Positions 1-64,000 of a stretch of 64,000 bases of DNA are shown here, piece after piece (the first letter of the stretch is position 1; each line of letters begins with the position of its first letter). The notes beneath the pieces were generated by a model, which ran no database searches, was not told the origin of the DNA, and worked only from the letters and a program-made list of their open reading frames with translations. The DNA is from Massilia aurea (GTDB taxonomy: Bacteria > Pseudomonadota > Gammaproteobacteria > Burkholderiales > Burkholderiaceae_D). The translations under genes were made by a program, and so were the position numbers. The stretch lies in contig NZ_JACHBX010000001.1 in the NCBI RefSeq assembly GCF_014200505.1, positions 496,001-560,000 on the forward strand. Direction: 5' to 3'.

Positions 1-225
1 CGGGTCCGGTACTTGTCGCAAAAAGCGACAGCATCGAGGGATTGCTTTTTGGTAATAATAAAATTGCGTAGGTGCAACTTTCATTGTACCATTGGCTGGT
101 CGCGATGTAGCGTTGGTCGACAGCTCACACAGTTGTTTAAAGCCATCGACGTGCGCTAGTGGTACTATTGTGAAATATTGCGTTCAGGAGTTCATCATCC
201 TGGCGCAGAATTGAAAAGGACAGAA
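1..225. other. Intergenic leader, no gene recognised
   Basis: I see no supportable gene here. An inverted repeat (tgtcgc, five A, gcgaca) lies near position 15, followed by an AT-rich stretch around 45-70 that could hold a promoter for the gene at 226. The short reading frames on the minus strand have no ribosome binding site or family resemblance. Confidence 0.5.
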
Positions 226-573
226 ATGCGCAGTGCATTTGAAGCATGGGCCCAGCGTGAAGGCCACATCGTTCGCCGCCGCGAAGACAAGCCCGAGGAA
301 TACCTCGTTTTCGAGACCCAGCGTCGTTGGGTGATCTGGCAAGCTGCCCTGGCGCATGGCGCCAAGACCGCAGCCGATTCGCCATCGAAGTTCGGCAAGG
401 ATGGCAGCCCCGTGCCAGCCATCGCGCCCGACGAAGCGGCAGTGCGCAACAGCGTGCTGAACGAAGTCCTGGACGCCTTCAGTGAACTGGACGAGACCGC
501 CGGCATGGAAGGCGTGCTCAAGGTCATCCAGGGGCTGAAGAAAAAGCAGAAGGCCGAGGCCGAAAAGGTCTGA
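226..573 (+). CDS. Hypothetical protein, 115 aa
   Basis: Small soluble, charged protein that I do not recognise. The ATG at 226 was chosen over an upstream in-frame start at 178 because AAAAGGA lies 5 bases before it. The N-terminal half is rich in Trp, Arg and Glu (AFEAWAQREG); the C-terminal half looks helical and ends in a Lys/Glu-rich tail (GLKKKQKAEAEKV). No signal peptide or membrane segment is visible. It is followed after 13 bases by a DUF1653 gene on the same strand, so the two may be co-transcribed. Coding is supported by GC-rich third positions. Function unknown. Confidence 0.6.
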   Translation: MRSAFEAWAQREGHIVRRREDKPEEYLVFETQRRWVIWQAALAHGAKTAADSPSKFGKDGSPVPAIAPDEAAVRNSVLNEVLDAFSELDETAGMEGVLKVIQGLKKKQKAEAEKV

Positions 574-586
574 CCCGGTCTGCCGG

Positions 587-775
587 ATGCGTTACCGCCA
601 CTACAAGGGCGGCATCTACGAGCTGATGTGCGAGGCGCTGCTGGAATCCGACCACACCCCGGTCATCGTGTACCGGGATGAGGGCGGCGCCGTCTGGGTG
701 CGTCCCCGCGATGCTTTCTTCGATACCGTCACGGTCGGCGGCGCCACGCAACCGCGTTTCGCGCCGCTCGACTAG
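587..775 (+). CDS. DUF1653 family protein, 62 aa
   Basis: Short single-domain protein with the conserved DUF1653 pattern: N-terminal YRHYKGGIYEL, central TPVIVYRDE, and C-terminal VWVRPRDAFFDTV. The family is widespread in bacteria, usually 60-90 residues, and has no established biochemical role that I can state. Length is normal for the family. It lies 13 bases after the hypothetical gene at 226-573 and the pair may form one transcript. Confidence 0.75.
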   Translation: MRYRHYKGGIYELMCEALLESDHTPVIVYRDEGGAVWVRPRDAFFDTVTVGGATQPRFAPLD

Positions 776-828
776 CACTCACCTCAGTATTTGCGCGCCG
801 CTGCCGTTAAAGAAGCATCTGCTTCTTG

Positions 829-1287
829 ATGGTTGCCATGTTGCCTCTATTCCGCCCGTTTGTCCTGTCCGCGCTTGCCCTGTTGGGTGGCTGCGCGACC
901 ATGTCCGATTCGCCCATGCAGCAGCTCGAAGTGCGCACGGTGCTCGATTACCGCGAGATCGGTGGGGTCGGCTGCATCCTGAGCAATGACGCCGGCCGCT
1001 GGTACGTCATCGCCCCGGGCCGCGTGACCGTCACGCGCAACAAGGGGCCGCTGTCGATCAGCTGCAAGAAGCAGGGCGTGGCCATCGCCGCCGAGACCGT
1101 GCAGGCGCAGCTCAACACCAGCAACCTTGTCGGCAACCTGGTCACGACCGCCGGCATCGGCCACTACGTTGACCGCTACTCGGGCGCCGGTTATGGCTAC
1201 CCGGCCACGCTGACCGTACTGATGCAGCCAGCAGAAAAGTCCGTCGCCGCAGTAGGTGCCGAGCCGGTGGCATCGCGGATGTTTTGA
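829..1287 (+). CDS. Putative lipoprotein, about 152 aa
   Basis: Probable outer-membrane or periplasmic lipoprotein. The N-terminus has a hydrophobic signal segment ending in the lipobox LLGGC (Cys22 when started at ATG 829), followed by ATMSDSP. The start is uncertain: TTG 826, ATG 829 and ATG 838 are all in frame, and none has a strong Shine-Dalgarno. The mature part contains two further Cys residues (VGCIL and SISCKK), which could form a disulfide, and a Gly/Tyr-rich stretch (DRYSGAGYGYP). No family recognised. A palindromic repeat pair starts 16 bases after the stop. Confidence 0.6.
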   Translation: MVAMLPLFRPFVLSALALLGGCATMSDSPMQQLEVRTVLDYREIGGVGCILSNDAGRWYVIAPGRVTVTRNKGPLSISCKKQGVAIAAETVQAQLNTSNLVGNLVTTAGIGHYVDRYSGAGYGYPATLTVLMQPAEKSVAAVGAEPVASRMF

Positions 1288-1303
1288 CTTCGGCGCGCTG
1301 GCC

Positions 1304-1404
1304 GTAGGGTGGACGGTTACGCCGTCCACGCGGTCAACATCAAGCGGCTTCGTGTTGCCGTGTTGGACTCGTGAACGCGTGGACGGGAAACCCGTCCACC
1401 CTAC
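1304..1404. repeat. REP-like inverted pair, family A copy 1
   Basis: Two palindromic units face each other: gtagggtggacgg with its mirror ccgtccacgcg at 1304-1339, and acgcgtggacggg with cccgtccaccctac at about 1374-1404. The same paired arrangement occurs at 5694-5779 and 27714-27813. It lies between the convergent lipoprotein and pepA genes, where such elements commonly act as transcript 3' ends. Confidence 0.8.
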
Positions 1405-1422
1405 ATGATGATGCGTGGGTGA

Positions 1423-2916
1423 TTACACGCGATTCATCAGGAACGTGGTCAGGAGCGGCACCGGACGGCCCGTGGCGCCCTTGGCGGCGCCCGACTTCCA
1501 GGCGGTGCCGGCGATGTCGAGGTGGGCCCAGGTGTACTTGCGGGTGAAGTTCTCCAGGAAGCACGCGGCCGTGATCGATGCGGCGCCCGGGGTGCCGATA
1601 TTGGCCAGGTCGGCGAAGTTCGACTTGAGCTGGTCGTTGTAGATCTCGCCCAGCGGGAAGCGCCAGGCCACGTCGCCAGCCTGCTTGCCGGCCGTGAGCA
1701 GCTCGTCGGCCAGCGCGTCGTGCGCGGCGTCGTCGCGGGTGAACAGGCCGCTCGTGTGGTGGCCCAGGGCGACGATGCAGGCGCCCGTCAGCGTGGCGAT
1801 ATCGACCACGACGGCCGGGTTGAAGCGCTCGGCGTACGACAACGCGTCGCACAGCACCAGGCGGCCTTCGGCGTCGGTGTTGAGGATTTCAATCGTGGTG
1901 CCGTTCATGGCGGTCACGATGTCGCCCGGCTTGGCCGCGCGACCCGATGGCATGTTCTCGCAGGCGACGACGATGCCGATCACGTTGAGCTTCAGGCCCA
2001 TCTCGCCGATGGCGCGGAAGGTGCCCAGCACCGAACCGGCGCCGCACATATCGTATTTCATCTCGTCCATGCTCGGACCCGGCTTGATCGAGATGCCGCC
2101 CGAGTCGAACGTGATGCCCTTGCCGACCAGGACGACCGGTGCATCGTTTGGCGCGCCGCCGTTGTGGCGCAGGACGATGAACTTCGGCGCTTCTTCGCTG
2201 CCGCGCGCAACCGCCAGGAAGCTGCCCATCTTGAGCGCTTCGAGCTGCTTGCGTTCGAGGACTTCGAGGCCAAAGCCGAAGTCGTCGGCCAGCTTGCGCG
2301 CCGTTTGTGCCAGGTAGGTCGGGGTGCAGATGTTGGGCGACAGGTTGCCCAGGTCGCGCGTGAGCTTCATGCCGTTGGCAATCGCGGCGGCCTGCGCCAG
2401 GGCGGCCTTGGCGCTACCGGCGTCCGGCGTGGCGATGACGACCTTGCGCACGCCGGCGGGTGCCGGTTCTTTCTTGCTTTTCTGCGCGTCGGTACGGTAT
2501 TCGGCGTCGCTCGAGGCCAGCACCAGTGCCTGCAGCGCCCAGTTCGCGTCGCGTTCTTTCACGCTGTCGAGCGGGAATGCGATAATGGCGTCCGTGGAAC
2601 CCAGCGTGGCGAACATTTTCAGGGCGGCAGTCGCGCCCGTGGTGAAGCTTTTCTGGGAAACGATCTCGTCAGCGCCCAGGCCGACGAGCAGCACGCGCGC
2701 CGCAGTCACGCCCGCAACGCCGCGCAGCAGCAGGGTCGAACCGGGCTTGCCGCTGATGTCGCCGGACTTGACCGCCGCGCTGATCTCGCCATTCACGTCG
2801 AGTGCTTTTGCTGCAGCCGACAATTTTTTATTTTCGAACACCGCCACTGCTACACAGCCGGTCTTCGCCGCTGCCAGGGTGTTTTTTGTGTCGAATGCTT
2901 TTATGCTAAAGTCCAT
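1423..2916 (-). CDS. pepA: Leucyl aminopeptidase PepA (M17)
   Basis: Cytosolic M17 metallo-aminopeptidase, 497 aa, usual length, removing N-terminal residues from peptides; family members also act as DNA-binding accessory proteins in some bacteria. The C-terminal catalytic domain shows the metal/active-site stretches [12 protein letters not shown] and [14 protein letters not shown], the M17 signature. The start at 2916 (MDFSIKAFD) was chosen over an upstream in-frame codon because GGAGAA precedes it by four bases and MDFSIK is typical of the family. It diverges from lptF across 63 bases, a standard arrangement in many proteobacteria. Confidence 0.95.
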
Positions 2917-2979
2917 TTGGTTCTCCGATTCGTTGTTCGCGGCGGACTGCCTAATCTGCAATTATAACGACTCTATTGA

Positions 2980-4134
2980 ATGATCTTCCGACGTTCCCTG
3001 CAACGTGAGTTGGCAAGCGCCGCTGGCGCGACCTTCACGGTGCTGTTTTCCATTCTTGTCACCTGGACGCTGATCGCCATTCTTGGCCGCGCGGCGGGCG
3101 GCAAGGTCGCGTCTGCCGACGTGCTGTCGCTGATCGTGTTCCGCAGCGCCGAGCTGCTGCCGATCATCCTGATCCTCACCTGCTTCATCGCCGTCGTCGC
3201 CGCCGTCACGCGCAGTTACCGCGACTCCGAAATGGTCGTCTGGTTTGCGTCCGGCCAGTCGCTGCTGGCGTGGATCCGGCCCGTGCTCACGCTCGGCCTG
3301 CCGATGGTGTTCGTCGTGGCCGCGCTGTCGCTGGTCGTTACGCCGTGGGCCAAGATGAAGAGCGCCGAATTCGTCGAGCGTTTCCAGAAGCGCGAAGACC
3401 TGCAGCGCGTCGCGCCGGGCCAGTTCCGCGAATCGAGTTCGAACGACCGCGTGTTCTTTGTCGAGCGCAGCTCGGAAGGCACGACCGTCGTGCAGAACGT
3501 GTTCGTCAACAGCGTCGCCGGCAACACGCACTCGGTGGTGGTGGCCAAGCAGGGCGTGATCGAATCGGACGGCAAGGGCGGCCAGTTCCTCGTGCTCAGT
3601 AACGGGCGCCGCTACGAAGGCATTCCGGGCCAGGCCAACTTCCAGACGATGGAGTTCGAGCGCTACAGCATGCGCGTGGCCACGCAGGCCCCGATGCTCG
3701 GCGCCGACATCCCGGTGGCAGCGTTGTCCACGCCGGCGCTGCTGCTCGCGCCGAACCGCTTTACGCAGGCCGAACTGCTGGCGCGCATCGCCGCGCCGAT
3801 CACCTGCCTGATCCTGATGCTGCTGGCGATCCCGCTCGGCTTCGTCAACCCGCGCGCCGGGTCGTCGGCCAACATGATCCTGGCGCTGCTGATCTTCTTC
3901 ACCTATAACAATCTGGTGCGACTGTCCGAGGCCAGCGTCAAGCAGGGCAAGGTCGCCTTCGCGACCGGCTGGTGGCCGCTGCACCTGTTCGCGCTGCTGT
4001 GCGTGGCGGGCCTGTTCGCCTGGCGCCTGAACGTGAACCACCCGTACCACCCGCTGGTCATGCTGAGCGCCTTCAAGCGCCGCCTGCGCAAGCCGCAGCC
4101 GCTGCACAAGCGTGACGAGGCAGCCGTCGAATGA
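2980..4134 (+). CDS. lptF: LPS export permease LptF
   Basis: Inner-membrane permease of the LptB2FG ABC transporter that extracts lipopolysaccharide and passes it to LptC/A/D. 384 aa, normal length. The LptF/LptG architecture is visible: three N-terminal membrane helices (about 12-33, 52-75 and 100-122), a soluble periplasmic beta-jellyroll region (about 125-260, containing RVFFVERSSEGTTVVQNVFV) and three C-terminal helices. The N-terminus MIFRRSLQREL is characteristic. The stop overlaps the lptG start by 4 bases (ATGA), so the two are translationally coupled. Confidence 0.95.
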   Translation: MIFRRSLQRELASAAGATFTVLFSILVTWTLIAILGRAAGGKVASADVLSLIVFRSAELLPIILILTCFIAVVAAVTRSYRDSEMVVWFASGQSLLAWIRPVLTLGLPMVFVVAALSLVVTPWAKMKSAEFVERFQKREDLQRVAPGQFRESSSNDRVFFVERSSEGTTVVQNVFVNSVAGNTHSVVVAKQGVIESDGKGGQFLVLSNGRRYEGIPGQANFQTMEFERYSMRVATQAPMLGADIPVAALSTPALLLAPNRFTQAELLARIAAPITCLILMLLAIPLGFVNPRAGSSANMILALLIFFTYNNLVRLSEASVKQGKVAFATGWWPLHLFALLCVAGLFAWRLNVNHPYHPLVMLSAFKRRLRKPQPLHKRDEAAVE

Positions 4135-5315
4135 AAATCCTCCAGCGTTACTTCGCAATCAATATCTTCCAGGCGGTGGCCTTCGTGCTGGCCGCGTTCC
4201 TGGCGCTCGTCGCCTTCATGGACCTGACCAGCATCCTGCCATCGGTCGGCAAGAACGACTTCGGCATGCAGCACGCGTTTCTGTACGTACTGCTGCTCGT
4301 GCCGGGCAATGTGTACCAGGTGATGCCGGTGGCCGCGCTGATCGGCACCATCTACACGATGGCGCAGTTTGCCTCGAGCTCCGAGTTCACCATCATGCGC
4401 GCCTCGTCGATGTCGACCCGGCATGCGGCCTGGATGCTGTTCAAGATTGGCGCCATCTTCGTCGTGGTGACGTTCATTTTCGGCGAGCTGATCACCCCGC
4501 GCACGGCGCCGATCGCCGAGCGCATGCGCCTGACGGCCAAGGGCGGCTCGGTCTCGGCCGAGTTCCGCTCGGGGATGTGGACCAAGGACAGCGTCCACGA
4601 AAACGGCGTGCGCGGCGCCATCACCGGCTCACGCTTCTTCAACGTGCGCCGTATCGCGGGCGACGGCCAGCTGGAAGACGTGCGGCTCTACGAGTTCGAC
4701 AACAATATGCGCATGCGCTCGCTCGTGACGGCGGCGCGCGGCACCTATGGCGGCAACAACACGTGGCGCCTGACGGATGTCACGGAAACGATGTTCACCA
4801 ACAGCCGCGAGTTGCCGGCGCCCGGTTCGGCCGTGCCTGAAGGGCAGACCATCCAGAGCACGTATGGCCAGGAAACCGCGGCCATTGCGACGCGCAAGCT
4901 GGCCACCTACACGCTGGCGTCCGAGATCACGCCGAAGATCCTGTCGGTATCACGCTCGGATCCCGAGCGCATGTCGGCGGCCGAGCTGGCCGTCTACACG
5001 CGCCACCTGGCCGAGAACAAGCAGGAGACGGAGCGCTTCAAGGTCGCGTTCTGGAAAAAGGTCATCGATCCGTTTTCAATCTTCGTGCTGATGGCGCTGG
5101 CGCTGCCGTTCGCTTACCTGCACACGCGCAGTGGCGGCGTGAGCCTGAAGATCTTCATCGGCATCATGATCGGCGTGAGCTTCCTGCTCATCAATTCCCT
5201 GTTCTCGCACCTCGGTGTGCTGACCATCCTGCCCGCGTTCTTCACGGCGCTGGCGCCCAGCCTGTTATTCCTGCTCATGGCGCTTGGGGCGCTGTGGTGG
5301 GTGGAGCGACATTAA
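4131..5315 (+). CDS. lptG: LPS export permease LptG
   Basis: Second permease subunit of LptB2FG, 394 aa. It begins MKILQRYFAINIF, with early transmembrane helices, a family-typical SSEFTIMRASSMS cytoplasmic loop (coupling helix to LptB), a periplasmic jellyroll domain and C-terminal helices ending LLMALGALWWVERH. It overlaps lptF by 4 bases. lptB and lptC are not in the window. cbiX starts 3 bases after the stop, so it may ride on the same transcript. Confidence 0.95.
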   Translation: MKILQRYFAINIFQAVAFVLAAFLALVAFMDLTSILPSVGKNDFGMQHAFLYVLLLVPGNVYQVMPVAALIGTIYTMAQFASSSEFTIMRASSMSTRHAAWMLFKIGAIFVVVTFIFGELITPRTAPIAERMRLTAKGGSVSAEFRSGMWTKDSVHENGVRGAITGSRFFNVRRIAGDGQLEDVRLYEFDNNMRMRSLVTAARGTYGGNNTWRLTDVTETMFTNSRELPAPGSAVPEGQTIQSTYGQETAAIATRKLATYTLASEITPKILSVSRSDPERMSAAELAVYTRHLAENKQETERFKVAFWKKVIDPFSIFVLMALALPFAYLHTRSGGVSLKIFIGIMIGVSFLLINSLFSHLGVLTILPAFFTALAPSLLFLLMALGALWWVERH

Positions 5316-5317
5316 GC

Positions 5318-5698
5318 ATGACGACAATGAGACGTGGTTTGATCCTGTTTGCCCACGGCGCGCGCGCTGCATCGTGGGCGGTTCCTTTCGAGCGCTTGCG
5401 CGACCAGACGCGCGAGCGTGTGGCCGGTGCGGTCGTGGAGCTGGCATTCCTGGAACTGATGACGCCGAGTCTTCCCGATACCATCGACGCCATGCGCGCG
5501 CAGGGCATCGACGACATCACGGTGGTGCCGGTGTTTCTGGGGAAGGGTGGGCACTTGCTGCGTGATTTGCCCGCGCTGTGCGATGAAGTGCGCGCGGCGC
5601 ATCCGGCGTTGACGCTCAATGTCGCGGGCGCCATCGGGGAAGACCCGGGCGTGCAGCGGGCGATGACGGATTATTGCGTCAACTCGTTGGGTGGTTGA
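5318..5698 (+). CDS. cbiX: Sirohydrochlorin chelatase CbiX (short form)
   Basis: 126-aa short CbiX/SirB-type chelatase inserting metal (Fe2+ for siroheme or Co2+ for cobalamin) into sirohydrochlorin. Evidence: N-terminal RRGLILFAHGAR with the metal-site His, and VVPVFLGKGGHLLRDLP carrying the second conserved His. The start at 5318 is 3 bases after the lptG stop. Its convergent neighbour cobA makes the precursor precorrin-2, and siroheme is the cofactor of the CysI encoded upstream in that operon, so ferrochelatase is the likelier role. Its stop codon lies inside a palindromic repeat. Confidence 0.85.
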   Translation: MTTMRRGLILFAHGARAASWAVPFERLRDQTRERVAGAVVELAFLELMTPSLPDTIDAMRAQGIDDITVVPVFLGKGGHLLRDLPALCDEVRAAHPALTLNVAGAIGEDPGVQRAMTDYCVNSLGG

Positions 5699-5779
5699 AC
5701 GCGTGGACGGGATACCCGTCCACCCTACCTGTTGCCTTGACACCGTAGGGTGGACGGATTTTCCGTCCACGCGTTCAAC
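5694..5779. repeat. REP-like inverted pair, family A copy 2
   Basis: Units gttgaacgcgtggacggg / cccgtccaccctac (5694-5728) and gtagggtggacgg / ccgtccacgcgttcaac (5745-5779), in the reverse order to copy 1. The element sits between the convergent cbiX and cobA genes; the cbiX stop TGA (5696-5698) is part of the repeat, and the cobA stop is 5 bases beyond it. It could act as a bidirectional transcript end. Confidence 0.8.
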
Positions 5780-5783
5780 GACA

Positions 5784-6503
5784 TCAATCCGGCTGGTGCT
5801 CGCGCCGCGCCAGCGCTTCGCCCATCATGACCAGCACGGGCCCATGGCCAGGCTCCAGGCCACGTGCCAGGTCCGTCAGCGTCAAACGCAGGATGCGTTG
5901 ATCGACGCGGCTGCAATTTTCCACCACGACCACCGGCAGATCGGCACGTCGGCCCTCGGTCAGTAACCGTTCGGCAGTGGCCGCCGCTTCACGCCCGCCC
6001 ATGTACTGGACCAGCGTATCGGTTTCAGGCAGGGCAGGATGATCCGGTTCATCGGGCGCGGTGCTCGACGTGAAGAACGCCACGCTGCGCGCCACACCAC
6101 GCTTGGTCAGCGGCTGCTTGGTGGCCGCCGCGGCAGCAACGGCGGTGGTAATCCCCGGCACCACTTCGACCTCGATGCCTTCCGCTTCCAGCGCACGGAG
6201 TTCTTCATCGGCGCGGCCAAACAGCATCGGGTCGCCGCCTTTGAGACGCACGACCAGCGCATACTTGTGTGCGCACTCGACGATCTGGCCGTTGATCACC
6301 GTCTGCGCCATCGACCGCTGCCCCGAGCGCTTGCCGACCGAAATTTTATCGGCCCGCTCGCACAACGCCAGCATCTCGGGCGTGACCAGTGCGTCGTACA
6401 GCACCACGTCGGCGGCTGCCAGCAGGCGCGCCCCGCGCACCGTGATCAGGTCGGCCGCGCCGGGGCCTGCTCCCACCAGATAGACTTTGCCCAGTGCCGC
6501 CAT
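5784..6503 (-). CDS. cobA: Uroporphyrinogen-III C-methyltransferase (SUMT)
   Basis: S-adenosylmethionine-dependent enzyme adding methyl groups at C2 and C7 of uroporphyrinogen III to give precorrin-2. 239 aa, a single SUMT domain without the precorrin-2 dehydrogenase/chelatase half found in CysG. Signatures: KVYLVGAGPGAADLITVRG (N-terminal SAM-binding loop), RLKGGDPMLFGR, and VVPGITTAVAAAAA. It is the last gene of the cysI-to-cobA run, 15 bases after cysN, supplying siroheme for sulfite reductase. Confidence 0.93.
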   Translation of the reverse strand: MAALGKVYLVGAGPGAADLITVRGARLLAAADVVLYDALVTPEMLALCERADKISVGKRSGQRSMAQTVINGQIVECAHKYALVVRLKGGDPMLFGRADEELRALEAEGIEVEVVPGITTAVAAAAATKQPLTKRGVARSVAFFTSSTAPDEPDHPALPETDTLVQYMGGREAAATAERLLTEGRRADLPVVVVENCSRVDQRILRLTLTDLARGLEPGHGPVLVMMGEALARREHQPD

Positions 6504-6518
6504 ACCGCCCCTTCGTTG

Positions 6519-7850
6519 TTATGCGTCGATGCGGATCATACCTGCGGCCACGGTCTGATGGGTGACTTCGTCGATCAGGATGAACGCGCCCGTCGCCCGG
6601 ATCGCATCGTAGGCATCGGCCGCCAGCGGCTGCTGGACAGTCAGTTGCACGCGCGCGATGTCGTTGAGCTTGAGGCCCTCGGCCGGATGGCGCTGTTGCG
6701 TGTTCACGTCCAGCAGCGTGTCGATGCGCGCGAACTTGGCCGCCGTCTGGCGCGTGCCATGCTTGAGCCAGTACTTGCGGCGCAGGTCGAGCGGCTCGTC
6801 GGCCATCCAGCAGACGTCGGCCGTGACTTGCTTGAGCAAGGTCGCCGGCTGCGTGCTACCGGCCAGCATGTCGCCGCGCGAGACGTCCACGTATTCGTTC
6901 AACACCAGCGTGACCGACTGGCCGGCTGTGGCCGACTGCAGCGAACCGTCGAACGTGACGATCTCTTTCACCGTTGCGCTCTGGCCGGATGGCTGCACGA
7001 CCAGCGTATCGCCCACGTTCACAACGCCCGATTCGATGCGGCCCATATAGCCACGGAAGTCCTTGGCCGCATGGCCGTTGTGGCGCGCCACCAGCTGCAC
7101 CGGGAAGCGGAACGGGGCGCTGTGCGATTCGTCGTAGACCGACAGCGATTCGAGCAGATCGATCAGCGTCGGGCCGCTGTACCACGGTGTGTTCGTCGAT
7201 TTTTCCACCACGTTGTCGCCGGTGAGCGCCGACAGCGGAATCGCCGTGATGTCCTTCAGGCCCAGCGAGGTCGCAAACTGTTGGTACTCGGCGACGATGC
7301 GGTCGTAGATCGCCTGGTCATACCCGATCAGGTCCATCTTGTTGACGGCCACCACGACGTGCTGGATCTGCAGCAGTTTCGCGATGGTCGAGTGGCGTTT
7401 GGTTTGCGTGAGCAGGTCGACGCCGCCGTCTTCGCGCAGCGTGACCTTGGACACGTCGATCAGGATGATGACGGCGTCGGCGGTCGATGCGCCCGTGACC
7501 ATATTGCGCGTGTACTGCTCGTGGCCCGGCGTGTCGGCAATGATGAACTTGCGCTTGGGCGTGGCGAAGTAGCGGTAGGCCACGTCGATCGTGATGCCCT
7601 GTTCGCGCTCGGCTTCGAGGCCATCGGTCAGCAGCGACAGGTCGATCGTGTCGCCCACGGTGCGCTTGTGCTTGGCGCGCGAGACGGCGGCCAGCTGGTC
7701 GGCAAAGATGCCCTTGCTGTCAAACAGGAGGCGGCCGATCAGCGTGCTCTTGCCATCGTCGACCGAGCCGGCAGTGATGAAGCGCAGCAGCGAGCGGTTG
7801 GCTTTGGTGTCGCCGTTGGCGTTGGCGTTGAGATCAGTCATGGCGTTCAT
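6519..7850 (-). CDS. cysN: Sulfate adenylyltransferase subunit 1 CysN
   Basis: GTPase subunit of ATP sulfurylase, which couples GTP hydrolysis to adenosine-5'-phosphosulfate synthesis with CysD. 443 aa. The elongation-factor-like G domain shows the P-loop AGSVDDGKSTLIGRLL (about residues 27-42), DTPGHEQYTRNM (G3) and NKMDL (G4); beta-barrel domains follow. There is no fused CysC kinase, consistent with an APS-reducing pathway. Its ATG overlaps the cysD stop by one base (TGATG). Confidence 0.95.
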   Translation of the reverse strand: MNAMTDLNANANGDTKANRSLLRFITAGSVDDGKSTLIGRLLFDSKGIFADQLAAVSRAKHKRTVGDTIDLSLLTDGLEAEREQGITIDVAYRYFATPKRKFIIADTPGHEQYTRNMVTGASTADAVIILIDVSKVTLREDGGVDLLTQTKRHSTIAKLLQIQHVVVAVNKMDLIGYDQAIYDRIVAEYQQFATSLGLKDITAIPLSALTGDNVVEKSTNTPWYSGPTLIDLLESLSVYDESHSAPFRFPVQLVARHNGHAAKDFRGYMGRIESGVVNVGDTLVVQPSGQSATVKEIVTFDGSLQSATAGQSVTLVLNEYVDVSRGDMLAGSTQPATLLKQVTADVCWMADEPLDLRRKYWLKHGTRQTAAKFARIDTLLDVNTQQRHPAEGLKLNDIARVQLTVQQPLAADAYDAIRATGAFILIDEVTHQTVAAGMIRIDA

Positions 7851-8782
7851 CAGAAGTATCCTGCTTTCTTGCGTTTTTCCATCGAGGCTTCGGAGGTCTG
7901 GTCATCCATGCGCGTGGCGCCCCGTTCGGTGATGTCGGTAATCGCCGTCTCGGCAATGATGTCGGCCAGCGAATCGGCGCTGGAAGCCACCGGGCAGGTG
8001 CACGAGATATCGCCCACGGTCCGGAAGCGCACGGTGCGGTTCTCGACCGTCTCGCCATCGCGCGCCGGGGTCAAGGGCGTGAGCGGTACCAGGAGGCCAT
8101 TGCGCTCGATGACGTCGCGCTGGTGCGCGAAATAGATCGACGGCAGCGCCAGTTTCTCGCGGGCGATGTATTGCCACACATCGAGTTCTGTCCAGTTCGA
8201 GATCGGGAACACGCGCATGTTTTCGCCCGGATGCACGCGGGTGTTATACAGGTCCCACAGTTCGGGGCGCTGGGCTTTCGGGTCCCACTGGCCGAATTCG
8301 TCGCGGAACGAAAAGATGCGTTCCTTGGCGCGGGCTTTTTCTTCGTCGCGGCGCGCGCCGCCGATGCAGGCATCAAAGCCGTGTTCAGCGATGGTTTCCA
8401 GCAGCGTGACGGCCTGGGCCGCATTGCGCGAATCGGTGGCCGGGTTGCGCAGGCGCACCGTGCCGCGGCGGATCGATTCCTCGACGCTGCCGACGATCAG
8501 GCGCTCGCCCAGCTCAGCGGCGCGGGCGTCGCGGAAGGCAATCACTTCGTCGAAGTTGTGGCCGGTGTCGATGTGCACGAGCGGAAACGGGAAGCTGCCC
8601 GGGCGGAAGGCTTTCTCGGCCAGGCGCAACAGGACCACGGAATCCTTGCCGCCCGAGAACAGCAGGGCGGGGTTGCTGCATTCGGCGGCCACTTCGCGCA
8701 GGATGTGGATCGCTTCGGACTCCAGCGCGTCCAGGTGGGCGGCGTTCACTTCGTTAAAGATATTCTCGGTAACAGATGTCAT
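7850..8782 (-). CDS. cysD: Sulfate adenylyltransferase subunit 2 CysD
   Basis: Catalytic ATP-pyrophosphatase subunit of ATP sulfurylase, partner of CysN. 310 aa, usual length. The PP-loop SGGKDSVVLLRLAEKA is visible, followed by HIDTGHNFDEVIAFRD and GGARRDEEKARAKERIFSFR, both strongly conserved in CysD. The C-terminal motif EKRKKAGYF is family-typical. It lies 24 bases after cysH and is coupled to cysN. Confidence 0.96.
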   Translation of the reverse strand: MTSVTENIFNEVNAAHLDALESEAIHILREVAAECSNPALLFSGGKDSVVLLRLAEKAFRPGSFPFPLVHIDTGHNFDEVIAFRDARAAELGERLIVGSVEESIRRGTVRLRNPATDSRNAAQAVTLLETIAEHGFDACIGGARRDEEKARAKERIFSFRDEFGQWDPKAQRPELWDLYNTRVHPGENMRVFPISNWTELDVWQYIAREKLALPSIYFAHQRDVIERNGLLVPLTPLTPARDGETVENRTVRFRTVGDISCTCPVASSADSLADIIAETAITDITERGATRMDDQTSEASMEKRKKAGYF

Positions 8783-8806
8783 GGCGGTGCCTGTTGTTGT
8801 TGTGGC

Positions 8807-9523
8807 TTAGGCAGCCACGGATTTGATGCGAATAAGTTTGCCGTCAACCACGTGCAGCCCGCATTCTTTCGATTCCGGGTTTTCCCACCACCAGCGGCCG
8901 GCGCGCAGATCTTCGCCGGGCTGCACAGCGCGGGTGCAGGGTTCGCAGCCGATCGACGGGAAGCCCCGATCGTGCAGCGCGTTGTACGGCACATTGTTCG
9001 AGCGCAGATAGTCCCAGACGTTCTCTTCGCTCCAGTCCGTCAACGGATTGAACTTCTGCATGGCGTGGCTCAGATCGTCTTCCTGCACCGCCAGTTCGGC
9101 GCGCGTGGCCGACTGCGCGCGGCGCTGGCCCGTGATCCAGGCGCGCTTGCCGGCCAGTGCGCGGCCCAGTGGCTCGACCTTGCGGATGCGGCAGCATTCC
9201 TTGCGCATGTCCACGCTTTCATAGAACGCGTTCAGGCCGTTCTGCGTGACGTAGCGCTCGACCGCCAGCGGGTCGGGACGGAACAGCGCGATATCGTAGT
9301 CGTAGGTGTCCTTGACGCGGTCGATCATCGCCAGCGTCTCGGCATGCAGGCGGCCTGTCTCGAGCGAGAAGATCGCAATCGGCAGTTCTGCCTTCAGGAT
9401 CAGGTCGGTCAGCACCATGTCTTCTGCCGCCAGGCTCGATGCGAACACGGCCGGCGTGAAATCGCGGGCAATACGTTCCAGGATCGCGTGGGTCTCGTCC
9501 ACGCGGCGATGCAGATCGCTCAT
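8807..9523 (-). CDS. cysH: APS reductase (CysH, 4Fe-4S type)
   Basis: Assimilatory adenylyl-sulfate reductase producing sulfite and AMP with thioredoxin. 238 aa. The PP-loop-derived fold is recognisable (FASSLAAEDMVLTD). The paired Cys110-Cys111 and the Cys193-x-x-Cys196 motif are the [4Fe-4S] ligands that distinguish APS reductases from the cluster-free PAPS reductases; catalytic Cys221 lies in the conserved ECGLH tail. Substrate APS agrees with the absence of a CysC kinase gene in the operon. It starts 3 bases after the DUF934 gene. Confidence 0.94.
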   Translation of the reverse strand: MSDLHRRVDETHAILERIARDFTPAVFASSLAAEDMVLTDLILKAELPIAIFSLETGRLHAETLAMIDRVKDTYDYDIALFRPDPLAVERYVTQNGLNAFYESVDMRKECCRIRKVEPLGRALAGKRAWITGQRRAQSATRAELAVQEDDLSHAMQKFNPLTDWSEENVWDYLRSNNVPYNALHDRGFPSIGCEPCTRAVQPGEDLRAGRWWWENPESKECGLHVVDGKLIRIKSVAA

Positions 9524-9526
9524 GGG

Positions 9527-10084
9527 TTACTCCTGGCTGACAACGTCGCTTGAGGCCGGCAGGGTTTCCCGCGGCACGCGGCGGAACAATGGCACCGGAT
9601 TGTCGATCGACGCCTGGTAGGTTTCGGAAAACACCGACAAGCCCTTGAGCGCATCGTGGATGCTGCGATCCTGGCGGGTGGCGAAGGCATCGAAGCCGCA
9701 GCGCTGCATCTGGAACAGCTGGTCGCGCAGCACGTCGCCGATGGCCCGCAGTTCGCCCGTCCAGCCCAGGCGGCGGCGCAGGTTGAAGGCCGTCGAGTAG
9801 CCACGGCCATCGGTGAACTTCGGGAAGTCGATCGCAATGACCGCAAAGCGGCCCAGATCGTCCTTGATGCTCTCCGCGCGTTCGTCCGGTGCCAGCCATA
9901 CGCCGAGCTCGGCGCGCGCCTCCAGCACAGCACGCTGGGCCAGCCAGACGGTCAGCGGCACGATGATCTTGCCGGCCGGGACCTCGATCGTCTCGGCTGC
10001 ATCGGTTTCTGCAAGACGCAGCACGCTCCAGTCGTCGGCGACGACTTCGCGGCCCTTGATGATCTGTGGGTGAGCGTCAAGCAT
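9527..10084 (-). CDS. DUF934 protein of sulfite reductase operon
   Basis: 185-aa DUF934 (CysX-like) protein, almost always encoded next to cysI in betaproteobacteria; its exact role is not established, but co-occurrence points to sulfite reduction. Conserved stretch: RFAVIAIDFPKFTDGRGYS near the middle and RRRLGWTGELRAIGDVLRDQLFQMQRCGFDAF later. The start at 10084 overlaps the end of cysI by 8 bases; the longer frame upstream is only the antisense-free run through cysI and has no start support. Confidence 0.88.
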   Translation of the reverse strand: MLDAHPQIIKGREVVADDWSVLRLAETDAAETIEVPAGKIIVPLTVWLAQRAVLEARAELGVWLAPDERAESIKDDLGRFAVIAIDFPKFTDGRGYSTAFNLRRRLGWTGELRAIGDVLRDQLFQMQRCGFDAFATRQDRSIHDALKGLSVFSETYQASIDNPVPLFRRVPRETLPASSDVVSQE

Positions 10085-11765
10085 ACTGATCTTCCTTCGC
10101 GGGTTCGCCGGCCGGAATCGGCGTGGCATACACATGTTCCTTGAACGGGGCGATGCCCAGGCGGCCCACGGTGTCGACAAAGCGCTCACCCTCGATCCGA
10201 CACTGGACATACGTCTCGAGCAGGCGCCCGATGACTTCCGGCATTTGCGGCGCCGAGAACGACGGGCCAATGATCTTGCCGATGGCCGAGGTGTTGCCCT
10301 GGGCGCCGCCGACCGACACCTGGTACCACTCGCTGCCATCCTTGTCCACGCCCAGGATGCCGATATTGCCGACGTGGTGGTGGCCGCAGGCATTGATGCA
10401 GCCCGAGATGTTCAGTTCGATGTCGCCGATGTCGTGCTGGAAGTCCAGGTCGTCGAAGCGCTCGGCAATCGCCGCGGCAATCGGCAGCGACTTGGCATTG
10501 GCCAGCGAGCAATAGTCGCCGCCAGGGCAAGCAATGATGTCGGTCAGGAGGCCAATGTTTGGCGTGGCCAGGCCCTGCGACTTGAGCAATTGCCACAGCG
10601 CGAACAACTGGCTTTGCTCGACATCGGCCAGCACCAGGTTCTGCTCGTGCGTCACGCGCACTTCGCCAAAGCTGAACTGGTCGGCCAGATCGGCCACGAA
10701 ATCGAGTTGCCCGTCGGTGGCGTCGCCCGGCGGCACGCCGGTTTTCTTCAGCGACAGCAGCACGGCAGCGTAACCCGGCACCTTGTGCGGCTTGACGTTG
10801 CGATCGAGCCAGTTGGCGAACGGTTTATTGTCCGGCTGCGAAGCGACCACGTCGATCGTCTCGAGCGTGCGATAGGCGTGCGGCTGGAACCACTTGGCAA
10901 CGCGGTCGAATTCTTCCTGCGTCAGCGTTTCAGGGCCATCCTTCAGGTCGGCCCATTCGGCTTCGACCTGGCGCGTGAATTCCTCGACGCCCATGGCCTT
11001 GAGCAAAATCTTGATGCGTGCCTTGTACTTGTTGTCGCGACGACCGTTCTGGTTGTACACGCGCATCATGGCTTCGGTGTACGTCAGCAGGTGCTGCCAT
11101 GGCAGGAACTCGCGGATGACGCTGCCCAGGATCGGCGTGCGGCCCATGCCGCCACCTGCCATGAACTTGAAACCGACTTCGCCGGCTTCGTTGTGCACAA
11201 CCGTCAGGCCGATATCGTGCACGGCAATCGCTGCGCGGTCTTCGACTGCGCCATTGATCGCGACCTTGAACTTGCGGGGCAGGGCGGCAAATTCCGGGTG
11301 GAAGGTGCTCCACTGGCGCAGGATCTCGGCGAACGGACGCGGGTCGATGATCTCATCGGCCGCCACACCGGCAAATTCGTCGGTGGTGATGTTGCGGATG
11401 CAATTACCCGAGGTCTGGATGGCGTGCATCTCGACGGAGGCCAGGTCGGTCAGGATGTCCGGGGTCTGCTCCAGCTCGATCCAGTTGTACTGGATGTTCT
11501 GGCGCGTGGTGAAGTGGCCGTAGCCGCGGTCGTAGGTGCGGGCGATGTGACCGAACATGCGCACCTGGGCGCTCGACAGCAGGCCGTACGGCACGGCGAC
11601 GCGCAGCATGTAGGCGTGGCGCTGCATGTACAGGCCGTTCTGCAGGCGCAGCGGGATGAATTCTTCTTCGAGCAACTCACCGCTGAGGCGGCGCGCCACC
11701 TGATCGCGGTACTGGGCGATGCGCTCGCGCACGATGAGGTGGTCGTACTGGTCGTAACGATACAT
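10077..11765 (-). CDS. cysI: Sulfite reductase hemoprotein, siroheme-4Fe4S
   Basis: Nitrite/sulfite reductase-like hemoprotein performing the six-electron reduction of sulfite to sulfide. 562 aa. The two ferredoxin-like/siroheme half repeats are recognisable, with ARTYDRGYGHFTTRQNIQ in the first and the siroheme-[4Fe-4S] ligands Cys413, Cys419 (CPGGDYC) and Cys456, Cys460 (CINAC) in the second. No cysJ flavoprotein is present in the window, so electrons probably come from a ferredoxin or a partner elsewhere. First gene of the sulfate operon, divergent from cysB. Confidence 0.93.
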   Translation of the reverse strand: MYRYDQYDHLIVRERIAQYRDQVARRLSGELLEEEFIPLRLQNGLYMQRHAYMLRVAVPYGLLSSAQVRMFGHIARTYDRGYGHFTTRQNIQYNWIELEQTPDILTDLASVEMHAIQTSGNCIRNITTDEFAGVAADEIIDPRPFAEILRQWSTFHPEFAALPRKFKVAINGAVEDRAAIAVHDIGLTVVHNEAGEVGFKFMAGGGMGRTPILGSVIREFLPWQHLLTYTEAMMRVYNQNGRRDNKYKARIKILLKAMGVEEFTRQVEAEWADLKDGPETLTQEEFDRVAKWFQPHAYRTLETIDVVASQPDNKPFANWLDRNVKPHKVPGYAAVLLSLKKTGVPPGDATDGQLDFVADLADQFSFGEVRVTHEQNLVLADVEQSQLFALWQLLKSQGLATPNIGLLTDIIACPGGDYCSLANAKSLPIAAAIAERFDDLDFQHDIGDIELNISGCINACGHHHVGNIGILGVDKDGSEWYQVSVGGAQGNTSAIGKIIGPSFSAPQMPEVIGRLLETYVQCRIEGERFVDTVGRLGIAPFKEHVYATPIPAGEPAKEDQYA

Positions 11766-11930
11766 TGGCTTGTTCCGGTAAGGGCGGATAGTGCACGCCC
11801 ATTCAATAATGTTCCGATGATACGGAGATCGGCTTATATTCCAAACTACGGATAATTTATTTGCTTATATACGTAACCCGAATAAGCATCTTAAAATGCT
11901 GTTCGCAGAGCCAACAAGAATATTTACAGA
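11766..11930. promoter_or_regulatory. Divergent cysI/cysB control region
   Basis: 165-base AT-rich region between the sulfate operon and its LysR activator, against a GC-rich background. It contains AT blocks (ataatttatttgcttata near 11850, taaaat near 11892) suited to back-to-back promoters. By analogy with other CysB systems it should bind CysB, but I could not define a reliable site by eye. Confidence 0.55.
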
Positions 11931-12869
11931 ATGAACCTCCACCAGCTGCGCTTCGTGCGCGAGGCCGTACGCCAGAACTACAACCTGACCGACGCCGCCA
12001 AATCGCTGTTTACCTCGCAGCCGGGGGTCTCGAAGGCGATCATCGAGCTGGAAGAAGAGCTGGGCGTCGACATTTTCACGCGCCACGGCAAGCGGATTCG
12101 CGGCCTGACCGAGCCGGGCCGGCTGGTGCTGCAGTCGGTCGAGCTGATCATGCAGGAGATCGAAAGCCTCAAGCGCATCGGCAAGGAATACGCCGCCCAC
12201 GACAGCGGCAGCTTCACGATTGCCACCACGCACACGCAGGCGCGCTACATGTTGCCGAAAGTGGTGCAGGCCTTCATGCAGAAGTACCCGAAGGTGCGCC
12301 TCTCGCTGCTGCAGGGTAATCCGAAGCAGATCGCCGACATGGTCAAGAGCGACCAGGCCGACCTGGCCATTGCCACCGAGGCCATCACGACGATCGACGG
12401 CCTGATCACGTTGCCGGCCTACCAGTGGGAACACGTGGTGGTGGCACCGCCCGAGCACCCGCTGTTCAAGTCGCGGGCGATCTCGCTCGAAGAAATCGCC
12501 AGCTACCCGATCATCACGTATGATGCCGCCTTCGCTGGACGCAGCAAGATCGATCACGCCTTCGGCCTGCGCAGCCTGAAACCCGACGTGTTGCTCGAGG
12601 CGATCGACGCCGACGTGATCAAGACCTACGTCGAACTGGGCATGGGCATCGGCATCATCGCCGGCATGGCCTTCGACGCCGAGCGCGACCGCGGCCTGCG
12701 CGCGATCCCGGTTGGCCACCTGTTCGGCATGAACACGTCGCGCGTGGCGATCAAGCAGGGCGCCTACCTGCGCAGCTATGTGTACACCTTCATCGAACTG
12801 CTGACGCCGACACTGAATCGCAAGATGGTCGAATCGGCCATGCGCGGTGGGGACAATTACGAACTTTGA
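11931..12869 (+). CDS. cysB: CysB-family LysR transcriptional regulator
   Basis: 312-aa LysR-type regulator of the CysB/Cbl subgroup, which activates sulfur-assimilation genes and responds to N-acetylserine and sulfur status. The N-terminus MNLHQLRFVREAVRQNYNLT followed by the winged-helix AAKSLFTSQPGVSKAIIELE is the CysB/Cbl hallmark. The effector domain includes ATTHTQARYMLP and ELGMGIGIIAGMAF, also conserved in CysB. It is divergent from the cys operon, and a methyltransferase gene begins at its stop codon. Confidence 0.93.
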   Translation: MNLHQLRFVREAVRQNYNLTDAAKSLFTSQPGVSKAIIELEEELGVDIFTRHGKRIRGLTEPGRLVLQSVELIMQEIESLKRIGKEYAAHDSGSFTIATTHTQARYMLPKVVQAFMQKYPKVRLSLLQGNPKQIADMVKSDQADLAIATEAITTIDGLITLPAYQWEHVVVAPPEHPLFKSRAISLEEIASYPIITYDAAFAGRSKIDHAFGLRSLKPDVLLEAIDADVIKTYVELGMGIGIIAGMAFDAERDRGLRAIPVGHLFGMNTSRVAIKQGAYLRSYVYTFIELLTPTLNRKMVESAMRGGDNYEL

Positions 12870-13567
12870 TGCACAACGACATTTCAATGGAAACACCGAT
12901 GGACAAGAATCCGCTTATCGCCTACTACGACAGCATTGCCGCTCACTATGACAACGCAGCCGCCGAGGTGGCCGACGAGCAGCTGGAAGACCTGGACGAA
13001 GCGCGCGAGCAAATTTCCACGCTGCTGGCCGGCCACCGCATCCTGGAGCTGGGCTGCGGCAGCGGCGCCTGGACCGAGGTGCTGGCCGAGACAGCCGAGT
13101 CGATCGTCGCCACCGACGCCAGCGCCGCGATGCTCGAGCTCGCGCAAATGCACGGCGAGGACCTGGACAATGTCGAATACCGCCTGATGGATGCACTGGC
13201 GCTGCCGGATAGTCTGGGCACGGGCGAGGACAAGTTCACGGCCGTGTTCCTGGGCGGCCTGTGGGCGCACCTGACCCGCAAGCAGCAGGACGATCTGCTG
13301 CAATCACTGAAAAAGCGCCTGGGCAAGGATGTGCTGCTGGTGCTGTTCGACGACAACTACGTCGAAGGCGAGAGCGCCGTCACCGTGCGCACCGATTTGC
13401 TGGGCAACACCCACGAATTCCAGCTCGACGCCGACGGCAAGCAGCATGAACTCGTCAAGAACTACCCGACCGACAGCGCGCTGCGCAAGCGCGTGGGTGT
13501 GGCCGGACGCGAGATCCGCGTGGCACGCTGGGAGTTTTATTGGGTGCTGACCTGCCGCTTGAAATGA
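12869..13567 (+). CDS. Class I SAM-dependent methyltransferase
   Basis: Cytosolic Rossmann-fold methyltransferase, about 232 aa, substrate unknown. Motif I is ILELGCGSGAWTEVLAE, followed by an acidic loop (IVATDASAAML) and LALPDSLG. The ATG at 12869 overlaps the cysB stop (TGATG); a second in-frame ATG at 12899 has GGAAA a few bases upstream and could be the true start (MDKNPLIAYYDS). The next gene overlaps its stop by ATGA, so cysB, this gene and the acetyltransferase may be co-transcribed. Confidence 0.8.
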   Translation: MHNDISMETPMDKNPLIAYYDSIAAHYDNAAAEVADEQLEDLDEAREQISTLLAGHRILELGCGSGAWTEVLAETAESIVATDASAAMLELAQMHGEDLDNVEYRLMDALALPDSLGTGEDKFTAVFLGGLWAHLTRKQQDDLLQSLKKRLGKDVLLVLFDDNYVEGESAVTVRTDLLGNTHEFQLDADGKQHELVKNYPTDSALRKRVGVAGREIRVARWEFYWVLTCRLK

Positions 13568-14088
13568 CCGTGCCGTTGCAGCCAGCCGACAGCCGCTTTG
13601 CGATCGAGCGTGCAACACGCGAGGATCAGGTGCTGTTGTTCCGCATGCTGCAGTTCTATTACTTCGAGGCGACCCAGTGGAGCGGCGAAGACTTGCTGGA
13701 AGATGGGCTGTTCGAGTCCGACCCAGCTGGCGTGGCATCCTACTGCGAGCCAGACGGCGTGGACGCAGCCTGGCTGTTGAAGGTAGATGGCCACCCGGCC
13801 GGTGTCGTGTTGGTCGAATTGATCCCGTTCGAAGGTGGACAGATTCGGGAGTTGGCCGACCTGTTCGTCATGCCGAAGTACCGCGGTCTCGGCCTGGCCG
13901 AGGCTGCTACGCGCAAGATCGTGCCGGGTCACGAAGGGCCGTGGTTGGTTTCGGTGTTTCGCAAGGATGAACGTGCGCTGCGTTACTGGCAGGGCGCGTT
14001 TGCGCGGTTGCCGTTCAGGTCGGTCCAGCCCGGGCCACACCATGCGCTTTTTCATCAGTTCATCATCAATGGTGATGTGCCCGACTGA
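13564..14088 (+). CDS. GNAT family N-acetyltransferase
   Basis: 174-aa putative acetyl-CoA-dependent transferase. The GNAT core is visible as ELADLFVMPKYRGLGLAEAATRKI, where RGLGLA matches the acetyl-CoA-binding R/Q-x-x-G-x-G/A loop. Substrate cannot be predicted. The ATG at 13564 overlaps the preceding methyltransferase stop by ATGA, which fixes the start better than the upstream in-frame codon at 13540. Confidence 0.78.
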   Translation: MTVPLQPADSRFAIERATREDQVLLFRMLQFYYFEATQWSGEDLLEDGLFESDPAGVASYCEPDGVDAAWLLKVDGHPAGVVLVELIPFEGGQIRELADLFVMPKYRGLGLAEAATRKIVPGHEGPWLVSVFRKDERALRYWQGAFARLPFRSVQPGPHHALFHQFIINGDVPD

Positions 14089-14118
14089 TCTTTTAGAACA
14101 ACTCACTTCATTCTTATC

Positions 14119-14565
14119 ATGCACATCTGGGTCGATGCCGATGCCTGTCCTGGCGTTATCAAGGACATCCTGTTCCGGGTAGCGGAGCGCACCCAGTTGC
14201 CCGTCACGCTCGTGGCCAATCAGTTGATGCGCGTGCCGGGCTCGCGCTTCATCCGCGCGCTGCAGGTGCCATCGGGCGCCGATGTGGCCGATGCCGAGAT
14301 CGTCGAGCGCGTGAGTCCGGGCGACATTGTCGTCACCGGCGACATTCCGCTGGCGGCGCTGGTGCTGGAGAAGGGCGGCCTGCCGCTCAATCCGCGTGGC
14401 GACTGGTACACGAAGGACACAATCGCGCAGCAACTGACGATGCGCGCCTTCATGGAAGAATTGCGTGGCAGCGGCGTCGATACGGGTGGACCGGCGGCGT
14501 TCAGCCAGGCCGACAGCCGCAATTTTGCCAATGCGCTCGATCGCGCGCTGGCGAAGCGGAAATAA
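14119..14565 (+). CDS. YaiI/YqxD family protein (UPF0178, DUF188)
   Basis: 148-aa member of UPF0178, a PIN/NYN-like nuclease-fold family with no confirmed substrate. The N-terminus [20 protein letters not shown] carries the conserved acidic Asp residues, and [19 protein letters not shown] and [11 protein letters not shown] are also highly conserved. Length is normal. It starts 30 bases after the acetyltransferase on the same strand. Confidence 0.88.
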
Positions 14566-14760
14566 ATCCCGTCTTACCAATGACAGGTTCGCGACGAACG
14601 GCAGCGCTTGCGTCGCCATGCCGGCGAACATACGAGCTACGATCGTACCCAATAAATGTAAGCATTTGTTAAGTCGGTCAACAGCTTGGCGAGCTCATCG
14701 TTGATAGGTCAGTAGCATGGAAAACATGCACTTCCAAACCACTACCCAAGGAGCTGCACC

Positions 14761-15033
14761 ATGAAAAAATTGACTGTTACCCTGATTGCGGGTCTGTTTG
14801 CCAGCGCTGCCTTCGCCCAGACGCCAGCAACGTCAGAAGCGCACGCTACGACGGACACCAAGACCCCGAAAGCCGCATTTGTCCCTAACGAGAATCTGAA
14901 GGGCAGCACGCAAACCGACGGCAAGCTGGTCAAGAAGGTCAGCAAGGCTGATGCGAAAGCGGTAGCACGAGCCGACAAGGAAGCCGAGGCAACGGCGAAA
15001 GCCGAGAGCAAGGGCGACGTCAAGGCAAAGTAA
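14761..15033 (+). CDS. Small secreted Ala/Lys-rich protein, 90 aa
   Basis: Exported protein with a clear Sec signal peptide (MKKLTVTLIAGLFASAAFAQ, cleavage likely after AFA). The mature part is low-complexity, rich in Ala, Lys, Thr and Asp, predicted disordered or helical (KADAKAVARADKEAEATAKA). No family recognised. AAGGAG lies 8 bases before the start, a strong ribosome binding site, and a strong hairpin terminator follows, so it is probably an independent, well-expressed unit. Confidence 0.75.
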   Translation: MKKLTVTLIAGLFASAAFAQTPATSEAHATTDTKTPKAAFVPNENLKGSTQTDGKLVKKVSKADAKAVARADKEAEATAKAESKGDVKAK

Positions 15034-15115
15034 AGGCGCGGGGAACGGTGCAAACCGGGACCCATGCAACACCTGTATCAGCGGCGGCAAGACCGGATCA
15101 TCGTTTGGCCGCATG

Positions 15116-15146
15116 AAAAAACCCGCGAATGTCGCGGGTTTTTTTA
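15116..15146. terminator. Bidirectional intrinsic terminator
   Basis: Hairpin with an 8-bp stem acccgcga / tcgcgggt (15121-15128 and 15132-15139) and a 3-base loop, flanked by A5 upstream and T7 downstream. It lies between the convergent secreted-protein and LysR genes and can end both transcripts. Confidence 0.88.
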
Positions 15147-15150
15147 CGCA

Positions 15151-16044
15151 TCAACCCTCACCCTCGTGGTACTGCGCGAACAGCAGCCCCACGAAATCGA
15201 CGACCGCCCTGACGCGCGCAGTCGTTCGCACCGTGCGATGCATCGAGAGCCAGATGGCCTGATCCAATTCGGGAATATGTGCAATTGCCGGGACAAGGCC
15301 ATGGGCTTCGCTTGCCAGAAACGAGGCCAGCACACCCAGGCCGGCGCCATGCGTCACACCATCAAGGATGCCAAGGCCATAGCTGCAGCGCATCCAGGGC
15401 GCAGGGGCACCGGGCAGCGCCCGTAACCACTGGTCGGACTGGAACTCGGCACGTGGTTCGTCGAAGCCCACGAATGGCACGCCGGTCCAGTCCTGGTTCG
15501 CTATGGCGGCAGCGTAACGCGTTGCGATCGCCTGACTACCATACAGTCCGAACGACAGCGTGCCGACCTGGCGCGCGACCAGGTCGAGCTGTTCGGGCCG
15601 GTAAGGACGAATTGCGATATCGGCTTCGCGCCGTGCCAGGTTATACGGCCGGTGGGAGGTAACGATCTCGACCTCCACATCCGGATAAGCGTCATGAAAC
15701 GGTGCAAAGCGGGTAGTGAGGAAGTACGAGAGCCATTCGTCGGTATTGATGCGTACCACGCCCGACGCGGAACTTGCATTCTGCCGCGCCTGTGCATGCT
15801 CGACTTCCAGGGCAATATCGCTCATCTGTTCGGCCAGTGCGAACATGTCCACGCCAAACGTCGTTGGAACGCAGCCACCTTGATGGCGCTCGACAAGCTT
15901 CTGGCCGACCGCTTCTTCGAGCTGGTCGAGCCTTCGCGACAGGGTCGCAGGGCTCAATCCCGCCCTTCGCGCAGCACCGCGCAACGTGCCTTCCTGCGCG
16001 ATGAGTGACAGCAAGCGCAGGTCATCCCAGTTCAAGTGTTTCAT
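15151..16044 (-). CDS. LysR-type transcriptional regulator
   Basis: 297-aa LysR regulator. The winged helix-turn-helix spans about residues 4-63 (DDLRLLSLIAQEGTLRGAARR, then SPATLSRRLDQLEEAVG); the substrate-binding domain follows. It is divergent from a PACE-family efflux gene across 145 bases, and LysR regulators next to and divergent from their target transporter usually control it; AceR and AceI in Acinetobacter are the named precedent. Effector unknown. Confidence 0.85.
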   Translation of the reverse strand: MKHLNWDDLRLLSLIAQEGTLRGAARRAGLSPATLSRRLDQLEEAVGQKLVERHQGGCVPTTFGVDMFALAEQMSDIALEVEHAQARQNASSASGVVRINTDEWLSYFLTTRFAPFHDAYPDVEVEIVTSHRPYNLARREADIAIRPYRPEQLDLVARQVGTLSFGLYGSQAIATRYAAAIANQDWTGVPFVGFDEPRAEFQSDQWLRALPGAPAPWMRCSYGLGILDGVTHGAGLGVLASFLASEAHGLVPAIAHIPELDQAIWLSMHRTVRTTARVRAVVDFVGLLFAQYHEGEG

Positions 16045-16189
16045 ATTTGCACCATGATGCCTCAGTTTCTTGGCTATGTGTGCATTTATAGACTATGGGA
16101 TGATCCTGCCTTGCTTGCCGGTCCAGCGTTTGAACGTACCGCTCGATGTCTGCCTGCCGTCAGCTCCACCAACAATAACAAGGATTTAC

Positions 16190-16627
16190 ATGCGTACATT
16201 CGCCGATCGCGTGCGGCACGCGCTTCTTTTCGAGGCGATGGCTCTGGCCATCTTTATCCCGGGCTCTGCAGTCCTGTTCGACCAGCCCGTGCAGGACATG
16301 GGCGTCATCGGCATTTTCTCGGCCACCATCGCCACACTCTGGAATTTCGTGTTCAACGTTGGATTTGACCGCGCCATGCTGCGTCTGCGCGGCAGCGTCG
16401 AAAAGACGATGGCGATCCGTGTCACGCATACCTTCCTGTTCGAAGCCGGCCTGGTTGCCATGCTGATCCCGCTGATCGCATGGTATCTGGGGATTGGCTT
16501 GTGGGCTGCGCTACTGATGGATATTGCTATCGTGACGTTTTATCTGGTCTACGGATTTTTGTTCAATCTTGCATATGATCGCTTGTTTCCGGTTGCCAGC
16601 ACGGCAGCGCCCGCGCAGCCCTGCTGA
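16190..16627 (+). CDS. PACE family multidrug efflux transporter
   Basis: 145-aa inner-membrane protein of the proteobacterial antimicrobial compound efflux family (AceI-like), made of two tandem bacterial transmembrane pair domains, four helices in all. Repeats are visible: RVRHALLFEAMALAIFIPG with WNFVFNVGFDRAMLR, and RVTHTFLFEAGLVAMLIPL with YGFLFNLAYDRLFP. The conserved membrane Glu lies in FEAMAL. The start at 16190 is supported by AAGGA just upstream and by the family-typical short N-terminus. Substrates in the family include chlorhexidine and other biocides; not predictable here. Confidence 0.87.
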   Translation: MRTFADRVRHALLFEAMALAIFIPGSAVLFDQPVQDMGVIGIFSATIATLWNFVFNVGFDRAMLRLRGSVEKTMAIRVTHTFLFEAGLVAMLIPLIAWYLGIGLWAALLMDIAIVTFYLVYGFLFNLAYDRLFPVASTAAPAQPC

Positions 16628-16713
16628 ATAGTCGAACACCCATGCGTGCCCGCATGGAGACCGATCGCCGCAATGTGCCACCGCACGATCGCCAGGTCCC
16701 GCTGGGCCGTTCG

Positions 16714-18168
16714 TCAGCTTCGCTCATGCGGGCGCGGTTGCCCCGTCAGGATGCCTGTGTAGTTTTCCAGCGTGTCGCCGACTTGGATGTCGCCGTCGCG
16801 AATGTCGTAGAAATGCAGGTGATCGCTGTGTGCGCTGGCGCGAACTTTGACCACCGACAGCACCCGGCGCAGACGGCCGTGCAGTTCGATATAGCGCTGC
16901 ATCAAAATCGCATCGGCCAGGAAGGCGTTGCCATACGAAGAAAAGCGCAGATCGGTATAGCGGTCTTCGGTCTCGGCGGTCATGAGTACCGTCACGCCCA
17001 GCTGCGTCAGCGATGCCACCAGCCGGTAGAGGGACTCGCGGAAGTCTTCGCGAAATACCGAGGCCAGCGCCATTTCAAAGCCGGACAGCGAATCGATGAC
17101 GACCCGCTTCGCCTTCATCTTGACGATCATGTCGATCAGGTCATGCAGCACTTCGTCGAGCGACAGATCGAGCGTGCGTGTGTTGATCACGCCGGCGCTG
17201 CCGCTCTCGACCAGTGCATCGAGCCGCTGGCTCATCAGTTGATTGGGACTTTTTTCAAAGGCGGCGATGATTCCCGGTTCGCCGATGCGGGCGCCTTCTT
17301 CGAGAAATTGGGTGGCCAATACTGTCTTGCCGGAACCCGACGGGCCGACGACCAGCATCGAATACCCGGCCGGTAGCCCACCACCGAGCATGGTGTCGAT
17401 CGCAGGCACCCCCATCGACAGGCGCTGTGTCGGCTTGAAGCGCACTGGTGCGCCGAGCGCTTGCCGGACCATTGCGCGCGGGAAGATGCGCAGGCCCTGG
17501 TCGTCGATGCGAAACGTGTGCATGCCCAGGCTTTGCGCGTGGCCGCGCAGTTTGACAACCTGGATCTTGCGTACCAGTGCATCGCGGTGTACCAGCTGGG
17601 ACAGCCAGATGATGCCATCGGCAACCGTGAACACGGGACTCGACTCTTCTTCGGGCACCAGGTATTCGCCAATCAGGAAGGTCGTCGCCAGCCAGCTCGT
17701 CATCTGCATGCCCAGCTGCTGGACAAAATGCTGCAAGCCTGCGGGACCGTCGTCAAGGCCGCGCGCAGTCTGCACGACGGAGCGGAACGAATCGACAAAC
17801 ACGAGGCTTGCGCCAAAGGCGCGGACTTCTTCCGTGATGCGGGCGAGCACGGCATCGAAATTTCCCTCAAGCAGATCGGCCGAGAGGTTGACGAACCTGA
17901 TCGAGTCATCGATTTTGTCGGGATCGAAAAAAGGGAACTGTTGCTGATAGCGCAGCATCTTGAGCGCGGGTTCGCCCAGCACGGTGAAGAAAATTGCACG
18001 TCGTGTCGGACTGGCCAGTGAAAACATGATCTGGTGTGCCATTGTCGTCTTGCCGCTGCCGGGCGTTCCTGCAAGCAGGTTGAACGAAAACTCGGGCACG
18101 CCGCCACCCAGCAAGTCATCGAGTCCGGGCACGCCGGTCGCCAGCAGGCGGATAGTTACTTTGTTCAT
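16714..18168 (-). CDS. Two-domain KaiC-like ATPase
   Basis: 484-aa protein with two RecA-like KaiC domains: Walker A GTPGSGKT at 34-41 and GPSGSGKT at 275-282, with Walker B-like LVFVDS and RVVIDS. Compared with cyanobacterial KaiC, the region of the Ser431/Thr432 phosphosites reads NAFLADAIL, so neither site is kept, and the catalytic Glu pair is altered in both domains (LGEP in the first, Glu305-Lys306 in the second). No kaiA/kaiB is present. Its start overlaps the preceding small gene by 4 bases, and a hybrid histidine kinase lies upstream, so a signalling role is inferred. Confidence 0.85.
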   Translation of the reverse strand: MNKVTIRLLATGVPGLDDLLGGGVPEFSFNLLAGTPGSGKTTMAHQIMFSLASPTRRAIFFTVLGEPALKMLRYQQQFPFFDPDKIDDSIRFVNLSADLLEGNFDAVLARITEEVRAFGASLVFVDSFRSVVQTARGLDDGPAGLQHFVQQLGMQMTSWLATTFLIGEYLVPEEESSPVFTVADGIIWLSQLVHRDALVRKIQVVKLRGHAQSLGMHTFRIDDQGLRIFPRAMVRQALGAPVRFKPTQRLSMGVPAIDTMLGGGLPAGYSMLVVGPSGSGKTVLATQFLEEGARIGEPGIIAAFEKSPNQLMSQRLDALVESGSAGVINTRTLDLSLDEVLHDLIDMIVKMKAKRVVIDSLSGFEMALASVFREDFRESLYRLVASLTQLGVTVLMTAETEDRYTDLRFSSYGNAFLADAILMQRYIELHGRLRRVLSVVKVRASAHSDHLHFYDIRDGDIQVGDTLENYTGILTGQPRPHERS

Positions 18169-18575
18169 TTTGATGGCTCCGGTACATCTTCTACAGCGAG
18201 CGTCTTCCAGGCCGACAGGAGGATGCGATTGGTTACGAGTTCGCCGACCAGCAGGATCAGGGTGTCGGCGAAAATATGCAGCAATGCGGCGCTGGCGTGT
18301 TCCGATTCTTCGATGTCGCGGCTGGCCAGCAGGGTCGACAGATGGGTGAGCGCGCCGGTGCCGGCGTGTTGCGCTTCAGCCAGCCATGGATGGCGTGGTA
18401 CGAGTTCATGCATGCATCTGACCAGCAGCGACGCGAAGCCCTGGTCACCAATGATCTTGCCGAGCGCTGTGGCGATGCTCGTCCACAATGTCACGCTGGA
18501 TTCACCACGTTGTGCAAGCACCAGCACGGCGCGCTCGATCAGCGCGTGTCGCTGGAGGGTGAGGGGAGCCGTCAT
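18165..18575 (-). CDS. Conserved hypothetical in KaiC/kinase module
   Basis: 136-aa, mostly helical soluble protein I do not recognise. The start at 18575 was chosen because AGGA lies 7 bases upstream, whereas the alternative ATG at 18581 would sit one base from it. It shows Leu/Ala-rich amphipathic segments (HASAALLHIFADTLILLVGE) and no membrane anchor or catalytic motif. It overlaps the KaiC-like gene by 4 bases, so the two products are probably made together and may interact. Confidence 0.65.
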   Translation of the reverse strand: MTAPLTLQRHALIERAVLVLAQRGESSVTLWTSIATALGKIIGDQGFASLLVRCMHELVPRHPWLAEAQHAGTGALTHLSTLLASRDIEESEHASAALLHIFADTLILLVGELVTNRILLSAWKTLAVEDVPEPSK

Positions 18576-18684
18576 GGACATTTCCTGGAAATAATTCGGC
18601 CTGATGGTGACGCAGCGAGAACGATTCTCCGATGCGTTGGGGGCAGGGCTTCAGGCGGGACGTTGATGAAACTACGCGAGACGA

Positions 18685-19962
18685 TCACACGGAGGACTGC
18701 GGTGCATGCGCTGTCTTGAGAGGCACGGAAGCGACCAACTGTAACAGGTTATCGATATTCATCGGCTTCACCAGATGCTCGTCGAATCCGGCCGCCAGCG
18801 CGCGCGACCGGTCTTCGAGCTGGCCGTAACCCGATATGGCGACGCAGAAAGGCGCAGCCTGGGCCAGGGTGGCGCGCAAGCTGCGGACCAGATCGTAGCC
18901 AGTCATCCCTGGCAGGCCGATATCGCACAGGACCACATCGAATGCGCCGGTACATGCCAGTGCGAGTCCGGCAACGCCATCGAACGCCTTGATCACGGTG
19001 TGGTTCTCCGAACACAACACCATCCCCAGCATTGCGCTGGCATCCTGGTTGTCTTCGACCAGCAGAATGTGGTGGCGCAATGCGGGCAGCGGGGTGTCAG
19101 GCACCACGGCAAGGGGCGCATCGGTCACCTCGAGCAGCGGCAGCCTGACTGTGAAGATCGTGCCGTGGCCCAATCCGGGACTGGCTGCGCTGACGCTGCC
19201 GCCATGCATCTCGACGACATTGCGGACGATATTCAAGCCGATCCCCAGGCCACCCTGGGAGCGGGCCAGTGTCCTGGGACCCTGCGCGAACAGCGTAAAG
19301 ACAGTGGGCAAGACGTCGGCAGCAATGCCGTCGCCGTCATCTTCGACCGTCACGACCACGTCGTTGCCGATCACACAGGCCCGCAGACAAATGCTGCCGC
19401 CAATCGGCGTGAATTTCGACGCGTTGACCAGCAAGTTCGAGAACACTTGCGCCAGCCTCACACCATCGCCGAACACCCGGATGGCGCGATCGGGCACCTC
19501 GATGATCAACTGCTGCCTGCGCTCATTGACACGCGCCTGCACGGTGTCCACCGCATTGGCCAGCTGCTCGGCAACCAGCAGCGCCTGCTTGTGCAGCTCG
19601 ATCTTGCCGCTGCTGATGCGCGCCGCGTCGAGCAAGTCGTCCAGCAAGCGGGAGAGTTGTCCCACTTGGCGGTCAATGATGGTCTTGATGTGTATCAGCT
19701 CGGTCGATGGGGCGGGCATCCTGCCCAGCATCGCGCTGGCCATGCTGATCGGGGCGAGCGGATTGCGCAACTCATGGGCCAGCATTGCAAGAAATTCGTT
19801 CTGGCGCCGGTTTGCGGCTTCCGCTTGCGCGCGCAAGTCTTCAGCATCGAACGTTGCCAGCAGCAGATGCTGGTTGGCGCTGCACAGGATGGCATTTTGC
19901 TCGATCAGCGCATCGTGCACGCCGTCGGCGTCGTGCAGCGGCGCTGGCGTGGTCATCGGCAT
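18685..19962 (-). CDS. Hybrid histidine kinase with C-terminal receiver
   Basis: 425-aa soluble hybrid sensor kinase. A short N-terminal coiled segment leads to HisKA with phospho-acceptor His63 in FLAMLAHELRNPLAPI, HATPase_c with N box NLLVNASKF and G boxes EDDGDGIA and GGLGIGLNIV, and a receiver with Asp347 in DVVLCDIGLPGMTGYD. No sensory or membrane domain is visible, so input is probably through a partner. It is first in the module upstream of the small protein and the KaiC-like ATPase. Confidence 0.9.
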   Translation of the reverse strand: MPMTTPAPLHDADGVHDALIEQNAILCSANQHLLLATFDAEDLRAQAEAANRRQNEFLAMLAHELRNPLAPISMASAMLGRMPAPSTELIHIKTIIDRQVGQLSRLLDDLLDAARISSGKIELHKQALLVAEQLANAVDTVQARVNERRQQLIIEVPDRAIRVFGDGVRLAQVFSNLLVNASKFTPIGGSICLRACVIGNDVVVTVEDDGDGIAADVLPTVFTLFAQGPRTLARSQGGLGIGLNIVRNVVEMHGGSVSAASPGLGHGTIFTVRLPLLEVTDAPLAVVPDTPLPALRHHILLVEDNQDASAMLGMVLCSENHTVIKAFDGVAGLALACTGAFDVVLCDIGLPGMTGYDLVRSLRATLAQAAPFCVAISGYGQLEDRSRALAAGFDEHLVKPMNIDNLLQLVASVPLKTAHAPQSSV

Positions 19963-20176
19963 AGGTAGCTTATTGATTCCTGGTTATGTTGACCACCGGC
20001 TACTATTGGTCGCAATAAACGGCCATCATACAACCTAAAGGTACGTTGGCAACAGATATTGACTGAATGATGACTTTTGCCGTGATTTCAATGCAATCGA
20101 TCGCGAGTTCGGGAAGCAGAAATCAATCCAGGGCTCCTCCGAGACAAATTGTCATGGAGGCGACTTGCCACCTTAC
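19963..20176. other. Intergenic, no gene seen
   Basis: 214 bases between the kinase promoter side and the end of the methyltransferase gene. I see no gene, clear terminator or operator. Confidence 0.4.
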
Positions 20177-20767
20177 TCAATCCGTGCGAGCAAACCGTCG
20201 TACTGCTTCGAAGTAGTGATTGTCACCCTCGTCCATGCACGTGCTGTTGAGTTGCATGCCGGCCTCGTCGAGCAATCGCTCGTATTGCGCTTTACCAAGC
20301 GACACAGAACGCTGTCCGGTCAGCATGTCCTCCCATTCGCACTTCTGATGTGGTGCAGTAAACAAGAAACGGCCACCTGGTCCGAGTGCTTCTGCTACTT
20401 TGTTGATCAGCTTTCGCTGGTCGTCTTCCGACAGCAGAAACATCAGTCCGATTGCCAGAAGGCCGTCGAAGGTTCGACCGAAAAAGGTACTGTCCTGCAC
20501 GGTCTCACACGCTGCATGCGCATCGCCAAATCGCCGTGCAAACATGGACACCAGCGTCGGAGAGGCGTCGATGCCAAACACCGTCAAACCCTGTTCGACG
20601 AGTGTCGAGGAAACCGGGAAGCCTGATCCGCAGCCGACATCCAGGACCTCGCCGCCCGACGGCAAAGCACTTGCCCAGCGCCGGATGACATCGCGACCGG
20701 TGTCAGAACGCACCGCGGCAAACGCTGAAGCGATATGTTCCCAGCCATTGTCCTGATTGTTGATCAC
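20177..20767 (-). CDS. Class I SAM-dependent methyltransferase
   Basis: 196-aa small-molecule-type methyltransferase, substrate unknown. The SAM-binding motif I is EVLDVGCGSGFPVSSTLVEQ, followed by VFGIDASPTLV (acidic loop) and a FDGLLAIGLMFLL post-motif; GPGGRFLFTAPHQ matches motif III. It stands alone between non-coding stretches, with no functional hint from neighbours. Confidence 0.8.
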   Translation of the reverse strand: MINNQDNGWEHIASAFAAVRSDTGRDVIRRWASALPSGGEVLDVGCGSGFPVSSTLVEQGLTVFGIDASPTLVSMFARRFGDAHAACETVQDSTFFGRTFDGLLAIGLMFLLSEDDQRKLINKVAEALGPGGRFLFTAPHQKCEWEDMLTGQRSVSLGKAQYERLLDEAGMQLNSTCMDEGDNHYFEAVRRFARTD

Positions 20768-21056
20768 CGCGAATCTCCGGTCAGATGATGGGTTAGTTTT
20801 GACCGGTAGCGGCAGCCTGGCAGCGACCGACCCGGCGCATCAGTCGTAAAACGCCGCTAGGTCGCGGGGTATCTGGGCTGATTTGACGACGCTTGGGCGT
20901 TGTGTTTTCAAAATACGCGAAGATCGTTGCGCCTTGCTGGAGAAGCCGGTGGCGAATCAAGTCGGAATAACGCGGCAACCCGCTGTATTGAGAAGCCGCA
21001 TTATGATTGATCGGCAGAGAGGCCTTGGCTGGGCAGTGGCCAGTCATGGTCCTTCA
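20768..21056. other. Intergenic, no gene seen
   Basis: 289 bases upstream of the methyltransferase and beyond the end of the exported protein gene. The short frames here lack start signals and recognisable products. No repeat or hairpin stands out. Confidence 0.4.
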
Positions 21057-21479
21057 CTAGCGCTGCGCAACAGCCGATGAGATCACTACCATATCAGCAA
21101 AGCGCGGGTCGGGCGCGTAAGTCATGAGCATGTCGTCGCCGAATTCGCCACGATTGAATTCCATGGTAACTCGGCCATCTCCCGACACGAATTTATACGG
21201 GGCGACAGCAAGAAGACGCATCGGTTGCTGTTTATCGATTTTAGTGTCGATCGTGCGGGTGCCTGGTCGTACTTTCAGGCGCCAGCCATTTGCCAGATCG
21301 TAGGTTCCGGCAATTTGCCGGGCTTGTTCTTCCTGAATCCGAACCGGCTTTGCTGCTGCGCTGACAACCACGGACGTGACTGGCGCCGTGTCACTTTGCG
21401 GATAAGGCCAGGACTGCGCGCCAGAAGTCGAAGCGAGAAGAAGCAGGGATGCGGGAAGCAAAACAGATGAAATGCGCAT
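21057..21479 (-). CDS. Hypothetical exported protein, 140 aa
   Basis: Exported protein with a Sec signal peptide (MRISSVLLPASLLLLASTSGAQ, cleavage likely after SGA). The mature part has a GTYDLANGWRLKVRP segment and alternating polar and hydrophobic residues suggesting beta structure (YKFVSGDGRVTMEFNRGEFG). Family not recognised. GGAAAT lies a few bases upstream of the ATG. It is single, with no obvious operon partner. Confidence 0.65.
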   Translation of the reverse strand: MRISSVLLPASLLLLASTSGAQSWPYPQSDTAPVTSVVVSAAAKPVRIQEEQARQIAGTYDLANGWRLKVRPGTRTIDTKIDKQQPMRLLAVAPYKFVSGDGRVTMEFNRGEFGDDMLMTYAPDPRFADMVVISSAVAQR

Positions 21480-21798
21480 GATATTTCCTTATGAAATATA
21501 GGCATAGGCGCCTGTTCTGGCGTTTGCGCAAAAAGGGCGTGATGCCTTGTCGTCGGAAAAACATTGACCACGTCTGAGGCTGTCGTGAGTCAGAGTGGAG
21601 TTTAGGTCGGGTGGATTGAACGGCAAGCGTAAAACCATGATCCTGACTAAATTGACTATTGGCTCAAAAAGTCAGATGCAAACGGCATGACACGCGATTC
21701 GTCTGGTCGTTTTCAGATTCGTATCAAATCCAGAGAGCCGAGCAGTAATCTCGCGTAACGGCGAGGCAGACATCAGATCAGATGGCAACGACCGGACA
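21480..21798. other. Intergenic upstream of the insertion sequence
   Basis: About 320 bases with no supportable gene, lower in GC than the flanks. It must include the promoter of the exported protein gene. Nothing else recognisable was found before the target duplication of the insertion sequence. Confidence 0.45.
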
Positions 21799-21806
21799 AT
21801 GAAAAA
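21799..21806. repeat. IS target-site duplication, left copy
   Basis: Sequence atgaaaaa directly before the left inverted repeat; identical to 22876-22883 directly after the right inverted repeat. Confidence 0.92.
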
Positions 21807-22875
21807 GGCGCAGTCAACGTTAAATAGAGACTAGTTTTGAACTGATGAGTAGTCCAATGGTCCAACCCCTGTCCCCAGCGTCAGGAGTCGACCATGAAAG
21901 CGCCACGTTTCAAGGGCTGGTTCGCAAAACTGCCTTCCCTGAACCAGCCGCAGCGCCGGCAAGTGCTGGATGCCCTGCATCCTGCAGCCGGGCTTGATCA
22001 GGTGGTTGCGCTCATCACTGAGGTCAGAACGCCAGGCCGTTGCTGCCCCAGGTGCAGCAACGAGCACTGCTACCGGCATGGTTTCGCCAACGACTTGCAG
22101 CGCTATCGTTGCTGTTCCTGTGGCCGCACCTTTAACGACCTCACCGGCACGCCGCTGGCGCGGCTCAGGCACAAAGCCAAATGGCTCTCGTATTCGCAGG
22201 TGCTGCTCGATTCACTCCCCGTGCGCAAGGCCGCAGATCGGGTCGGCGTACACCGCAACACCGCCTTTCGCTGGCGGCACCGCTTCCTGCATTGGGTCAA
22301 GCTCGACCGGCCCGCGCTCCTGAATGGCATCGTCGAGGCTGACGAAACATTTCTGCTCGAGTCACAAAAAGGTTCGCGCACGCTCAATCGCCCGCCGCGC
22401 CGGCGCGGCGGCCATGCTGCCAAACGGGGCATTTCCGGTGAACTCGATTGCATCCTGGTCGCGCGCGACCGCGAAGGGCGCACCATCGATGCCGTTACTG
22501 GGCGCGGTGCACTCAAGACTGCGCAACTCGAGCGTGACTTGCTACCCAGGCTCGACAGGCAGGCCTTGCTGGTCAGTGACGGCCATCCTGCTTACCGCGC
22601 CTTTGCACGCAAGCACAGGATCGCGCACCAGGCGGTCAATGTGAGCGCGGGTGTGCGTGCAAGACGTCTGGGCAGCCTTGCCATCCACGTGCAGAACGTG
22701 AACGCCTACCACCAGCGCTTCAAGGCCTGGCTACAGGGCTTTCGTGGTGTGGCGTCGCGCTACCTGCCCAATTACCTGGGCTGGCGTTGGGCGCTGGATG
22801 GAGAGAGGATCATTTTGCCAGAACAATTGCTTTGCATTGCTATCAGTGTCATCAACAGATAACGCTGACTGCGCC
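21807..22875 (+). mobile_element. Complete IS1595-family insertion sequence, 1069 bp
   Basis: Left end ggcgcagtcaacgtta (from 21807) and right end (inverted, ending 22875) ggcgcagtcagcgtta match at 15 of 16 positions. Immediately outside both ends is the same 8-base sequence atgaaaaa (21799-21806 and 22876-22883), a target duplication of the length expected for this family. One transposase gene fills the element. Intact ends, duplication and reading frame indicate a fairly recent, possibly still mobile, insertion. Confidence 0.93.
21894..22862 (+). CDS. IS1595-family transposase
   Basis: 322-aa DDE-type transposase of the IS1595 (ISXO2-like) family. An N-terminal zinc ribbon is visible (CCPRCSNEHCYRHG and YRCCSCGRTFNDLTGTPLA), then a helix-turn-helix (VRKAADRVGVHRNTAFRWRH), and the catalytic domain with NGIVEADETFLLES (first Asp), LLVSDGHPAYRAF (second Asp) and VNAYHQRFKAWLQGFRGVAS near the third catalytic position (typically Asn/His-rich in this family). 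The stop lies just inside the right inverted repeat. Full length, no frameshift. Confidence 0.92.
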   Translation: MKAPRFKGWFAKLPSLNQPQRRQVLDALHPAAGLDQVVALITEVRTPGRCCPRCSNEHCYRHGFANDLQRYRCCSCGRTFNDLTGTPLARLRHKAKWLSYSQVLLDSLPVRKAADRVGVHRNTAFRWRHRFLHWVKLDRPALLNGIVEADETFLLESQKGSRTLNRPPRRRGGHAAKRGISGELDCILVARDREGRTIDAVTGRGALKTAQLERDLLPRLDRQALLVSDGHPAYRAFARKHRIAHQAVNVSAGVRARRLGSLAIHVQNVNAYHQRFKAWLQGFRGVASRYLPNYLGWRWALDGERIILPEQLLCIAISVINR

Positions 22876-22883
22876 ATGAAAAA
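22876..22883. repeat. IS target-site duplication, right copy
   Basis: Sequence atgaaaaa directly after the right inverted repeat, identical to the left copy. It overlaps the base of a porin terminator hairpin. Confidence 0.92.
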
Positions 22884-22902
22884 TGCCGGCAGCGCCGGCA
22901 TT
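22882..22902 (-). terminator. Porin transcription terminator
   Basis: Perfect 9-bp stem aatgccggc / gccggcatt with a 3-base loop, followed on the minus strand by a T-run. It lies downstream of the porin gene. The insertion sequence entered at its distal shoulder, and the duplicated atgaaaaa preserves the T-run on the porin side. Confidence 0.85.
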
Positions 22903-22975
22903 AAAAATTCCCACGGACGCAGGAACTGAGAGCGACCGTCACACGCCGCCGTTGGCGGCATGTGCGGCGCCATGC

Positions 22976-24016
22976 TTAGAACGCGTGACGGATACCGACG
23001 GTCAGCACCGATGGATCGGCGCTCAGGGCGCTGATGGCCGGGTTGGTCGAGACCGGGGTCACGTTGTTCGACGATGCATTAATGCCGAACGCAGCGCGGT
23101 TGTTGTTGCTCAGCTGGGCGTAGGTGCCGTAGAAGTTGGTGCGCTTCGACAGCGTGTAGGTGTACGACACGGCCACGGTGTTGCCCTTGGCGCCGTTGTT
23201 CAGCTTTTGCTGCTGGAAGTTCAGGAAGAACTTGTTCGCGCCCAGTGCGTACGATGCGCCGATGTTGGCGTTCTTGTACTCGACGCCATTGCTGGCGGTG
23301 GTGCCTTCCAGTTCGGCTTCCAGGTAGTTACCCTTGATTTCGAAGTCGCCGAATTTGTAGCCGGCGCCAAAGGCCATTTCCTTGTCGTCGCCCGAAGCAA
23401 GGCGCTCGATGGTGTGGTAACCGGCGCCCAGGTACAGGCCACCGATCTTGTATTCCAGCGCGATGCCCAGCAGGTCGCCCGATGGGTCGACGGTTTTTTC
23501 GGCGGTCGAGTAGGCGGCGTTGACGACGAAGCCCGACAGGTCGTTCGATTTGTAGTTGATCGAGTTCGACAGGCGACGGGTCAGGCGGTTGGTGCCGAAG
23601 GCCGACAGGTTGCTGCCGTACATGCCCTGACCGTTGATGTCCGATGCGGCGGCGACAGCAGCGATTGGCGAGTACTCGCGGCCCAGGGTCACGGTACCGA
23701 AGTTACCTTGCAGGCCGACCACGGCGCGGCGGCCGAAGGTCTGCGTGTCGGTGGCGCCGGTGTCCAGCGCGACGCCGGCTTCGATGTTGAACAGGGCTTT
23801 CAGGCCATTGCCGAGATCTTCGGTACCGCGGAAGCCCAGACGGCTGCTCGACTGGTTGCCCGAGCTGATGGTGGTACGACGGTCTTCACCCGGCACGTCG
23901 GTGTCCTCGAGAGCGACGGCCGCGTCCATCACGCCATAGATCTGGACGTTGGTTTGGGCGGATGCGAACAGTGGCAGGGATGACAGCACGGCGGCGGCCA
24001 GGAACTTATACTTCAT
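22976..24016 (-). CDS. Gram-negative porin (betaproteobacterial trimeric type)
   Basis: 346-aa outer-membrane porin of the Bordetella/Neisseria general porin family. It has a signal peptide (cleavage likely after FASA), then NVQIYGVMDAAVAL, RLGFRGTEDLGNGLKALFNIEAG, and QGNFGTVTLGREYSP, all family hallmarks, and the C-terminal VLTVGIRHAF ending in Phe as required for BAM-mediated assembly. GGAG lies 7 bases before the ATG. Monocistronic with its own terminator. Confidence 0.93.
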   Translation of the reverse strand: MKYKFLAAAVLSSLPLFASAQTNVQIYGVMDAAVALEDTDVPGEDRRTTISSGNQSSSRLGFRGTEDLGNGLKALFNIEAGVALDTGATDTQTFGRRAVVGLQGNFGTVTLGREYSPIAAVAAASDINGQGMYGSNLSAFGTNRLTRRLSNSINYKSNDLSGFVVNAAYSTAEKTVDPSGDLLGIALEYKIGGLYLGAGYHTIERLASGDDKEMAFGAGYKFGDFEIKGNYLEAELEGTTASNGVEYKNANIGASYALGANKFFLNFQQQKLNNGAKGNTVAVSYTYTLSKRTNFYGTYAQLSNNNRAAFGINASSNNVTPVSTNPAISALSADPSVLTVGIRHAF

Positions 24017-24167
24017 GAAGATCTCCAGTGTGGTTTCGACAAGATGTTGAGTTTGTAATCAACTCAGATCGACAGCGATCTTATCGAGACTATGTGTCGA
24101 GTTCATGACAGCTTGGCACTGTTGTTTTTATGCAATAGGACGTTTGTCAATCCCGATTCCTGGGGCA

Positions 24168-25298
24168 TCAGACGACATGGCCCGCAATCGGCAGCACGAT
24201 ATCGATGCGCGTGCCCGGCGGCTCGTCGGCGCCGATCGTGATGTCGCCCTGCATCGCCCAGACCCGCTCGCGCATGCCGATCAGCCCCAGCGATTCGGCC
24301 TTGCCCATGTCTTGTGCGCGGATGCCCCGGCCGTCGTCCTGGATCGTCAGCAGCAGGTCGCCATTGGTGCGGTACAGGTTCACGCACACGTGCTGCGCGC
24401 CCGCATGGCGCGCGATATTGGTCAGTGCTTCTTGCACGATGCGAAAGATGGCAGTGCTGGCCGAATCGTCCAGCCGCAATTCCGCCTCATCCGCAAGGAC
24501 GGTGCAGGCGATGCCGTGGCGTTCGGTGAATTCGTCGCGCAAGCCCTGCAGTGCAAAATACAGCCCGCCTTCGTCGAGGGCGCGCGGGCGCAGGTTGGTG
24601 GCGATCCGGCGCAGCGACACGATGGCCGTCAGCAGATTGGTTTCCATGCCGCCGAGCAGGGGTGTGCTCGCTTCGGGCAAGCGCTCGACACGCGCCAGCA
24701 GCGTCAGGTCCATCCGCAGCGAGGCCAGCAATTGCCCCAGGTCGTCGTGCAGTTCGCGCGCGATATGCGTGCGCTCTTCTTCGCGGATGCTTTGCAGCGC
24801 CGACGACAATTGGCGCAACTGGTCGTGCGAGCGCGCCAGCGTCTGCTGGACCAGATGGCGCTCGGACACATCGCGCAGGATCACCGTGTAGATCGGCCGG
24901 CCTTCGTGCTCGACGCTCGAGATCGACCCTTCGATGGGAAAGCGTTCGCCGTCGCTGCGAATGCCCGTGACAGCGTAGTCGGTGGCGCGCCGGCCGGCCC
25001 GGCCAAGGCCAGCGGGGAAATAATCAGGCGGGGTGCGGGCGTCGGCGCCGGGTGCGACGATGAAGCGCGCCAGCGGACTGCCCTGGAGGCTGGCCACGCC
25101 CGTATCGAACATGCGCGCCGCTGCTGGATTGGCCAGCAAAATCGTGGTGTCGTGGCCGACCGACAGGATGGCGTCGCTGGCGCTGTGCAGGATGCGCCGG
25201 CTGTCGCAGGCGCGTGCGGCGCGCTGGTCGAGGCTGCGGTTGCGCCGCAGATGCATCGTGCGCTGGAGTTTCATGCGGGCAGGAAGCGAGAAGGCCAC
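24168..25298 (-). CDS. PAS-domain NarL-type sensor histidine kinase
   Basis: 376-aa soluble kinase. An N-terminal PAS domain (about 33-150: ILHSASDAILSVGHD through RDVSERHLVQQTL) is followed by HisKA_3 with phospho-acceptor His184 in HIARELHDDLGQLLASLRMD and a C-terminal HATPase (EALTNIARHAGA, DDGRGI, GLIGMRERV). This kinase class normally pairs with a LuxR/NarL-type response regulator, but none is adjacent. No membrane segment is visible. The start is uncertain; ATGs at 25274 and 25256 are also possible. Confidence 0.87.
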   Translation of the reverse strand: MAFSLPARMKLQRTMHLRRNRSLDQRAARACDSRRILHSASDAILSVGHDTTILLANPAAARMFDTGVASLQGSPLARFIVAPGADARTPPDYFPAGLGRAGRRATDYAVTGIRSDGERFPIEGSISSVEHEGRPIYTVILRDVSERHLVQQTLARSHDQLRQLSSALQSIREEERTHIARELHDDLGQLLASLRMDLTLLARVERLPEASTPLLGGMETNLLTAIVSLRRIATNLRPRALDEGGLYFALQGLRDEFTERHGIACTVLADEAELRLDDSASTAIFRIVQEALTNIARHAGAQHVCVNLYRTNGDLLLTIQDDGRGIRAQDMGKAESLGLIGMRERVWAMQGDITIGADEPPGTRIDIVLPIAGHVV

Positions 25299-25392
25299 GG
25301 GCGAGGGCCGGACCTTCTACACTACGCGCACGCCCCGCCTGGGCCTTGAGAGGTCACAAGGCGCGCACTGGCACGCGCGCCCCGCAACGCTG

Positions 25393-26154
25393 TCACATCT
25401 GCTTGAACAGGTGCAAAAAACTGCGGCTGACTTCGAGCTTTTCGGGCCGACCCTTGACCATCACCAGATGGCGGCCACGGATATCGCGCGTCACGCCTTC
25501 GATGGCATTGACGTTGACCAGCGTCGCGCGGTGGATTTGCCAGAACAGCGACGGATCGAGCTCATCGGCCAGGTCACGCACCGGCTTGCGGATCAGCGCC
25601 TCGAAGCCGCTCGTCTGCACGCTGGTGTATTTTTCGTCCGAGCGAAAGAACAGGATATCTTCGACGGGAATCATGCGCAGGTCCTGGCCGATGCTGGCCT
25701 GGATCCATTGCAGATGCTTCGGCTTGGGCGAGGCGATCTTTTCGGCCAGCTGGCTCAGCATGGCGCTGACGCTGTCGTTCACATTGGCTGGCGGCCGCTC
25801 GAGACGCTCTTTCAGGCGGTCGACCGTCACCCGCAAGCGGTCCGGCTCGGTCGGCTTGAGCACGTAGTCGATGGCGCCGCGTTCGAACGCTTCCACCGCG
25901 TACTGGTCGTAGGCCGTGACGAACACGACCAGGCTCCTGTCGCCAATGTCGCGCGCCGCTTCCATGCCGGTCTTGCCTGGCATGCGGATGTCCAGAAACG
26001 TCAGGTCGGGCTTGAGTTCGCCCACCAGCTGGACTGCCTCGTCACCATTTTTCGCTTCGCCGACGATCTGCAGTTCGGGCCAGGCGTCCTGCAGGCGCAT
26101 GCGCAGCTGGTCGCGCATCAGTCTTTCGTCATCGGCAATGATTGCGGTGGGCAT
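25393..26154 (-). CDS. LytTR-family response regulator
   Basis: 253-aa response regulator: receiver domain with phospho-acceptor Asp55 in LTFLDIRMPGKTG and the Lys of VLKPTEPDR, joined to a C-terminal LytTR DNA-binding domain (MIPVEDILFFRSDEKYTSVQT, then FWQIHRATLVNVNAIEGV). It is encoded 104 bases after a LytS-type kinase on the same strand, which is almost certainly its partner. Targets are unknown. Confidence 0.92.
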   Translation of the reverse strand: MPTAIIADDERLMRDQLRMRLQDAWPELQIVGEAKNGDEAVQLVGELKPDLTFLDIRMPGKTGMEAARDIGDRSLVVFVTAYDQYAVEAFERGAIDYVLKPTEPDRLRVTVDRLKERLERPPANVNDSVSAMLSQLAEKIASPKPKHLQWIQASIGQDLRMIPVEDILFFRSDEKYTSVQTSGFEALIRKPVRDLADELDPSLFWQIHRATLVNVNAIEGVTRDIRGRHLVMVKGRPEKLEVSRSFLHLFKQM

Positions 26155-26258
26155 GGTGGTCTCTTGAGCGTGTTGTTATGAAAATATGATTGAATGATTA
26201 TTCAATGAAACTGATTTACAGGCAAGCGATCAATCGCCGCTGCCCGCCCGCCAGCTGA

Positions 26259-27572
26259 TTACTTGGACAACTGGTACGGCACTTCGATCGTCGCGATCAC
26301 GCCGGTCGGGCTGTTGGCGCCGATGTGCAGCCAGCCGGCCTCGCCATGCAGCAGCTTCAGGCGTTCGCGGATCGTCTGCAGGCCCAGCCCGGTGCCGTCG
26401 CTCGGCATCACGCCAAAGCCCACGCCGTCGTCGGCCACGGTCACGCGCAGGCGGCTGTCGACGACCTCGGCAACGATGTTCAGTGTGCCGCCTTCGGGTT
26501 TGCATTCCAGCCCGTGCTTGATGGCATTTTCGACCATCGACTGCAGCATCATCGGCGGGAAGGCCGCGCTGCGCAGGCCGTCCGGCACGCGCAGGTTGAC
26601 GCTCAAGCGTTCTTCCATCCGCATCTTGAGAAGGTCCAGGTAGGCATTGACCATGTCGACTTCACGCCCAAGGCCCGTCACGACGGCGTTGTCGCGCATC
26701 TGAGGCAGCACCGCGCGCAGATACTGGATCAGGCTGCGCTGCATGGCCGACGCGCGTGGCGGGTCGACGCGGATCAGGTGCTCGACCGACGCCAGCGTGT
26801 TGAATAAAAAGTGCGGCTCGACCTGCGCCTGCATCATCTGCATTTTGGTTTCCATCAGCTGGCGCTGCATCGCTTCGCGCTCGGCGGCCGCGTTGGCCAC
26901 CTGGGCTTCGGCATCGGCGCGCTTCTTGCCGCCGACCAGCGCCTTGGTCCCGAACAGCGCCAGCAGCAACAGCACGACAAAGTTCATGAACCAGGTGGAG
27001 GCCTGCTTGTGATAGCGCGACACTTTTTGCTCGGCGGCGTCTTCGACGGCGGCCTCGATGGCGTTCGACAATTCTTCGCCGATTTGCGGCGGCAGTTCGA
27101 TGTGGACGGAGTCACTATTCGGCGAAATGTTCACGGCGCCAGCGGTCGAGGAGGGCGCCGTCGCCGTCACTGGCGGGCCCGGTGGTGCATCGGGCGTGTC
27201 AGGCACCGCGGGCACCTCGGGCGTTTCCGGTGTCGTCGCCGGTGCTGTGTCTGCCGCGCGGGGCCGGGTGCGGGGATTGAAGCGGATGCCGCTCTCGTCG
27301 ATCAGGATGCTGGCGTCGCTGCGGCGGCCGGATTCGCGCTCGGCGCGGGCGATTTCTTCTTCGGCCGGGCCGTTGAACAGTTCCTCCTGCAGGATGCCGG
27401 CAGCGGTCAGCGTCAGGCCGGCAAAAAGAAGAAACTTCCACCATGACAGCTGGGTGACCCAGGTCGCCACGCCGTCGAAGGCGCGGTAGAGCCAGGACAG
27501 GGTGCCGGCCAGATGGTGCTGTGTCGTGCTGCGTGCTTGCATGGCGTCGTCGATCGTCGGAGGATGTTGCAT
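26259..27572 (-). CDS. LytS/YehU-type membrane histidine kinase
   Basis: About 437-aa membrane sensor kinase partnered with the downstream LytTR regulator. One membrane helix (about 44-62, WWKFLLFAGLTLTAAGIL) and a second (about 198-215, FMNFVVLLLLALFGTKAL) enclose a probable periplasmic segment with a Pro/Thr-rich linker. The cytoplasmic part has the His_kinase domain (QAQVEPHFLFNTLASVEHL) and HATPase (MVENAIKHGL, GTGLGLQTIRERL). Starts at 27656, 27572 and 27542 are possible; none has a strong ribosome binding site. Confidence 0.87.
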   Translation of the reverse strand: MQHPPTIDDAMQARSTTQHHLAGTLSWLYRAFDGVATWVTQLSWWKFLLFAGLTLTAAGILQEELFNGPAEEEIARAERESGRRSDASILIDESGIRFNPRTRPRAADTAPATTPETPEVPAVPDTPDAPPGPPVTATAPSSTAGAVNISPNSDSVHIELPPQIGEELSNAIEAAVEDAAEQKVSRYHKQASTWFMNFVVLLLLALFGTKALVGGKKRADAEAQVANAAAEREAMQRQLMETKMQMMQAQVEPHFLFNTLASVEHLIRVDPPRASAMQRSLIQYLRAVLPQMRDNAVVTGLGREVDMVNAYLDLLKMRMEERLSVNLRVPDGLRSAAFPPMMLQSMVENAIKHGLECKPEGGTLNIVAEVVDSRLRVTVADDGVGFGVMPSDGTGLGLQTIRERLKLLHGEAGWLHIGANSPTGVIATIEVPYQLSK

Positions 27573-27713
27573 CGGCCCAAAGCGGCGGCCGTTGGAATGA
27601 TGCAACTTTAACGCGCCGGGCGCGTCAGGGCCAGTTTCCTGCGACAGCCTGCACAAATCGGGGAATGGACGGGGTGGGTGTTACGATTCGTTTAATTGGC
27701 CACACTGATTGCC

Positions 27714-27813
27714 GTAGGGTGGACGGCTATGCCGTCCACGCGTTCGACTCAAGTTGGATGTGTGGCGCAATCACGTTCGTTGAACGCGTGGACGGGGAAC
27801 CCGTCCACCCTAC
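27714..27813. repeat. REP-like inverted pair, family A copy 3
   Basis: Units gtagggtggacgg / ccgtccacgcgttc (27714-27748) and gttgaacgcgtggacggg / cccgtccaccctac (27780-27813), same order as copy 1. The stop codon of the GGDEF-EAL gene (27810-27812) falls within the outermost bases of the element. Confidence 0.8.
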
Positions 27814-30173
27814 AACGCATGTTGGCGGTCCTTGAGGAAAGCGCGCGCGGCGGCGGCCGACAATGGCGCGCTGAACCATTGCCCCTGCATCTGGTCGCAG
27901 CCGTGGCTGCGCAAAAAGTCGACCTGCGCCTCGGTTTCCACCGCCTCGCCCACCACGGTGATGTCGAGGTTGTGGCCGATATCGATCAGGGTCCGGGCGA
28001 GCGCGCCGTTGCGGCCGTGGTCGGCGATGTCGTGTACGGCCTTGCGTGACAGTTTCACCTGGCGCACCGATAACTGCTGCAGGAACGCGAGATCGGACAT
28101 GCCTTGCCCGAACTGGTCGACCGACAGCATTGCGCCTGTCGCGCGCAGTTGCACCGAGAGGTCGCGCCCCAGGCCCGGGTTGCGGATCAGGTCAGCTTCG
28201 GGGATTTCGATTTCGAGGCTCCCGGGCGGTAACCCGGCCTCTTGCATGCGGCGGGCGATGCCGGCGATGAAATCGGGCCGGCTGTATTCGCGGTGCGTCA
28301 CGTTCACGGCCACCGGCAAGCCGGCGTAACCGGCGCTGCGCAGGTCGCGTGCGAAGGCGCAGGCCTGGTCCAGCACCCAGCCGCCGATCTCGACGATTTG
28401 GCCGCTTTCTTCGGCTTCGGCCAGGAAGGACGCCGGCAGCATCACGCCATGCTCGGGATGGCGCCAGCGCAGCAGGGCCTCGAACCCCCGCACCTTGCCG
28501 CTGCGCGCTTCCATCCGGGGCTGGAACAGCAAAAATAACTGATCGTCGTCGAGCGCGCTGCGCATGCTGTTGGCCAGTGCGGCGCGCGCTTCGCTGACGT
28601 CGTGCATTTCGCGGGAATGAAAATGCACGCCGCCGCCATGGCGCTTGGCCCGGTGCATTGCCATGTCGGCAGCGCGGATCAGGTCGGCCGATGTCGCGCC
28701 ATCGTGCGGGTAGGCCGCCACGCCCAGGCTCGCGCCCACGTCGATGTCGTTGCCGCCAAACGAGACCGGCATGATCAATGCGCGGCGCAAGCGTTCGACC
28801 ATACGCAGCGTGAAGCGCAAGGTCGGCTGGTCGACCAGTACCAGGACGAATTCATCGCCCGCCATGCGCGCCACCGTGTCGCTGTCGCGCACGGCCGCCT
28901 GCAGGCGCCGCGCGACGACCTTCAGCACGGCGTCACCGGCATCGTGGCCAAACGTGTCGTTGATCGCCTTGAAACCGTCCAGGTCGATCAGCACCGTGGC
29001 CACCAGCGTCTGGTGACGCTGGGCCAGGTGCAGGGCATGGTCGAGCCGGTCCCGCAACAGCGTGCGGCTGGCAAGGCCCGTCAGGCTGTCATGGTTGACG
29101 TCGGTCTCGACATGTTCGGCGCGCTGCTTGCTGGCCGTGACGTCGTTGATGATGCCGATAAAATGCGTGACCTTGCCATTGTCGTCGTGCACGGGCGTGA
29201 TGTGCAGGTCGTTCCAGAACAGTTCGCCATTCTTGCGCAGGTTACGCAGCACGACGTGCACCGAGCGATGCTCGCGCAGCGCCCGCCGCATGCGGCTGCG
29301 CTCGTCGGCGTCCAGGCCAGGCGCCGTCATGAAGCGCGAATCGCGCCCGATGACTTCTTCGGCGCTGTAGCCGGTGATGCGCTCGAACGCCGGGTTGACG
29401 TACTCGATCAGATGGTCGGGCCCCGTATCATGGGCGATGATCACGCCATTGCGCGCGGCATTGAGCGCGCGCCGGTACAGGGCGAGCTGGCGCTCGCGTG
29501 CGCGCTGGCGGGAAATGTCGATGCCCATGCCGAAGATGTACTGGCCGCCATTGCAATCGATGCGCGCGCCACGCAGCAGCATGGGCGTTTCGCGGCCACT
29601 GCGCGAAACGTAGTCGGTTTCCAGGGCGATCTCGGTGTTGTTGTCGAACATGGCCTCGACCTGCCTGAGCGCGCCGGGCCGATCGCGCGGGTCGAGCATG
29701 GCGATGCCGTTGGCGGCGGCGATCTCGTCCGGCATCATCTCGCATAGCCGCTCGAGATTATGGTTCCATAGCAGGACGCGGCCTTCGCGGTTCATGATGT
29801 AGAAGGTGCCCGGCAGCAGGTCGACGACGGCGGACAGTGGTGTCGCGCCAAGCCGCTCGCCTTCGGATAAGCCAATCACGGCTGGGGTAATCGTGATGCT
29901 GTAGCCGAGCGGGGCGCCGTCGCGGCCAGTCTGCAACATGAGGTGGAGGCTGGCAGGGCGGGGGCCGGCACTGGTCGCCAATGTGGTCTGGCTCTGGGCG
30001 GCGCCTTGCAACACTGTCCAGCTGGCGCCGTCAAGCAGGCTGGCGACCGACTGGCCGATGACATCGGCTGCAGCAGGGCCGAACAGCGCGGCGCACGCCG
30101 GGTTCCAACTGGTGATGGTGCCCGCTTGATCAGCCAGGAAACTGACCTGCTCGGCAGGGGCAAACGTTGACAT
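27810..30173 (-). CDS. PAS-GGDEF-EAL protein, EAL likely inactive
   Basis: 787-aa soluble c-di-GMP signalling protein: three PAS-like domains (about 8-100, 110-225 and 235-350), GGDEF (about 360-520) and EAL (about 535-780). The diguanylate cyclase signature is intact as AGDEF (438-442). In the EAL domain Glu565 (EAL), Asn624 and Glu656 are kept, but the DDFG motif reads Asp686-Gln687-Phe-Gly and the K-x-D motif reads Lys707-Leu-Ser, so phosphodiesterase activity is doubtful. The start at 30173 follows AGAGAGG; an upstream ATG at 30194 is less supported. Confidence 0.88.
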   Translation of the reverse strand: MSTFAPAEQVSFLADQAGTITSWNPACAALFGPAAADVIGQSVASLLDGASWTVLQGAAQSQTTLATSAGPRPASLHLMLQTGRDGAPLGYSITITPAVIGLSEGERLGATPLSAVVDLLPGTFYIMNREGRVLLWNHNLERLCEMMPDEIAAANGIAMLDPRDRPGALRQVEAMFDNNTEIALETDYVSRSGRETPMLLRGARIDCNGGQYIFGMGIDISRQRARERQLALYRRALNAARNGVIIAHDTGPDHLIEYVNPAFERITGYSAEEVIGRDSRFMTAPGLDADERSRMRRALREHRSVHVVLRNLRKNGELFWNDLHITPVHDDNGKVTHFIGIINDVTASKQRAEHVETDVNHDSLTGLASRTLLRDRLDHALHLAQRHQTLVATVLIDLDGFKAINDTFGHDAGDAVLKVVARRLQAAVRDSDTVARMAGDEFVLVLVDQPTLRFTLRMVERLRRALIMPVSFGGNDIDVGASLGVAAYPHDGATSADLIRAADMAMHRAKRHGGGVHFHSREMHDVSEARAALANSMRSALDDDQLFLLFQPRMEARSGKVRGFEALLRWRHPEHGVMLPASFLAEAEESGQIVEIGGWVLDQACAFARDLRSAGYAGLPVAVNVTHREYSRPDFIAGIARRMQEAGLPPGSLEIEIPEADLIRNPGLGRDLSVQLRATGAMLSVDQFGQGMSDLAFLQQLSVRQVKLSRKAVHDIADHGRNGALARTLIDIGHNLDITVVGEAVETEAQVDFLRSHGCDQMQGQWFSAPLSAAAARAFLKDRQHAL

Positions 30174-30304
30174 GTCGGGCCGCCTCTCTCGCATCGCGTC
30201 GCGTTGGTTGCGCGCATGCTTTCAGCTTATACCCGTTCAACATCGTTGTCGCGCGCCGCGCTTGAGACGTGCGCGGGTGTGCATCAGATTCCTGCGTCAG
30301 ACGC

Positions 30305-31162
30305 TCAGGTCAGGCGCTGCGGATGGCTGTAGACGACGTGGCGACCGGCGCGCACGAAGCCGGCCAGCGTCACGCCGGCAGCATCGGCCAGGCGCACGGC
30401 CATGGCCGTCGGCGCCGAAATGGCCGCCAGTACGGCGATCCCGGCGCGCGCGGTCTTTTGCACCATCTCGAAACTGGCGCGGCTGGTCACGACAACGAAG
30501 CCGCTGTCGGCCGGTACGCCATCGTGCGCCACCGCGCCGATCAGTTTGTCGAGTGCATTGTGGCGGCCGACGTCTTCGCGCACTGTGCGCAGCACGCCAT
30601 CGCGGTCGGCCCAGCCCGCCGCGTGCACGGCGCCGGTCGCCAGGTGCAGGTGCTGGAGCGCCGCCATCGCGGCCATCGCGCGGTGCAGCGCATCGGGCGC
30701 GAATTGCGCCGTCACGCCGTGCGCACCGCCGTCGCGTGCATCGATCAGGCCCGTTTCGCGCTCGAACCAGGCCAGGCTGTCGACGCCGCACAGGCCGCAG
30801 CCGGTCTTGCCGGTGCGTGCACGCCGCGTTTCCTTCAGGCGCGCCATGGCGCCGGGGGCAATCTCCATCGCCAGCGTGATGCCGTGCGAACCTGTCTCGA
30901 TGGCAATGTCGCGGATATCCGCCGCCTGGCGCACAATGCGCTCGGACAGCGAAAAGCCCAGTGCGAAGTCTTCCAGGTCTTGCGGCGAAGCCAGCATGAC
31001 GGCGTGGCTGATGCCGTTGTAGACGAGCGCCACCGGCACTTCCTCGGCCAGCACCTCAGCCAGCGCCTCGCTCGCGCCGGCTTGCCAGCAGGCCGCCGGT
31101 ACGCTACTGGCTACCGGATAATCCGGCCCGCCGTCACCGGGGAAGGACGTGCGCGCGTTCAT
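30305..31162 (-). CDS. fdhD: Formate dehydrogenase accessory sulfurtransferase FdhD
   Basis: 285-aa sulfurtransferase that transfers sulfur to the molybdenum cofactor for formate dehydrogenase-type enzymes. The conserved Cys pair is in KTGCGLCGVDSL. Further signatures: EVPVALVYNGISHAVMLASP near the start and EDVGRHNALDKLIG later. The ATG at 31162 overlaps the stop of the molybdopterin oxidoreductase gene (ATGA); the longer in-frame extension lies inside that gene. Co-transcription with its client enzyme is the usual arrangement. Confidence 0.93.
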   Translation of the reverse strand: MNARTSFPGDGGPDYPVASSVPAACWQAGASEALAEVLAEEVPVALVYNGISHAVMLASPQDLEDFALGFSLSERIVRQAADIRDIAIETGSHGITLAMEIAPGAMARLKETRRARTGKTGCGLCGVDSLAWFERETGLIDARDGGAHGVTAQFAPDALHRAMAAMAALQHLHLATGAVHAAGWADRDGVLRTVREDVGRHNALDKLIGAVAHDGVPADSGFVVVTSRASFEMVQKTARAGIAVLAAISAPTAMAVRLADAAGVTLAGFVRAGRHVVYSHPQRLT

Positions 31163-33498
31163 GCCACGCTCGGTGCCGCGCTGGTTGCCGCGCTCGTTGC
31201 CACTGAGTGACTGCGCTCGAGCAGCACATCGATGGCCTTCGCTGCCGGCACCTTGCTTTCCTTCGCGTGGTGCCACAGCGGAATCAGCGGATTGCATTCC
31301 GGGTAATAACCGGCGATGCAGCCGGACGGCACATCGTAGGGCACGATCTGCAAGCCTTCGACGCGGCGATTCACGCCATCGTCCGCATGCGTACGCAGCG
31401 CCACGACGTCGCCTTTGCCCAGGCCATAGCGTTCCATGTCGGCCGCGTTCATGAACAGCACCATGCGGCTGCCGTGCACACCGCGGAAGCGGTCGTCATT
31501 GCTGTAGATGGTCGTATTGAACTGGCCGTCGCTGCGGATCGTAAACAGGCGCAGGATGTCGGGGCCGCCCGGCATGTTCGGGTTGCCCGGCAGTTCTTCG
31601 GGCACCGTGAATTCGGCCTTGCCGCTCTCGGTCTTCCAGATGCGCTCGGCAGCGGCCAATGGCTTGCGGTAGCCGCCCGGCGTCCACATGCGCTCGTTCA
31701 GATCCTTGAAGATCTCGGGGAAAGTCACGCCCATCGCCTTGCGGATGACGCGGTAGTCGGCCACCCAGGCATCCCAGTTGACGTTGGGGTTGGGCGCCAG
31801 CGTCGCCTTGGCGATGCCGGCCACGATCGCCGGTTCGGACAGCAGGCCGGGCGCGGCTGGCTCGGTCATCCCGCGCGAGCCGTGCATGTGCGACGTGCTG
31901 TCTTCGACCGACACCGACTGGTCACCCGAGCCCTGGCGGTCAATCTCGATCCGGCCCAGGCATGGCAGCAGGTAAGCCGCCTTGCCGTGGATGACGTGGT
32001 TGCGGTTGAGCTTGGTAGCGATCTGCACCGTCAGCGGCAGCTCGCGCCAGGCCGCTTCCATCAGCACCGTTTCCGGCACGGCGCGCAGGAAATTGCCGCC
32101 CAGGCCAATGAAGCCTTGCAGGTCGCGCTTGATGATGGCTTCGCAGGCATCGACCGTCGTCAGACCCATGTCGCGCGGCGGCTCGAAGTTGAATTGTTCC
32201 TTGAGCTTGTCGAGCGGCGCCAGTTCGGGCTTTTCGGTGATGCCGACCGTGCGCTGACCCTGCACGTTCGAGTGGCCACGCACCGGGCAGATGCCGGCGC
32301 CCGGCTTGCCGATATTGCCGCGCAAGAGCAGCAGGTTGACCAGCATCGTCACGTTCTGCACGCCATTGCGGTGCTGGGTCAGGCCCATGCCGTACACGCC
32401 CAGCACCGCGCTTGACCTGGCATACACGCCCGCTGCTTCTTCGAGCGCCGCTTGCGACAGGCCCGCTTCGCGCTCGATGGCTTCCCATGAGCAGGCGCGC
32501 ACGGCCTGCTCGAAGTCGCTGAAACCGTTGGTGTGTTCCTGAATGAACGCGATGTCGATCACGCGCTGTTCACCGGCGGCCAGCGCCGCATCGTCAAGCG
32601 CGAAGATCGCCTTGCACATGCCCATGATGACGGCCGTGTCGCCACCCGGCTTGACCTGGTGATACTGGGTCGAAATCGCCGTTTCTTGCCTCGTCAGCAT
32701 TTCCAGCGGCGACTGGGGATTGGTGAAGCTCACCAAGCCACGCTCGCGTAGCGGGTTGAAGGTGATGATCGGCACGTCGCGCTTGCGCGCCTCTTGCAGC
32801 TGGTGCAGCATGCGCGGGCTGTTGACGCCCACATTCTGGCCGAAGAACAGGATGCAGTCGGTGTCCTCGAAGTCGCTCAGCTTGACCGTGCCCACGGCGA
32901 TGCCGATCGTCTTCTGCAGGCCGACCGATGTACTTTCGTGGCACATGTTCGAGCTGTCCGGCAGGTTGTTGTTGCCGTACATGCGCGCCAGCAGCTGGTA
33001 CATGTACGACGTTTCCAGCGAGGCGCGGCCCGATGCATAGAACACGACCTGCTTGGGGTCAAAACCGCGCAGCGCAGCACCGATCTCGTTGAAGGCCACG
33101 TCCCAGTCGACCGGCAGGTATTTGTCGCTGGCGGCGTCGTAGCGCAGCGGCGTGGTCAGGCGGCCGTGGTCTTCCAGTTGATGGTCGCTCCAGCCTTCAA
33201 GCTCGGTCAGCGTGTAGCGCTGGAAAAAGTCGGCGCCGATGGACTTGCTCGTGGTTTCCCACGCCGTGGCCTTGGCGCCGCTGGAACAGAACTCGAACGG
33301 GTGCGGATTGGCTGGCTTGGCCCAGGCGCAGCTGACGCAGGCGAAGCCATCGGTCTTGTTTTGCTTGAGCAGCAAGCCCGTGTCTTTGACGACGACGTTC
33401 TGGTCGGTCAGGATCGTGCTGACGTCACCGACCGAGCCCCAGCCACCGGCTGGCATCGTCGCTTTGGTAATACGGACCTGCTTTTTCTCTTCGCTCAT
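31159..33498 (-). CDS. YdeP-type molybdopterin oxidoreductase (FdhF-like)
   Basis: 779-aa cytosolic molybdopterin oxidoreductase of the YdeP/formate dehydrogenase alpha-like family. N-terminal Cys54, Cys57 and Cys71 (ACVSCAWAKP, FEFCSSGAKA) are the expected metal-cluster ligands; NMCHESTSVGL and the C-terminal cofactor-binding region follow. No signal peptide. The reaction is not proven: YdeP in E. coli is linked to acid resistance, and its relation to formate is by similarity. The C-terminus ends in a low-complexity Ala/Thr/Ser stretch. fdhD follows with a 4-base overlap. Confidence 0.87.
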   Translation of the reverse strand: MSEEKKQVRITKATMPAGGWGSVGDVSTILTDQNVVVKDTGLLLKQNKTDGFACVSCAWAKPANPHPFEFCSSGAKATAWETTSKSIGADFFQRYTLTELEGWSDHQLEDHGRLTTPLRYDAASDKYLPVDWDVAFNEIGAALRGFDPKQVVFYASGRASLETSYMYQLLARMYGNNNLPDSSNMCHESTSVGLQKTIGIAVGTVKLSDFEDTDCILFFGQNVGVNSPRMLHQLQEARKRDVPIITFNPLRERGLVSFTNPQSPLEMLTRQETAISTQYHQVKPGGDTAVIMGMCKAIFALDDAALAAGEQRVIDIAFIQEHTNGFSDFEQAVRACSWEAIEREAGLSQAALEEAAGVYARSSAVLGVYGMGLTQHRNGVQNVTMLVNLLLLRGNIGKPGAGICPVRGHSNVQGQRTVGITEKPELAPLDKLKEQFNFEPPRDMGLTTVDACEAIIKRDLQGFIGLGGNFLRAVPETVLMEAAWRELPLTVQIATKLNRNHVIHGKAAYLLPCLGRIEIDRQGSGDQSVSVEDSTSHMHGSRGMTEPAAPGLLSEPAIVAGIAKATLAPNPNVNWDAWVADYRVIRKAMGVTFPEIFKDLNERMWTPGGYRKPLAAAERIWKTESGKAEFTVPEELPGNPNMPGGPDILRLFTIRSDGQFNTTIYSNDDRFRGVHGSRMVLFMNAADMERYGLGKGDVVALRTHADDGVNRRVEGLQIVPYDVPSGCIAGYYPECNPLIPLWHHAKESKVPAAKAIDVLLERSHSVATSAATSAAPSVA

Positions 33499-33625
33499 TG
33501 CTCACTCCCGCTGATGGAATGGTTACCGTAACGTTCATGCAAGACGGCTTCGGTGCGCCTGCGCACATTCAGCGGCGATCACGGGGCAGGGGCGGGACAA
33601 GGCGGTTCATTCAGGCGTAAACGCA

Positions 33626-33661
33626 AAAACGTCATTCCCGTGCAGGCAGGAATGACGTTTT
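33626..33661 (-). terminator. Terminator of the nitronate monooxygenase-like gene
   Basis: Perfect 13-bp stem aaaacgtcattcc / ggaatgacgtttt with a 10-base loop, with a T-run following on the minus strand. It is 52 bases beyond the stop of the gene at 33714 and ahead of the next minus-strand gene. Confidence 0.85.
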
Positions 33662-33713
33662 AGTGGTTGCCGTGCGAAGCGGCAACAGCAACAGACGAGA
33701 TTACGTCGCGCGC

Positions 33714-34982
33714 TTACGCTGCGACGATCTCCTGCTTTTCCGGCAGGGCGATCTCGTTGTTGACGCTGAACTGGTAATCCTTGAACACGTGCTCGGCACT
33801 CAGTATCTGGTAATTGCCATCGGCCAGCAGATGCGACGTGTCCTTCAGGCGGTACGTGTAATGCCCGCACGTCCAGCAATTGAAGTTGCGCATGTGCGTG
33901 CACAGGCAGGTCTTGTCCATCACCGTGACTTTTTTCAGCTCCGGATGCGCCTGCACCTCGCGGTTGTAGGCATTGATGTACGAGCAGTTGCCGGTCGCAT
34001 CGAGCAGATAGCCGTACGATTCGCAGCCCGGGCGAATGCCAGAGCCAATGGCCGGCGTATTCTTGAGCATGCGCATCGGATAGCCGGTCGGCGAGATGCC
34101 GTTGACTTCGATGTCTTCTTCGCTGGCGCGGAAGTATTCCTGCTTGACGTCGTCCGGCAGGCCGCATTCGGTGGTCACGGTAAAGCGCGTGGCGACCTGG
34201 ACGGCGCCGGCGCCTTTTTCGAGGAAGCTGACGGCATCCGAACCGGTGAACACGCCACCGGCGGCGATCACCGGGATGCCAAGCTGCTCGGCCTTCACGA
34301 ACGCATGGATCTCGTCCATGATCATGTGCAGGTCGTATTGCTTCCAGTCATCCATGCCGAAGCCCAAGTGGCCACCGGCCAGCGGACCTTCGACGATGAT
34401 GAAGTCGGGCTTGCGGTCCAGGCGCGAGACTTTGCGCAGGAACAGTTGCAGCGCGCGCACGGACGACACGATGATGCCCAGGTGCGCATCACGGAAACGT
34501 GGGTGATCCTTGATCAGCTCGAACGAACCCAAGTGCAGGCCGGCCGACAGCGTGATGCCGTCGATGCCGCCATCCAGCGCCGACGCCAGGCGCACGCGCA
34601 GCGTTTCCTTGGGCGCGTTCATGGTCAGCTTTTCCATGCAGTTCACGTAGATCAGGCCATCGCCTTTCTTCGCTTCCATGGTCGAGCTGACATGACGGCG
34701 CGTGGCCTCGGCCAAGTGATCCAGATCGAACTGGACCACGGCCTTGTTCATGTTGTTGATGTTGAACTTGTAGGTCTTGGTTTTTTCCTTGACATACGTG
34801 GTGTCGAACTTGCGGTCGGACACGTCTTGCGACATTGCATCTGAGATATGGCCGATCCCGCCCAGGCGGGCTGCTTCCAGCGCCAGCTCGGACGTCGAAA
34901 TGTCCACACCCATTCCGCCGATCATGATGGGCACGTATTCCTTGTTGCCCATGCGCAGGCGGAAATCATCAACACGTTTCAT
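33714..34982 (-). CDS. Nitronate monooxygenase-like flavoprotein
   Basis: 422-aa TIM-barrel protein of the 2-nitropropane dioxygenase / FabK-like superfamily, FMN-dependent. Visible signatures are MIGGMGVDISTSELALEAARLG, IIVEGPLAGGHLG and IPVIAAGGVFTG with GAGAVQVATRF, the FMN phosphate-binding region. An unusual C-terminal extension is Cys-rich (KTCLCTHMRNFNCWTCG), suggesting a metal or cluster site; this places it in a subgroup whose substrate is not known to me. It is longer than typical nitronate monooxygenases (about 320-350 aa). Monocistronic with its own terminator. Confidence 0.8.
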   Translation of the reverse strand: MKRVDDFRLRMGNKEYVPIMIGGMGVDISTSELALEAARLGGIGHISDAMSQDVSDRKFDTTYVKEKTKTYKFNINNMNKAVVQFDLDHLAEATRRHVSSTMEAKKGDGLIYVNCMEKLTMNAPKETLRVRLASALDGGIDGITLSAGLHLGSFELIKDHPRFRDAHLGIIVSSVRALQLFLRKVSRLDRKPDFIIVEGPLAGGHLGFGMDDWKQYDLHMIMDEIHAFVKAEQLGIPVIAAGGVFTGSDAVSFLEKGAGAVQVATRFTVTTECGLPDDVKQEYFRASEEDIEVNGISPTGYPMRMLKNTPAIGSGIRPGCESYGYLLDATGNCSYINAYNREVQAHPELKKVTVMDKTCLCTHMRNFNCWTCGHYTYRLKDTSHLLADGNYQILSAEHVFKDYQFSVNNEIALPEKQEIVAA

Positions 34983-35160
34983 TGCTATCCTTAGACTACC
35001 TAATCTGCCCGGAGTGGCTGCGGTGCATACTAGTCGACCCCAGGTCGACGCACGGCGCCATTTTACTCCAAGCGTTACAAGGCTTCAGCGGACACATTGT
35101 CCACGTAGCGCCCCGTGCCAGCGCCGGTCAAGCCGGCCCGTTGCAACGCGCTGATACCGA

Positions 35161-35646
35161 TCAGTCGCGGAAGTTGTTGAAGGCCAGCGGCAGGTCTTGC
35201 ACGTCCTTGCGCAGCATGGCCATGGCCGTCTGCAGGTCGTCGCGCTTGGCGCCGGTGATGCGCACCGATTCGCCCTGGATGCTCGCCTGCACCTTCATCT
35301 TGCTTTCCTTGACCAGCTTGGTGATTTTTTTCGCGTCGTCGGTTTCGATACCGTTGCGCACCTTGATCACCAGCTTGACCTTGTCGCCGCCGATTTTCTC
35401 GACCTTGCCTTCGTCCAGAAAGCGCACGTCGACCTTGCGCTTGGCCATCTTGTTGATCAGGACGTCCTTGACCTGGGTCAGCTGGAAATCGGAATCGGCA
35501 AACAGCGTCAGTTCCTTGTCTTTTTGCTCGACATTGGCCGAGCTGCCCTTGAAATCGAAACGGGTCGTGATTTCTTTGTTCGATTGTTCAACCGCGTTCT
35601 TTACTTCGACCATGTCTGCTTCGCAGACGACATCAAATGATGGCAT
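35161..35646 (-). CDS. yajQ: YajQ family nucleotide-binding protein
   Basis: 161-aa UPF0234/YajQ protein, two ferredoxin-like domains; homologues bind c-di-GMP (Xanthomonas) or nucleotides/RNA. It begins [21 protein letters not shown] and contains [11 protein letters not shown], a strongly conserved segment, with [17 protein letters not shown] near the end. Length is exactly typical. Divergent from murB across 143 bases. A link to the GGDEF-EAL protein in this window is possible but only inferred. Confidence 0.93.
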
Positions 35647-35789
35647 GGGGTGTCCTTATTTTGTTTTGCATGTAGATGAATCCCTCCATTTTAGCGGACG
35701 GCGGCCCGAATCGCGACCGTTTCACCCGTGTGGAAAGCCGGCAATGCACGAACCACTATAATGAAACGACACTTTTACGCCGTTACATC

Positions 35790-36806
35790 ATGCCTCTCAT
35801 TCACGACCAGCCGCTCGACACGTTCAATACCTTCCGCATTCCCGCCCGCGCGCGCCACTACCTGCGTGTGGATGGCGCCGAGCAACTGGCCGCGGTGCGT
35901 GCCGATCCGGCGCTGGCCGCCTTGCCGCGCCTGGTGCTTGGCGGCGGCAGCAATCTGCTGTTCACGCGCGACGTCGAGGGTCTGGTGCTGCACATGACGG
36001 GGCAGGGCCGCGAGGTGCTGGGCGAAGAGGCCGGCAAGATCCTCGTACGCGCCCAGGCCGGCGAAAATTGGCATGCATTCGTGCGCTTCACGCTCGAGCA
36101 GGGCATCGGCGGGCTGGAAAACCTCTCGCTGATACCCGGCACCGTGGGCGCCGCGCCTATCCAGAATGTGGGGGCGTATGGCGTCGAAACCAAGGACGTA
36201 TTCCATAGCCTCACTGCCTACGACATGGCCAGCGGCGCCACGCGCACGCTGGATACAGCCGCCTGCCGCTTCGGCTACCGCGACAGCATCTTCAAGCATC
36301 CCGATGGCGCCAATCTCGTCGTGCTGGACGTGACGTTTGCCTTGCCGCGCGCATGGCAGCCGAACCTGCGCTACGCCGAACTGGGCAATGCGGTGCGCGA
36401 AGCCGGCTTGACGGCGCCCACGCCGAACGCCATCGGCCTGATGGTCGAAGCGATCCGGCGCCGCAAGCTGCCCGATCCGCGCGAGATCGGCAATGCCGGC
36501 AGCTTCTTCAAGAATCCGGTGGTGTCAAACGCGGAATGCGCGCGCCTGCTCGCGCAGTTCCCGACCCTGGTGCACCACGCCCAGCCGGACGGCACGTTCA
36601 AGCTGGCCGCGGGCTGGCTGATCGACCAGTGCGGCTGGAAGGGCCGCCACCTGGGCGCGGCCGGCGTGTACCACAAGCAGGCGCTGGTGCTCGTCAATCT
36701 GGGCGGGGCCACGGGACAGGATGTTGTCCAGCTGGCCGCAGCGATCCAGGCCGATGTCGCGGCACGCTATGGCGTGATGCTGGAACCCGAACCCGTCTTC
36801 ATCTAA
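35790..36806 (+). CDS. murB: UDP-N-acetylenolpyruvoylglucosamine reductase MurB
   Basis: 338-aa FAD enzyme reducing UDP-GlcNAc-enolpyruvate to UDP-MurNAc in peptidoglycan synthesis, cytosolic. FAD-binding signatures: NTFRIPARARHYL, LVLGGGSNLLFTRDVEG and GLENLSLIPGTVGAAPIQNVGAYG. The catalytic Ser is in EIGNAGSFFKNPVV, and the C-terminal KHLG-like WKGRHLGAAGVYHKQALVLVN is present. It is an E. coli-type (type I) enzyme. The start at 35790 (MPLIHDQPL) excludes 38 unsupported upstream codons. An SDR gene follows 10 bases later. Confidence 0.94.
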   Translation: MPLIHDQPLDTFNTFRIPARARHYLRVDGAEQLAAVRADPALAALPRLVLGGGSNLLFTRDVEGLVLHMTGQGREVLGEEAGKILVRAQAGENWHAFVRFTLEQGIGGLENLSLIPGTVGAAPIQNVGAYGVETKDVFHSLTAYDMASGATRTLDTAACRFGYRDSIFKHPDGANLVVLDVTFALPRAWQPNLRYAELGNAVREAGLTAPTPNAIGLMVEAIRRRKLPDPREIGNAGSFFKNPVVSNAECARLLAQFPTLVHHAQPDGTFKLAAGWLIDQCGWKGRHLGAAGVYHKQALVLVNLGGATGQDVVQLAAAIQADVAARYGVMLEPEPVFI

Positions 36807-36816
36807 GGAACGCTTC

Positions 36817-37524
36817 ATGAAAAAAGTCATCGTCACCGGCCACACCCGTGGCCTCGGGGCCGCCATCGCGGCCGAACTGCAATCGCGCGGCCTGGCCGTG
36901 CTGGGCCTGGCGCGCGGGCGCTCCACGCTGGCCGGCATCGAACAGGCCGAGGTCGACATGGCCGATCCGGCTGCCTTGCAGGCCTGGCTTGCCGGGCCGG
37001 CGCTGCGCGATTTTCTCGCGGGTGCCGATGCGGCGTACCTCGTCAACAATGCCGGCGTCGTCACGCCAGTGGGCTCGCTTGCCGCGCAGGCGCCGGCGGC
37101 CGTGCTGCAGGCGGTGATGCTCAATATCGGTGCGCCGCTGGCGCTGGCAGCCGCGTTCGTGCAGGCCGCGCCCGATGCCGCGCGGCGCATCCTGCATATT
37201 TCCAGCGGGGCAGGGCGCAATGCCTATCCTGGCTGGGCCGTGTACTGCGCAACCAAGGCCGCGCTCGACCAGCATGCCCGCGCGGTCCAGCTTGACGGTG
37301 ACCCGCAGGTGCTGGCGGTCAGCCTGGCGCCGGGCGTCATCGACACCGACATGCAGGCGGCGATCCGCGCGACGCCGGACGCCAACTTCCCGCTGCGCGA
37401 GCGCTTCGTCGAGCTGAAGGACACGGTCGGCTTGACCTCGCCCGAGGACTGCGCGCGCAACCTGGCCGACTATCTGCTCGCGCCGGGCTTTGGTCGCGAA
37501 GCCGTCGACGATCTGCGCAACTGA
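36817..37524 (+). CDS. Short-chain dehydrogenase/reductase (SDR)
   Basis: 235-aa Rossmann-fold oxidoreductase. The cofactor loop TGHTRGLG (8-15), NNAG motif, catalytic Ser in HISSGAG and YCATK (Tyr/Lys pair) are present, so it should be active with NAD(P)H. Substrate unknown; resemblance is to the small sepiapterin reductase/YueD-like SDRs. It lies 10 bases after murB, same strand, with AAGGA before the start, and may share its transcript. Confidence 0.86.
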   Translation: MKKVIVTGHTRGLGAAIAAELQSRGLAVLGLARGRSTLAGIEQAEVDMADPAALQAWLAGPALRDFLAGADAAYLVNNAGVVTPVGSLAAQAPAAVLQAVMLNIGAPLALAAAFVQAAPDAARRILHISSGAGRNAYPGWAVYCATKAALDQHARAVQLDGDPQVLAVSLAPGVIDTDMQAAIRATPDANFPLRERFVELKDTVGLTSPEDCARNLADYLLAPGFGREAVDDLRN

Positions 37525-37543
37525 CGGCGATAACAAGTTCTTG

Positions 37544-37572
37544 TTGACGCAGGTGCGACACTTGTCGCATCA
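37544..37572 (+). promoter_or_regulatory. Candidate promoter/operator of the bla operon
   Basis: A TTGACG -35-like box (37544-37549) is followed 17 bases later by a weak -10 region near 37567. Between and across them lies the palindrome tgcgacacttgtcgca (37554-37569; arms tgcgaca and tgtcgca, 2-base centre). BlaI/MecI-family repressors bind ACA-n-TGT-type palindromes in such positions, so this is a good candidate operator, by inference. Confidence 0.6.
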
Positions 37573-37628
37573 TTGCGGCAAGCGTCACATTCGGCGTCAC
37601 GTCAAGCCTCACGTCAAGGACTGTTGCC

Positions 37629-38012
37629 ATGGCCGTACCCTCGATTTCCGAACTTAGTCTGCTTAAGGCGCTGTGGCGCCAGCAGCCGCTCAGCGCCCGT
37701 GAAATCCACGACGCCGTCGAGGCTGGACTGGGCTGGTCGTATTCGTCCACCCGCAAGACGCTCGAACGCATGCTCGACAAAGGCATGGTGCGCCAGGAGT
37801 TGCGCCACGGCGTGCAGGTGTATGAGGCGCTCAGCGACAAGGTCGATACCTTGGCCGCGTTCGCCCATGACTTTGGCAAGCGCGTGATGGAGATCGATAC
37901 GCCGCTGCCAGTCAATATGTTCACCGGCAGCAAGCTGGTCGACGACGATGAACTCGCGCGCCTGGAGCAATTGCTCAACGACTGGCCCGTCGACAAGGAT
38001 GCGGCCCCATGA
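37629..38012 (+). CDS. blaI: BlaI/MecI/CopY-family repressor
   Basis: 127-aa winged-helix repressor. The N-terminal domain VPSISELSLLKALWRQQPLSAREIHDAV with SYSSTRKTLERMLDKGMVRQEL is the Penicillinase_R fold; the C-terminal half should dimerise. In known systems BlaI dimers repress beta-lactamase operons until cleaved by the sensor-activated proteolytic pathway. It is followed, with a 4-base overlap, by a BlaR1-type sensor and two beta-lactamases, which fixes its role with good confidence. Confidence 0.9.
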   Translation: MAVPSISELSLLKALWRQQPLSAREIHDAVEAGLGWSYSSTRKTLERMLDKGMVRQELRHGVQVYEALSDKVDTLAAFAHDFGKRVMEIDTPLPVNMFTGSKLVDDDELARLEQLLNDWPVDKDAAP

Positions 38013-39724
38013 ACCTGCTCGACGCGACGTTCATCCGCTTCCTGTTCGCCAGCATCGGCTGCCTGGCGGCTGGCGTGGCCGTGTGGGGTGTACTGGCAAT
38101 GGCGCGGCGGTACCTGCCGGCGCTCGGCATGCAGCGCACCCCGTGGATGCTGGGGCAGGTCGCGCTTGCGGCCACCTTCACTATCTTGATGCTGCCACAG
38201 GCGCAGCAGCTTCACATGCTGCCCGTGTTCGACGTCGACCTGTCGCCCGCGACCGCCAGCGCGGTTGCACAACCTGCGCGGGCGGCCGGTGTCACCAGCG
38301 CGTTGGCAGAACCCCGATCGTGGCTGAGCTGGACCGCGTGGGCATGGGCGCTGGCTTACACGGGTGGTCTGCTGTGGATGCTTGCGCGCCTGTTCCATGG
38401 CCAGCGCGCGCTGGCGCAGTTGCTGCGCGCCGGTGCGCACCTGCCAGCGGACGCAGCATTGCCACCTATTATCGAAGTCGACGCCCCCATCTCCCCGATG
38501 CTGGTCGGTCCGTTCCGGCCGTGCCTGCTATTGCCGCTGGCCCTGCGCACGATCGATCCGTTGCAGCGGGACCTGATCATTGCCCACGAACTGACGCACT
38601 GGCGCCGGGGCGATCTGTGGTGGCTGGTCGCCTGCGCGCTGCTCCAGGCGCTGTGCTGGTTCAATCCCGCGATGCGTCTGCTGCGAGCGCGCCTCGTCTG
38701 GGCCCAGGAGCTGGGTTGCGACCGCGACGTGCTGCGTGGCCGGCCGCAGGTCCAGCGCAAGGCGTATGCGGCCGCGCTGGTCGCGCAGCTGCGCTTCCAG
38801 TACCAGGCGGCGCCAGCCAATGCGCTGGCCTTTGGCGGCGTTGCGCCAGACACATTGACCGCGCGCGTTGCATTGATCCGCACGCCGGTCCTCGACCGGA
38901 ATGCTGGCCGTGCACGCTGCGCCGGCCTGGCTGCACTGGCGCTGGTGTTCGGCGCCAATCTGGCCCTGCAGCCAGCGCTGGCCTGGGGCGATGCACCGGA
39001 AACGCTCGACTGCACGCTGATGCTCGATGCTGCCACGGGGGCGGTGCTGGTCGAAGAAGGGCGCTGCGACGTACGCACCACGCCGGTGTCGATCTTCAAT
39101 ATCGCCGTGAGCCTGATGGGATTCGATGCCGGCATCCTGCAGGACACCCACACACCGGCGCTGCCGTTCAAGGCGGGCTACATCGACTGGCAGCCATCGT
39201 GGCGCGCCATTACCGACCCGACGAGCTGGATCCGCAATTCGACCGTCTGGTATGCGCAGCAGGTCACCAGCCGGCTGGGCGAACGCCGCGTGCAGGATTA
39301 CGTGGGTCGCTTCGACTACGGCAACCAGGACCTGACCGGCGGCGTCGACATGGCCTGGATCGCCTCGTCGCTGCAGGTCTCGCCACGTGAACAGGCCGCA
39401 TTTCTGCGCAAGGTCGCCAACCGCGAACTGCCCGTCAGCGCGCACGCATTCGACATGACGGCGCAGCTGCTGCGCTTGCCCACGCTGGCGGATGGCTGGC
39501 AGGTGTACGGCAAGACCGGCACCGCCTCTGGTGATGGGGCCGGGGACAACAGGCGTGCGCTGGGCTGGTTCGTCGGCTGGGCCACCAAGGACGGGCGCAC
39601 CGTCGTCTTCGCGCGCCAGACATTTGGCCCGCGCGACCCGGACCGCGCCGCCGGGCCGCTTCTGAAAGAACGCTTCCTGCGCGCGCTGCCGGGAAGGCTC
39701 GCAACGCTGTCACCGTCCACATAA
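38009..39724 (+). CDS. blaR1: BlaR1-type M56 sensor protease, class D-like domain
   Basis: 571-aa integral-membrane sensor. N-terminal membrane helices flank an M56 zinc metalloprotease with HELTHW (His193, Glu194, His197) and Glu234 in QELGCDRD. After the last helix (about 305-325) comes a periplasmic class D beta-lactamase-like domain: Ser361-Ile-Phe-Asn364 in place of S-x-x-K, Ser411-Thr-Val, Tyr437-Gly-Asn and Lys502-Thr-Gly. The Asn364 codon is AAT (39098-39100); the usual carboxylated Lys is absent. It overlaps the repressor gene by 4 bases and precedes the MBL gene by 9 bases. Confidence 0.9.
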   Translation: MNLLDATFIRFLFASIGCLAAGVAVWGVLAMARRYLPALGMQRTPWMLGQVALAATFTILMLPQAQQLHMLPVFDVDLSPATASAVAQPARAAGVTSALAEPRSWLSWTAWAWALAYTGGLLWMLARLFHGQRALAQLLRAGAHLPADAALPPIIEVDAPISPMLVGPFRPCLLLPLALRTIDPLQRDLIIAHELTHWRRGDLWWLVACALLQALCWFNPAMRLLRARLVWAQELGCDRDVLRGRPQVQRKAYAAALVAQLRFQYQAAPANALAFGGVAPDTLTARVALIRTPVLDRNAGRARCAGLAALALVFGANLALQPALAWGDAPETLDCTLMLDAATGAVLVEEGRCDVRTTPVSIFNIAVSLMGFDAGILQDTHTPALPFKAGYIDWQPSWRAITDPTSWIRNSTVWYAQQVTSRLGERRVQDYVGRFDYGNQDLTGGVDMAWIASSLQVSPREQAAFLRKVANRELPVSAHAFDMTAQLLRLPTLADGWQVYGKTGTASGDGAGDNRRALGWFVGWATKDGRTVVFARQTFGPRDPDRAAGPLLKERFLRALPGRLATLSPST

Positions 39725-39733
39725 GGAATCGTC

Positions 39734-40597
39734 ATGATGAAACAAACAAGCCTGGCACTCGCCGCGGCTGGCCTCGTCGCGTGTCTGCCACCAGCCGCCG
39801 CCAACGACTGGAACACGCCGCAGGCACCGTTTGCCCTGTACGGCAACACCTACTATGTCGGCACGCACGGGCTGTCGGCGGTCCTGATCACGTCGAACGA
39901 GGGGCACATCCTCATTGACGGCGGCAGCGACAAGTCGCCCGCCCAGATCGTGCGCAATATCCGCAAGCTCGGTTTCAAGGTCGAAGACATCCGCTTCATC
40001 CTGAACTCGCACGCACACGCCGATCACGCAGGCGGCATCGCCGAGCTGCAGCGCCTGTCGGGCGCCGAGGTCCTGGCCGGCAGCGCTGCCGTCCCCGTGC
40101 TGCGCAGTGGCCAGGCCGACAAGGGTGACCCGCAATACACCGACCTTCAGCCGATGGCGCCAACTGCTCGCGTGCGGGGCGTGGCCAACGGTCACGTCGT
40201 CAAGCTCGGCCCGCTGGCAGTGACGATGCACGCCACACCCGGCCACACGCAGGGCGGCGCAAGCTGGACCTGGAACGCCGTGGAAGGCGGCCGGACGGCG
40301 CACATGGTCTACGCCGACAGCCTGAACGCCATGGCCGCCGGACCATTCCGCTACCGTGGCCATCCATCCTACCCAACGGCGCGTGCGGACCTCGAACGCT
40401 CGATCGCGACGGTGGCTGGCCTGCCGTGCGACGTGCTGGTCTCGGCGCACCCGGAAGGCAGCGACCTGTGGCAGCGCTACGCCCGGCGCGCTGCGCGGGG
40501 CAATGCCGCCTTCATCGACACCAACGCCTGCCGTACGTATGCTGACAAGGCCAGAGCGCGTCTGGCTGCCCAACTGAGCAAGGAAGCAGACCAATGA
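39734..40597 (+). CDS. Subclass B3 metallo-beta-lactamase
   Basis: 287-aa periplasmic zinc beta-lactamase. Ligands match subclass B3: His93-x-His95 and Asp97-His98 in NSHAHADHAGG, His171 in TPGHTQGGAS, and His239 in SAHPEGSDLW. The signal peptide is ambiguous: cleavage after AAA gives a soluble enzyme, but LVAC at 14-17 resembles a lipobox and would give a membrane-anchored form. THIN-B of Janthinobacterium is a named relative in the same bacterial family. AAGGA lies 6 bases before the start. The class D gene overlaps its stop by 4 bases. Confidence 0.92.
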   Translation: MMKQTSLALAAAGLVACLPPAAANDWNTPQAPFALYGNTYYVGTHGLSAVLITSNEGHILIDGGSDKSPAQIVRNIRKLGFKVEDIRFILNSHAHADHAGGIAELQRLSGAEVLAGSAAVPVLRSGQADKGDPQYTDLQPMAPTARVRGVANGHVVKLGPLAVTMHATPGHTQGGASWTWNAVEGGRTAHMVYADSLNAMAAGPFRYRGHPSYPTARADLERSIATVAGLPCDVLVSAHPEGSDLWQRYARRAARGNAAFIDTNACRTYADKARARLAAQLSKEADQ

Positions 40598-41373
40598 TCA
40601 AGCATGTTATTGCACTCGTCCTGATGGCGTTCGGCGCCGTCGCCCAGGCCACCGAATGGCGCGACAACCCGGCCATCACGCAGCTGTTCAAGAAAGAGGG
40701 CGTGACGGGCACGTTCGTCGTGCACGACGTGGCGCTGGACACCAACACGGGCCACGACCGCCAGCGCGCCGCAAAACGGTTCATCCCGGCGTCGACCTTC
40801 AAGCTCCCGAACTCGCTGATCGCACTGAGCACGGGCGCCGTCGCCTCGGTCGACGAGATCGTGCCGTACGGCGGCAAGTCGGTCGCGCGCCCCGAGTGGG
40901 CACGGGACATGGGCCTGCGCGAAGCGATCAAAATGTCAAACGTGCCCGTCTACCAGGAAGTCGCGCGGCGCATCGGGCGGGAGCGCATGCGCAGCGCGCT
41001 GGTGCGCCTGAATTACGGGAATATGGACACGGGCACGGTGGTCGATCGTTTCTGGCTCGATGGGCCCCTTGAAATCAGCGCGCTCGAACAGACGGTGTTC
41101 CTGGCCCGGCTGGCGCAGGGCCAGCTGCCGTTCGAGAACGTGCACATGGACGCCGTGCGCGCCATCGCGCGTCAGGATGGCCCGGCCGAACTGTATGCGA
41201 AAACCGGCTGGGGCAAGCGGCCCGGCCAGCCCGATATCGGCTGGTGGGTCGGCTGGATCAAGAAGGACGGCAAGCTCTACACGTTCGCGCTGAACATCGA
41301 CATCCCGGACGGATCCAACGACAAGCGCGTATCGCTGGCGAAAGCGGCGCTGCAGTCGCTGGGGCTGCTGTAG
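40594..41373 (+). CDS. Class D (OXA-type) beta-lactamase
   Basis: 259-aa periplasmic serine beta-lactamase. Signal peptide MIKHVIALVLMAFGAVAQA. All class D motifs are present: Ser67-Thr-Phe-Lys70 in PASTFKLPNSL, Ser115-Asn-Val, Tyr141-Gly-Asn and Lys203-Thr-Gly. The active-site Lys70 (carboxylated in active enzymes) is kept, unlike in the sensor encoded two genes upstream. Last gene of the operon; the carbapenemase or penicillinase spectrum cannot be read from the sequence. Confidence 0.93.
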   Translation: MIKHVIALVLMAFGAVAQATEWRDNPAITQLFKKEGVTGTFVVHDVALDTNTGHDRQRAAKRFIPASTFKLPNSLIALSTGAVASVDEIVPYGGKSVARPEWARDMGLREAIKMSNVPVYQEVARRIGRERMRSALVRLNYGNMDTGTVVDRFWLDGPLEISALEQTVFLARLAQGQLPFENVHMDAVRAIARQDGPAELYAKTGWGKRPGQPDIGWWVGWIKKDGKLYTFALNIDIPDGSNDKRVSLAKAALQSLGLL

Positions 41374-41392
41374 CGCCACCTCGCCCCGGCGT

Positions 41393-42310
41393 TTAACCCT
41401 CGTCGGGCCAGTACAGAAGCATCGGATTGTCGACCAGCAACTGGCGCTGCAGTTCGGGCGTCGGCGCGATGTGGGGAATAAAATCGACCAGCAGGCCATC
41501 GTCGGGCATGTGGTCCTTCAGGTTCGGATGCGGCCAGTCGGTGCCCCACAGTACGCGCTCCGGAAATTCCTGCACGATGCGGCGCGCGAACGGCACGACA
41601 TCGCGATACGGATGCGCTTCGCCATCGAGCGCGGGCGGACCCGTGACCGACAACCGTTCCGGGCAGCTGACCTTCGACCAGACGTTCGGGTGACGGCGCA
41701 TGAAGTCCAGGAACAGGCCGAACTCAGGCCCGTCGACGGGTTTGCTGACGTCCGGGCGACCCATGTGATCGACCACGACAATCGTCGGCAGCGCCGCGAA
41801 CAGGTCGCGCAGGTCGGGCAGGTCCTGCGCTTCGAAATACACGACCACGTGCCAGCCGAAGCGGGCGACGCGGGTGGCAATTTCGAGCAGCTCGTCGGCC
41901 GGCGTCACGTCGACCAGGCGCTTGACGAAGTTGAAGCGTACGCCGCGCACGCCGGCGTCATGCAGGCGGGTCAGGTCATCATCGCTGATATCGCGCCGTA
42001 CGGTGGCCACGCCGCGCGCCCGGCCGCCGGCCGCCTGGCAGGCATCGACCAGTGCGCGGTTGTCGGCGCCATGGCAGGTGGCCTGGACGATGACGTTGCG
42101 AGCGAAGCCCAGACGGTCGCGCAGCGCGAACAGCGCTTCCTTGCCGGCGTCGCCCGGCGTGTACTTGCGCTCCGGCGCGAACGGAAACACGGCGGCCGGG
42201 CCGAACACGTGGCAGTGCGCGTCGACGGCGCCCTGCGGCAGGATGAAGCGCGGGGTGGCAGGGGCAGGGTGCGGCTCGAGCCAGCCTGGGGTGGTGGTCT
42301 GCATGGTCAT
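41393..42310 (-). CDS. ligI: 2-Pyrone-4,6-dicarboxylate hydrolase LigI
   Basis: 305-aa amidohydrolase-superfamily enzyme hydrolysing 2-pyrone-4,6-dicarboxylate to 4-oxalomesaconate (or its isomer) in protocatechuate 4,5-cleavage. Signatures: GAVDAHCHVFGP with the HxH, LGFARNVIVQATCHGADN, RGVRFNFVKRLVD, VVDHMGRPDV and VLWGTDWPHPN (final Asp). The match to the LigI pattern is strong throughout. It is the last gene of a minus-strand catabolic operon, 3 bases after ligK. Confidence 0.92.
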   Translation of the reverse strand: MTMQTTTPGWLEPHPAPATPRFILPQGAVDAHCHVFGPAAVFPFAPERKYTPGDAGKEALFALRDRLGFARNVIVQATCHGADNRALVDACQAAGGRARGVATVRRDISDDDLTRLHDAGVRGVRFNFVKRLVDVTPADELLEIATRVARFGWHVVVYFEAQDLPDLRDLFAALPTIVVVDHMGRPDVSKPVDGPEFGLFLDFMRRHPNVWSKVSCPERLSVTGPPALDGEAHPYRDVVPFARRIVQEFPERVLWGTDWPHPNLKDHMPDDGLLVDFIPHIAPTPELQRQLLVDNPMLLYWPDEG

Positions 42311-42313
42311 GGC

Positions 42314-43024
42314 CTAGTCGATATAGATGAGTCCAGCTTGTTCCAGGGCGCCGCGCATGTCGTACATGTCCAGGCCCAGCACGCCGGCGGCCAGCTTCGC
42401 GCGCTTGTTGGCTTCGAGCGCCTCGCGCCTGACGGCGGCAGCAACCACGCGCACCACGTCGGCGGCCGGCACGACGACCACACCATCCTCGTCGGCGACG
42501 ACGGCGTCGCCGGGGCAGACGATCGCGCCGGCGCATACCACCGGGACGTTCACCGAGCCGAGCGTGGCCTTGATCGTGCCCTTGGCGCTGATTGCACGGC
42601 TCCACACCGGAAAGCCCATGGCGGTCAGTTCGCGCACATCGCGCACGCCCGCATCGATGATGAGGCCGCGCGCGCCGCGTGCCATGAAACTGGTGGCCAG
42701 CAGGTCGCCGAAATAGCCATCGCTGCACTCGGCCGTGACGGCCGCCACGACGATGTCGCCGGGCTGGATCTGCTCGGCCGCAACGTGCATCATCCAGTTG
42801 TCGCCTGGCTGCAGCAGCACCGTCACGGCGGTGCCGGCGGCCTGGCCCGGGTAGATCGGGCGCAGGTACGGCTTCATCAGGCCCATGCGGCCCATCGCCT
42901 CGTGCACGGTGGCACTGCCGAGGCGGCCGAGCTGTTCGACTGCAGCGGCATCGGCGCGCACGATATGGCGTTTCACGACGCCTAGCTGCGTGTGCAGGGG
43001 CGGGGAGGTCATCAACGGGTTCAT
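42314..43024 (-). CDS. ligK: 4-Carboxy-4-hydroxy-2-oxoadipate aldolase (LigK/GalC)
   Basis: 236-aa RraA-like class II aldolase cleaving 4-carboxy-4-hydroxy-2-oxoadipate to pyruvate and oxaloacetate, final step of the pathway. Signatures: [16 protein letters not shown]-type region ([17 protein letters not shown]), [15 protein letters not shown] and [19 protein letters not shown], containing metal and pyruvate-binding residues. The ATG at 43024 follows AAAGGAC by 6 bases; an upstream in-frame start at 43081 lies within ligJ. It starts 1 base before the ligJ stop region. Confidence 0.92.
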
Positions 43025-43025
43025 G

Positions 43026-44048
43026 TCACAGTCCTTTGGCGGCAAGGAGGGCGTCCAGGCGCGGATAGACGCGCCTGGCATTGCCTTCGTAGATCTGGTG
43101 GCGTTCGGCGGGGCTCAGGTTGGCCGCATCGATATAGCGCCGCGTGTCATCGTAGTAGTGGCCGGTTTCCGGATCGATGCCGCGCACGGCGCCGATCATC
43201 TCCGACGCAAACAGCACGTTCTTGACCGGAATGACCCTGGTGAGCAGGTCGATCCCCGGCTGGTGATAGACGCAGGTATCGAAGAACACGTTGTTCAGCA
43301 GGTGGTCCTGCAGCAGGGGCTTCTGCATTTCCTGCGCCAGGCCCCGGTAGCGGCCCCAGTGGTAGGGCGCGGCCCCGCCGCCATGCGGGATGATGAACTT
43401 CAGCGTCGGGAAGTCAGCGAACAGGTCGCCGCTGAGCAGTTGCATGAAGGCGGTCGTGTCAGCATTGATGTAGTGCGCGCCCGTCGTATGGAAGCAGGCA
43501 TTGCACGACGTCGACACGTGCACCATCGCCGGGATGTCGTGTTCGACCATCTTTTCATAGAGCGGATACCAGTGGCGGTCGGTCAGCGGCGGGCTGGTCC
43601 AGTGGCCGCCGGACGGGTCCGGGTTCAGGTTGATGGCGACGAAGCCGTATTCCTTCACGCAGCGTTCCAGCTCGGGAATGCAGGTCGCCGGATCGACCCC
43701 GGGCGATTGCGGCAGCATGGCCGCGCCGATGAAGTAGTCCGGAAACAGGGTGCTCACGCGGTGGCACAGCTCGTTGTTGATCGCGGCCCAGGTGGCGCTG
43801 GTCTGCGCGTTACCGATGTGGTGGGCCATGAAGCTGGCGCGCGGTGAAAAGACCGTGAGGTCGATGCCGCGCTCGTGCATCTTGCCAAGCTGGTTGCCGA
43901 TGATGCTGTCGCGCAGTTCGTCGTCGCTGATGTGCAGTTCGCTCGCCGAGGGCGTCGAACCGTCGGCCAGGCCGGCGATCTGGCGCTTGCGCCATGCTTC
44001 CAGCGCGGGCGGGGCAGTGGTGTAGTGGCCGTGGATATCGATGATCAT
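43026..44048 (-). CDS. ligJ: 4-Oxalomesaconate hydratase LigJ
   Basis: 340-aa amidohydrolase-fold hydratase converting 4-oxalomesaconate to 4-carboxy-4-hydroxy-2-oxoadipate. Signatures: [13 protein letters not shown] (HxH), [36 protein letters not shown] and [18 protein letters not shown], with [14 protein letters not shown]. Fits LigJ in length and in neighbours. Its ATG overlaps the galD stop by 4 bases, so the operon is tightly coupled. Confidence 0.93.
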
Positions 44049-45136
44049 GCGGTGGTTCCTTTTTGCCAGATCGAATGGGGCACCATGACGTCGCCGCGCA
44101 TGATGAGTCGGGCCGTGCGCAGCAGCGCGGCGCGCACGACGTTGTGCGGGTTGGCCGAATCGATGTCGAGTTCGACCGAAAACTCGCCGCCCGGATGCTC
44201 GACCGACAGTCGCCCGCTATCGGCTGGCGCGACGGCCAGGTCGTCGGCCACCGACCCGTCGAGCATGCAGGCGGTGGCCACCGTGACGGCCGCCAGGACG
44301 CCGATCGCGTCGTGGCAGACATGGGGAATGAAGCTGCGGGTGCTGATGCTGCCGCCTTCACGCGGGGCGGCGATCAGCGTCATCTTGGGGTAGTTCTTGC
44401 TGCTGACGTCGCCCAGGCCCATTGCGTGGCCGCACGCCAGGCGCAGCGTTTCGAGCCGTGTGCGCAGCGCGGTGTCGGCGTTCAGGTCGGCCACGCTTTC
44501 ATAGCCACTGCGTCCGAGCGCATCGGCGCGCAAGATCACGAGCGGCATGCCGTTGTCGATGCAGGTCACGTCGACGCCATCGATGACGTCGCGCACGTTG
44601 CGGGTCGGGAGCAGGCTGGCGCAGACCGAGCCGGCCGTGTCGAGAAACGCGATCTCTACCGGAGCGGCGCTGCCGGGCACGCCGTCGATGCGGGCGTCGC
44701 CTTCATAGGCGACGCGTCCGCCCGGCGTCTGCACGGTCATGTCGCATTGCATGCCGGTGTTGAGTGTCAGCACGCGCAAGGTGGTGGTGTCGCCCTGTGC
44801 TGCAGCCAGGCCCGTCTCGAGCGCGAACGGCGCCACGGCGGCCAGCATGTTGCCGCAGTTGGCGGTGCTGTCCACGCTGTCGCCGGCCGGTTGTATCTGG
44901 ACGAACAGGAAATCGAGGTCGACGCCGGGCGTCGTGCTCTTGCGCACGATGCCGGCCTTCGAGGTCAACGGATGTGCGCCGCCCAGGCCATCGATCTGGC
45001 GCGGATCGGGAGAGCCGAGCACGGCCAGCAGCACACGGTCGCGTGTCGCGGTATCGGACGGCAGGTCGGCCTCGCAAAAGAACGGGCCACGCGAGGTGCC
45101 GCCGCGCATGAACAGGGTAGGGATGGAAGTTTGCAT
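44045..45136 (-). CDS. galD: 4-Oxalomesaconate tautomerase GalD (PrpF family)
   Basis: 363-aa PrpF-family isomerase converting keto and enol forms of 4-oxalomesaconate in gallate/protocatechuate degradation. Signatures: TLFMRGGTSRGPFF, GLGGAHPLTSKAGIV (substrate-binding Ser/Lys region) and STANCGNMLAAVAPFA with the catalytic Cys. The start at 45136 (MQTSIPTLF) is family-typical; the upstream ATG at 45163 is less so. First gene of the ligIKJ operon, divergent from the LysR regulator. Confidence 0.91.
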   Translation of the reverse strand: MQTSIPTLFMRGGTSRGPFFCEADLPSDTATRDRVLLAVLGSPDPRQIDGLGGAHPLTSKAGIVRKSTTPGVDLDFLFVQIQPAGDSVDSTANCGNMLAAVAPFALETGLAAAQGDTTTLRVLTLNTGMQCDMTVQTPGGRVAYEGDARIDGVPGSAAPVEIAFLDTAGSVCASLLPTRNVRDVIDGVDVTCIDNGMPLVILRADALGRSGYESVADLNADTALRTRLETLRLACGHAMGLGDVSSKNYPKMTLIAAPREGGSISTRSFIPHVCHDAIGVLAAVTVATACMLDGSVADDLAVAPADSGRLSVEHPGGEFSVELDIDSANPHNVVRAALLRTARLIMRGDVMVPHSIWQKGTTA

Positions 45137-45192
45137 GGGATGGATTGTGGCGTGCCTGTTCATCGCCGGACAGGCCGCGCGCGATCTACCAG

Positions 45193-45210
45193 CTATAACA
45201 GCTTGCTATA
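45193..45210. promoter_or_regulatory. Candidate LysR operator, copy 1
   Basis: ctataacagcttgctata lies between divergent galD and the LysR gene. It has a T-n11-A character with weak dyad symmetry (TATA...TATA). A variant matching 15 of 18 positions lies at the other end of the regulator gene, which supports a role in binding. Confidence 0.55.
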
Positions 45211-45247
45211 TCATCTGCCCGATTGAAACAAAAAAGAGGGTATGGTG

Positions 45248-46165
45248 ATGGATCTGAAGCAGCTTTCCTACTTCGTCCGTGTGGCCGAAATGGGCAGTTT
45301 CACGCGTGCGTCGATTGTGCTCGACATCGCGCAGCCGGCGCTGAGTCGTCAGGTGCGCCTGCTTGAAGTGGAGTTGCGCCAGAACCTCTTGATACGCAAT
45401 GGCCGGGGCATCACGCTGACCGAGGCCGGCAAGGTGCTGCTCGAACACAGCCGGGGCGTGCTGCACCAGATGGAGCGCCTGCGCGAAGAATTGTCGCGGG
45501 TGCGCGGCTCGCTCGCCGGGCGCGTCGCCGTGGGCCTGCCACCGACGCTGGGCCGCATCCTGGCCGTGCCGCTGACGCGCGAATTCAAGGCGCGGATGCC
45601 CGACGCCACGCTGGCGATCGTCGACGGCCTGTCGAAAACGATGCAGGAATCGCTGCTGACCGGCCAGCTCGATATCGCCCTGGTCTACAACGCGCTGCCG
45701 ACGCCGGGCATTGAGCTGCGGCCACTGCTGCAGGACGAACTGCTGCTGGTGCAGGGCCGCCTGGACCAGGTCGTGGAAAACGGTCCGGTCGAGCTGGCCG
45801 ATATTGCCGACTATCCGTTGATCATTCCGGGGCGTCCCAATGCGCTGCGGATGCATGTCGAAACGGCGCTGCTCAATATCAGCGCCCAGCCGCGCATCGC
45901 GATGGAAGTCAACAGCGTCGCCACCATCCTCGATCTGGTGGCCGATGGCGTGGGCTGCGCCATTCTGTCGCCGCACGCGGTACTGACGGCGGCGCAGCCG
46001 GAGCGCTTCACGCTGCGGCGGATTGTCAATCCGGGGCTGTTTCCGCTGCTGTCGCTGGCCACCAGCGCCGACCGGCCGGCGACCAGCACCCAGCAGGCGA
46101 CGCTGGACATGCTCGAACGCATTGCGCGCGAGGTGCTCCAGCCTGCCGATACGGCCGAGCTATAA
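45248..46165 (+). CDS. LysR-type regulator of the gallate/PDC cluster
   Basis: 305-aa LysR regulator, divergent from galD. HTH: DLKQLSYFVRVAEMGSFTRAS with AQPALSRQVRLLEVELRQNL. Effector domain: LAGRVAVGLPPTLGRILAVPL and VADGVGCAILSPHAVL. The start at 45248 (MDLKQL) was preferred over ATG 45242 as it fits the family and the spacing to AAGAGG. Flanking candidate operators suggest it controls the catabolic operon and the downstream transport genes; its inducer may be a pathway intermediate. Confidence 0.88.
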   Translation: MDLKQLSYFVRVAEMGSFTRASIVLDIAQPALSRQVRLLEVELRQNLLIRNGRGITLTEAGKVLLEHSRGVLHQMERLREELSRVRGSLAGRVAVGLPPTLGRILAVPLTREFKARMPDATLAIVDGLSKTMQESLLTGQLDIALVYNALPTPGIELRPLLQDELLLVQGRLDQVVENGPVELADIADYPLIIPGRPNALRMHVETALLNISAQPRIAMEVNSVATILDLVADGVGCAILSPHAVLTAAQPERFTLRRIVNPGLFPLLSLATSADRPATSTQQATLDMLERIAREVLQPADTAEL

Positions 46166-46177
46166 CAGAATGCGATA
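46160..46177. promoter_or_regulatory. Candidate LysR operator, copy 2
   Basis: ctataacagaatgcgata overlaps the LysR stop codon and precedes the solute-binding protein gene. It matches copy 1 at 15 of 18 positions. If both sites are bound, the regulator controls catabolic and uptake genes together. Confidence 0.5.
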
Positions 46178-46292
46178 GCTGATAGGTGTCACACGTGGTT
46201 GTTGGGCTGTGGACAGAATTCAATAATGGCCGCTCAGAGCATCCATTCACAACAGGCGCTACCAAAGCGCCGAACCACAACCGAGACAATCT

Positions 46293-47279
46293 ATGATTCC
46301 GCAAAAGAAACAATGGCTGGCCATCGGCCTTGCCGCGCTCGGCGTTTGTACGAGCGCCACCGCTGCCGCCGCTGATGCTGCCGGGTATCCCAAAAAAGCG
46401 ATCACCATCGTGGTGCCGTTCGGGCCGGGTGGCGTGGCCGACCTGACGGTGCGCATGGTGGCGCAGAAAATGGCGGTGTCGATGAAGCAGCCGATCATTG
46501 TCGAGAACCGCCCCGGCGCCGGCGGTGTCGTGGCCGCGAATACGGTCGCCAAGGCCAGTCCTGATGGCTACACGCTGCTCTTGATGAGCAATGGCACGGC
46601 GGTCAGCGCCAACCTGTTCAAGAAGCTGCCTTACGACACCCAGAAGGACTTCACGCCGATCTCGACGCTGGGGTACTTCGATCTGGCCCTGCTGGTCAAT
46701 CCGAAGTTGCCCGTCAAGTCGGTCGGCGAACTGATCGCGTACGCCAAGGCCAATCCGGGCAAGCTCAATATCGGTACGATCAACCGGGGCAGCACGCAGA
46801 ACCTGGCGGCCGAGCTGTTCGTGTCGATGGCGGGCATGGATGCGCTGGTCGTGCCCTACAAAGGCTCACCCGAAGTGCTCACGGCAACCACCACGGGCGA
46901 GCTGGATGCCGCCTTCGAGATCCTCAGCCCGGCACTGCCGCAGATCAAGGCGGGCACCGTCAAGGCCATCGCCGTGACGTCGGCCAAGCGTTTTTCGGGC
47001 TTGCCGAACGTGCCGACCGTGGCCGAGAGCGGTCTGCCGAACTACCAGGCCACGAGCTGGAATGCGTTGGCTGCACCCGCGAAAACGCCGCAACCGATCG
47101 TCGATCGCCTGCATCGCGAGATCAATGCCGCCGTGGCCATGCCGGATGTGAAGGCACGCCTGCTGGGGCTGGGCATCGTGGCCCAGGGTGCAACGCCGGT
47201 TGCAACGGCCACGCTGCTCAAGACCGATATCGCGAAGTGGGGCGCCGTGATTACCAAGGCCGGCATCGAGAAGCAGTAA
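46293..47279 (+). CDS. Bug-family tripartite tricarboxylate transporter substrate-binding protein
   Basis: 328-aa periplasmic binding protein of the Bug/TctC family. Signal peptide ending TAAAA; mature signatures YPKKAITIVVPFGPGGVADLTVRMVAQKM, VENRPGAGGVVAANTVAKASPDGYTLL and PYKGSPEVLTATTTGELDAAFE. The TctA/TctB membrane subunits are not in the window, as is common for Bug proteins in Burkholderiales. Context suggests a carboxylated aromatic or PDC-like ligand, but this is inference. Confidence 0.9.
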   Translation: MIPQKKQWLAIGLAALGVCTSATAAAADAAGYPKKAITIVVPFGPGGVADLTVRMVAQKMAVSMKQPIIVENRPGAGGVVAANTVAKASPDGYTLLLMSNGTAVSANLFKKLPYDTQKDFTPISTLGYFDLALLVNPKLPVKSVGELIAYAKANPGKLNIGTINRGSTQNLAAELFVSMAGMDALVVPYKGSPEVLTATTTGELDAAFEILSPALPQIKAGTVKAIAVTSAKRFSGLPNVPTVAESGLPNYQATSWNALAAPAKTPQPIVDRLHREINAAVAMPDVKARLLGLGIVAQGATPVATATLLKTDIAKWGAVITKAGIEKQ

Positions 47280-47358
47280 GACCCCGCGTCCCCGCGGCGC
47301 GTCACGGCGCCCGGCGGCGGCACGCAGCGCGTGCCCAACCCATCAGAGACCATCAATA

Positions 47359-48384
47359 ATGAGACAGTTTTACTGCATGCGCTTCGGCGCAGGCCTTCTT
47401 GCGGCTAGTGTTTCGTGCGGCGTCGTTGCGCAGGAAGCGACACCAATTCAGCTGTATGGCCTGATCGGCGCCTATGGCGCGAAGATCGAGCGCAGCGGCG
47501 ATCCGAAAGCCGTAACCCTGGTCGGTCATGGCGGCTTGACCACGTCCTATATCGGCGTACGCGGATCGGAAAGCCTGGGGGGCGGCTACAAGGTGCTATT
47601 CGCGCTGGAAAGCTTCTTCCAGACCGACACCGGTGGCCAGGGCCGCAGCACGAACGATCCGCTGTTTTCACGCAATGCCTATGTCGGCATCGAAGGCGGC
47701 TTCGGCCGGGTAACGGTGGGGCGCCAAACTAATCCCACCTATATCAATATGGGCATGGTCAGCCCGTTCGGGATCTCGGTCGTGTTTTCGCCGCTGGTGC
47801 TGCATTCGTTCGTGGCGAGCTATAACGGCGCACTGATCGGCGACACCGTCTGGAACAATGCGCTCCAGTACACGACGCCGCGCACGAACGGCCTCTTGGC
47901 CAATGTGATCGTCGGCGCCGGGGAAACCGCCGGCAGCGCCGGTACCGCGAACGTGGGCCTGCATGCCAACTACGTCAAGGGCGCGTTCACGGCCGTGTTG
48001 TCCGCGCAGCGCTTCCGGGTACCGGTGACGGCGCCCCTGACGCAGCAGAAAGGGTATTTGCTCGGCGCGGCCTACGACTTCAAGGTGGCCAAACTGCATG
48101 GCGCGATGGTGCGCTCGTCGGCCGACGGGACAGTCAATGAAACGCGGACCCGGGATGTGGGGATCAAGGTGCCGGTCACGGCGCAAGGGGCGCTGCTGGC
48201 GGAATTCGCGCACACACGGCGTACGCGCGCCGTTCTGCCCGAGAACGTGCGCAAGACGATGTCGTTCGGGTACGACCACTTCTTGTCGAAGCGCACCGAC
48301 GTGTATGCGGTGTATATGCGCGATAAGCAGACGGGGTTTGATGGCGGTAACAGCGTGGCGCTGGGCCTGCGGCATGCGTTCTAG
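47359..48384 (+). CDS. Gram-negative porin
   Basis: 341-aa outer-membrane porin of the betaproteobacterial general porin family. Signal peptide (cleavage likely after VVAQ region), then PIQLYGLIGAYGAK, SYIGVRGSESLGGGYKVLFALESFF, GGFGRVTVGRQTNPTY and C-terminal ALGLRHAF with terminal Phe. It differs clearly from the porin at 22976-24016. Placed after the binding protein, it may serve uptake of the same aromatic acid. Its stop shares CTAG with the stop of the convergent GIY-YIG gene. Confidence 0.9.
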   Translation: MRQFYCMRFGAGLLAASVSCGVVAQEATPIQLYGLIGAYGAKIERSGDPKAVTLVGHGGLTTSYIGVRGSESLGGGYKVLFALESFFQTDTGGQGRSTNDPLFSRNAYVGIEGGFGRVTVGRQTNPTYINMGMVSPFGISVVFSPLVLHSFVASYNGALIGDTVWNNALQYTTPRTNGLLANVIVGAGETAGSAGTANVGLHANYVKGAFTAVLSAQRFRVPVTAPLTQQKGYLLGAAYDFKVAKLHGAMVRSSADGTVNETRTRDVGIKVPVTAQGALLAEFAHTRRTRAVLPENVRKTMSFGYDHFLSKRTDVYAVYMRDKQTGFDGGNSVALGLRHAF

Positions 48385-48671
48385 ACGATCTCGTGGTACA
48401 GGTCGCGCCACAGTGGATTGACGGACTGGATCAGGTTGACTTTCCAGTTGCGTTTCCAGGATTTGAGGCGTTTTTCGCGCGTGATGGCTTCGCGGATATC
48501 GGTGTGGATCTCGTACCAGACAAGGCGGTTGATGCAGTACTTTTTTGTGAAGCTGGCGGCAGCCGCTTCGCGGTGTTGCCAGATGCGTTTGATTAGGTCA
48601 GAGGTAACGCCGATGTAGAGGGTGCCGTAGGGGCGGCTGGCCAGGATGTAGACGTAAGATGGTTTGTCCAT
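48381..48671 (-). CDS. GIY-YIG family protein, 96 aa (UPF0213-like)
   Basis: Small single-domain GIY-YIG protein. It begins MDKPSYVYILASRPYGTLYIGVTSDLIKR, where YVYIL and LYIGVT are the two GIY-YIG strands, followed by KLVYYE-like INRLVWYEIHTDIREAITREK with the conserved Glu. Function of this stand-alone family is unproven; nuclease activity is only presumed. It overlaps the porin by 4 bases tail to tail and borders a cluster of palindromic repeats. Confidence 0.85.
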   Translation of the reverse strand: MDKPSYVYILASRPYGTLYIGVTSDLIKRIWQHREAAAASFTKKYCINRLVWYEIHTDIREAITREKRLKSWKRNWKVNLIQSVNPLWRDLYHEIV

Positions 48672-48724
48672 GGCGTCTACTGTGCGTTCACGGCGTTATT
48701 CGAGTTTGTGGCCGCTCAGAGTAA

Positions 48725-48851
48725 CTTGGGTTCCCGCCTGCGCGGGAACGACGGGGTGGGGTGGTACTTGGGTTCCCGCCCGCGCGGGAACGACGGTTTT
48801 CAGGTTACCTGCAACATCAGCACGTCGTTCCCGCGAAGGCGGGAACCCAAG
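48725..48851. repeat. Cluster of three GGTTCCCGC palindromic repeats (family B)
   Basis: Copies ttgggttcccgcctgcgcgg (48726 on) and ttgggttcccgcccgcgcgg (48769 on), both continuing gaacgacgg, and an inverted copy cgtcgttcccgcgaaggcgg ending gaacccaag (48823-48851). Each unit is a near-perfect palindrome. The same family forms part of the tandem array at 62707-63198. Confidence 0.88.
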
Positions 48852-48879
48852 CAAGCATGCACATCGCAACCGCCAAAAA

Positions 48880-48901
48880 AAAGCCGCCCTTGGGCGGCTT
48901 T
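48880..48901 (-). terminator. argG terminator
   Basis: 10-bp stem aaagccgccc / gggcggcttt with a 2-base loop, followed on the minus strand by a run of T (complement of the A8 stretch). It is 18 bases beyond the argG stop. Confidence 0.88.
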
Positions 48902-48918
48902 GTCATTCACCAACCGGC

Positions 48919-50151
48919 TTACTGCCCGCGCTTGGCGCGTGCTTTGGCCGCAATCCGCATGCGCAGCGCGTTGAGCTTGATGAAGCCGCCAGCGTCAGCC
49001 TGGTTGTACGCACCGCCATCTTCGTCGAACGTTGCGATGTTCATGTCGAACAGCGAATCGGTCTTCGAATCGCGCGACACGACGATCACATTGCCCTTGT
49101 ACAGCTTGATGCGCACCCAGCCGTTGACGGTGGCTTGCGTGTGGTCGATCAGCGTCTGCAGTGCAACGCGTTCCGGCGCCCACCAGTAGCCGTTATAGAT
49201 CAGCGATGCGTAGCGTGGCATCAGGTCGTCTTTCAGGTGCGCCACTTCGCGGTCGAGCGTGATCGATTCGATGGCGCGGTGCGCGCGCAGCATGATCGTG
49301 CCGCCCGGGGTTTCGTAGCAGCCGCGCGACTTCATGCCGACGTAGCGGTTCTCCACCAGGTCCAGGCGGCCGATGCCGTGCTTGCCGCCCAGGCGGTTCA
49401 GCTCGGTCAGGACGGCGGCTGGCGACAGGCGCTTGCCATTCAGGCCGACAATGTCGCCGCGCTCGAATTCGACGTCCAGGTATTCCGCTTCGTCCGGCGC
49501 TGCTTCTGGCGAGACGGTCCAGCGCCACATCGATTCCTCGGCTTCGGCGCTCGGGTTTTCCAGGTGACGGCCTTCAAAGCTGATGTGCAGCAGGTTGGCG
49601 TCCATCGAGTACGGCGCGCCGCCGTTCTTGTGCTTCATGTCCACCGCGATGCCCGCGTCTTCCGCGTACTTCAGCAGTTTTTCGCGCGACAGCAGGTCCC
49701 ATTCACGCCATGGGGCGATGATCTTGACGTCCGGCTTGAGCGCATACGCGCCCAGCTCGAAACGCACCTGGTCGTTGCCCTTGCCGGTCGCGCCGTGCGA
49801 GACAGCGTCGGCGCCGGTTTCGTTGGCGATCTCGATCAGGCGCTTGGCGATCAGCGGCCGTGCGATCGACGTGCCCAGCAGGTATTCGCCTTCGTACACG
49901 GTGTTCGCGCGGAACATCGGGAAGACGAAGTCGCGCACGAATTCTTCACGCACGTCGTCGATATAGATATTCTCTGGCTTGATGCCGAACTTGATGGCCT
50001 TGGCGCGTGCCGGTTCCAGTTCTTCACCCTGGCCGAGGTCGGCGGTGAAGGTGACGATTTCGCAGCCGTAATTGTCTTGCAGCCATTTCAGGATGACGGA
50101 GGTGTCGAGGCCGCCAGAATAGGCCAGTACTACTTTCTTGATGTCGCTCAT
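48919..50151 (-). CDS. argG: Argininosuccinate synthase ArgG
   Basis: 410-aa cytosolic ligase joining citrulline and aspartate with ATP, penultimate arginine step. Signatures: [20 protein letters not shown] (PP-loop), [18 protein letters not shown] and [24 protein letters not shown]. The start at 50151 ([14 protein letters not shown]) is typical; the 27-codon upstream extension is not. argF lies 104 bases upstream on the same strand and may be co-transcribed. Confidence 0.96.
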
Positions 50152-50255
50152 GGGATGTTCCAGTGATGGAGGGAGGGTAATGGTCAGCTGGCTCGCAAAT
50201 CCAGCCCGGCAAGCGCCGGGATGGACGGCCAACGATCAAGCTTCAGGGGTAAAAA

Positions 50256-51182
<927 letters not shown>

Positions 51183-51263
51183 AAGTCTGTTCGTGTCTGC
51201 TGCGATGTTTGTCCCTTGAATTATAAGGGGAATTTCTTTCCGTTAGGGAAAGTAGTCAGGGCC

Positions 51264-52178
51264 TTAGTACAGGGTCTGCGCCGATTCGTGCAGCAATTGC
51301 CCGTAGAGTTCATGGCGGTGCTTCCAGATCTTGCCCGCTGCCACGGCGTCGAGAATGGCGCAGAACGGCTCGGCCAGATGGCGGCAGTTGTAGTACTTGC
51401 AGCCGCCCAGGTAGGGCTTGAACTCCACAAAAGCGCGCTCGAGCATGCCTTCGCTCAGGTGGTACAGGCCAAATTCCTGGAAGCCTGGCGAATCGATGAT
51501 CGCCCCGGCCTTGCCATCGACTTCCGGCAGCCAGTACAGGCGCGTGAACGTCGTCGTGTGCTTGCCGGTGTCGAGCGCGGCCGAGATTTCGCGTACGGCG
51601 ATATCGGCGTCCGGGATCAACAGGTTGATCAGCGACGACTTGCCCATGCCCGACTGGCCGATGAAGATCGACGACTGGCCGGCCAGCAGCGGCTTGAGGA
51701 TTTCAACGGTTTCTTCAGGATGTGCCTGGGCCGAGACCTCGTGCACCGGGTAGCCGAGGCGCGAATACTGCGCGGCGCGTTCGCGTGCGCGGGGCAGCAG
51801 GTCCGTCACGTCGGTCTTGTTGAGGATCAGGTGCGCCTCGATGCCGGCTGCCTCGCACGCCACCAGCGAGCGTGACACCAGGTCGTCGGCAAAGCCGGGC
51901 TCGGTGGCGATCACGACGAACAGGCGCGAGATGTTGGCGGCCAGCAGCTTGGATTTGTACTGGTCGGAGCGGTACAGCAGCGTGGTGCGCTCGGCGATGC
52001 GCTCGATCACGGCCTGGTTCTCGGACGTCCTGACCACGTGGACGACGTCGCCCACGGCCACATTGGTCTTCTTGCCGCGCGTGACGCACTGCAGTTTTTC
52101 GCCGTCGATGTCGGCCAGGTAGTGGCGGCCGTGGGCCGCGATGATGGTACCGGTCAGTTCAGTAGGGGATGCGCTCAT
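51264..52178 (-). CDS. rsgA: Ribosome small subunit-dependent GTPase RsgA
   Basis: 304-aa GTPase assisting 30S maturation. Circularly permuted G motifs in order: NKTD at 120-123 (G4), GQSGMGKS at 174-181 (G1), and DSPGFQEF (G3). N-terminal OB fold, and a C-terminal zinc knuckle C-x4-C-x-H-x5-C in GGCKYYNCRHLAEPFC. It overlaps phhB by 4 bases; phhB overlaps the protease gene likewise, giving a three-gene operon. Confidence 0.95.
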   Translation of the reverse strand: MSASPTELTGTIIAAHGRHYLADIDGEKLQCVTRGKKTNVAVGDVVHVVRTSENQAVIERIAERTTLLYRSDQYKSKLLAANISRLFVVIATEPGFADDLVSRSLVACEAAGIEAHLILNKTDVTDLLPRARERAAQYSRLGYPVHEVSAQAHPEETVEILKPLLAGQSSIFIGQSGMGKSSLINLLIPDADIAVREISAALDTGKHTTTFTRLYWLPEVDGKAGAIIDSPGFQEFGLYHLSEGMLERAFVEFKPYLGGCKYYNCRHLAEPFCAILDAVAAGKIWKHRHELYGQLLHESAQTLY

Positions 52179-52507
52179 GCGTTTTCCTGGTTGAGGTACA
52201 GCGCATTGGCTTTCGCGGCGCAGATAAAGTCGTTGTCGGACAGCGCGCTGCCCGCGGAATGGGTGGTCCAGCTGACGCGGCAGGTGGTGTAGCCCACCGT
52301 CATCTCGGGGTGATGGTCTTCGTGCTCGGCCAGCGTTGCCACCGCATTGACGAATGCGATCGTGGCGCGGTAGTCGGGCAGCGTGAAGGTGCGCGCCAGA
52401 ACGTTGTCGGCCACGCTCCAGCCGGGTACTTCGTGCAGCAGCGTGGCGATGGCTGCCCTGTCGAGTGCAACCCCTTGCCGCGTACAGTGGCGCTGTTCCA
52501 GTTTCAT
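52175..52507 (-). CDS. phhB: Pterin-4a-carbinolamine dehydratase
   Basis: 110-aa enzyme that dehydrates 4a-hydroxytetrahydropterin, recycling the cofactor of aromatic amino acid hydroxylases. The catalytic motif is AEHEDHHPEMTVGY, preceded by WSVADNVLARTFTLPDY. Length typical. phhA is not in the window. Overlaps rsgA and the M48 protease by 4 bases each. Confidence 0.92.
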   Translation of the reverse strand: MKLEQRHCTRQGVALDRAAIATLLHEVPGWSVADNVLARTFTLPDYRATIAFVNAVATLAEHEDHHPEMTVGYTTCRVSWTTHSAGSALSDNDFICAAKANALYLNQENA

Positions 52508-53766
52508 GCGGCCGCCATCGTCAGGCGCTTGACCCGGACCGACGCCGGCGGATGCGAATCATAGAACGCGGAGTGCAGCGGATCGGGCGTCAGCGTCGAT
52601 GCATTGTCTTCGTACATCTTCACCAGCGCCGACACTAGGTCGCGGTGGTCGGTGTGCTGCGCAGCAAAAGCGTCAGCCTCGAATTCATGCTTGCGCGACG
52701 TGATTGAGCTCAGCGGCGCGAGCACAAAGGTGAACACCGGCAGCACGAGGATGAACAGGATCAGCGCCATGCCGTCGTTCGACGCGTTCATGAACGGCAG
52801 CACGCCCAGGCCCGTGTAGAACCAGGCCTGGCCTTTCAGGTAGCCGAGCAGGGCCAGGAAGGCCAGCGAGATCGCGAACATCGTCGCCACGCGCTTGACG
52901 ATGTGGCGCAGCTTGAAGTGGCCCAGTTCGTGCGCGAGCACGGCTTCGATTTCCTGTGGCTCCAGGCGCGACAGCAGCGTGTCGAAGAACACGATGCGCT
53001 TGGCCCGGCCAAAGCCCGAGAAATACGCGTTGCCGTGGGCGCTGCGCTTGCTGCCATCCATGACGAACAGGCCGCGCGACGCAAAGCCCACGCGCGTCAT
53101 CAGGCCATCGATGCGCGCTTTGAGGCTGACATCGGCCAGTGGCGTGAATTTGTTGAACAGCGGCGCGATGACGGTCGGGTAGAACGCGATCATCAGGAGC
53201 TGGAACCCGCTCCAGACGAACCACGTGTACAGCCACCACAGCGAACCGCTTGCTTCCATCAGCTTGAGCACGACCCACAGCAGCGGCAGGCCGATCAGCG
53301 TGCCCACGAACGTGCTTTTGACCAGGTCGCCCCACCACAGGCCTGGCGTCATCTTGTTGAAGCCGAAGCGCTGCTCGAGGACAAACTGACGATACCAGTC
53401 GAGCGGCAGGTCGAGCACACTGGCGATCACGGCAAACGCGACGACCAGCACCAGCTGGTGCATCAGGCCGGGGCCGGTGAATGGCAGGATCACCAGCGAC
53501 AGCAGTTGCAGGCCGCCCATCAGCGTGAAGCCGATCAGGACAATGGCGCCCCACAGCGTGCCGATCAGGCCGAGCCGGGTTTTGGCAACGGTGTAGTCGG
53601 CCGCTTTCTGGTGCGCCGCGAGCGGCACTTTCGGCGCAAACTCGGCCGGCACGCTGGCGCGGTGGCGCGCGATATGCCGGATATGGCGCGCGGCCAGCCA
53701 GGTGCGCAGCGACAACGTGAGCAGCAGGAAAACGACGAACAAAACCGAAAACGCGAATGAAGACAT
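52504..53766 (-). CDS. M48 family membrane metalloprotease (Ste24-like)
   Basis: 420-aa integral-membrane zinc protease related to CAAX prenyl protease 1. Six or so membrane helices surround the zinc site HELGH in EAVLAHELGHFKLRHIVKR, with third ligand in HEFEADAFA. FVLEQRFGFNKMTPGLWWGDLVKS is the conserved N-terminal family stretch. Bacteria lack the CAAX pathway, so it probably acts in membrane protein quality control; substrates are unknown. First gene of the operon with phhB and rsgA. Confidence 0.92.
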   Translation of the reverse strand: MSSFAFSVLFVVFLLLTLSLRTWLAARHIRHIARHRASVPAEFAPKVPLAAHQKAADYTVAKTRLGLIGTLWGAIVLIGFTLMGGLQLLSLVILPFTGPGLMHQLVLVVAFAVIASVLDLPLDWYRQFVLEQRFGFNKMTPGLWWGDLVKSTFVGTLIGLPLLWVVLKLMEASGSLWWLYTWFVWSGFQLLMIAFYPTVIAPLFNKFTPLADVSLKARIDGLMTRVGFASRGLFVMDGSKRSAHGNAYFSGFGRAKRIVFFDTLLSRLEPQEIEAVLAHELGHFKLRHIVKRVATMFAISLAFLALLGYLKGQAWFYTGLGVLPFMNASNDGMALILFILVLPVFTFVLAPLSSITSRKHEFEADAFAAQHTDHRDLVSALVKMYEDNASTLTPDPLHSAFYDSHPPASVRVKRLTMAAA

Positions 53767-53813
53767 TCTGTGCCTGTGAGAAAATGCAGGATTGATTAGG
53801 CAAAGAGAGAATT

Positions 53814-54398
53814 ATGTCACAAGCGACACCTTCCGCAGTGCCGGGCACGCCCCAGCGGCCCAATGAATTCAACCTCGTCTGGCTCGACATGGAAATGACC
53901 GGCCTCGACCCGGACAACGACCGCATCATCGAGGTCGCCGTCGTCGTCACCGATCCCGACCTGAACATCATCGCCGAAGGCCCGGTGTTTGCCATTCACC
54001 AGTCGGATGAAACACTCGACAAGATGGACAACTGGAACAAGGGCACCCACGGCAAGTCGGGCCTGATCGACCGCGTGAAGGCGTCGACCGTGACCGAAGC
54101 CCAGGCCGAAGTCGAGCTGATCGAATTTCTCAAGCAGTACGTACCGAAGAACAAGTCGCCGATGTGTGGCAATTCGATCTGCCAGGACCGCCGTTTCATG
54201 GCGCGCGGCATGCCGAAGCTCGAAGCGTTCTTCCATTACCGCAACCTCGACGTGTCGACGCTGAAGGAACTGTGCCGCCGCTGGAAGCCCGAGCTGGCAT
54301 CCGGTTTCAAGAAGCACCAGAAGCACACGGCGCTGGCCGACATCGTCGAGTCGATCGAAGAGCTGCGCTACTACCGTGAGCACTTCATTAAGCTGTGA
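53814..54398 (+). CDS. orn: Oligoribonuclease Orn
   Basis: 194-aa DEDDh 3'-5' exoribonuclease degrading di- to pentaribonucleotides, including pGpG from c-di-GMP turnover. Motifs: [22 protein letters not shown] (Exo I), [18 protein letters not shown] (Exo II) and [11 protein letters not shown] (Exo III, with the catalytic His). It diverges from the M48 protease gene by 47 bases. Confidence 0.95.
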
Positions 54399-54428
54399 TG
54401 CCTTAACGGTAATGCGAGAGTTGTAAAG

Positions 54429-57008
54429 TTGCGCAAGGGCCACTGCCAAACCGGAAAAAGCTGCAATCCGGCAAGCAAGTTATGCGACAATCCTGGGCAT
54501 GGCCTCGCTCTCCGCTACTGCTTTTCCGGTGACAGTGTGATGGCTGCGCAAATGCGCAGCCGTGACTGGCAGCATTGTCCGCTCGGCGCACCCGACACCT
54601 GGCCGCCGTCCCTCCGGACGGCGGTCGACATGATGCTGCATTCCGCGTTCCCGATGTTCGTTGCGTGGGGACCACAGCACATCTTCCTGTACAACGACGC
54701 GTATATCCCGATCCTCGGCGAGCGCCATCCGGGCGCGCTCGGCCAGCCGTTCGCGGCCCTGTGGCCCGAGGTCTGGCCCGAGCTGCAGCCGCAGGTCGAA
54801 CACGTCATGGGCGGCAAACCGGTCTTTTTCGAAGATTACCCGCTGCGCCTGCTGCGGAACGGCTATCCCGAGCGCACCTGGTTCACCTTCTCGTATGCGC
54901 CGCTGCATGCCGACGGCGGCAGCGTTGGCGGCCTGTTCTGCACCGCGATGGAAACCACGACCCGCGTGTTGGGCGAGCGCCGCGCCGCGTTCCGCCTGAT
55001 GCTGTCCGACGCGCTGGCCGTGCTGGCCGATCCGGGTGACGTGATTGCCACCGCCAGTACGTTGCTGGGTGCAGAATTAAGTGCAGATTCGACCACGACG
55101 CGCGCGCGGTATGCCGAGATCGATCCGCTTAGCGGAACGCTGGCCGCACCGTGCCTGTCGGCGCTGTCGGCGCTGACGGACAGCGCGCCGCGGGCGCAGC
55201 CGGACCGCTTCGGTCCGGCAATGATGGCCGCGCTGCAGCAGGGCGCCGTGGTGAGCATCCACGACACCGCCAGCGATCCGCGCGCACTGGAGTCGCCGTT
55301 CGGCAAGCGCGTGGGCGCCATGCTGGTGGTGCCGTTGATGGCGGCGGGGCGCCTGGCCGCGTGCCTGTGTGTCGATGCGCCGGCGCCGCGCGCGTGGACC
55401 GAACACGATATCCGGCTGGCGCGTGACGTGGCCGAGCGCACCTGGGCCGCGGCCGGCACGGCGCGTGCGCATGCGATGCTGCGCGAAGAGCGCGACCGGG
55501 GCCGCGAGATTTTCGCCAATATCTCCGAAGGCTTCGCGCTGTTCGACCGCAACTGGGTGGTGCAGCACATGAACACCGAAGGGTTGCGCATCTGCGCCGT
55601 CACGAGCGACGAGGTCATCGGCCGCAATCACTGGGCCGTGTTCCCGGCCATGCTCGAGTGCGAGGCCGGGCGCATGTACCAGCGCGTGATGGCCAGCCGC
55701 AAGGCGGGCAGCGCCGAACAGTGCCGCGAGTTTCCCGATGGCCGCCGCGTCTGGATCGATCTGCGCGCCTATCCGACCCAGGACGGCGGCATTGCCACGT
55801 TCTTCCGCGACATCACCGACCGCAAGCTGGCCGAAGAAAAGCTGGTGGAGGCCGACCGCCGCAAGGATGAATTCCTGGCAATGCTCGCGCACGAACTGCG
55901 CAATCCGCTCGCGCCGATCAGCGCCGCGGCGGAGCTGCTCCGGCTCGGCAACGTCGATGCGCGCCGGGTGCACCAGAGCAGTACCATCATCAGCCGCCAG
56001 GTGCGCCACATGACGCGCCTGGTGGACGATCTGCTCGACGTCTCGCGCGTGACGCGCGGCCTGATCACGCTGGGCCAGGCGCGCGTGGCGGCGCGCACCG
56101 TCATCGAAGAAGCCATCGAGCAGGTGCGCCCGACCATTGACACGCGCGCGCAGACCCTCACCGTGCGCCTGCCGTCGGCCGGCGTGGCGGTGCTCGGTGA
56201 CAAGGCGCGCCTGGTGCAGGTGGTGGCCAACGTGCTGGCCAATGCGGCCAAGTACACCCCGGCCGGGCGCAGCATCGACCTGCGCGCCGACCTGCACGGC
56301 AACCGCCTGGTACTGAGCGTGCGAGACGAAGGCATTGGCATGGACGTGGAACTGACCGGGCGCGTGTTCGACCTGTTTACGCAGGCCGAGCGCTCATCGG
56401 ACCGCGCCCAGGGCGGCCTGGGGCTTGGGCTCGCGCTGGTCAAGCACCTGGTCGAGCTGCACGGGGGCACGGTGGGCTGTTCCAGTCCGGGCCTGGGCAA
56501 GGGCAGCACCTTCGTCATTACGCTGCCGCTGCTGCTCGAAGAGGCGCCGGACCTGCCAGAGCCGGTCGTCGCGGCGCCGGCCGGCGTCGCGCGCCTGAAG
56601 GTGCTGGTGGTCGATGACAATACCGACGCGGCAGAAATGCTTGGTTTGCTGCTGGCGGCGCAGGGGCATGACGTGGCGATCGAGCACGGGGCGCTGGGCG
56701 CACTTGCACGGGCGCGCAGCATGCGGCCCGATGTCTGCCTGCTCGATATCGGCCTGCCTGAGATCGACGGGCACGAATTGGCGCGGCGCCTGCAGCAGGA
56801 TCCCGGGATGGCCGATTCGGTGCTGGTGGCGGTGACGGGTTACGGGCAGCCGCAGGACCGTGATGCGGCATTGGCGGCGGGCTTTGCGCATCACCTGGTC
56901 AAGCCGCTCGATGTGGAGGTATTGCTGGAGGTGCTGGCTGGCGTGCCGGGCAGGGTGCCCGGTCAGCAGATTCGCGAAAACGTATGGGAACAGGTTGGGC
57001 AGGATTGA
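54429..57008 (+). CDS. Large hybrid histidine kinase (PAS-GAF-PAS-HK-REC)
   Basis: Up to 859-aa soluble hybrid kinase: PAS-like domain (about 60-180, SLRTAVDMMLHSAFPMFVAWG), a GAF-like domain (about 190-345), a second PAS (about 360-475), HisKA with LAMLAHELRNPLAPI, HATPase (NVLANAAKYT, DEGIGMD, GGLGLGLALV) and a receiver with the Asp in VCLLDIGLPEIDG. The start is uncertain: TTG 54429 keeps the N-terminal DWQHCPLGAPDTWP lead-in with its GD-x-x-M flank; ATG 54540 would shorten it. It resembles the kinase at 18685-19962 in its C-terminal half. Confidence 0.87.
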   Translation: MRKGHCQTGKSCNPASKLCDNPGHGLALRYCFSGDSVMAAQMRSRDWQHCPLGAPDTWPPSLRTAVDMMLHSAFPMFVAWGPQHIFLYNDAYIPILGERHPGALGQPFAALWPEVWPELQPQVEHVMGGKPVFFEDYPLRLLRNGYPERTWFTFSYAPLHADGGSVGGLFCTAMETTTRVLGERRAAFRLMLSDALAVLADPGDVIATASTLLGAELSADSTTTRARYAEIDPLSGTLAAPCLSALSALTDSAPRAQPDRFGPAMMAALQQGAVVSIHDTASDPRALESPFGKRVGAMLVVPLMAAGRLAACLCVDAPAPRAWTEHDIRLARDVAERTWAAAGTARAHAMLREERDRGREIFANISEGFALFDRNWVVQHMNTEGLRICAVTSDEVIGRNHWAVFPAMLECEAGRMYQRVMASRKAGSAEQCREFPDGRRVWIDLRAYPTQDGGIATFFRDITDRKLAEEKLVEADRRKDEFLAMLAHELRNPLAPISAAAELLRLGNVDARRVHQSSTIISRQVRHMTRLVDDLLDVSRVTRGLITLGQARVAARTVIEEAIEQVRPTIDTRAQTLTVRLPSAGVAVLGDKARLVQVVANVLANAAKYTPAGRSIDLRADLHGNRLVLSVRDEGIGMDVELTGRVFDLFTQAERSSDRAQGGLGLGLALVKHLVELHGGTVGCSSPGLGKGSTFVITLPLLLEEAPDLPEPVVAAPAGVARLKVLVVDDNTDAAEMLGLLLAAQGHDVAIEHGALGALARARSMRPDVCLLDIGLPEIDGHELARRLQQDPGMADSVLVAVTGYGQPQDRDAALAAGFAHHLVKPLDVEVLLEVLAGVPGRVPGQQIRENVWEQVGQD

Positions 57009-57035
57009 CGGCCAGGCCGTCAATCCTGCAGCCTA

Positions 57036-57722
57036 TTATTCAGCGCCGCAGCACTTCTTGAATTTCTTGCCGCTGCCGCAGGTGCAGTCATCGTTGCGGC
57101 CAACCTTCGGCTCGTCGCGCACAATCGTTTCCACGGCCGGCTTGCGCAGCGGCAGCCAGTGGCGGTAGATCGCCGGCACGTTGGCCTCGATCTGCAGCGC
57201 CAGGGCATGCACCTTGACCGGGTCGTCGACTTCGGCCAGTTCGGCTTCTTCGATTTCGTCCGCGCCCAGCAGGTAGATCGGGCGGATCAGTTCAGCAACG
57301 TCGCTGTCCCAGATCGCATCCCACGAGCCGGCGCGCAGTTCGACGCCTTCCCAGAAACCCCAGCACCAGGCTTCCGGATCGATCAGGACCTTGCCATCGA
57401 CCTCGTGCTCGCAGAACAGCGGCTCGAAATCCTTCGGCGCGACCTCGAACGTGATCAGGACTTCGTTCATGAAGCGCATGATCAGGTTGACGATGCGTTC
57501 TTCGTCGCGCTTGTTCTTCCATTTCGGCGCCGCGGCCTCGTCTTCGCCCCAGACCATTGGCAGCCACTCGGCCGGCATGATCGATTCCGGGCCGATCGCG
57601 ATGGCGGTCAGGTAGCCGTGCAGGGTGTCCATCGTCATCGCGTCGTCGGAGCAACGGTCGGAGAGCAGGAACTGGTCGAGTTCGTCGAATTCTTTTTCGG
57701 AGAGGGGCTGTTCGAGGTGCAT
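57036..57722 (-). CDS. UPF0149/YecA family protein with SEC-C motif
   Basis: 228-aa protein: an N-terminal YgfB/YecA (UPF0149) helical domain ([33 protein letters not shown]) and a C-terminal SEC-C zinc motif C-x-C-x8-C-C in [23 protein letters not shown] domains often bind ribosomes or protein partners; the function here is not established. The start at 57722 ([12 protein letters not shown]) was preferred, the 36-codon upstream stretch being Arg-rich and unlike the family. Confidence 0.87.
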
Positions 57723-57864
57723 GGGGTCGGTGGTCTGTGGCGCGGGCGCGCCGGTTGCGTCAAAGGCGCCAGTGTAACGCCTGCGCCGTCGCCGGGCACG
57801 AAAAACCTGCCGGCGAGGCGCTGCTTGCAACGTTTACTTCAGAGTCGAACGGTAGTACGGCAGA

Positions 57865-58905
57865 TTAACGCTTGGCGTTGAAGGCCTTGGTCAGCTCGTC
57901 AGCTGCGAACTGCTGGGCTTCTTTCGCCTTCGGCACCACGGCGTCCATGCCGAAGAACTCGTGGGTCACGCCGGTGAAGTGACGATAGTTGACGGTCACG
58001 CCTTCCTTCTTGAGGCGGTCGGCGTAGGCCTTACCCTCGGTCATCAACGGGTCGATTTCCGCGGTGATCACGGTTGCCGCTGGCAGGCCTTTGAGCGAGG
58101 CGGCCTTCATCGGCAGCGCGTACGGGCTCTTTGGATCGGCGCCGTAGTGCTTGAAGAACCATGTCATCATCGCCTTGTTCAGCGGCTTGGCGTTGGCGTT
58201 CTTCTTGTACGACTCGTTGTTCATGTCGTCGTTGACCACTGGATACACCAGCAACTGGTGCACCGGCATCTGGATTTTCTTTTCCATTGCCATCATCGAG
58301 ACCACGGTCGCCAGGTTGCCGCCGGCCGATTCGCCCGCCACTGCCACGCGCATTGGGTCGCCATTGATGCTCTTGGCATTGGCCAGGGCCCACTGGTACG
58401 CCGCGAATGCGTCTTCGGTCTGGGTCGGGAACTTGTGCTCTGGCGCCAGACGGTAGTCGGCCGAGATCACGATCGCCTTGGCCTTCTTGGCCAGGCCACG
58501 CACCGACGATTCATACACCTTGGTGTCGGCAATCACGAAGCCGCCGCCGTGGAAATACACGACAACCGGGAACGGACCCGCGCCTTCAGGCGTGAAGATG
58601 TGGATCGGGAAGCTGCCGCCCTTGCCCTGGATCGATTGCGTCTTCATCGTGACGCCTGGTTCCGGTGCCGTGCTCTTGCCGGCGTCGGTCAGCACTTTCT
58701 TGACGGCGTCGCTCGGGGTTGGCTGCTTGCGCGCTTCTTCCGGGCTCAGGGTTTCAATCGGCTTTGGCTTCAGGGCCGCCATCGCGTCCAGCACTTTCTG
58801 CATGTTCGGCTCGGCCTTCGGCGGCTGGGCAGCGGTTTGTGCGATGGCGGTGCCGGCCAGCAGGCCAGCGGCGAGAGCGACGACGGTCAAAGTCAGTTTT
58901 TTCAT
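57865..58905 (-). CDS. Exported HSL-type alpha/beta hydrolase
   Basis: 346-aa esterase/lipase of the hormone-sensitive lipase family, exported by a Sec signal peptide (MKKLTLTVVALAAGLLAGTAIAQ). The oxyanion-hole motif is YFHGGGFVIA, the nucleophile Ser is in VAGESAGGNLA, and the later Asp (EIDPLM) and His (VTHEFFGM) complete the triad. Substrate unknown, probably short acyl esters. The start at 58905 gives a proper signal peptide. Confidence 0.9.
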   Translation of the reverse strand: MKKLTLTVVALAAGLLAGTAIAQTAAQPPKAEPNMQKVLDAMAALKPKPIETLSPEEARKQPTPSDAVKKVLTDAGKSTAPEPGVTMKTQSIQGKGGSFPIHIFTPEGAGPFPVVVYFHGGGFVIADTKVYESSVRGLAKKAKAIVISADYRLAPEHKFPTQTEDAFAAYQWALANAKSINGDPMRVAVAGESAGGNLATVVSMMAMEKKIQMPVHQLLVYPVVNDDMNNESYKKNANAKPLNKAMMTWFFKHYGADPKSPYALPMKAASLKGLPAATVITAEIDPLMTEGKAYADRLKKEGVTVNYRHFTGVTHEFFGMDAVVPKAKEAQQFAADELTKAFNAKR

Positions 58906-59062
58906 GGTCAGTCCTATGCGGTTATTTGTTCGCAGCACAATTGCGCGGGTACATACATGACATGAGACCTTGTTAGATTGTCACACTCTGTGCGAAAACG
59001 AACACAGCAGCAGTGAAATGTTCGCAATCACCACGCGACCGTGCGCCGCCGTACAATGGGGC

Positions 59063-60076
59063 ATGGATAACCTGACCCCTGCCACCGCCGACGCCACGCC
59101 AGACCACCCGTACGCGCGCCTCGATCCTGCGACCGTGCTCGATGCGCTCGACAGCGTCGGCCTGCATGGCGACGGGCGCCTGCTGGCGCTCAACAGCTAC
59201 GAAAACCGCGTGTACCGTGTAGGCCGCGAAGAGGGCGAGCCGGTGGTCGTCAAGTTTTACCGGCCTGAACGCTGGAGCGACGAGGCCATCCTGGAAGAAC
59301 ACGGCTTCGTTGCCGAACTGGTGGCGCAGGAGGTGCCTGTGGTGCCGGCCATCGAGATCGACGGGCGCACGCTGCACACGTTCGACGGTTTCCGGTTTTC
59401 GGTATTCGACAGCCGTGGCGGGCGCGCCCCCGAGCTGGGCGACCCCGCCGTGCTGGAATGGATTGGCCGCTTCATCGGGCGCATCCATGCGCAGGGCGCC
59501 GTCAAGCCATTTTTGCTGCGCCCGGCGCTCGACCCGGTCACGTTCGGCCGCGAACCGTTCGACTGGCTGCGCAGCCACGACTTCGTGCCACCCGAACTGA
59601 TGCCGGCCTGGTCGAGCGTGATGGAACAGGCGCTTGACGGCGTGGCACGCTGCTACGAGCGCGCCGGTGAGTTGCCGCTCGTGCGCCTGCACGGCGATTG
59701 CCACGGCGGCAACGTGCTGTGGACGCCCGACGGGCCGCACTTCGTCGACTTCGACGACAGCCGCATGGGCCCGGCGGTGCAGGATCTGTGGATGCTGCTG
59801 TCGGGCGAGCGGCAGGAGATGGTGGGCCAGATGGCGGACGTGCTGGCCGGCTATGAGGATTTCTGCGATTTCCACCCGCGCCAGCTGTATCTGGTCGAAG
59901 CATTGCGCACGCTGCGCCTGATCCATTACTCGGCGTGGCTGGCGATGCGCTGGACCGATCCGGCATTCCCGGCTGCTTTCCCCTGGTTCAATACCCAGCG
60001 CTACTGGCAAGACCGCATCCTCGAACTGCGCGAGCAGGTCGCGCTGATGGATGAGCCGCCGCTGTGGCAGATGTAA
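59063..60076 (+). CDS. srkA: Stress response kinase A (SrkA/RdoA/YihE)
   Basis: 337-aa eukaryotic-like Ser/Thr protein kinase of the APH fold, associated with Cpx stress response in E. coli. Signatures: LNSYENRVYRVGREEGEPVVVKFYRPERW, LVRLHGDCHGGNVLWTP (catalytic loop) and HFVDFDDSRMGPAVQDLWMLL (metal-binding DFD). The start at 59063 (MDNLTPATAD) removes 31 unconserved codons. Neighbours give no operon. Confidence 0.92.
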   Translation: MDNLTPATADATPDHPYARLDPATVLDALDSVGLHGDGRLLALNSYENRVYRVGREEGEPVVVKFYRPERWSDEAILEEHGFVAELVAQEVPVVPAIEIDGRTLHTFDGFRFSVFDSRGGRAPELGDPAVLEWIGRFIGRIHAQGAVKPFLLRPALDPVTFGREPFDWLRSHDFVPPELMPAWSSVMEQALDGVARCYERAGELPLVRLHGDCHGGNVLWTPDGPHFVDFDDSRMGPAVQDLWMLLSGERQEMVGQMADVLAGYEDFCDFHPRQLYLVEALRTLRLIHYSAWLAMRWTDPAFPAAFPWFNTQRYWQDRILELREQVALMDEPPLWQM

Positions 60077-60193
60077 GAATATAGATGGGCGTGGTAAAGC
60101 GCCAAGCTGATGCACGATTGCCACCCAGTTCGGCATAGCACGAGAACCGGATTTGCCGGATAATCAACCCGACAGCCGCCACAGAGACTCCGC

Positions 60194-62668
60194 ATGGAAC
60201 CGAACCCAGCCCAACAAGACGACACCGACTTCACGATCGACCTGTCGCCGGCCGCCGGCGCGCTGGCGCCACCCGATGCGGTGTCAATGCCAGTGCCAGT
60301 ACCAGTATCGACGCCGGCCGCCGCCGCGTTCGCGCAGCCGGTGGTACCGGTCACGCCGGTATTGCCCGCTGCGGCGGAACCTGCCGAATTTGCCGGTCCG
60401 GGTCGCAAGCCACTCGAGATGCGCGAAATCCAGGAAGCGATCGCGCGTGTCGAGGCGGAAGCCAAGGCCAATATGGCGGCCGAGAGCCGCCACCACGCCG
60501 AAGCGCGCGCCCGCTCGCTGGCCGATGAGCGCGCTTCCATCGACGCCGCTGCCGCCGCGGCGGCGCAAGCCAATTCCCAGGCCTCGGAAGACGCCATTGC
60601 CGCCAACCGCGAACGCCTCGACTCGCTGCGCGCTGCCGCGCAGGCGTCGAGCGAACGCCTGGACGCGATCCGTCAAGAAACTGCCGAGCTGCGCGCGCGC
60701 GTAAAAAGCGATACCGAAGTGCGGGTCGCGACCGAAGCGCGCGCCCGCCTCGAAGAAGAAGCGCGCCGCCGCGCGACGGCCCAGATCGAAGCCGAGGCCG
60801 AACTGGCCGCCAAGGCCGCCCGCGCGGCCGACGAACTGGTCGTGCACACCGAGCAGGCGCGCCTGCAGGCAGTCGAGCGCATGGCCGCCGTTGAGGCGGC
60901 GCGCGAAGAAGTGCAGCACAACGCCAGCGCCGACGCCCGTATCGCCATCCTGGCGCGCGAGCGCGAGCGGGCCGAACGTTCCGCGCGTCAAACGGCCGAG
61001 AAACTGGCCGACGCCGAAGCCGAAGCCCTTGAACTGACCCAGCAGCGCGAGCGCGCCGACCAGATTGCGCTGACGTCGGCCTTTGCCCGCGCGGCCGCCG
61101 AAGCGCGCGCACTCGAAGAAGCGCGCGCCTACGCCCACATCGAGCAGGAACGCGAGACGATCGCGCTGGCCCAGGCCGAGTCCGAACGCGTGGCTGGCCA
61201 GTCGCTGCGCATGCGCCTGCAGACCGAGAAAGACATTCGCGACGCCGCCGTGCACCGCGAACGGCAAGAACAGATGGCAGCCTCGAGCGCCGCCGCGCGC
61301 CGTGACGCCGAAACGCGCATCCTGGCCGCGACCGAAGCGCGCATCGAAGCCGACCGCAAGCTGCGTCTGGTGGCCGAGGACCGCGCCCGCGCCGAAGAAG
61401 AAGCGGGCGAGCAGGTGCAGGCGCGGCTGGAAGCCGAAGCCCAGGCCGCGCTCGACGCACGGGCGCGCATGGCCGCCGATGAAGCGGCCACCGCCGCTGC
61501 GCAGCGCGAATCTGAGGAACACCGGCGCGAGCGCACGCTGGCCGACGAGCGCGCTGCGCTGGCGCAGGCGGCAGCCGATGCACAGGCTGCAGTGAACGAC
61601 GACGACGCAGCGGCCCTGGCGCTCGAAGCGTCGCAGGTGCAGTTGCAGCAAGAGGCGGCGCAGCTGGCGGGGCAGCGCCGTGAACAGGCTGAACACCTGG
61701 TGCAGGCCGAGCAGGAACGCAAGACCGCTGAGGCGCAAGCGCTGGCGGCACTGGAACAGAAAATCGCGGCCGAGCACGAGCTGACGCTGGCGGCGCAGGC
61801 GCGCAGCGAGGCCGAAGCGGCGGCTGCCGCAGCCCTGCAGGCAAAGGTCGAGGCCGAGCGGCGCATCGAAGAAGCGCAGCGCGCCGCCTGGGAAGCGCAG
61901 CAGGCGCAGGCCGATGCGGCCATCGAAGAAGCATCGCAGGCGGAGGCGGCAGCCGCCGCGCAGCAGGCGCACGCGCGCCGCGCCGCCGAGCTGGCGCAAG
62001 CCCAGGCCGAACGGGCCGAAGTCGAGCAGCAGCAGGTGGCATTGACCGAAGCAGCCATCGCCGCCGAGCGCGACGCAACCCGCGCTGCGCGCGAAGCGCT
62101 GGTATTGGTCGAGCGCAAGCTGGCCGCGCAGCGCGAGCAGGCCGCCGCCGACACCCGCGCCAACGAAGCGCAGGCAGCGCGGCTGGCATCCGAACAGGCG
62201 GCGGCGCAGGCGGCCGTGTCGCGCGCCGACGCCGAGCAGGCGCAGGCCGAACTGGCACGCCAGCGCGAACTGGCCGAGCTGGCCGCGGTGCAGGCCGCGC
62301 TTGAAAAACGTGAAGCGCAGCGGGCGCTGCTCGAACACGCGCAAGAGCACGCCGAAATGCAGCGCAAGGCGGCGCACGCGACGCAGCAGATGGCTGACGC
62401 GCGCAAGCAACTGGTGAATCTGGAAAGCCGGCGTCAGGACGACGATGCGGTCGAGCTGGCAGCGACCCAGCGGGCGATTGGCGAGCGCAAGGTCGAAGCA
62501 GGGCAGCGCTCGGTCTCGGCCGACCTGACGCGCGAGGTGCTGGGCCGGTTCAAGCAGTCGCAGGCGCGGGCCGGCGATACATCGGCGGCGCAGGCGGCCG
62601 CCAGGCTGGCAGAAGTGATTGCGACCCAGCGCGAGCTGGATGGACACCGCAAGGGCGATCCGGACTGA
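60194..62668 (+). CDS. Giant Ala/Glu-rich coiled-coil protein, 824 aa
   Basis: Not recognised. An acidic, Pro/Ala/Val-rich N-terminus (about 1-75, with PVPVPVSTPAAAAFAQPVVP) leads to an almost continuous alpha-helical coiled coil from about 80 to 790, dominated by Ala, Glu, Arg and Gln with TolA-like repetition (EARARLEEEARRRATAQIEA). No signal peptide, membrane helix or catalytic motif. Its composition produces long shadow frames on the other strand. It starts with a normal ATG and is followed by palindromic repeats. A scaffold or filament role is possible but unproven. Confidence 0.7.
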   Translation: MEPNPAQQDDTDFTIDLSPAAGALAPPDAVSMPVPVPVSTPAAAAFAQPVVPVTPVLPAAAEPAEFAGPGRKPLEMREIQEAIARVEAEAKANMAAESRHHAEARARSLADERASIDAAAAAAAQANSQASEDAIAANRERLDSLRAAAQASSERLDAIRQETAELRARVKSDTEVRVATEARARLEEEARRRATAQIEAEAELAAKAARAADELVVHTEQARLQAVERMAAVEAAREEVQHNASADARIAILARERERAERSARQTAEKLADAEAEALELTQQRERADQIALTSAFARAAAEARALEEARAYAHIEQERETIALAQAESERVAGQSLRMRLQTEKDIRDAAVHRERQEQMAASSAAARRDAETRILAATEARIEADRKLRLVAEDRARAEEEAGEQVQARLEAEAQAALDARARMAADEAATAAAQRESEEHRRERTLADERAALAQAAADAQAAVNDDDAAALALEASQVQLQQEAAQLAGQRREQAEHLVQAEQERKTAEAQALAALEQKIAAEHELTLAAQARSEAEAAAAAALQAKVEAERRIEEAQRAAWEAQQAQADAAIEEASQAEAAAAAQQAHARRAAELAQAQAERAEVEQQQVALTEAAIAAERDATRAAREALVLVERKLAAQREQAAADTRANEAQAARLASEQAAAQAAVSRADAEQAQAELARQRELAELAAVQAALEKREAQRALLEHAQEHAEMQRKAAHATQQMADARKQLVNLESRRQDDDAVELAATQRAIGERKVEAGQRSVSADLTREVLGRFKQSQARAGDTSAAQAAARLAEVIATQRELDGHRKGDPD

Positions 62669-62706
62669 TCGGGGAGGGCATGTAAATGCCTCGATGCTCT
62701 ACGCAC

Positions 62707-63198
62707 GTCGTTCCCACGAAGGCGGGAACCCAAGTTCGCCGCGTAGCGGCAGCGTTTGACGTCACACGTACGGCATGCAGCCTTGGGTTCCCGCCTGCGC
62801 GGGAACGACGGTGGTGTGCTTAATGTGCGGCTGCTGCTTGCGCAATCACCGGCGTCCGGCTTGGCGATGTCTGATTATTTTACGTTCGACGCCCGTCGTT
62901 CCCGCGAAGGCGGGAACCCAAGTTCGCCTCGTATCGGCAGTGTTCGACGCCACAGGTACGGCATGCAGCCTTGGGTTCCCGCCTGCGCGGGAACGACGGT
63001 GGTGTGCTTAATGTGCGGCTGCTGCTTGCGCAATCACCGGCGTCCGGCTTGGCGATGTCTGATTACTTTACGTTCGACGCCCGTCGTTCCCGCGAAGGCG
63101 GGAACCCAAGTTCGCCGCGTACCGGCAGCGTTTGACGTCACAGGTATGGCATGCAGCCTTGGGTTCCCGCCTGCGCGGGAACGACGGTGGTGTGCTTA
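62707..63198. repeat. Tandem array of a 188-bp unit containing family B repeats
   Basis: Units start at 62707, 62895 and 63083 with exact 188-bp spacing; the third is partial. Each contains an inverted (gtcgttccc...gggaacccaag) and a direct (ccttgggttccc...gggaacgacgg) GGTTCCCGC palindrome around an about 45-base spacer, plus a segment of about 80 bases that resembles the 3' end of the adjacent gene at 63196. Copies are nearly identical, so duplication is recent. Confidence 0.88.
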
Positions 63199-63630
63199 CT
63201 GCGCCGGCGCCTGTTCAGGCAAACCCGGCGCCTGGCTTGGCGACAGCGGATTGTCCGGGCCGCCGGCCACTTTCGACACGAAATACTCGGTCTCGCCAAA
63301 GCACGTGGTCGGCACACCCTTGTGCTGGTCATACGTCAGCTGTACGCGCTTGCCCATGCTGGCCAGCAGGGCCGGCACCACGGTTTCGTCGCGCACCGTG
63401 AACACGAAGCGCTCGGGAATCGCACCCGGCATGCTCGACAGCAGAATCTCGCCTTCCCACGTTTTGCACAGCCAGCCGCGCTTGGAGAATTTCTGCAGGT
63501 AGCCGGCCCGTTCGCCTTCCGAATACGACCAGGTCAGTGTGAACCAGGTATAGCCTGCAGCCAGGACAGCGACGATGGCGATGAGGATGAGCAGGATGGC
63601 GGAAGTGCGCTTGGGCATGGTGGTCGGCAT
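63196..63630 (-). CDS. Hypothetical single-pass membrane protein, 144 aa
   Basis: 144-aa protein with one N-terminal membrane helix (about 10-31, SAILLILIAIVAVLAAGYTWF) and a soluble domain (LQKFSKRGWLCKTWEGEILLSSMPG, RFVFTVRDETVVPALLASMGKRVQLTYDQHKG). Two Cys (WLCKTW and TTCFGE) may pair. Resembles small conserved proteins annotated only as membrane proteins; function unknown. Pro/Gln-rich tail. Its stop lies at the edge of the tandem array. The start may be ATG 63618. Confidence 0.72.
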   Translation of the reverse strand: MPTTMPKRTSAILLILIAIVAVLAAGYTWFTLTWSYSEGERAGYLQKFSKRGWLCKTWEGEILLSSMPGAIPERFVFTVRDETVVPALLASMGKRVQLTYDQHKGVPTTCFGETEYFVSKVAGGPDNPLSPSQAPGLPEQAPAQ

Positions 63631-63754
63631 GGTTGGGTGGCTGGTCGATCAAGAAAGTGGTCGGGGTTGGCAAACGGGCAGCGCAAACGCGGTGCGCGCC
63701 CATTCTGCCATGCCTTGCCTTAATCGCAAACCGGGATTGCTGACAACGACGGAT

Positions 63755-64000
63755 TCAGCCTGTCTGGCCGGCGGCCAGGGCGTCTTCTGCGGCCAGGCGC
63801 CGGCGATATCGGATCGACGACCACAGCGCCACGAGAATGAACGCCAGCCCGGACAGCCCCGTGAACCACTCGGGAATGTGATAGTGCACGCTGGCGAACA
63901 TGATCAGCGCCAGGATGCCGATGGCGTAGTGCGCGCCATGCTCCAGATACACGAATTCCTGCAGCGTGCCCTTGTAGACCAGGAACACGGTCATCGAGCG
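63755..64000 (-). CDS. DUF475-like integral membrane protein, C-terminal part
   Basis: Only the last 80 or so residues are in the window; the frame stays open to the edge, so the apparent ATG at 63994 is probably internal. Visible: YLEHGAHYAIGILALIMFASVHYHIPEWFTG and LAFILVALWSSIRYRR, with two membrane helices. The EHGAHYAIG and HIPE stretches resemble the DUF475 (TerC-related) family end. Function uncertain; cut by the window. Confidence 0.6.
   Translation of the reverse strand, partial: RSMTVFLVYKGTLQEFVYLEHGAHYAIGILALIMFASVHYHIPEWFTGLSGLAFILVALWSSIRYRRRLAAEDALAAGQTG

Follow-up and report, generated by a model that had tools for sequence, protein, structure and literature searches.

The window analysed here, a stretch of 64,000 nucleotides from the soil-type bacterium Massilia aurea, contains a tight array of four genes on the forward strand (37629–41373) that encode a BlaI repressor, a BlaR-like receptor, a subclass B3 metallo-β-lactamase, and an OXA enzyme. 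The genes and their associated features are:

37544–37573, + strand: predicted sigma-70-like promoter; −35 TTGACG (37544–37549), 18-base spacer, −10 CATCAT (37568–37573), 9/12 consensus matches
37554–37569, no strand assigned: putative BlaI operator from a sequence search, a perfect 7-2-7 dyad (TGCGACA-CT-TGTCGCA) in the promoter spacer
37629–38012, + strand: blaI, repressor, 127 aa; PF03965, 69.6 bits (cut-off 22.6)
38009–39724, + strand: blaR-like receptor gene, 571 aa; PF05569 (M56), 101.1 bits (cut-off 31), and PF00905, 126.6 bits (cut-off 22.1)
38585–38599, + strand: HELTH zinc-protease motif of the receptor, residues 193–197, from sequence
39089–39100, + strand: S361-I-F-N364 of the receptor, from sequence; Asn replaces the catalytic Lys of SxxK
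39356–39358, + strand: omega-loop Trp450 of the receptor, from sequence; Glu in five Lys-keeping receptors
39734–40597, + strand: subclass B3 metallo-β-lactamase, 287 aa, MSI-1-like; equivalog NF033105, 335.1 bits (cut-off 240)
40010–40027, + strand: HAHADH, the HxHxDH zinc motif of B3 enzymes, from sequence
40594–41373, + strand: class D β-lactamase, 259 aa; NF012161, 263.2 bits (cut-off 250); nearest models OXA-50

Neither the dyad at 37554–37569 nor SIFN in place of the receptor's SxxK had been described in an earlier note on this DNA.

The identities given in that note for the four gene products (BlaI, receptor, B3, and class D) were borne out by family scores above the cut-offs and by motifs. 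Besides HAHADH, the B3 enzyme contains two further zinc-ligand His residues, in HTQGG and SAHPE, and the OXA contains the active-site motifs STFK, SNV, YGN, and KTG; both enzymes have, by eye, a signal-peptide-like N-terminus. The best NCBIfam family for the B3 enzyme is MSI-1, a subclass B3 enzyme of Massilia oculi named in PMC10740994, at a score below the family cut-off (NF000456, 456.7 vs. 550 bits), and the OXA also scores below the cut-offs of the OXA-50 (304.7 vs. 580) and OXA-50-var (311.1 vs. 600) families. ORF coordinates agree with the 4-, 9-, and 4-base junctions claimed earlier, i.e., a 4-base ATGA overlap between blaI and the receptor gene, a 9-base gap between the receptor and B3 genes, and a 4-base overlap between the B3 and OXA genes. 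A search for the same gene order, as the note had proposed, recovered it at L075, L116, L082, and L058, and the start codon was located exactly at the 4-base overlap in all 20 blaI–blaR pairs examined, as counted by a script that picked the start nearest to that spot. Recurrence of the order and retention of the overlap argue against a chance arrangement. Terminator-like sites were absent from the forward strand between 37200 and 41700. A promoter-like site lies within the B3 gene (40515–40543), so the OXA gene may have its own start, which counts against the inducible-operon reading. The operon is likely to provide an inducible dual payload of a zinc and a serine enzyme.

Of 188 confirmed matches in the genome_contigs set, the top 80, representing 78 distinct loci, were retained and yielded 62 receptor loci (L075–L136); remote receptors may therefore be missed. 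All of these best-matching loci derive from Oxalobacteraceae except L105, which is from a metagenome bin titled Burkholderiaceae. No full-length receptor was found outside the Oxalobacteraceae in 300 genomes of the order (up to four candidates scored in each) or in 398 genomes of the phylum (up to three in each), and both samples contained few Oxalobacteraceae. Judged by these matches, the window operon belongs to a family found in the Oxalobacteraceae.

The receptor consists of an M56 protease part (residues ~12–266) and a class D-type sensor (~335–561), and H193, E194, and H197 of the protease motif are invariant in 23 receptors. It missed the cut-off of the NCBIfam model blaR1_generic (132.7 vs. 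400). Foldseek matched the receptor model (pLDDT 69.5) to class D enzymes and to S. aureus BlaR1 (8exs), the latter over 610 alignment columns (E = 2.6e-13) with poor superposition (TM 0.35); the domain packing of the model is poor (pTM 0.45). BlaI is the adjacent partner in the window and is found within the fetched stretch of 42 of the 62 loci. The M. aurea genome also encodes a sister type of receptor, with an M23 (LytM-like) domain in the place of the sensor and near-identical operators. In a tree of M56 domains the M56–M23 proteins group together (support 96/99), and the single Gram-positive M56 sits on a very long branch.

Sensor motifs were compared among 64 receptors, comprising those of the window, L058, and L075–L136 (L129 is cut at a contig end; a 22-locus motif set overlaps L075–L136). 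All 64 retain the nucleophile Ser, the Ser of motif II, YGN, and KTG. The Lys column of SxxK is occupied by Asn in 59 receptors, which span Massilia, Duganella, Pseudoduganella, Rugamonas, and Janthinobacterium, and by Lys in the other five, all of which have Glu in place of the omega-loop Trp450. Lys and Trp occur together in 39/39 class D-alt enzymes compared and in 0/64 receptors. Of the columns with conservation of 80% or more in receptors and in enzymes alike, 364 and 416 alone differ between the two. An alignment error in the Lys column is ruled out, with Asn read directly in the DNA and present in 59 receptors. The third residue of motif II (STV in the window) is V in 46, L in 17, and A in one of the 64 receptors, not the polar residue of SxN; S. 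aureus and E. raffinosus BlaR1 have SVN and STN, respectively, i.e., Asn in motif II, and keep both Lys and Trp. We read the Asn and Glu substitutions as two routes to an acylated sensor that would be unable to deacylate. Loss of the same Lys has been engineered in OXA-24/40 K84D (PMC9293634) and in OXA-1 K70D with oxacillin (PDB 4mll), whereas here a natural Asn is found in a receptor. According to PMC9293634, OXA-24/40 K84D is deacylation-deficient and still forms carbapenem acyl-enzymes, and ertapenem is bound by it but not acylated, so acylation itself may be slow without Lys.

Phylogenetic analysis placed the receptor sensors as one clade within class D-alt (OXA-9/18/22-type) enzymes (54-row tree, support 100/98), and sensors and class D-alt enzymes formed one group in a second tree (39 rows, 100/99). 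Union of the sensors with Gram-positive BlaR1 was rejected in the first tree (p-AU 0.0043), as was the grouping of 16 sensors with S. aureus and E. raffinosus BlaR1 in the second (p-AU 0.0006); rows of both trees were hand-picked to thin near-copies, and the long branches call for caution. For the first tree, 50/54 rows had the Lys column masked; for the second, it was masked by motif search, and rows were not individually checked. The rejected grouping with Gram-positive BlaR1 points to separate recruitment, and the sensor was thus probably made from a local class D-alt β-lactamase, independently of Staphylococcus BlaR1. The designation "BlaR1-type sensor" in the earlier note therefore holds for the domain layout and fails for the sensor, which lacks the Lys of SxxK and is placed by the trees outside the Gram-positive BlaR1 lineage. 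A topology with Asn-type receptors as one clade and Lys-type receptors outside was not rejected (54-row tree, p-AU 0.247), and hence no order is claimed for the two states.

Promoter-like sites with 9/12 matches occur twice between 37200 and 41700, against a mean of 0.5 in shuffled sequences. The operator has the family form TGYGACA-NN-TGTCRCA, with 63 sites in 840,031 bases of the 62 loci, compared with 0–1 for 12 permuted palindromes. Sites are absent from three of 63 loci (L109, L123, and L129, the last cut by a contig end). In the loci with a site (n = 60, window included), TTGAC lies 17–18 bases before the operator's end in 55 and an xAxxxT box lies at the operator's end in 54; the operator is counted as lying in the promoter spacer at 55 of the 60. 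The exact dyad occurs in the M. aurea genome only at the window's site, and two sites with one mismatch precede a second BlaI–M56 locus; with up to two mismatches there is no genome-wide excess (26 sites vs. 34 for the reversed control). Six further whole genomes contain ten exact dyads (reversed control, none), eight beside a detected BlaI or receptor and two (G512, G499) about 2.17 kb before a fused enzyme gene, as in L077. These counts against the controls (63 vs. 0–1 and 10 vs. 0) rule out a chance dyad. In two genomes without blaI beside the receptor, one BlaI is encoded elsewhere, under the same operator. A dyad at its own promoter, as expected for a BlaI/MecI repressor, is present in the form of this putative operator.

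Payloads comprise class C, class D, class C–D fusion, B3, and B3 plus serine enzymes, as labelled by BLAST against a single reference or a small number of references per type, with profile checks on two sets of nine proteins. A β-lactamase gene is present by these labels at 53/62 receptor loci, and B3 is paired with a serine enzyme at 11 of the 12 loci that have it; the combination of B3 and OXA, which the note had called unusual, is thus not so within the family. A recognised payload is absent from five of the 62 loci. Four of the five K-type receptors have outer-membrane TonB-type proteins downstream (Pfam on two) and no β-lactamase.

B3 and OXA are joined in one polypeptide in 5/62 genus genomes. 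The fusion of L077, a single ORF of 530 aa, scores 333.3 bits for B3 (cut-off 240) and 276 for class D (cut-off 250). Among the fusions (L076–L078, L190–L194), zinc ligands and serine-site motifs are invariant in seven rows, five of them distinct, and pN/pS ranges are 0.15–0.35 and 0.14–0.26. Only three genomes, all of the genus, have the full-length fusion among 294 family genomes, and none of 1,737 matched plasmid records covers 80% of it. With both domains complete, the fusion is a predicted bifunctional metallo/serine β-lactamase.

We are reasonably confident that the operon is an inducible β-lactam defence with a BlaR1-like receptor whose sensor came from a class D-alt enzyme in a separate recruitment. 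Without drug, BlaI would bind the spacer dyad and block transcription. A periplasmic β-lactam would acylate Ser361 of the class D-type sensor, and because the general-base Lys is Asn, we propose that the adduct would not be hydrolysed and the receptor would stay on. The signal would activate the M56 zinc protease, BlaI would be removed by cleavage, and all four genes would rise, supplying zinc and serine enzymes together. The basis of this scheme is gene order, domains, operator, Asn substitution, conservation, and phylogeny, all at the sequence level. It seems rather unlikely that the sensor instead forms no covalent adduct and that a cell-wall fragment or a non-covalently bound β-lactam, held much as in an effector pocket, still drives BlaI removal. 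Such a sensor would suit an Asn unable to serve as general base; the M23 sister receptor under near-identical operators makes cell-wall ligands plausible, and most K-type receptors precede TonB-type proteins rather than β-lactamases. However, conservation of the Ser nucleophile, motif II Ser, YGN, and KTG throughout the receptors is expected under selection for acylation, and most loci have a β-lactamase payload.

Horizontal gain of a Gram-positive bla operon, followed by amelioration, would account for the alike domain order and BlaI–BlaR partnership, and for the operator core ACA-NN-TGT, which presumably resembles the Gram-positive BlaI/MecI box. It is rejected for the sensor by the trees, both Gram-positive BlaR1 proteins have Lys, Trp, and a motif II Asn, and full-length receptors were confined to Oxalobacteraceae among the candidates scored in the order and phylum genomes; we regard it as very improbable. 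Marginally less credible still is a decaying receptor with constitutive enzymes. No catalytic residue of class D is better known than the Lys that was lost, but Asn recurs in its place across five genera, only two well-conserved columns differ from the enzymes, and the reading frame, the protease motif, and the operator have all been retained.

The preferred reading, an inducible operon with a separately recruited sensor, parallels the Staphylococcus BlaI–BlaR1–BlaZ and MecI–MecR1 systems (cryo-EM 8exp, 8exq, 8exs, 8ext), which likewise combine a repressor, an M56–class D-like sensor, and a β-lactamase payload. The family of the window differs in a sensor derived from class D-alt with Asn in place of Lys (or Glu in place of Trp), in V, L, or A instead of Asn as third residue of motif II, in the B3 plus OXA payload, and in its operator. 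That Bla-type regulation is best known in Gram-positives, as the note remarked, needs qualification, with receptors of this kind already partly in print for Oxalobacteraceae in 2022 and, beside class C–D fusions, in 2018. PMC9045261 (2022) describes OXA–M56 BlaR homologs in Oxalobacteraceae as a second BlaR group with 14 representatives; having a class D active site and M56, these very probably belong to the same protein family. The main text of that paper does not contain the words BlaI, asparagine, or SxxN, and the passages considered here name no B3 partner. PMC5967600 (2018) reports a BlaR1/MecR1–class D gene beside an LRA-13-type class C–class D enzyme in Duganella, Janthinobacterium, and Massilia, with strains shared with the present set (Root418, Root351, CF038, CF458, Root336D2, Root1480D1). 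LRA-13-type enzymes join two serine enzymes, whereas zinc and serine enzymes are paired here, and fused in five genus genomes. The Asn and Glu substitutions, the operator, and the B3–OXA fusion were not found in the open-licence full texts searched.

On balance, we lean towards the view that a BlaR-type β-lactam receptor was built at least twice from a class D enzyme unable to release the drug: through motif II in Gram-positive BlaR1, and in Oxalobacteraceae through loss either of the carbamylated Lys (K to N) or, less often, of its supporting Trp (W to E). Within these operons, Massilia would have moved from B3 and OXA as two genes to a single natural zinc-plus-serine β-lactamase. The family would offer a natural test of the change from β-lactamase to receptor at Lys and Trp, which jointly hold the hydrolytic base. 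In this environmental family, exchangeable class B, C, and D payloads, often zinc plus serine, would lie behind a single operator and repressor type. In the five Massilia genomes where B3 and OXA form one polypeptide, neither a zinc-directed nor a serine-directed inhibitor would be expected to succeed by itself.

The earlier note's four-gene array with junctions of 4, 9 and 4 bases was borne out by the ORFs and by family searches, in which all four products passed the general family cut-off. blaI and the gene of the blaR-like receptor (an M56 protease part and a class D-type sensor) overlap by 4 bases, a 9-base gap precedes the gene of a subclass B3 metallo-beta-lactamase (B3), and B3 overlaps the class D beta-lactamase gene (OXA) by 4 bases.

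Upstream of the operon: short-chain dehydrogenase gene
Upstream of blaI: predicted promoter, TTGACG-18-CATCAT
37554-37569: putative operator, perfect dyad TGCGACA-CT-TGTCGCA, filling the promoter spacer
37629-38012, plus strand: blaI
38009-39724, plus strand: receptor gene
39734-40597, plus strand: B3
40515-40543: promoter-like match within the 3' part of B3
40594-41373, plus strand: OXA
41393-43081, minus strand: amidohydrolase and ligK/pcmE-type aldolase genes (aldolase 376.5 bits, cut-off 304.5)

The window occupies 496001-560000 on a contig of 2.1 Mb. The neighbouring genes look unrelated to the operon; the adjoining amidohydrolase/aldolase pair looks like a piece of a protocatechuate/gallate-type catabolic cluster. 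The promoter-like match within B3 could be a separate start for OXA.

A scan of named genomes identified the M56-plus-class D layout at 62 loci, among the best 80 of 188 confirmed matches, and these together with the window and locus L058 make up the set of 64 receptors. By title, 61 of the loci belong to Massilia, Duganella, Pseudoduganella, Rugamonas, Janthinobacterium or Oxalobacteraceae and one to a Burkholderiaceae bin. Among 300 order-level and 398 phylum-level genomes, with at most four and three candidates scored per genome, respectively, a full-length receptor was recovered only from the window's genome and one other (G018). blaI lies directly before the receptor by coordinates at 42/62 loci and is absent from the fetched stretch at 20/62, one of which (L129) is cut by the contig end. 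In another genome (G079:C1:4208802-4209973), a fragment of the receptor N-terminus (residues 2-85), perhaps a decayed receptor, directly precedes a B3 gene.

The payload genes, labelled by BLAST at the 62 loci, encode class C enzymes alone (n = 25), class C-class D fusions (n = 9), OXA-9/18/22-type enzymes (class D-alt, n = 7), B3-containing payloads (n = 12) or TonB-type outer-membrane proteins (n = 4; L120, L126, L128, L130; Pfam on L120 and L126). At five loci no payload was recognised by these labels (L087, L094, L109, L123 and the truncated L129); at L123 a TonB-type receptor comes next. The B3 loci comprise B3 then class C (n = 4; L085, L086, L098, L132), fused B3-OXA (n = 3; L076-L078), B3 then class D-alt (n = 1; L104), B3 alone (n = 1; L118) and B3 then OXA (n = 3; L075, L082, L116), so that the gene order of the window also occurs among relatives.

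The window sensor scored 279.4 bits against the class_D_alt profile, 0.6 short of the cut-off of 280, and 132.7 bits against the BlaR1 profile (cut-off 400). The receptors form one clade (SH-aLRT 98) in a tree built from the 64 sensors, 10 references and 39 class D-alt enzymes, and a careful 54-row tree places this clade within the class D-alt enzymes (support 100/98). Grouping of the receptor sensors with Staphylococcus aureus BlaR1 was rejected in the 54-row tree (p-AU 0.0043), as was grouping of 16 receptors with the BlaR1 proteins of S. aureus and E. raffinosus (p-AU 0.0006), the latter added as a second BlaR1 that shortens the long branch. An AlphaFold model of the receptor was of medium quality (pLDDT 69.5, pTM 0.45); its top Foldseek matches were class D enzymes (6ni0, OXA-427, OXA-45, OXA-57), and 610 columns aligned with S. 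aureus BlaR1 at a TM of 0.35.

The general base of class D enzymes is the carboxylated lysine of the SxxK motif (PMC9293634), which an omega-loop tryptophan helps to hold (PMC9045261). The motif reads S361-I-F-N364 in the window receptor, and its last position is Asn in 59/64 receptors and Lys in five, compared with Lys in 39/39 class D-alt enzymes and 10/10 references. The tryptophan is kept in all 59 Asn-type receptors, the 39 class D-alt enzymes and the 10 references, and is replaced by Glu in all five Lys-type receptors, which include the four with a TonB-type payload; thus, each of the 64 receptors lacks exactly one of the two residues. The two Gram-positive BlaR1 sensors compared (S. aureus, E. 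raffinosus) keep both and have Asn as the third residue of motif II. All 64 receptors retain the nucleophilic-motif Ser, the Ser of motif II, YGN and KTG; the class D-alt enzymes have YGN in 35/39 and KTG in 36/39. Only one other column conserved to at least 80% in both groups separates Asn-type receptors from enzymes, column 416 (Ala in 58/59 Asn-type receptors, Ser in enzymes). Since the five Lys-type receptors form one clade, the Lys/Glu association represents few events; a topology constrained to one Asn-type clade with the Lys-type outside was not rejected (p-AU 0.247, 54-row tree), and Lys may be either ancestral or regained. OXA-24/40 K84D, which has lost the lysine, is deficient in deacylation, and its acyl-enzymes were captured with imipenem, meropenem and doripenem but not ertapenem (PMC9293634). 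We infer that the receptors are acyl traps.

The dyad is the sole exact site in its own genome; the only two 1-mismatch sites (G000:C5:154056 and 154090) both precede a second blaI-M56 pair (L063, 6086-8031), which is followed by a TonB-dependent receptor. At up to two mismatches the dyad showed no excess in this genome (26 versus 34 for the reversed control). The consensus TGYGACA-NN-TGTCRCA with at most one mismatch had 63 sites in the 62 related loci (840,031 bases), whereas of 12 permuted palindromes 11 had none and one had a single site. Counting the window, 60/63 loci carry the site, which was not found at L109, L123 and the truncated L129; TTGAC stands 17-18 bases ahead of it in 55/60, and an xAxxxT -10 box starts with its last bases in 54/60. 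Six further whole genomes held the exact pattern at 10 places (reversed control, none), eight adjoining a matched BlaI or receptor and two (G512, G499) about 2.17 kb ahead of a fused enzyme gene, as at L077. Two genomes (G188, G166) have a receptor without blaI and a single blaI elsewhere, beside a different M56 gene, and the operator lies at exactly those two blaI places, which, on the basis of these two genomes, argues for a single repressor that would serve the receptors in trans.

The M56 partner in the second pair has a Peptidase_M23 (LytM-like) extracytoplasmic domain (Pfam on L063 and L072). Such pairs also occur at L064 and L071-L074, and HxxxD and HxH are readable in 6/6 sequences; the M56-M23 protein may share the receptor's design and sense the cell wall.

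B3 and OXA stay two overlapping genes in the window's species, whereas the B3 gene of M. arenae, Massilia sp. HP4 and M. timonae continues into the mature OXA domain as one ORF of 530-532 aa without the OXA signal peptide. A genus search recovered the fusion, stop-free and at 83-100% identity, from 5/62 genomes (fusion loci overall, L076-L078 and L190-L194), three with proteins identical to those of the named species; among 294 genomes of the family it was full-length in three, all Massilia. The HP4 fusion exceeds both equivalog cut-offs, scoring 333.3 for B3 (cut-off 240) and 276 for class D (cut-off 250). Across seven rows, five of them distinct, there is no variation in the zinc ligands or in Ser, Lys, SxV, YGN and KTG, and pN/pS is 0.15-0.35 for the B3 half and 0.14-0.26 for the OXA half (10 pairs, five sequences).

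This kind of operon is partly known. Fourteen representative Oxalobacteraceae proteins with a class D site and M56 were described as a second BlaR group (PMC9045261, 2022), in a main text from which the words BlaI and asparagine are absent, and class C-class D fusions adjoin BlaR1/MecR1-class D genes, in Massilia strains also with a regulator gene (PMC5967600, 2018). Neither a B3-class D fusion nor BlaI in Massilia was found in open-licence full texts. We believe four elements to be new: the Asn/Glu receptors, the sensor that according to the trees was recruited separately, the putative operator common to these loci, and the B3-OXA fusion. The operon is real and would most likely provide inducible beta-lactam defence.
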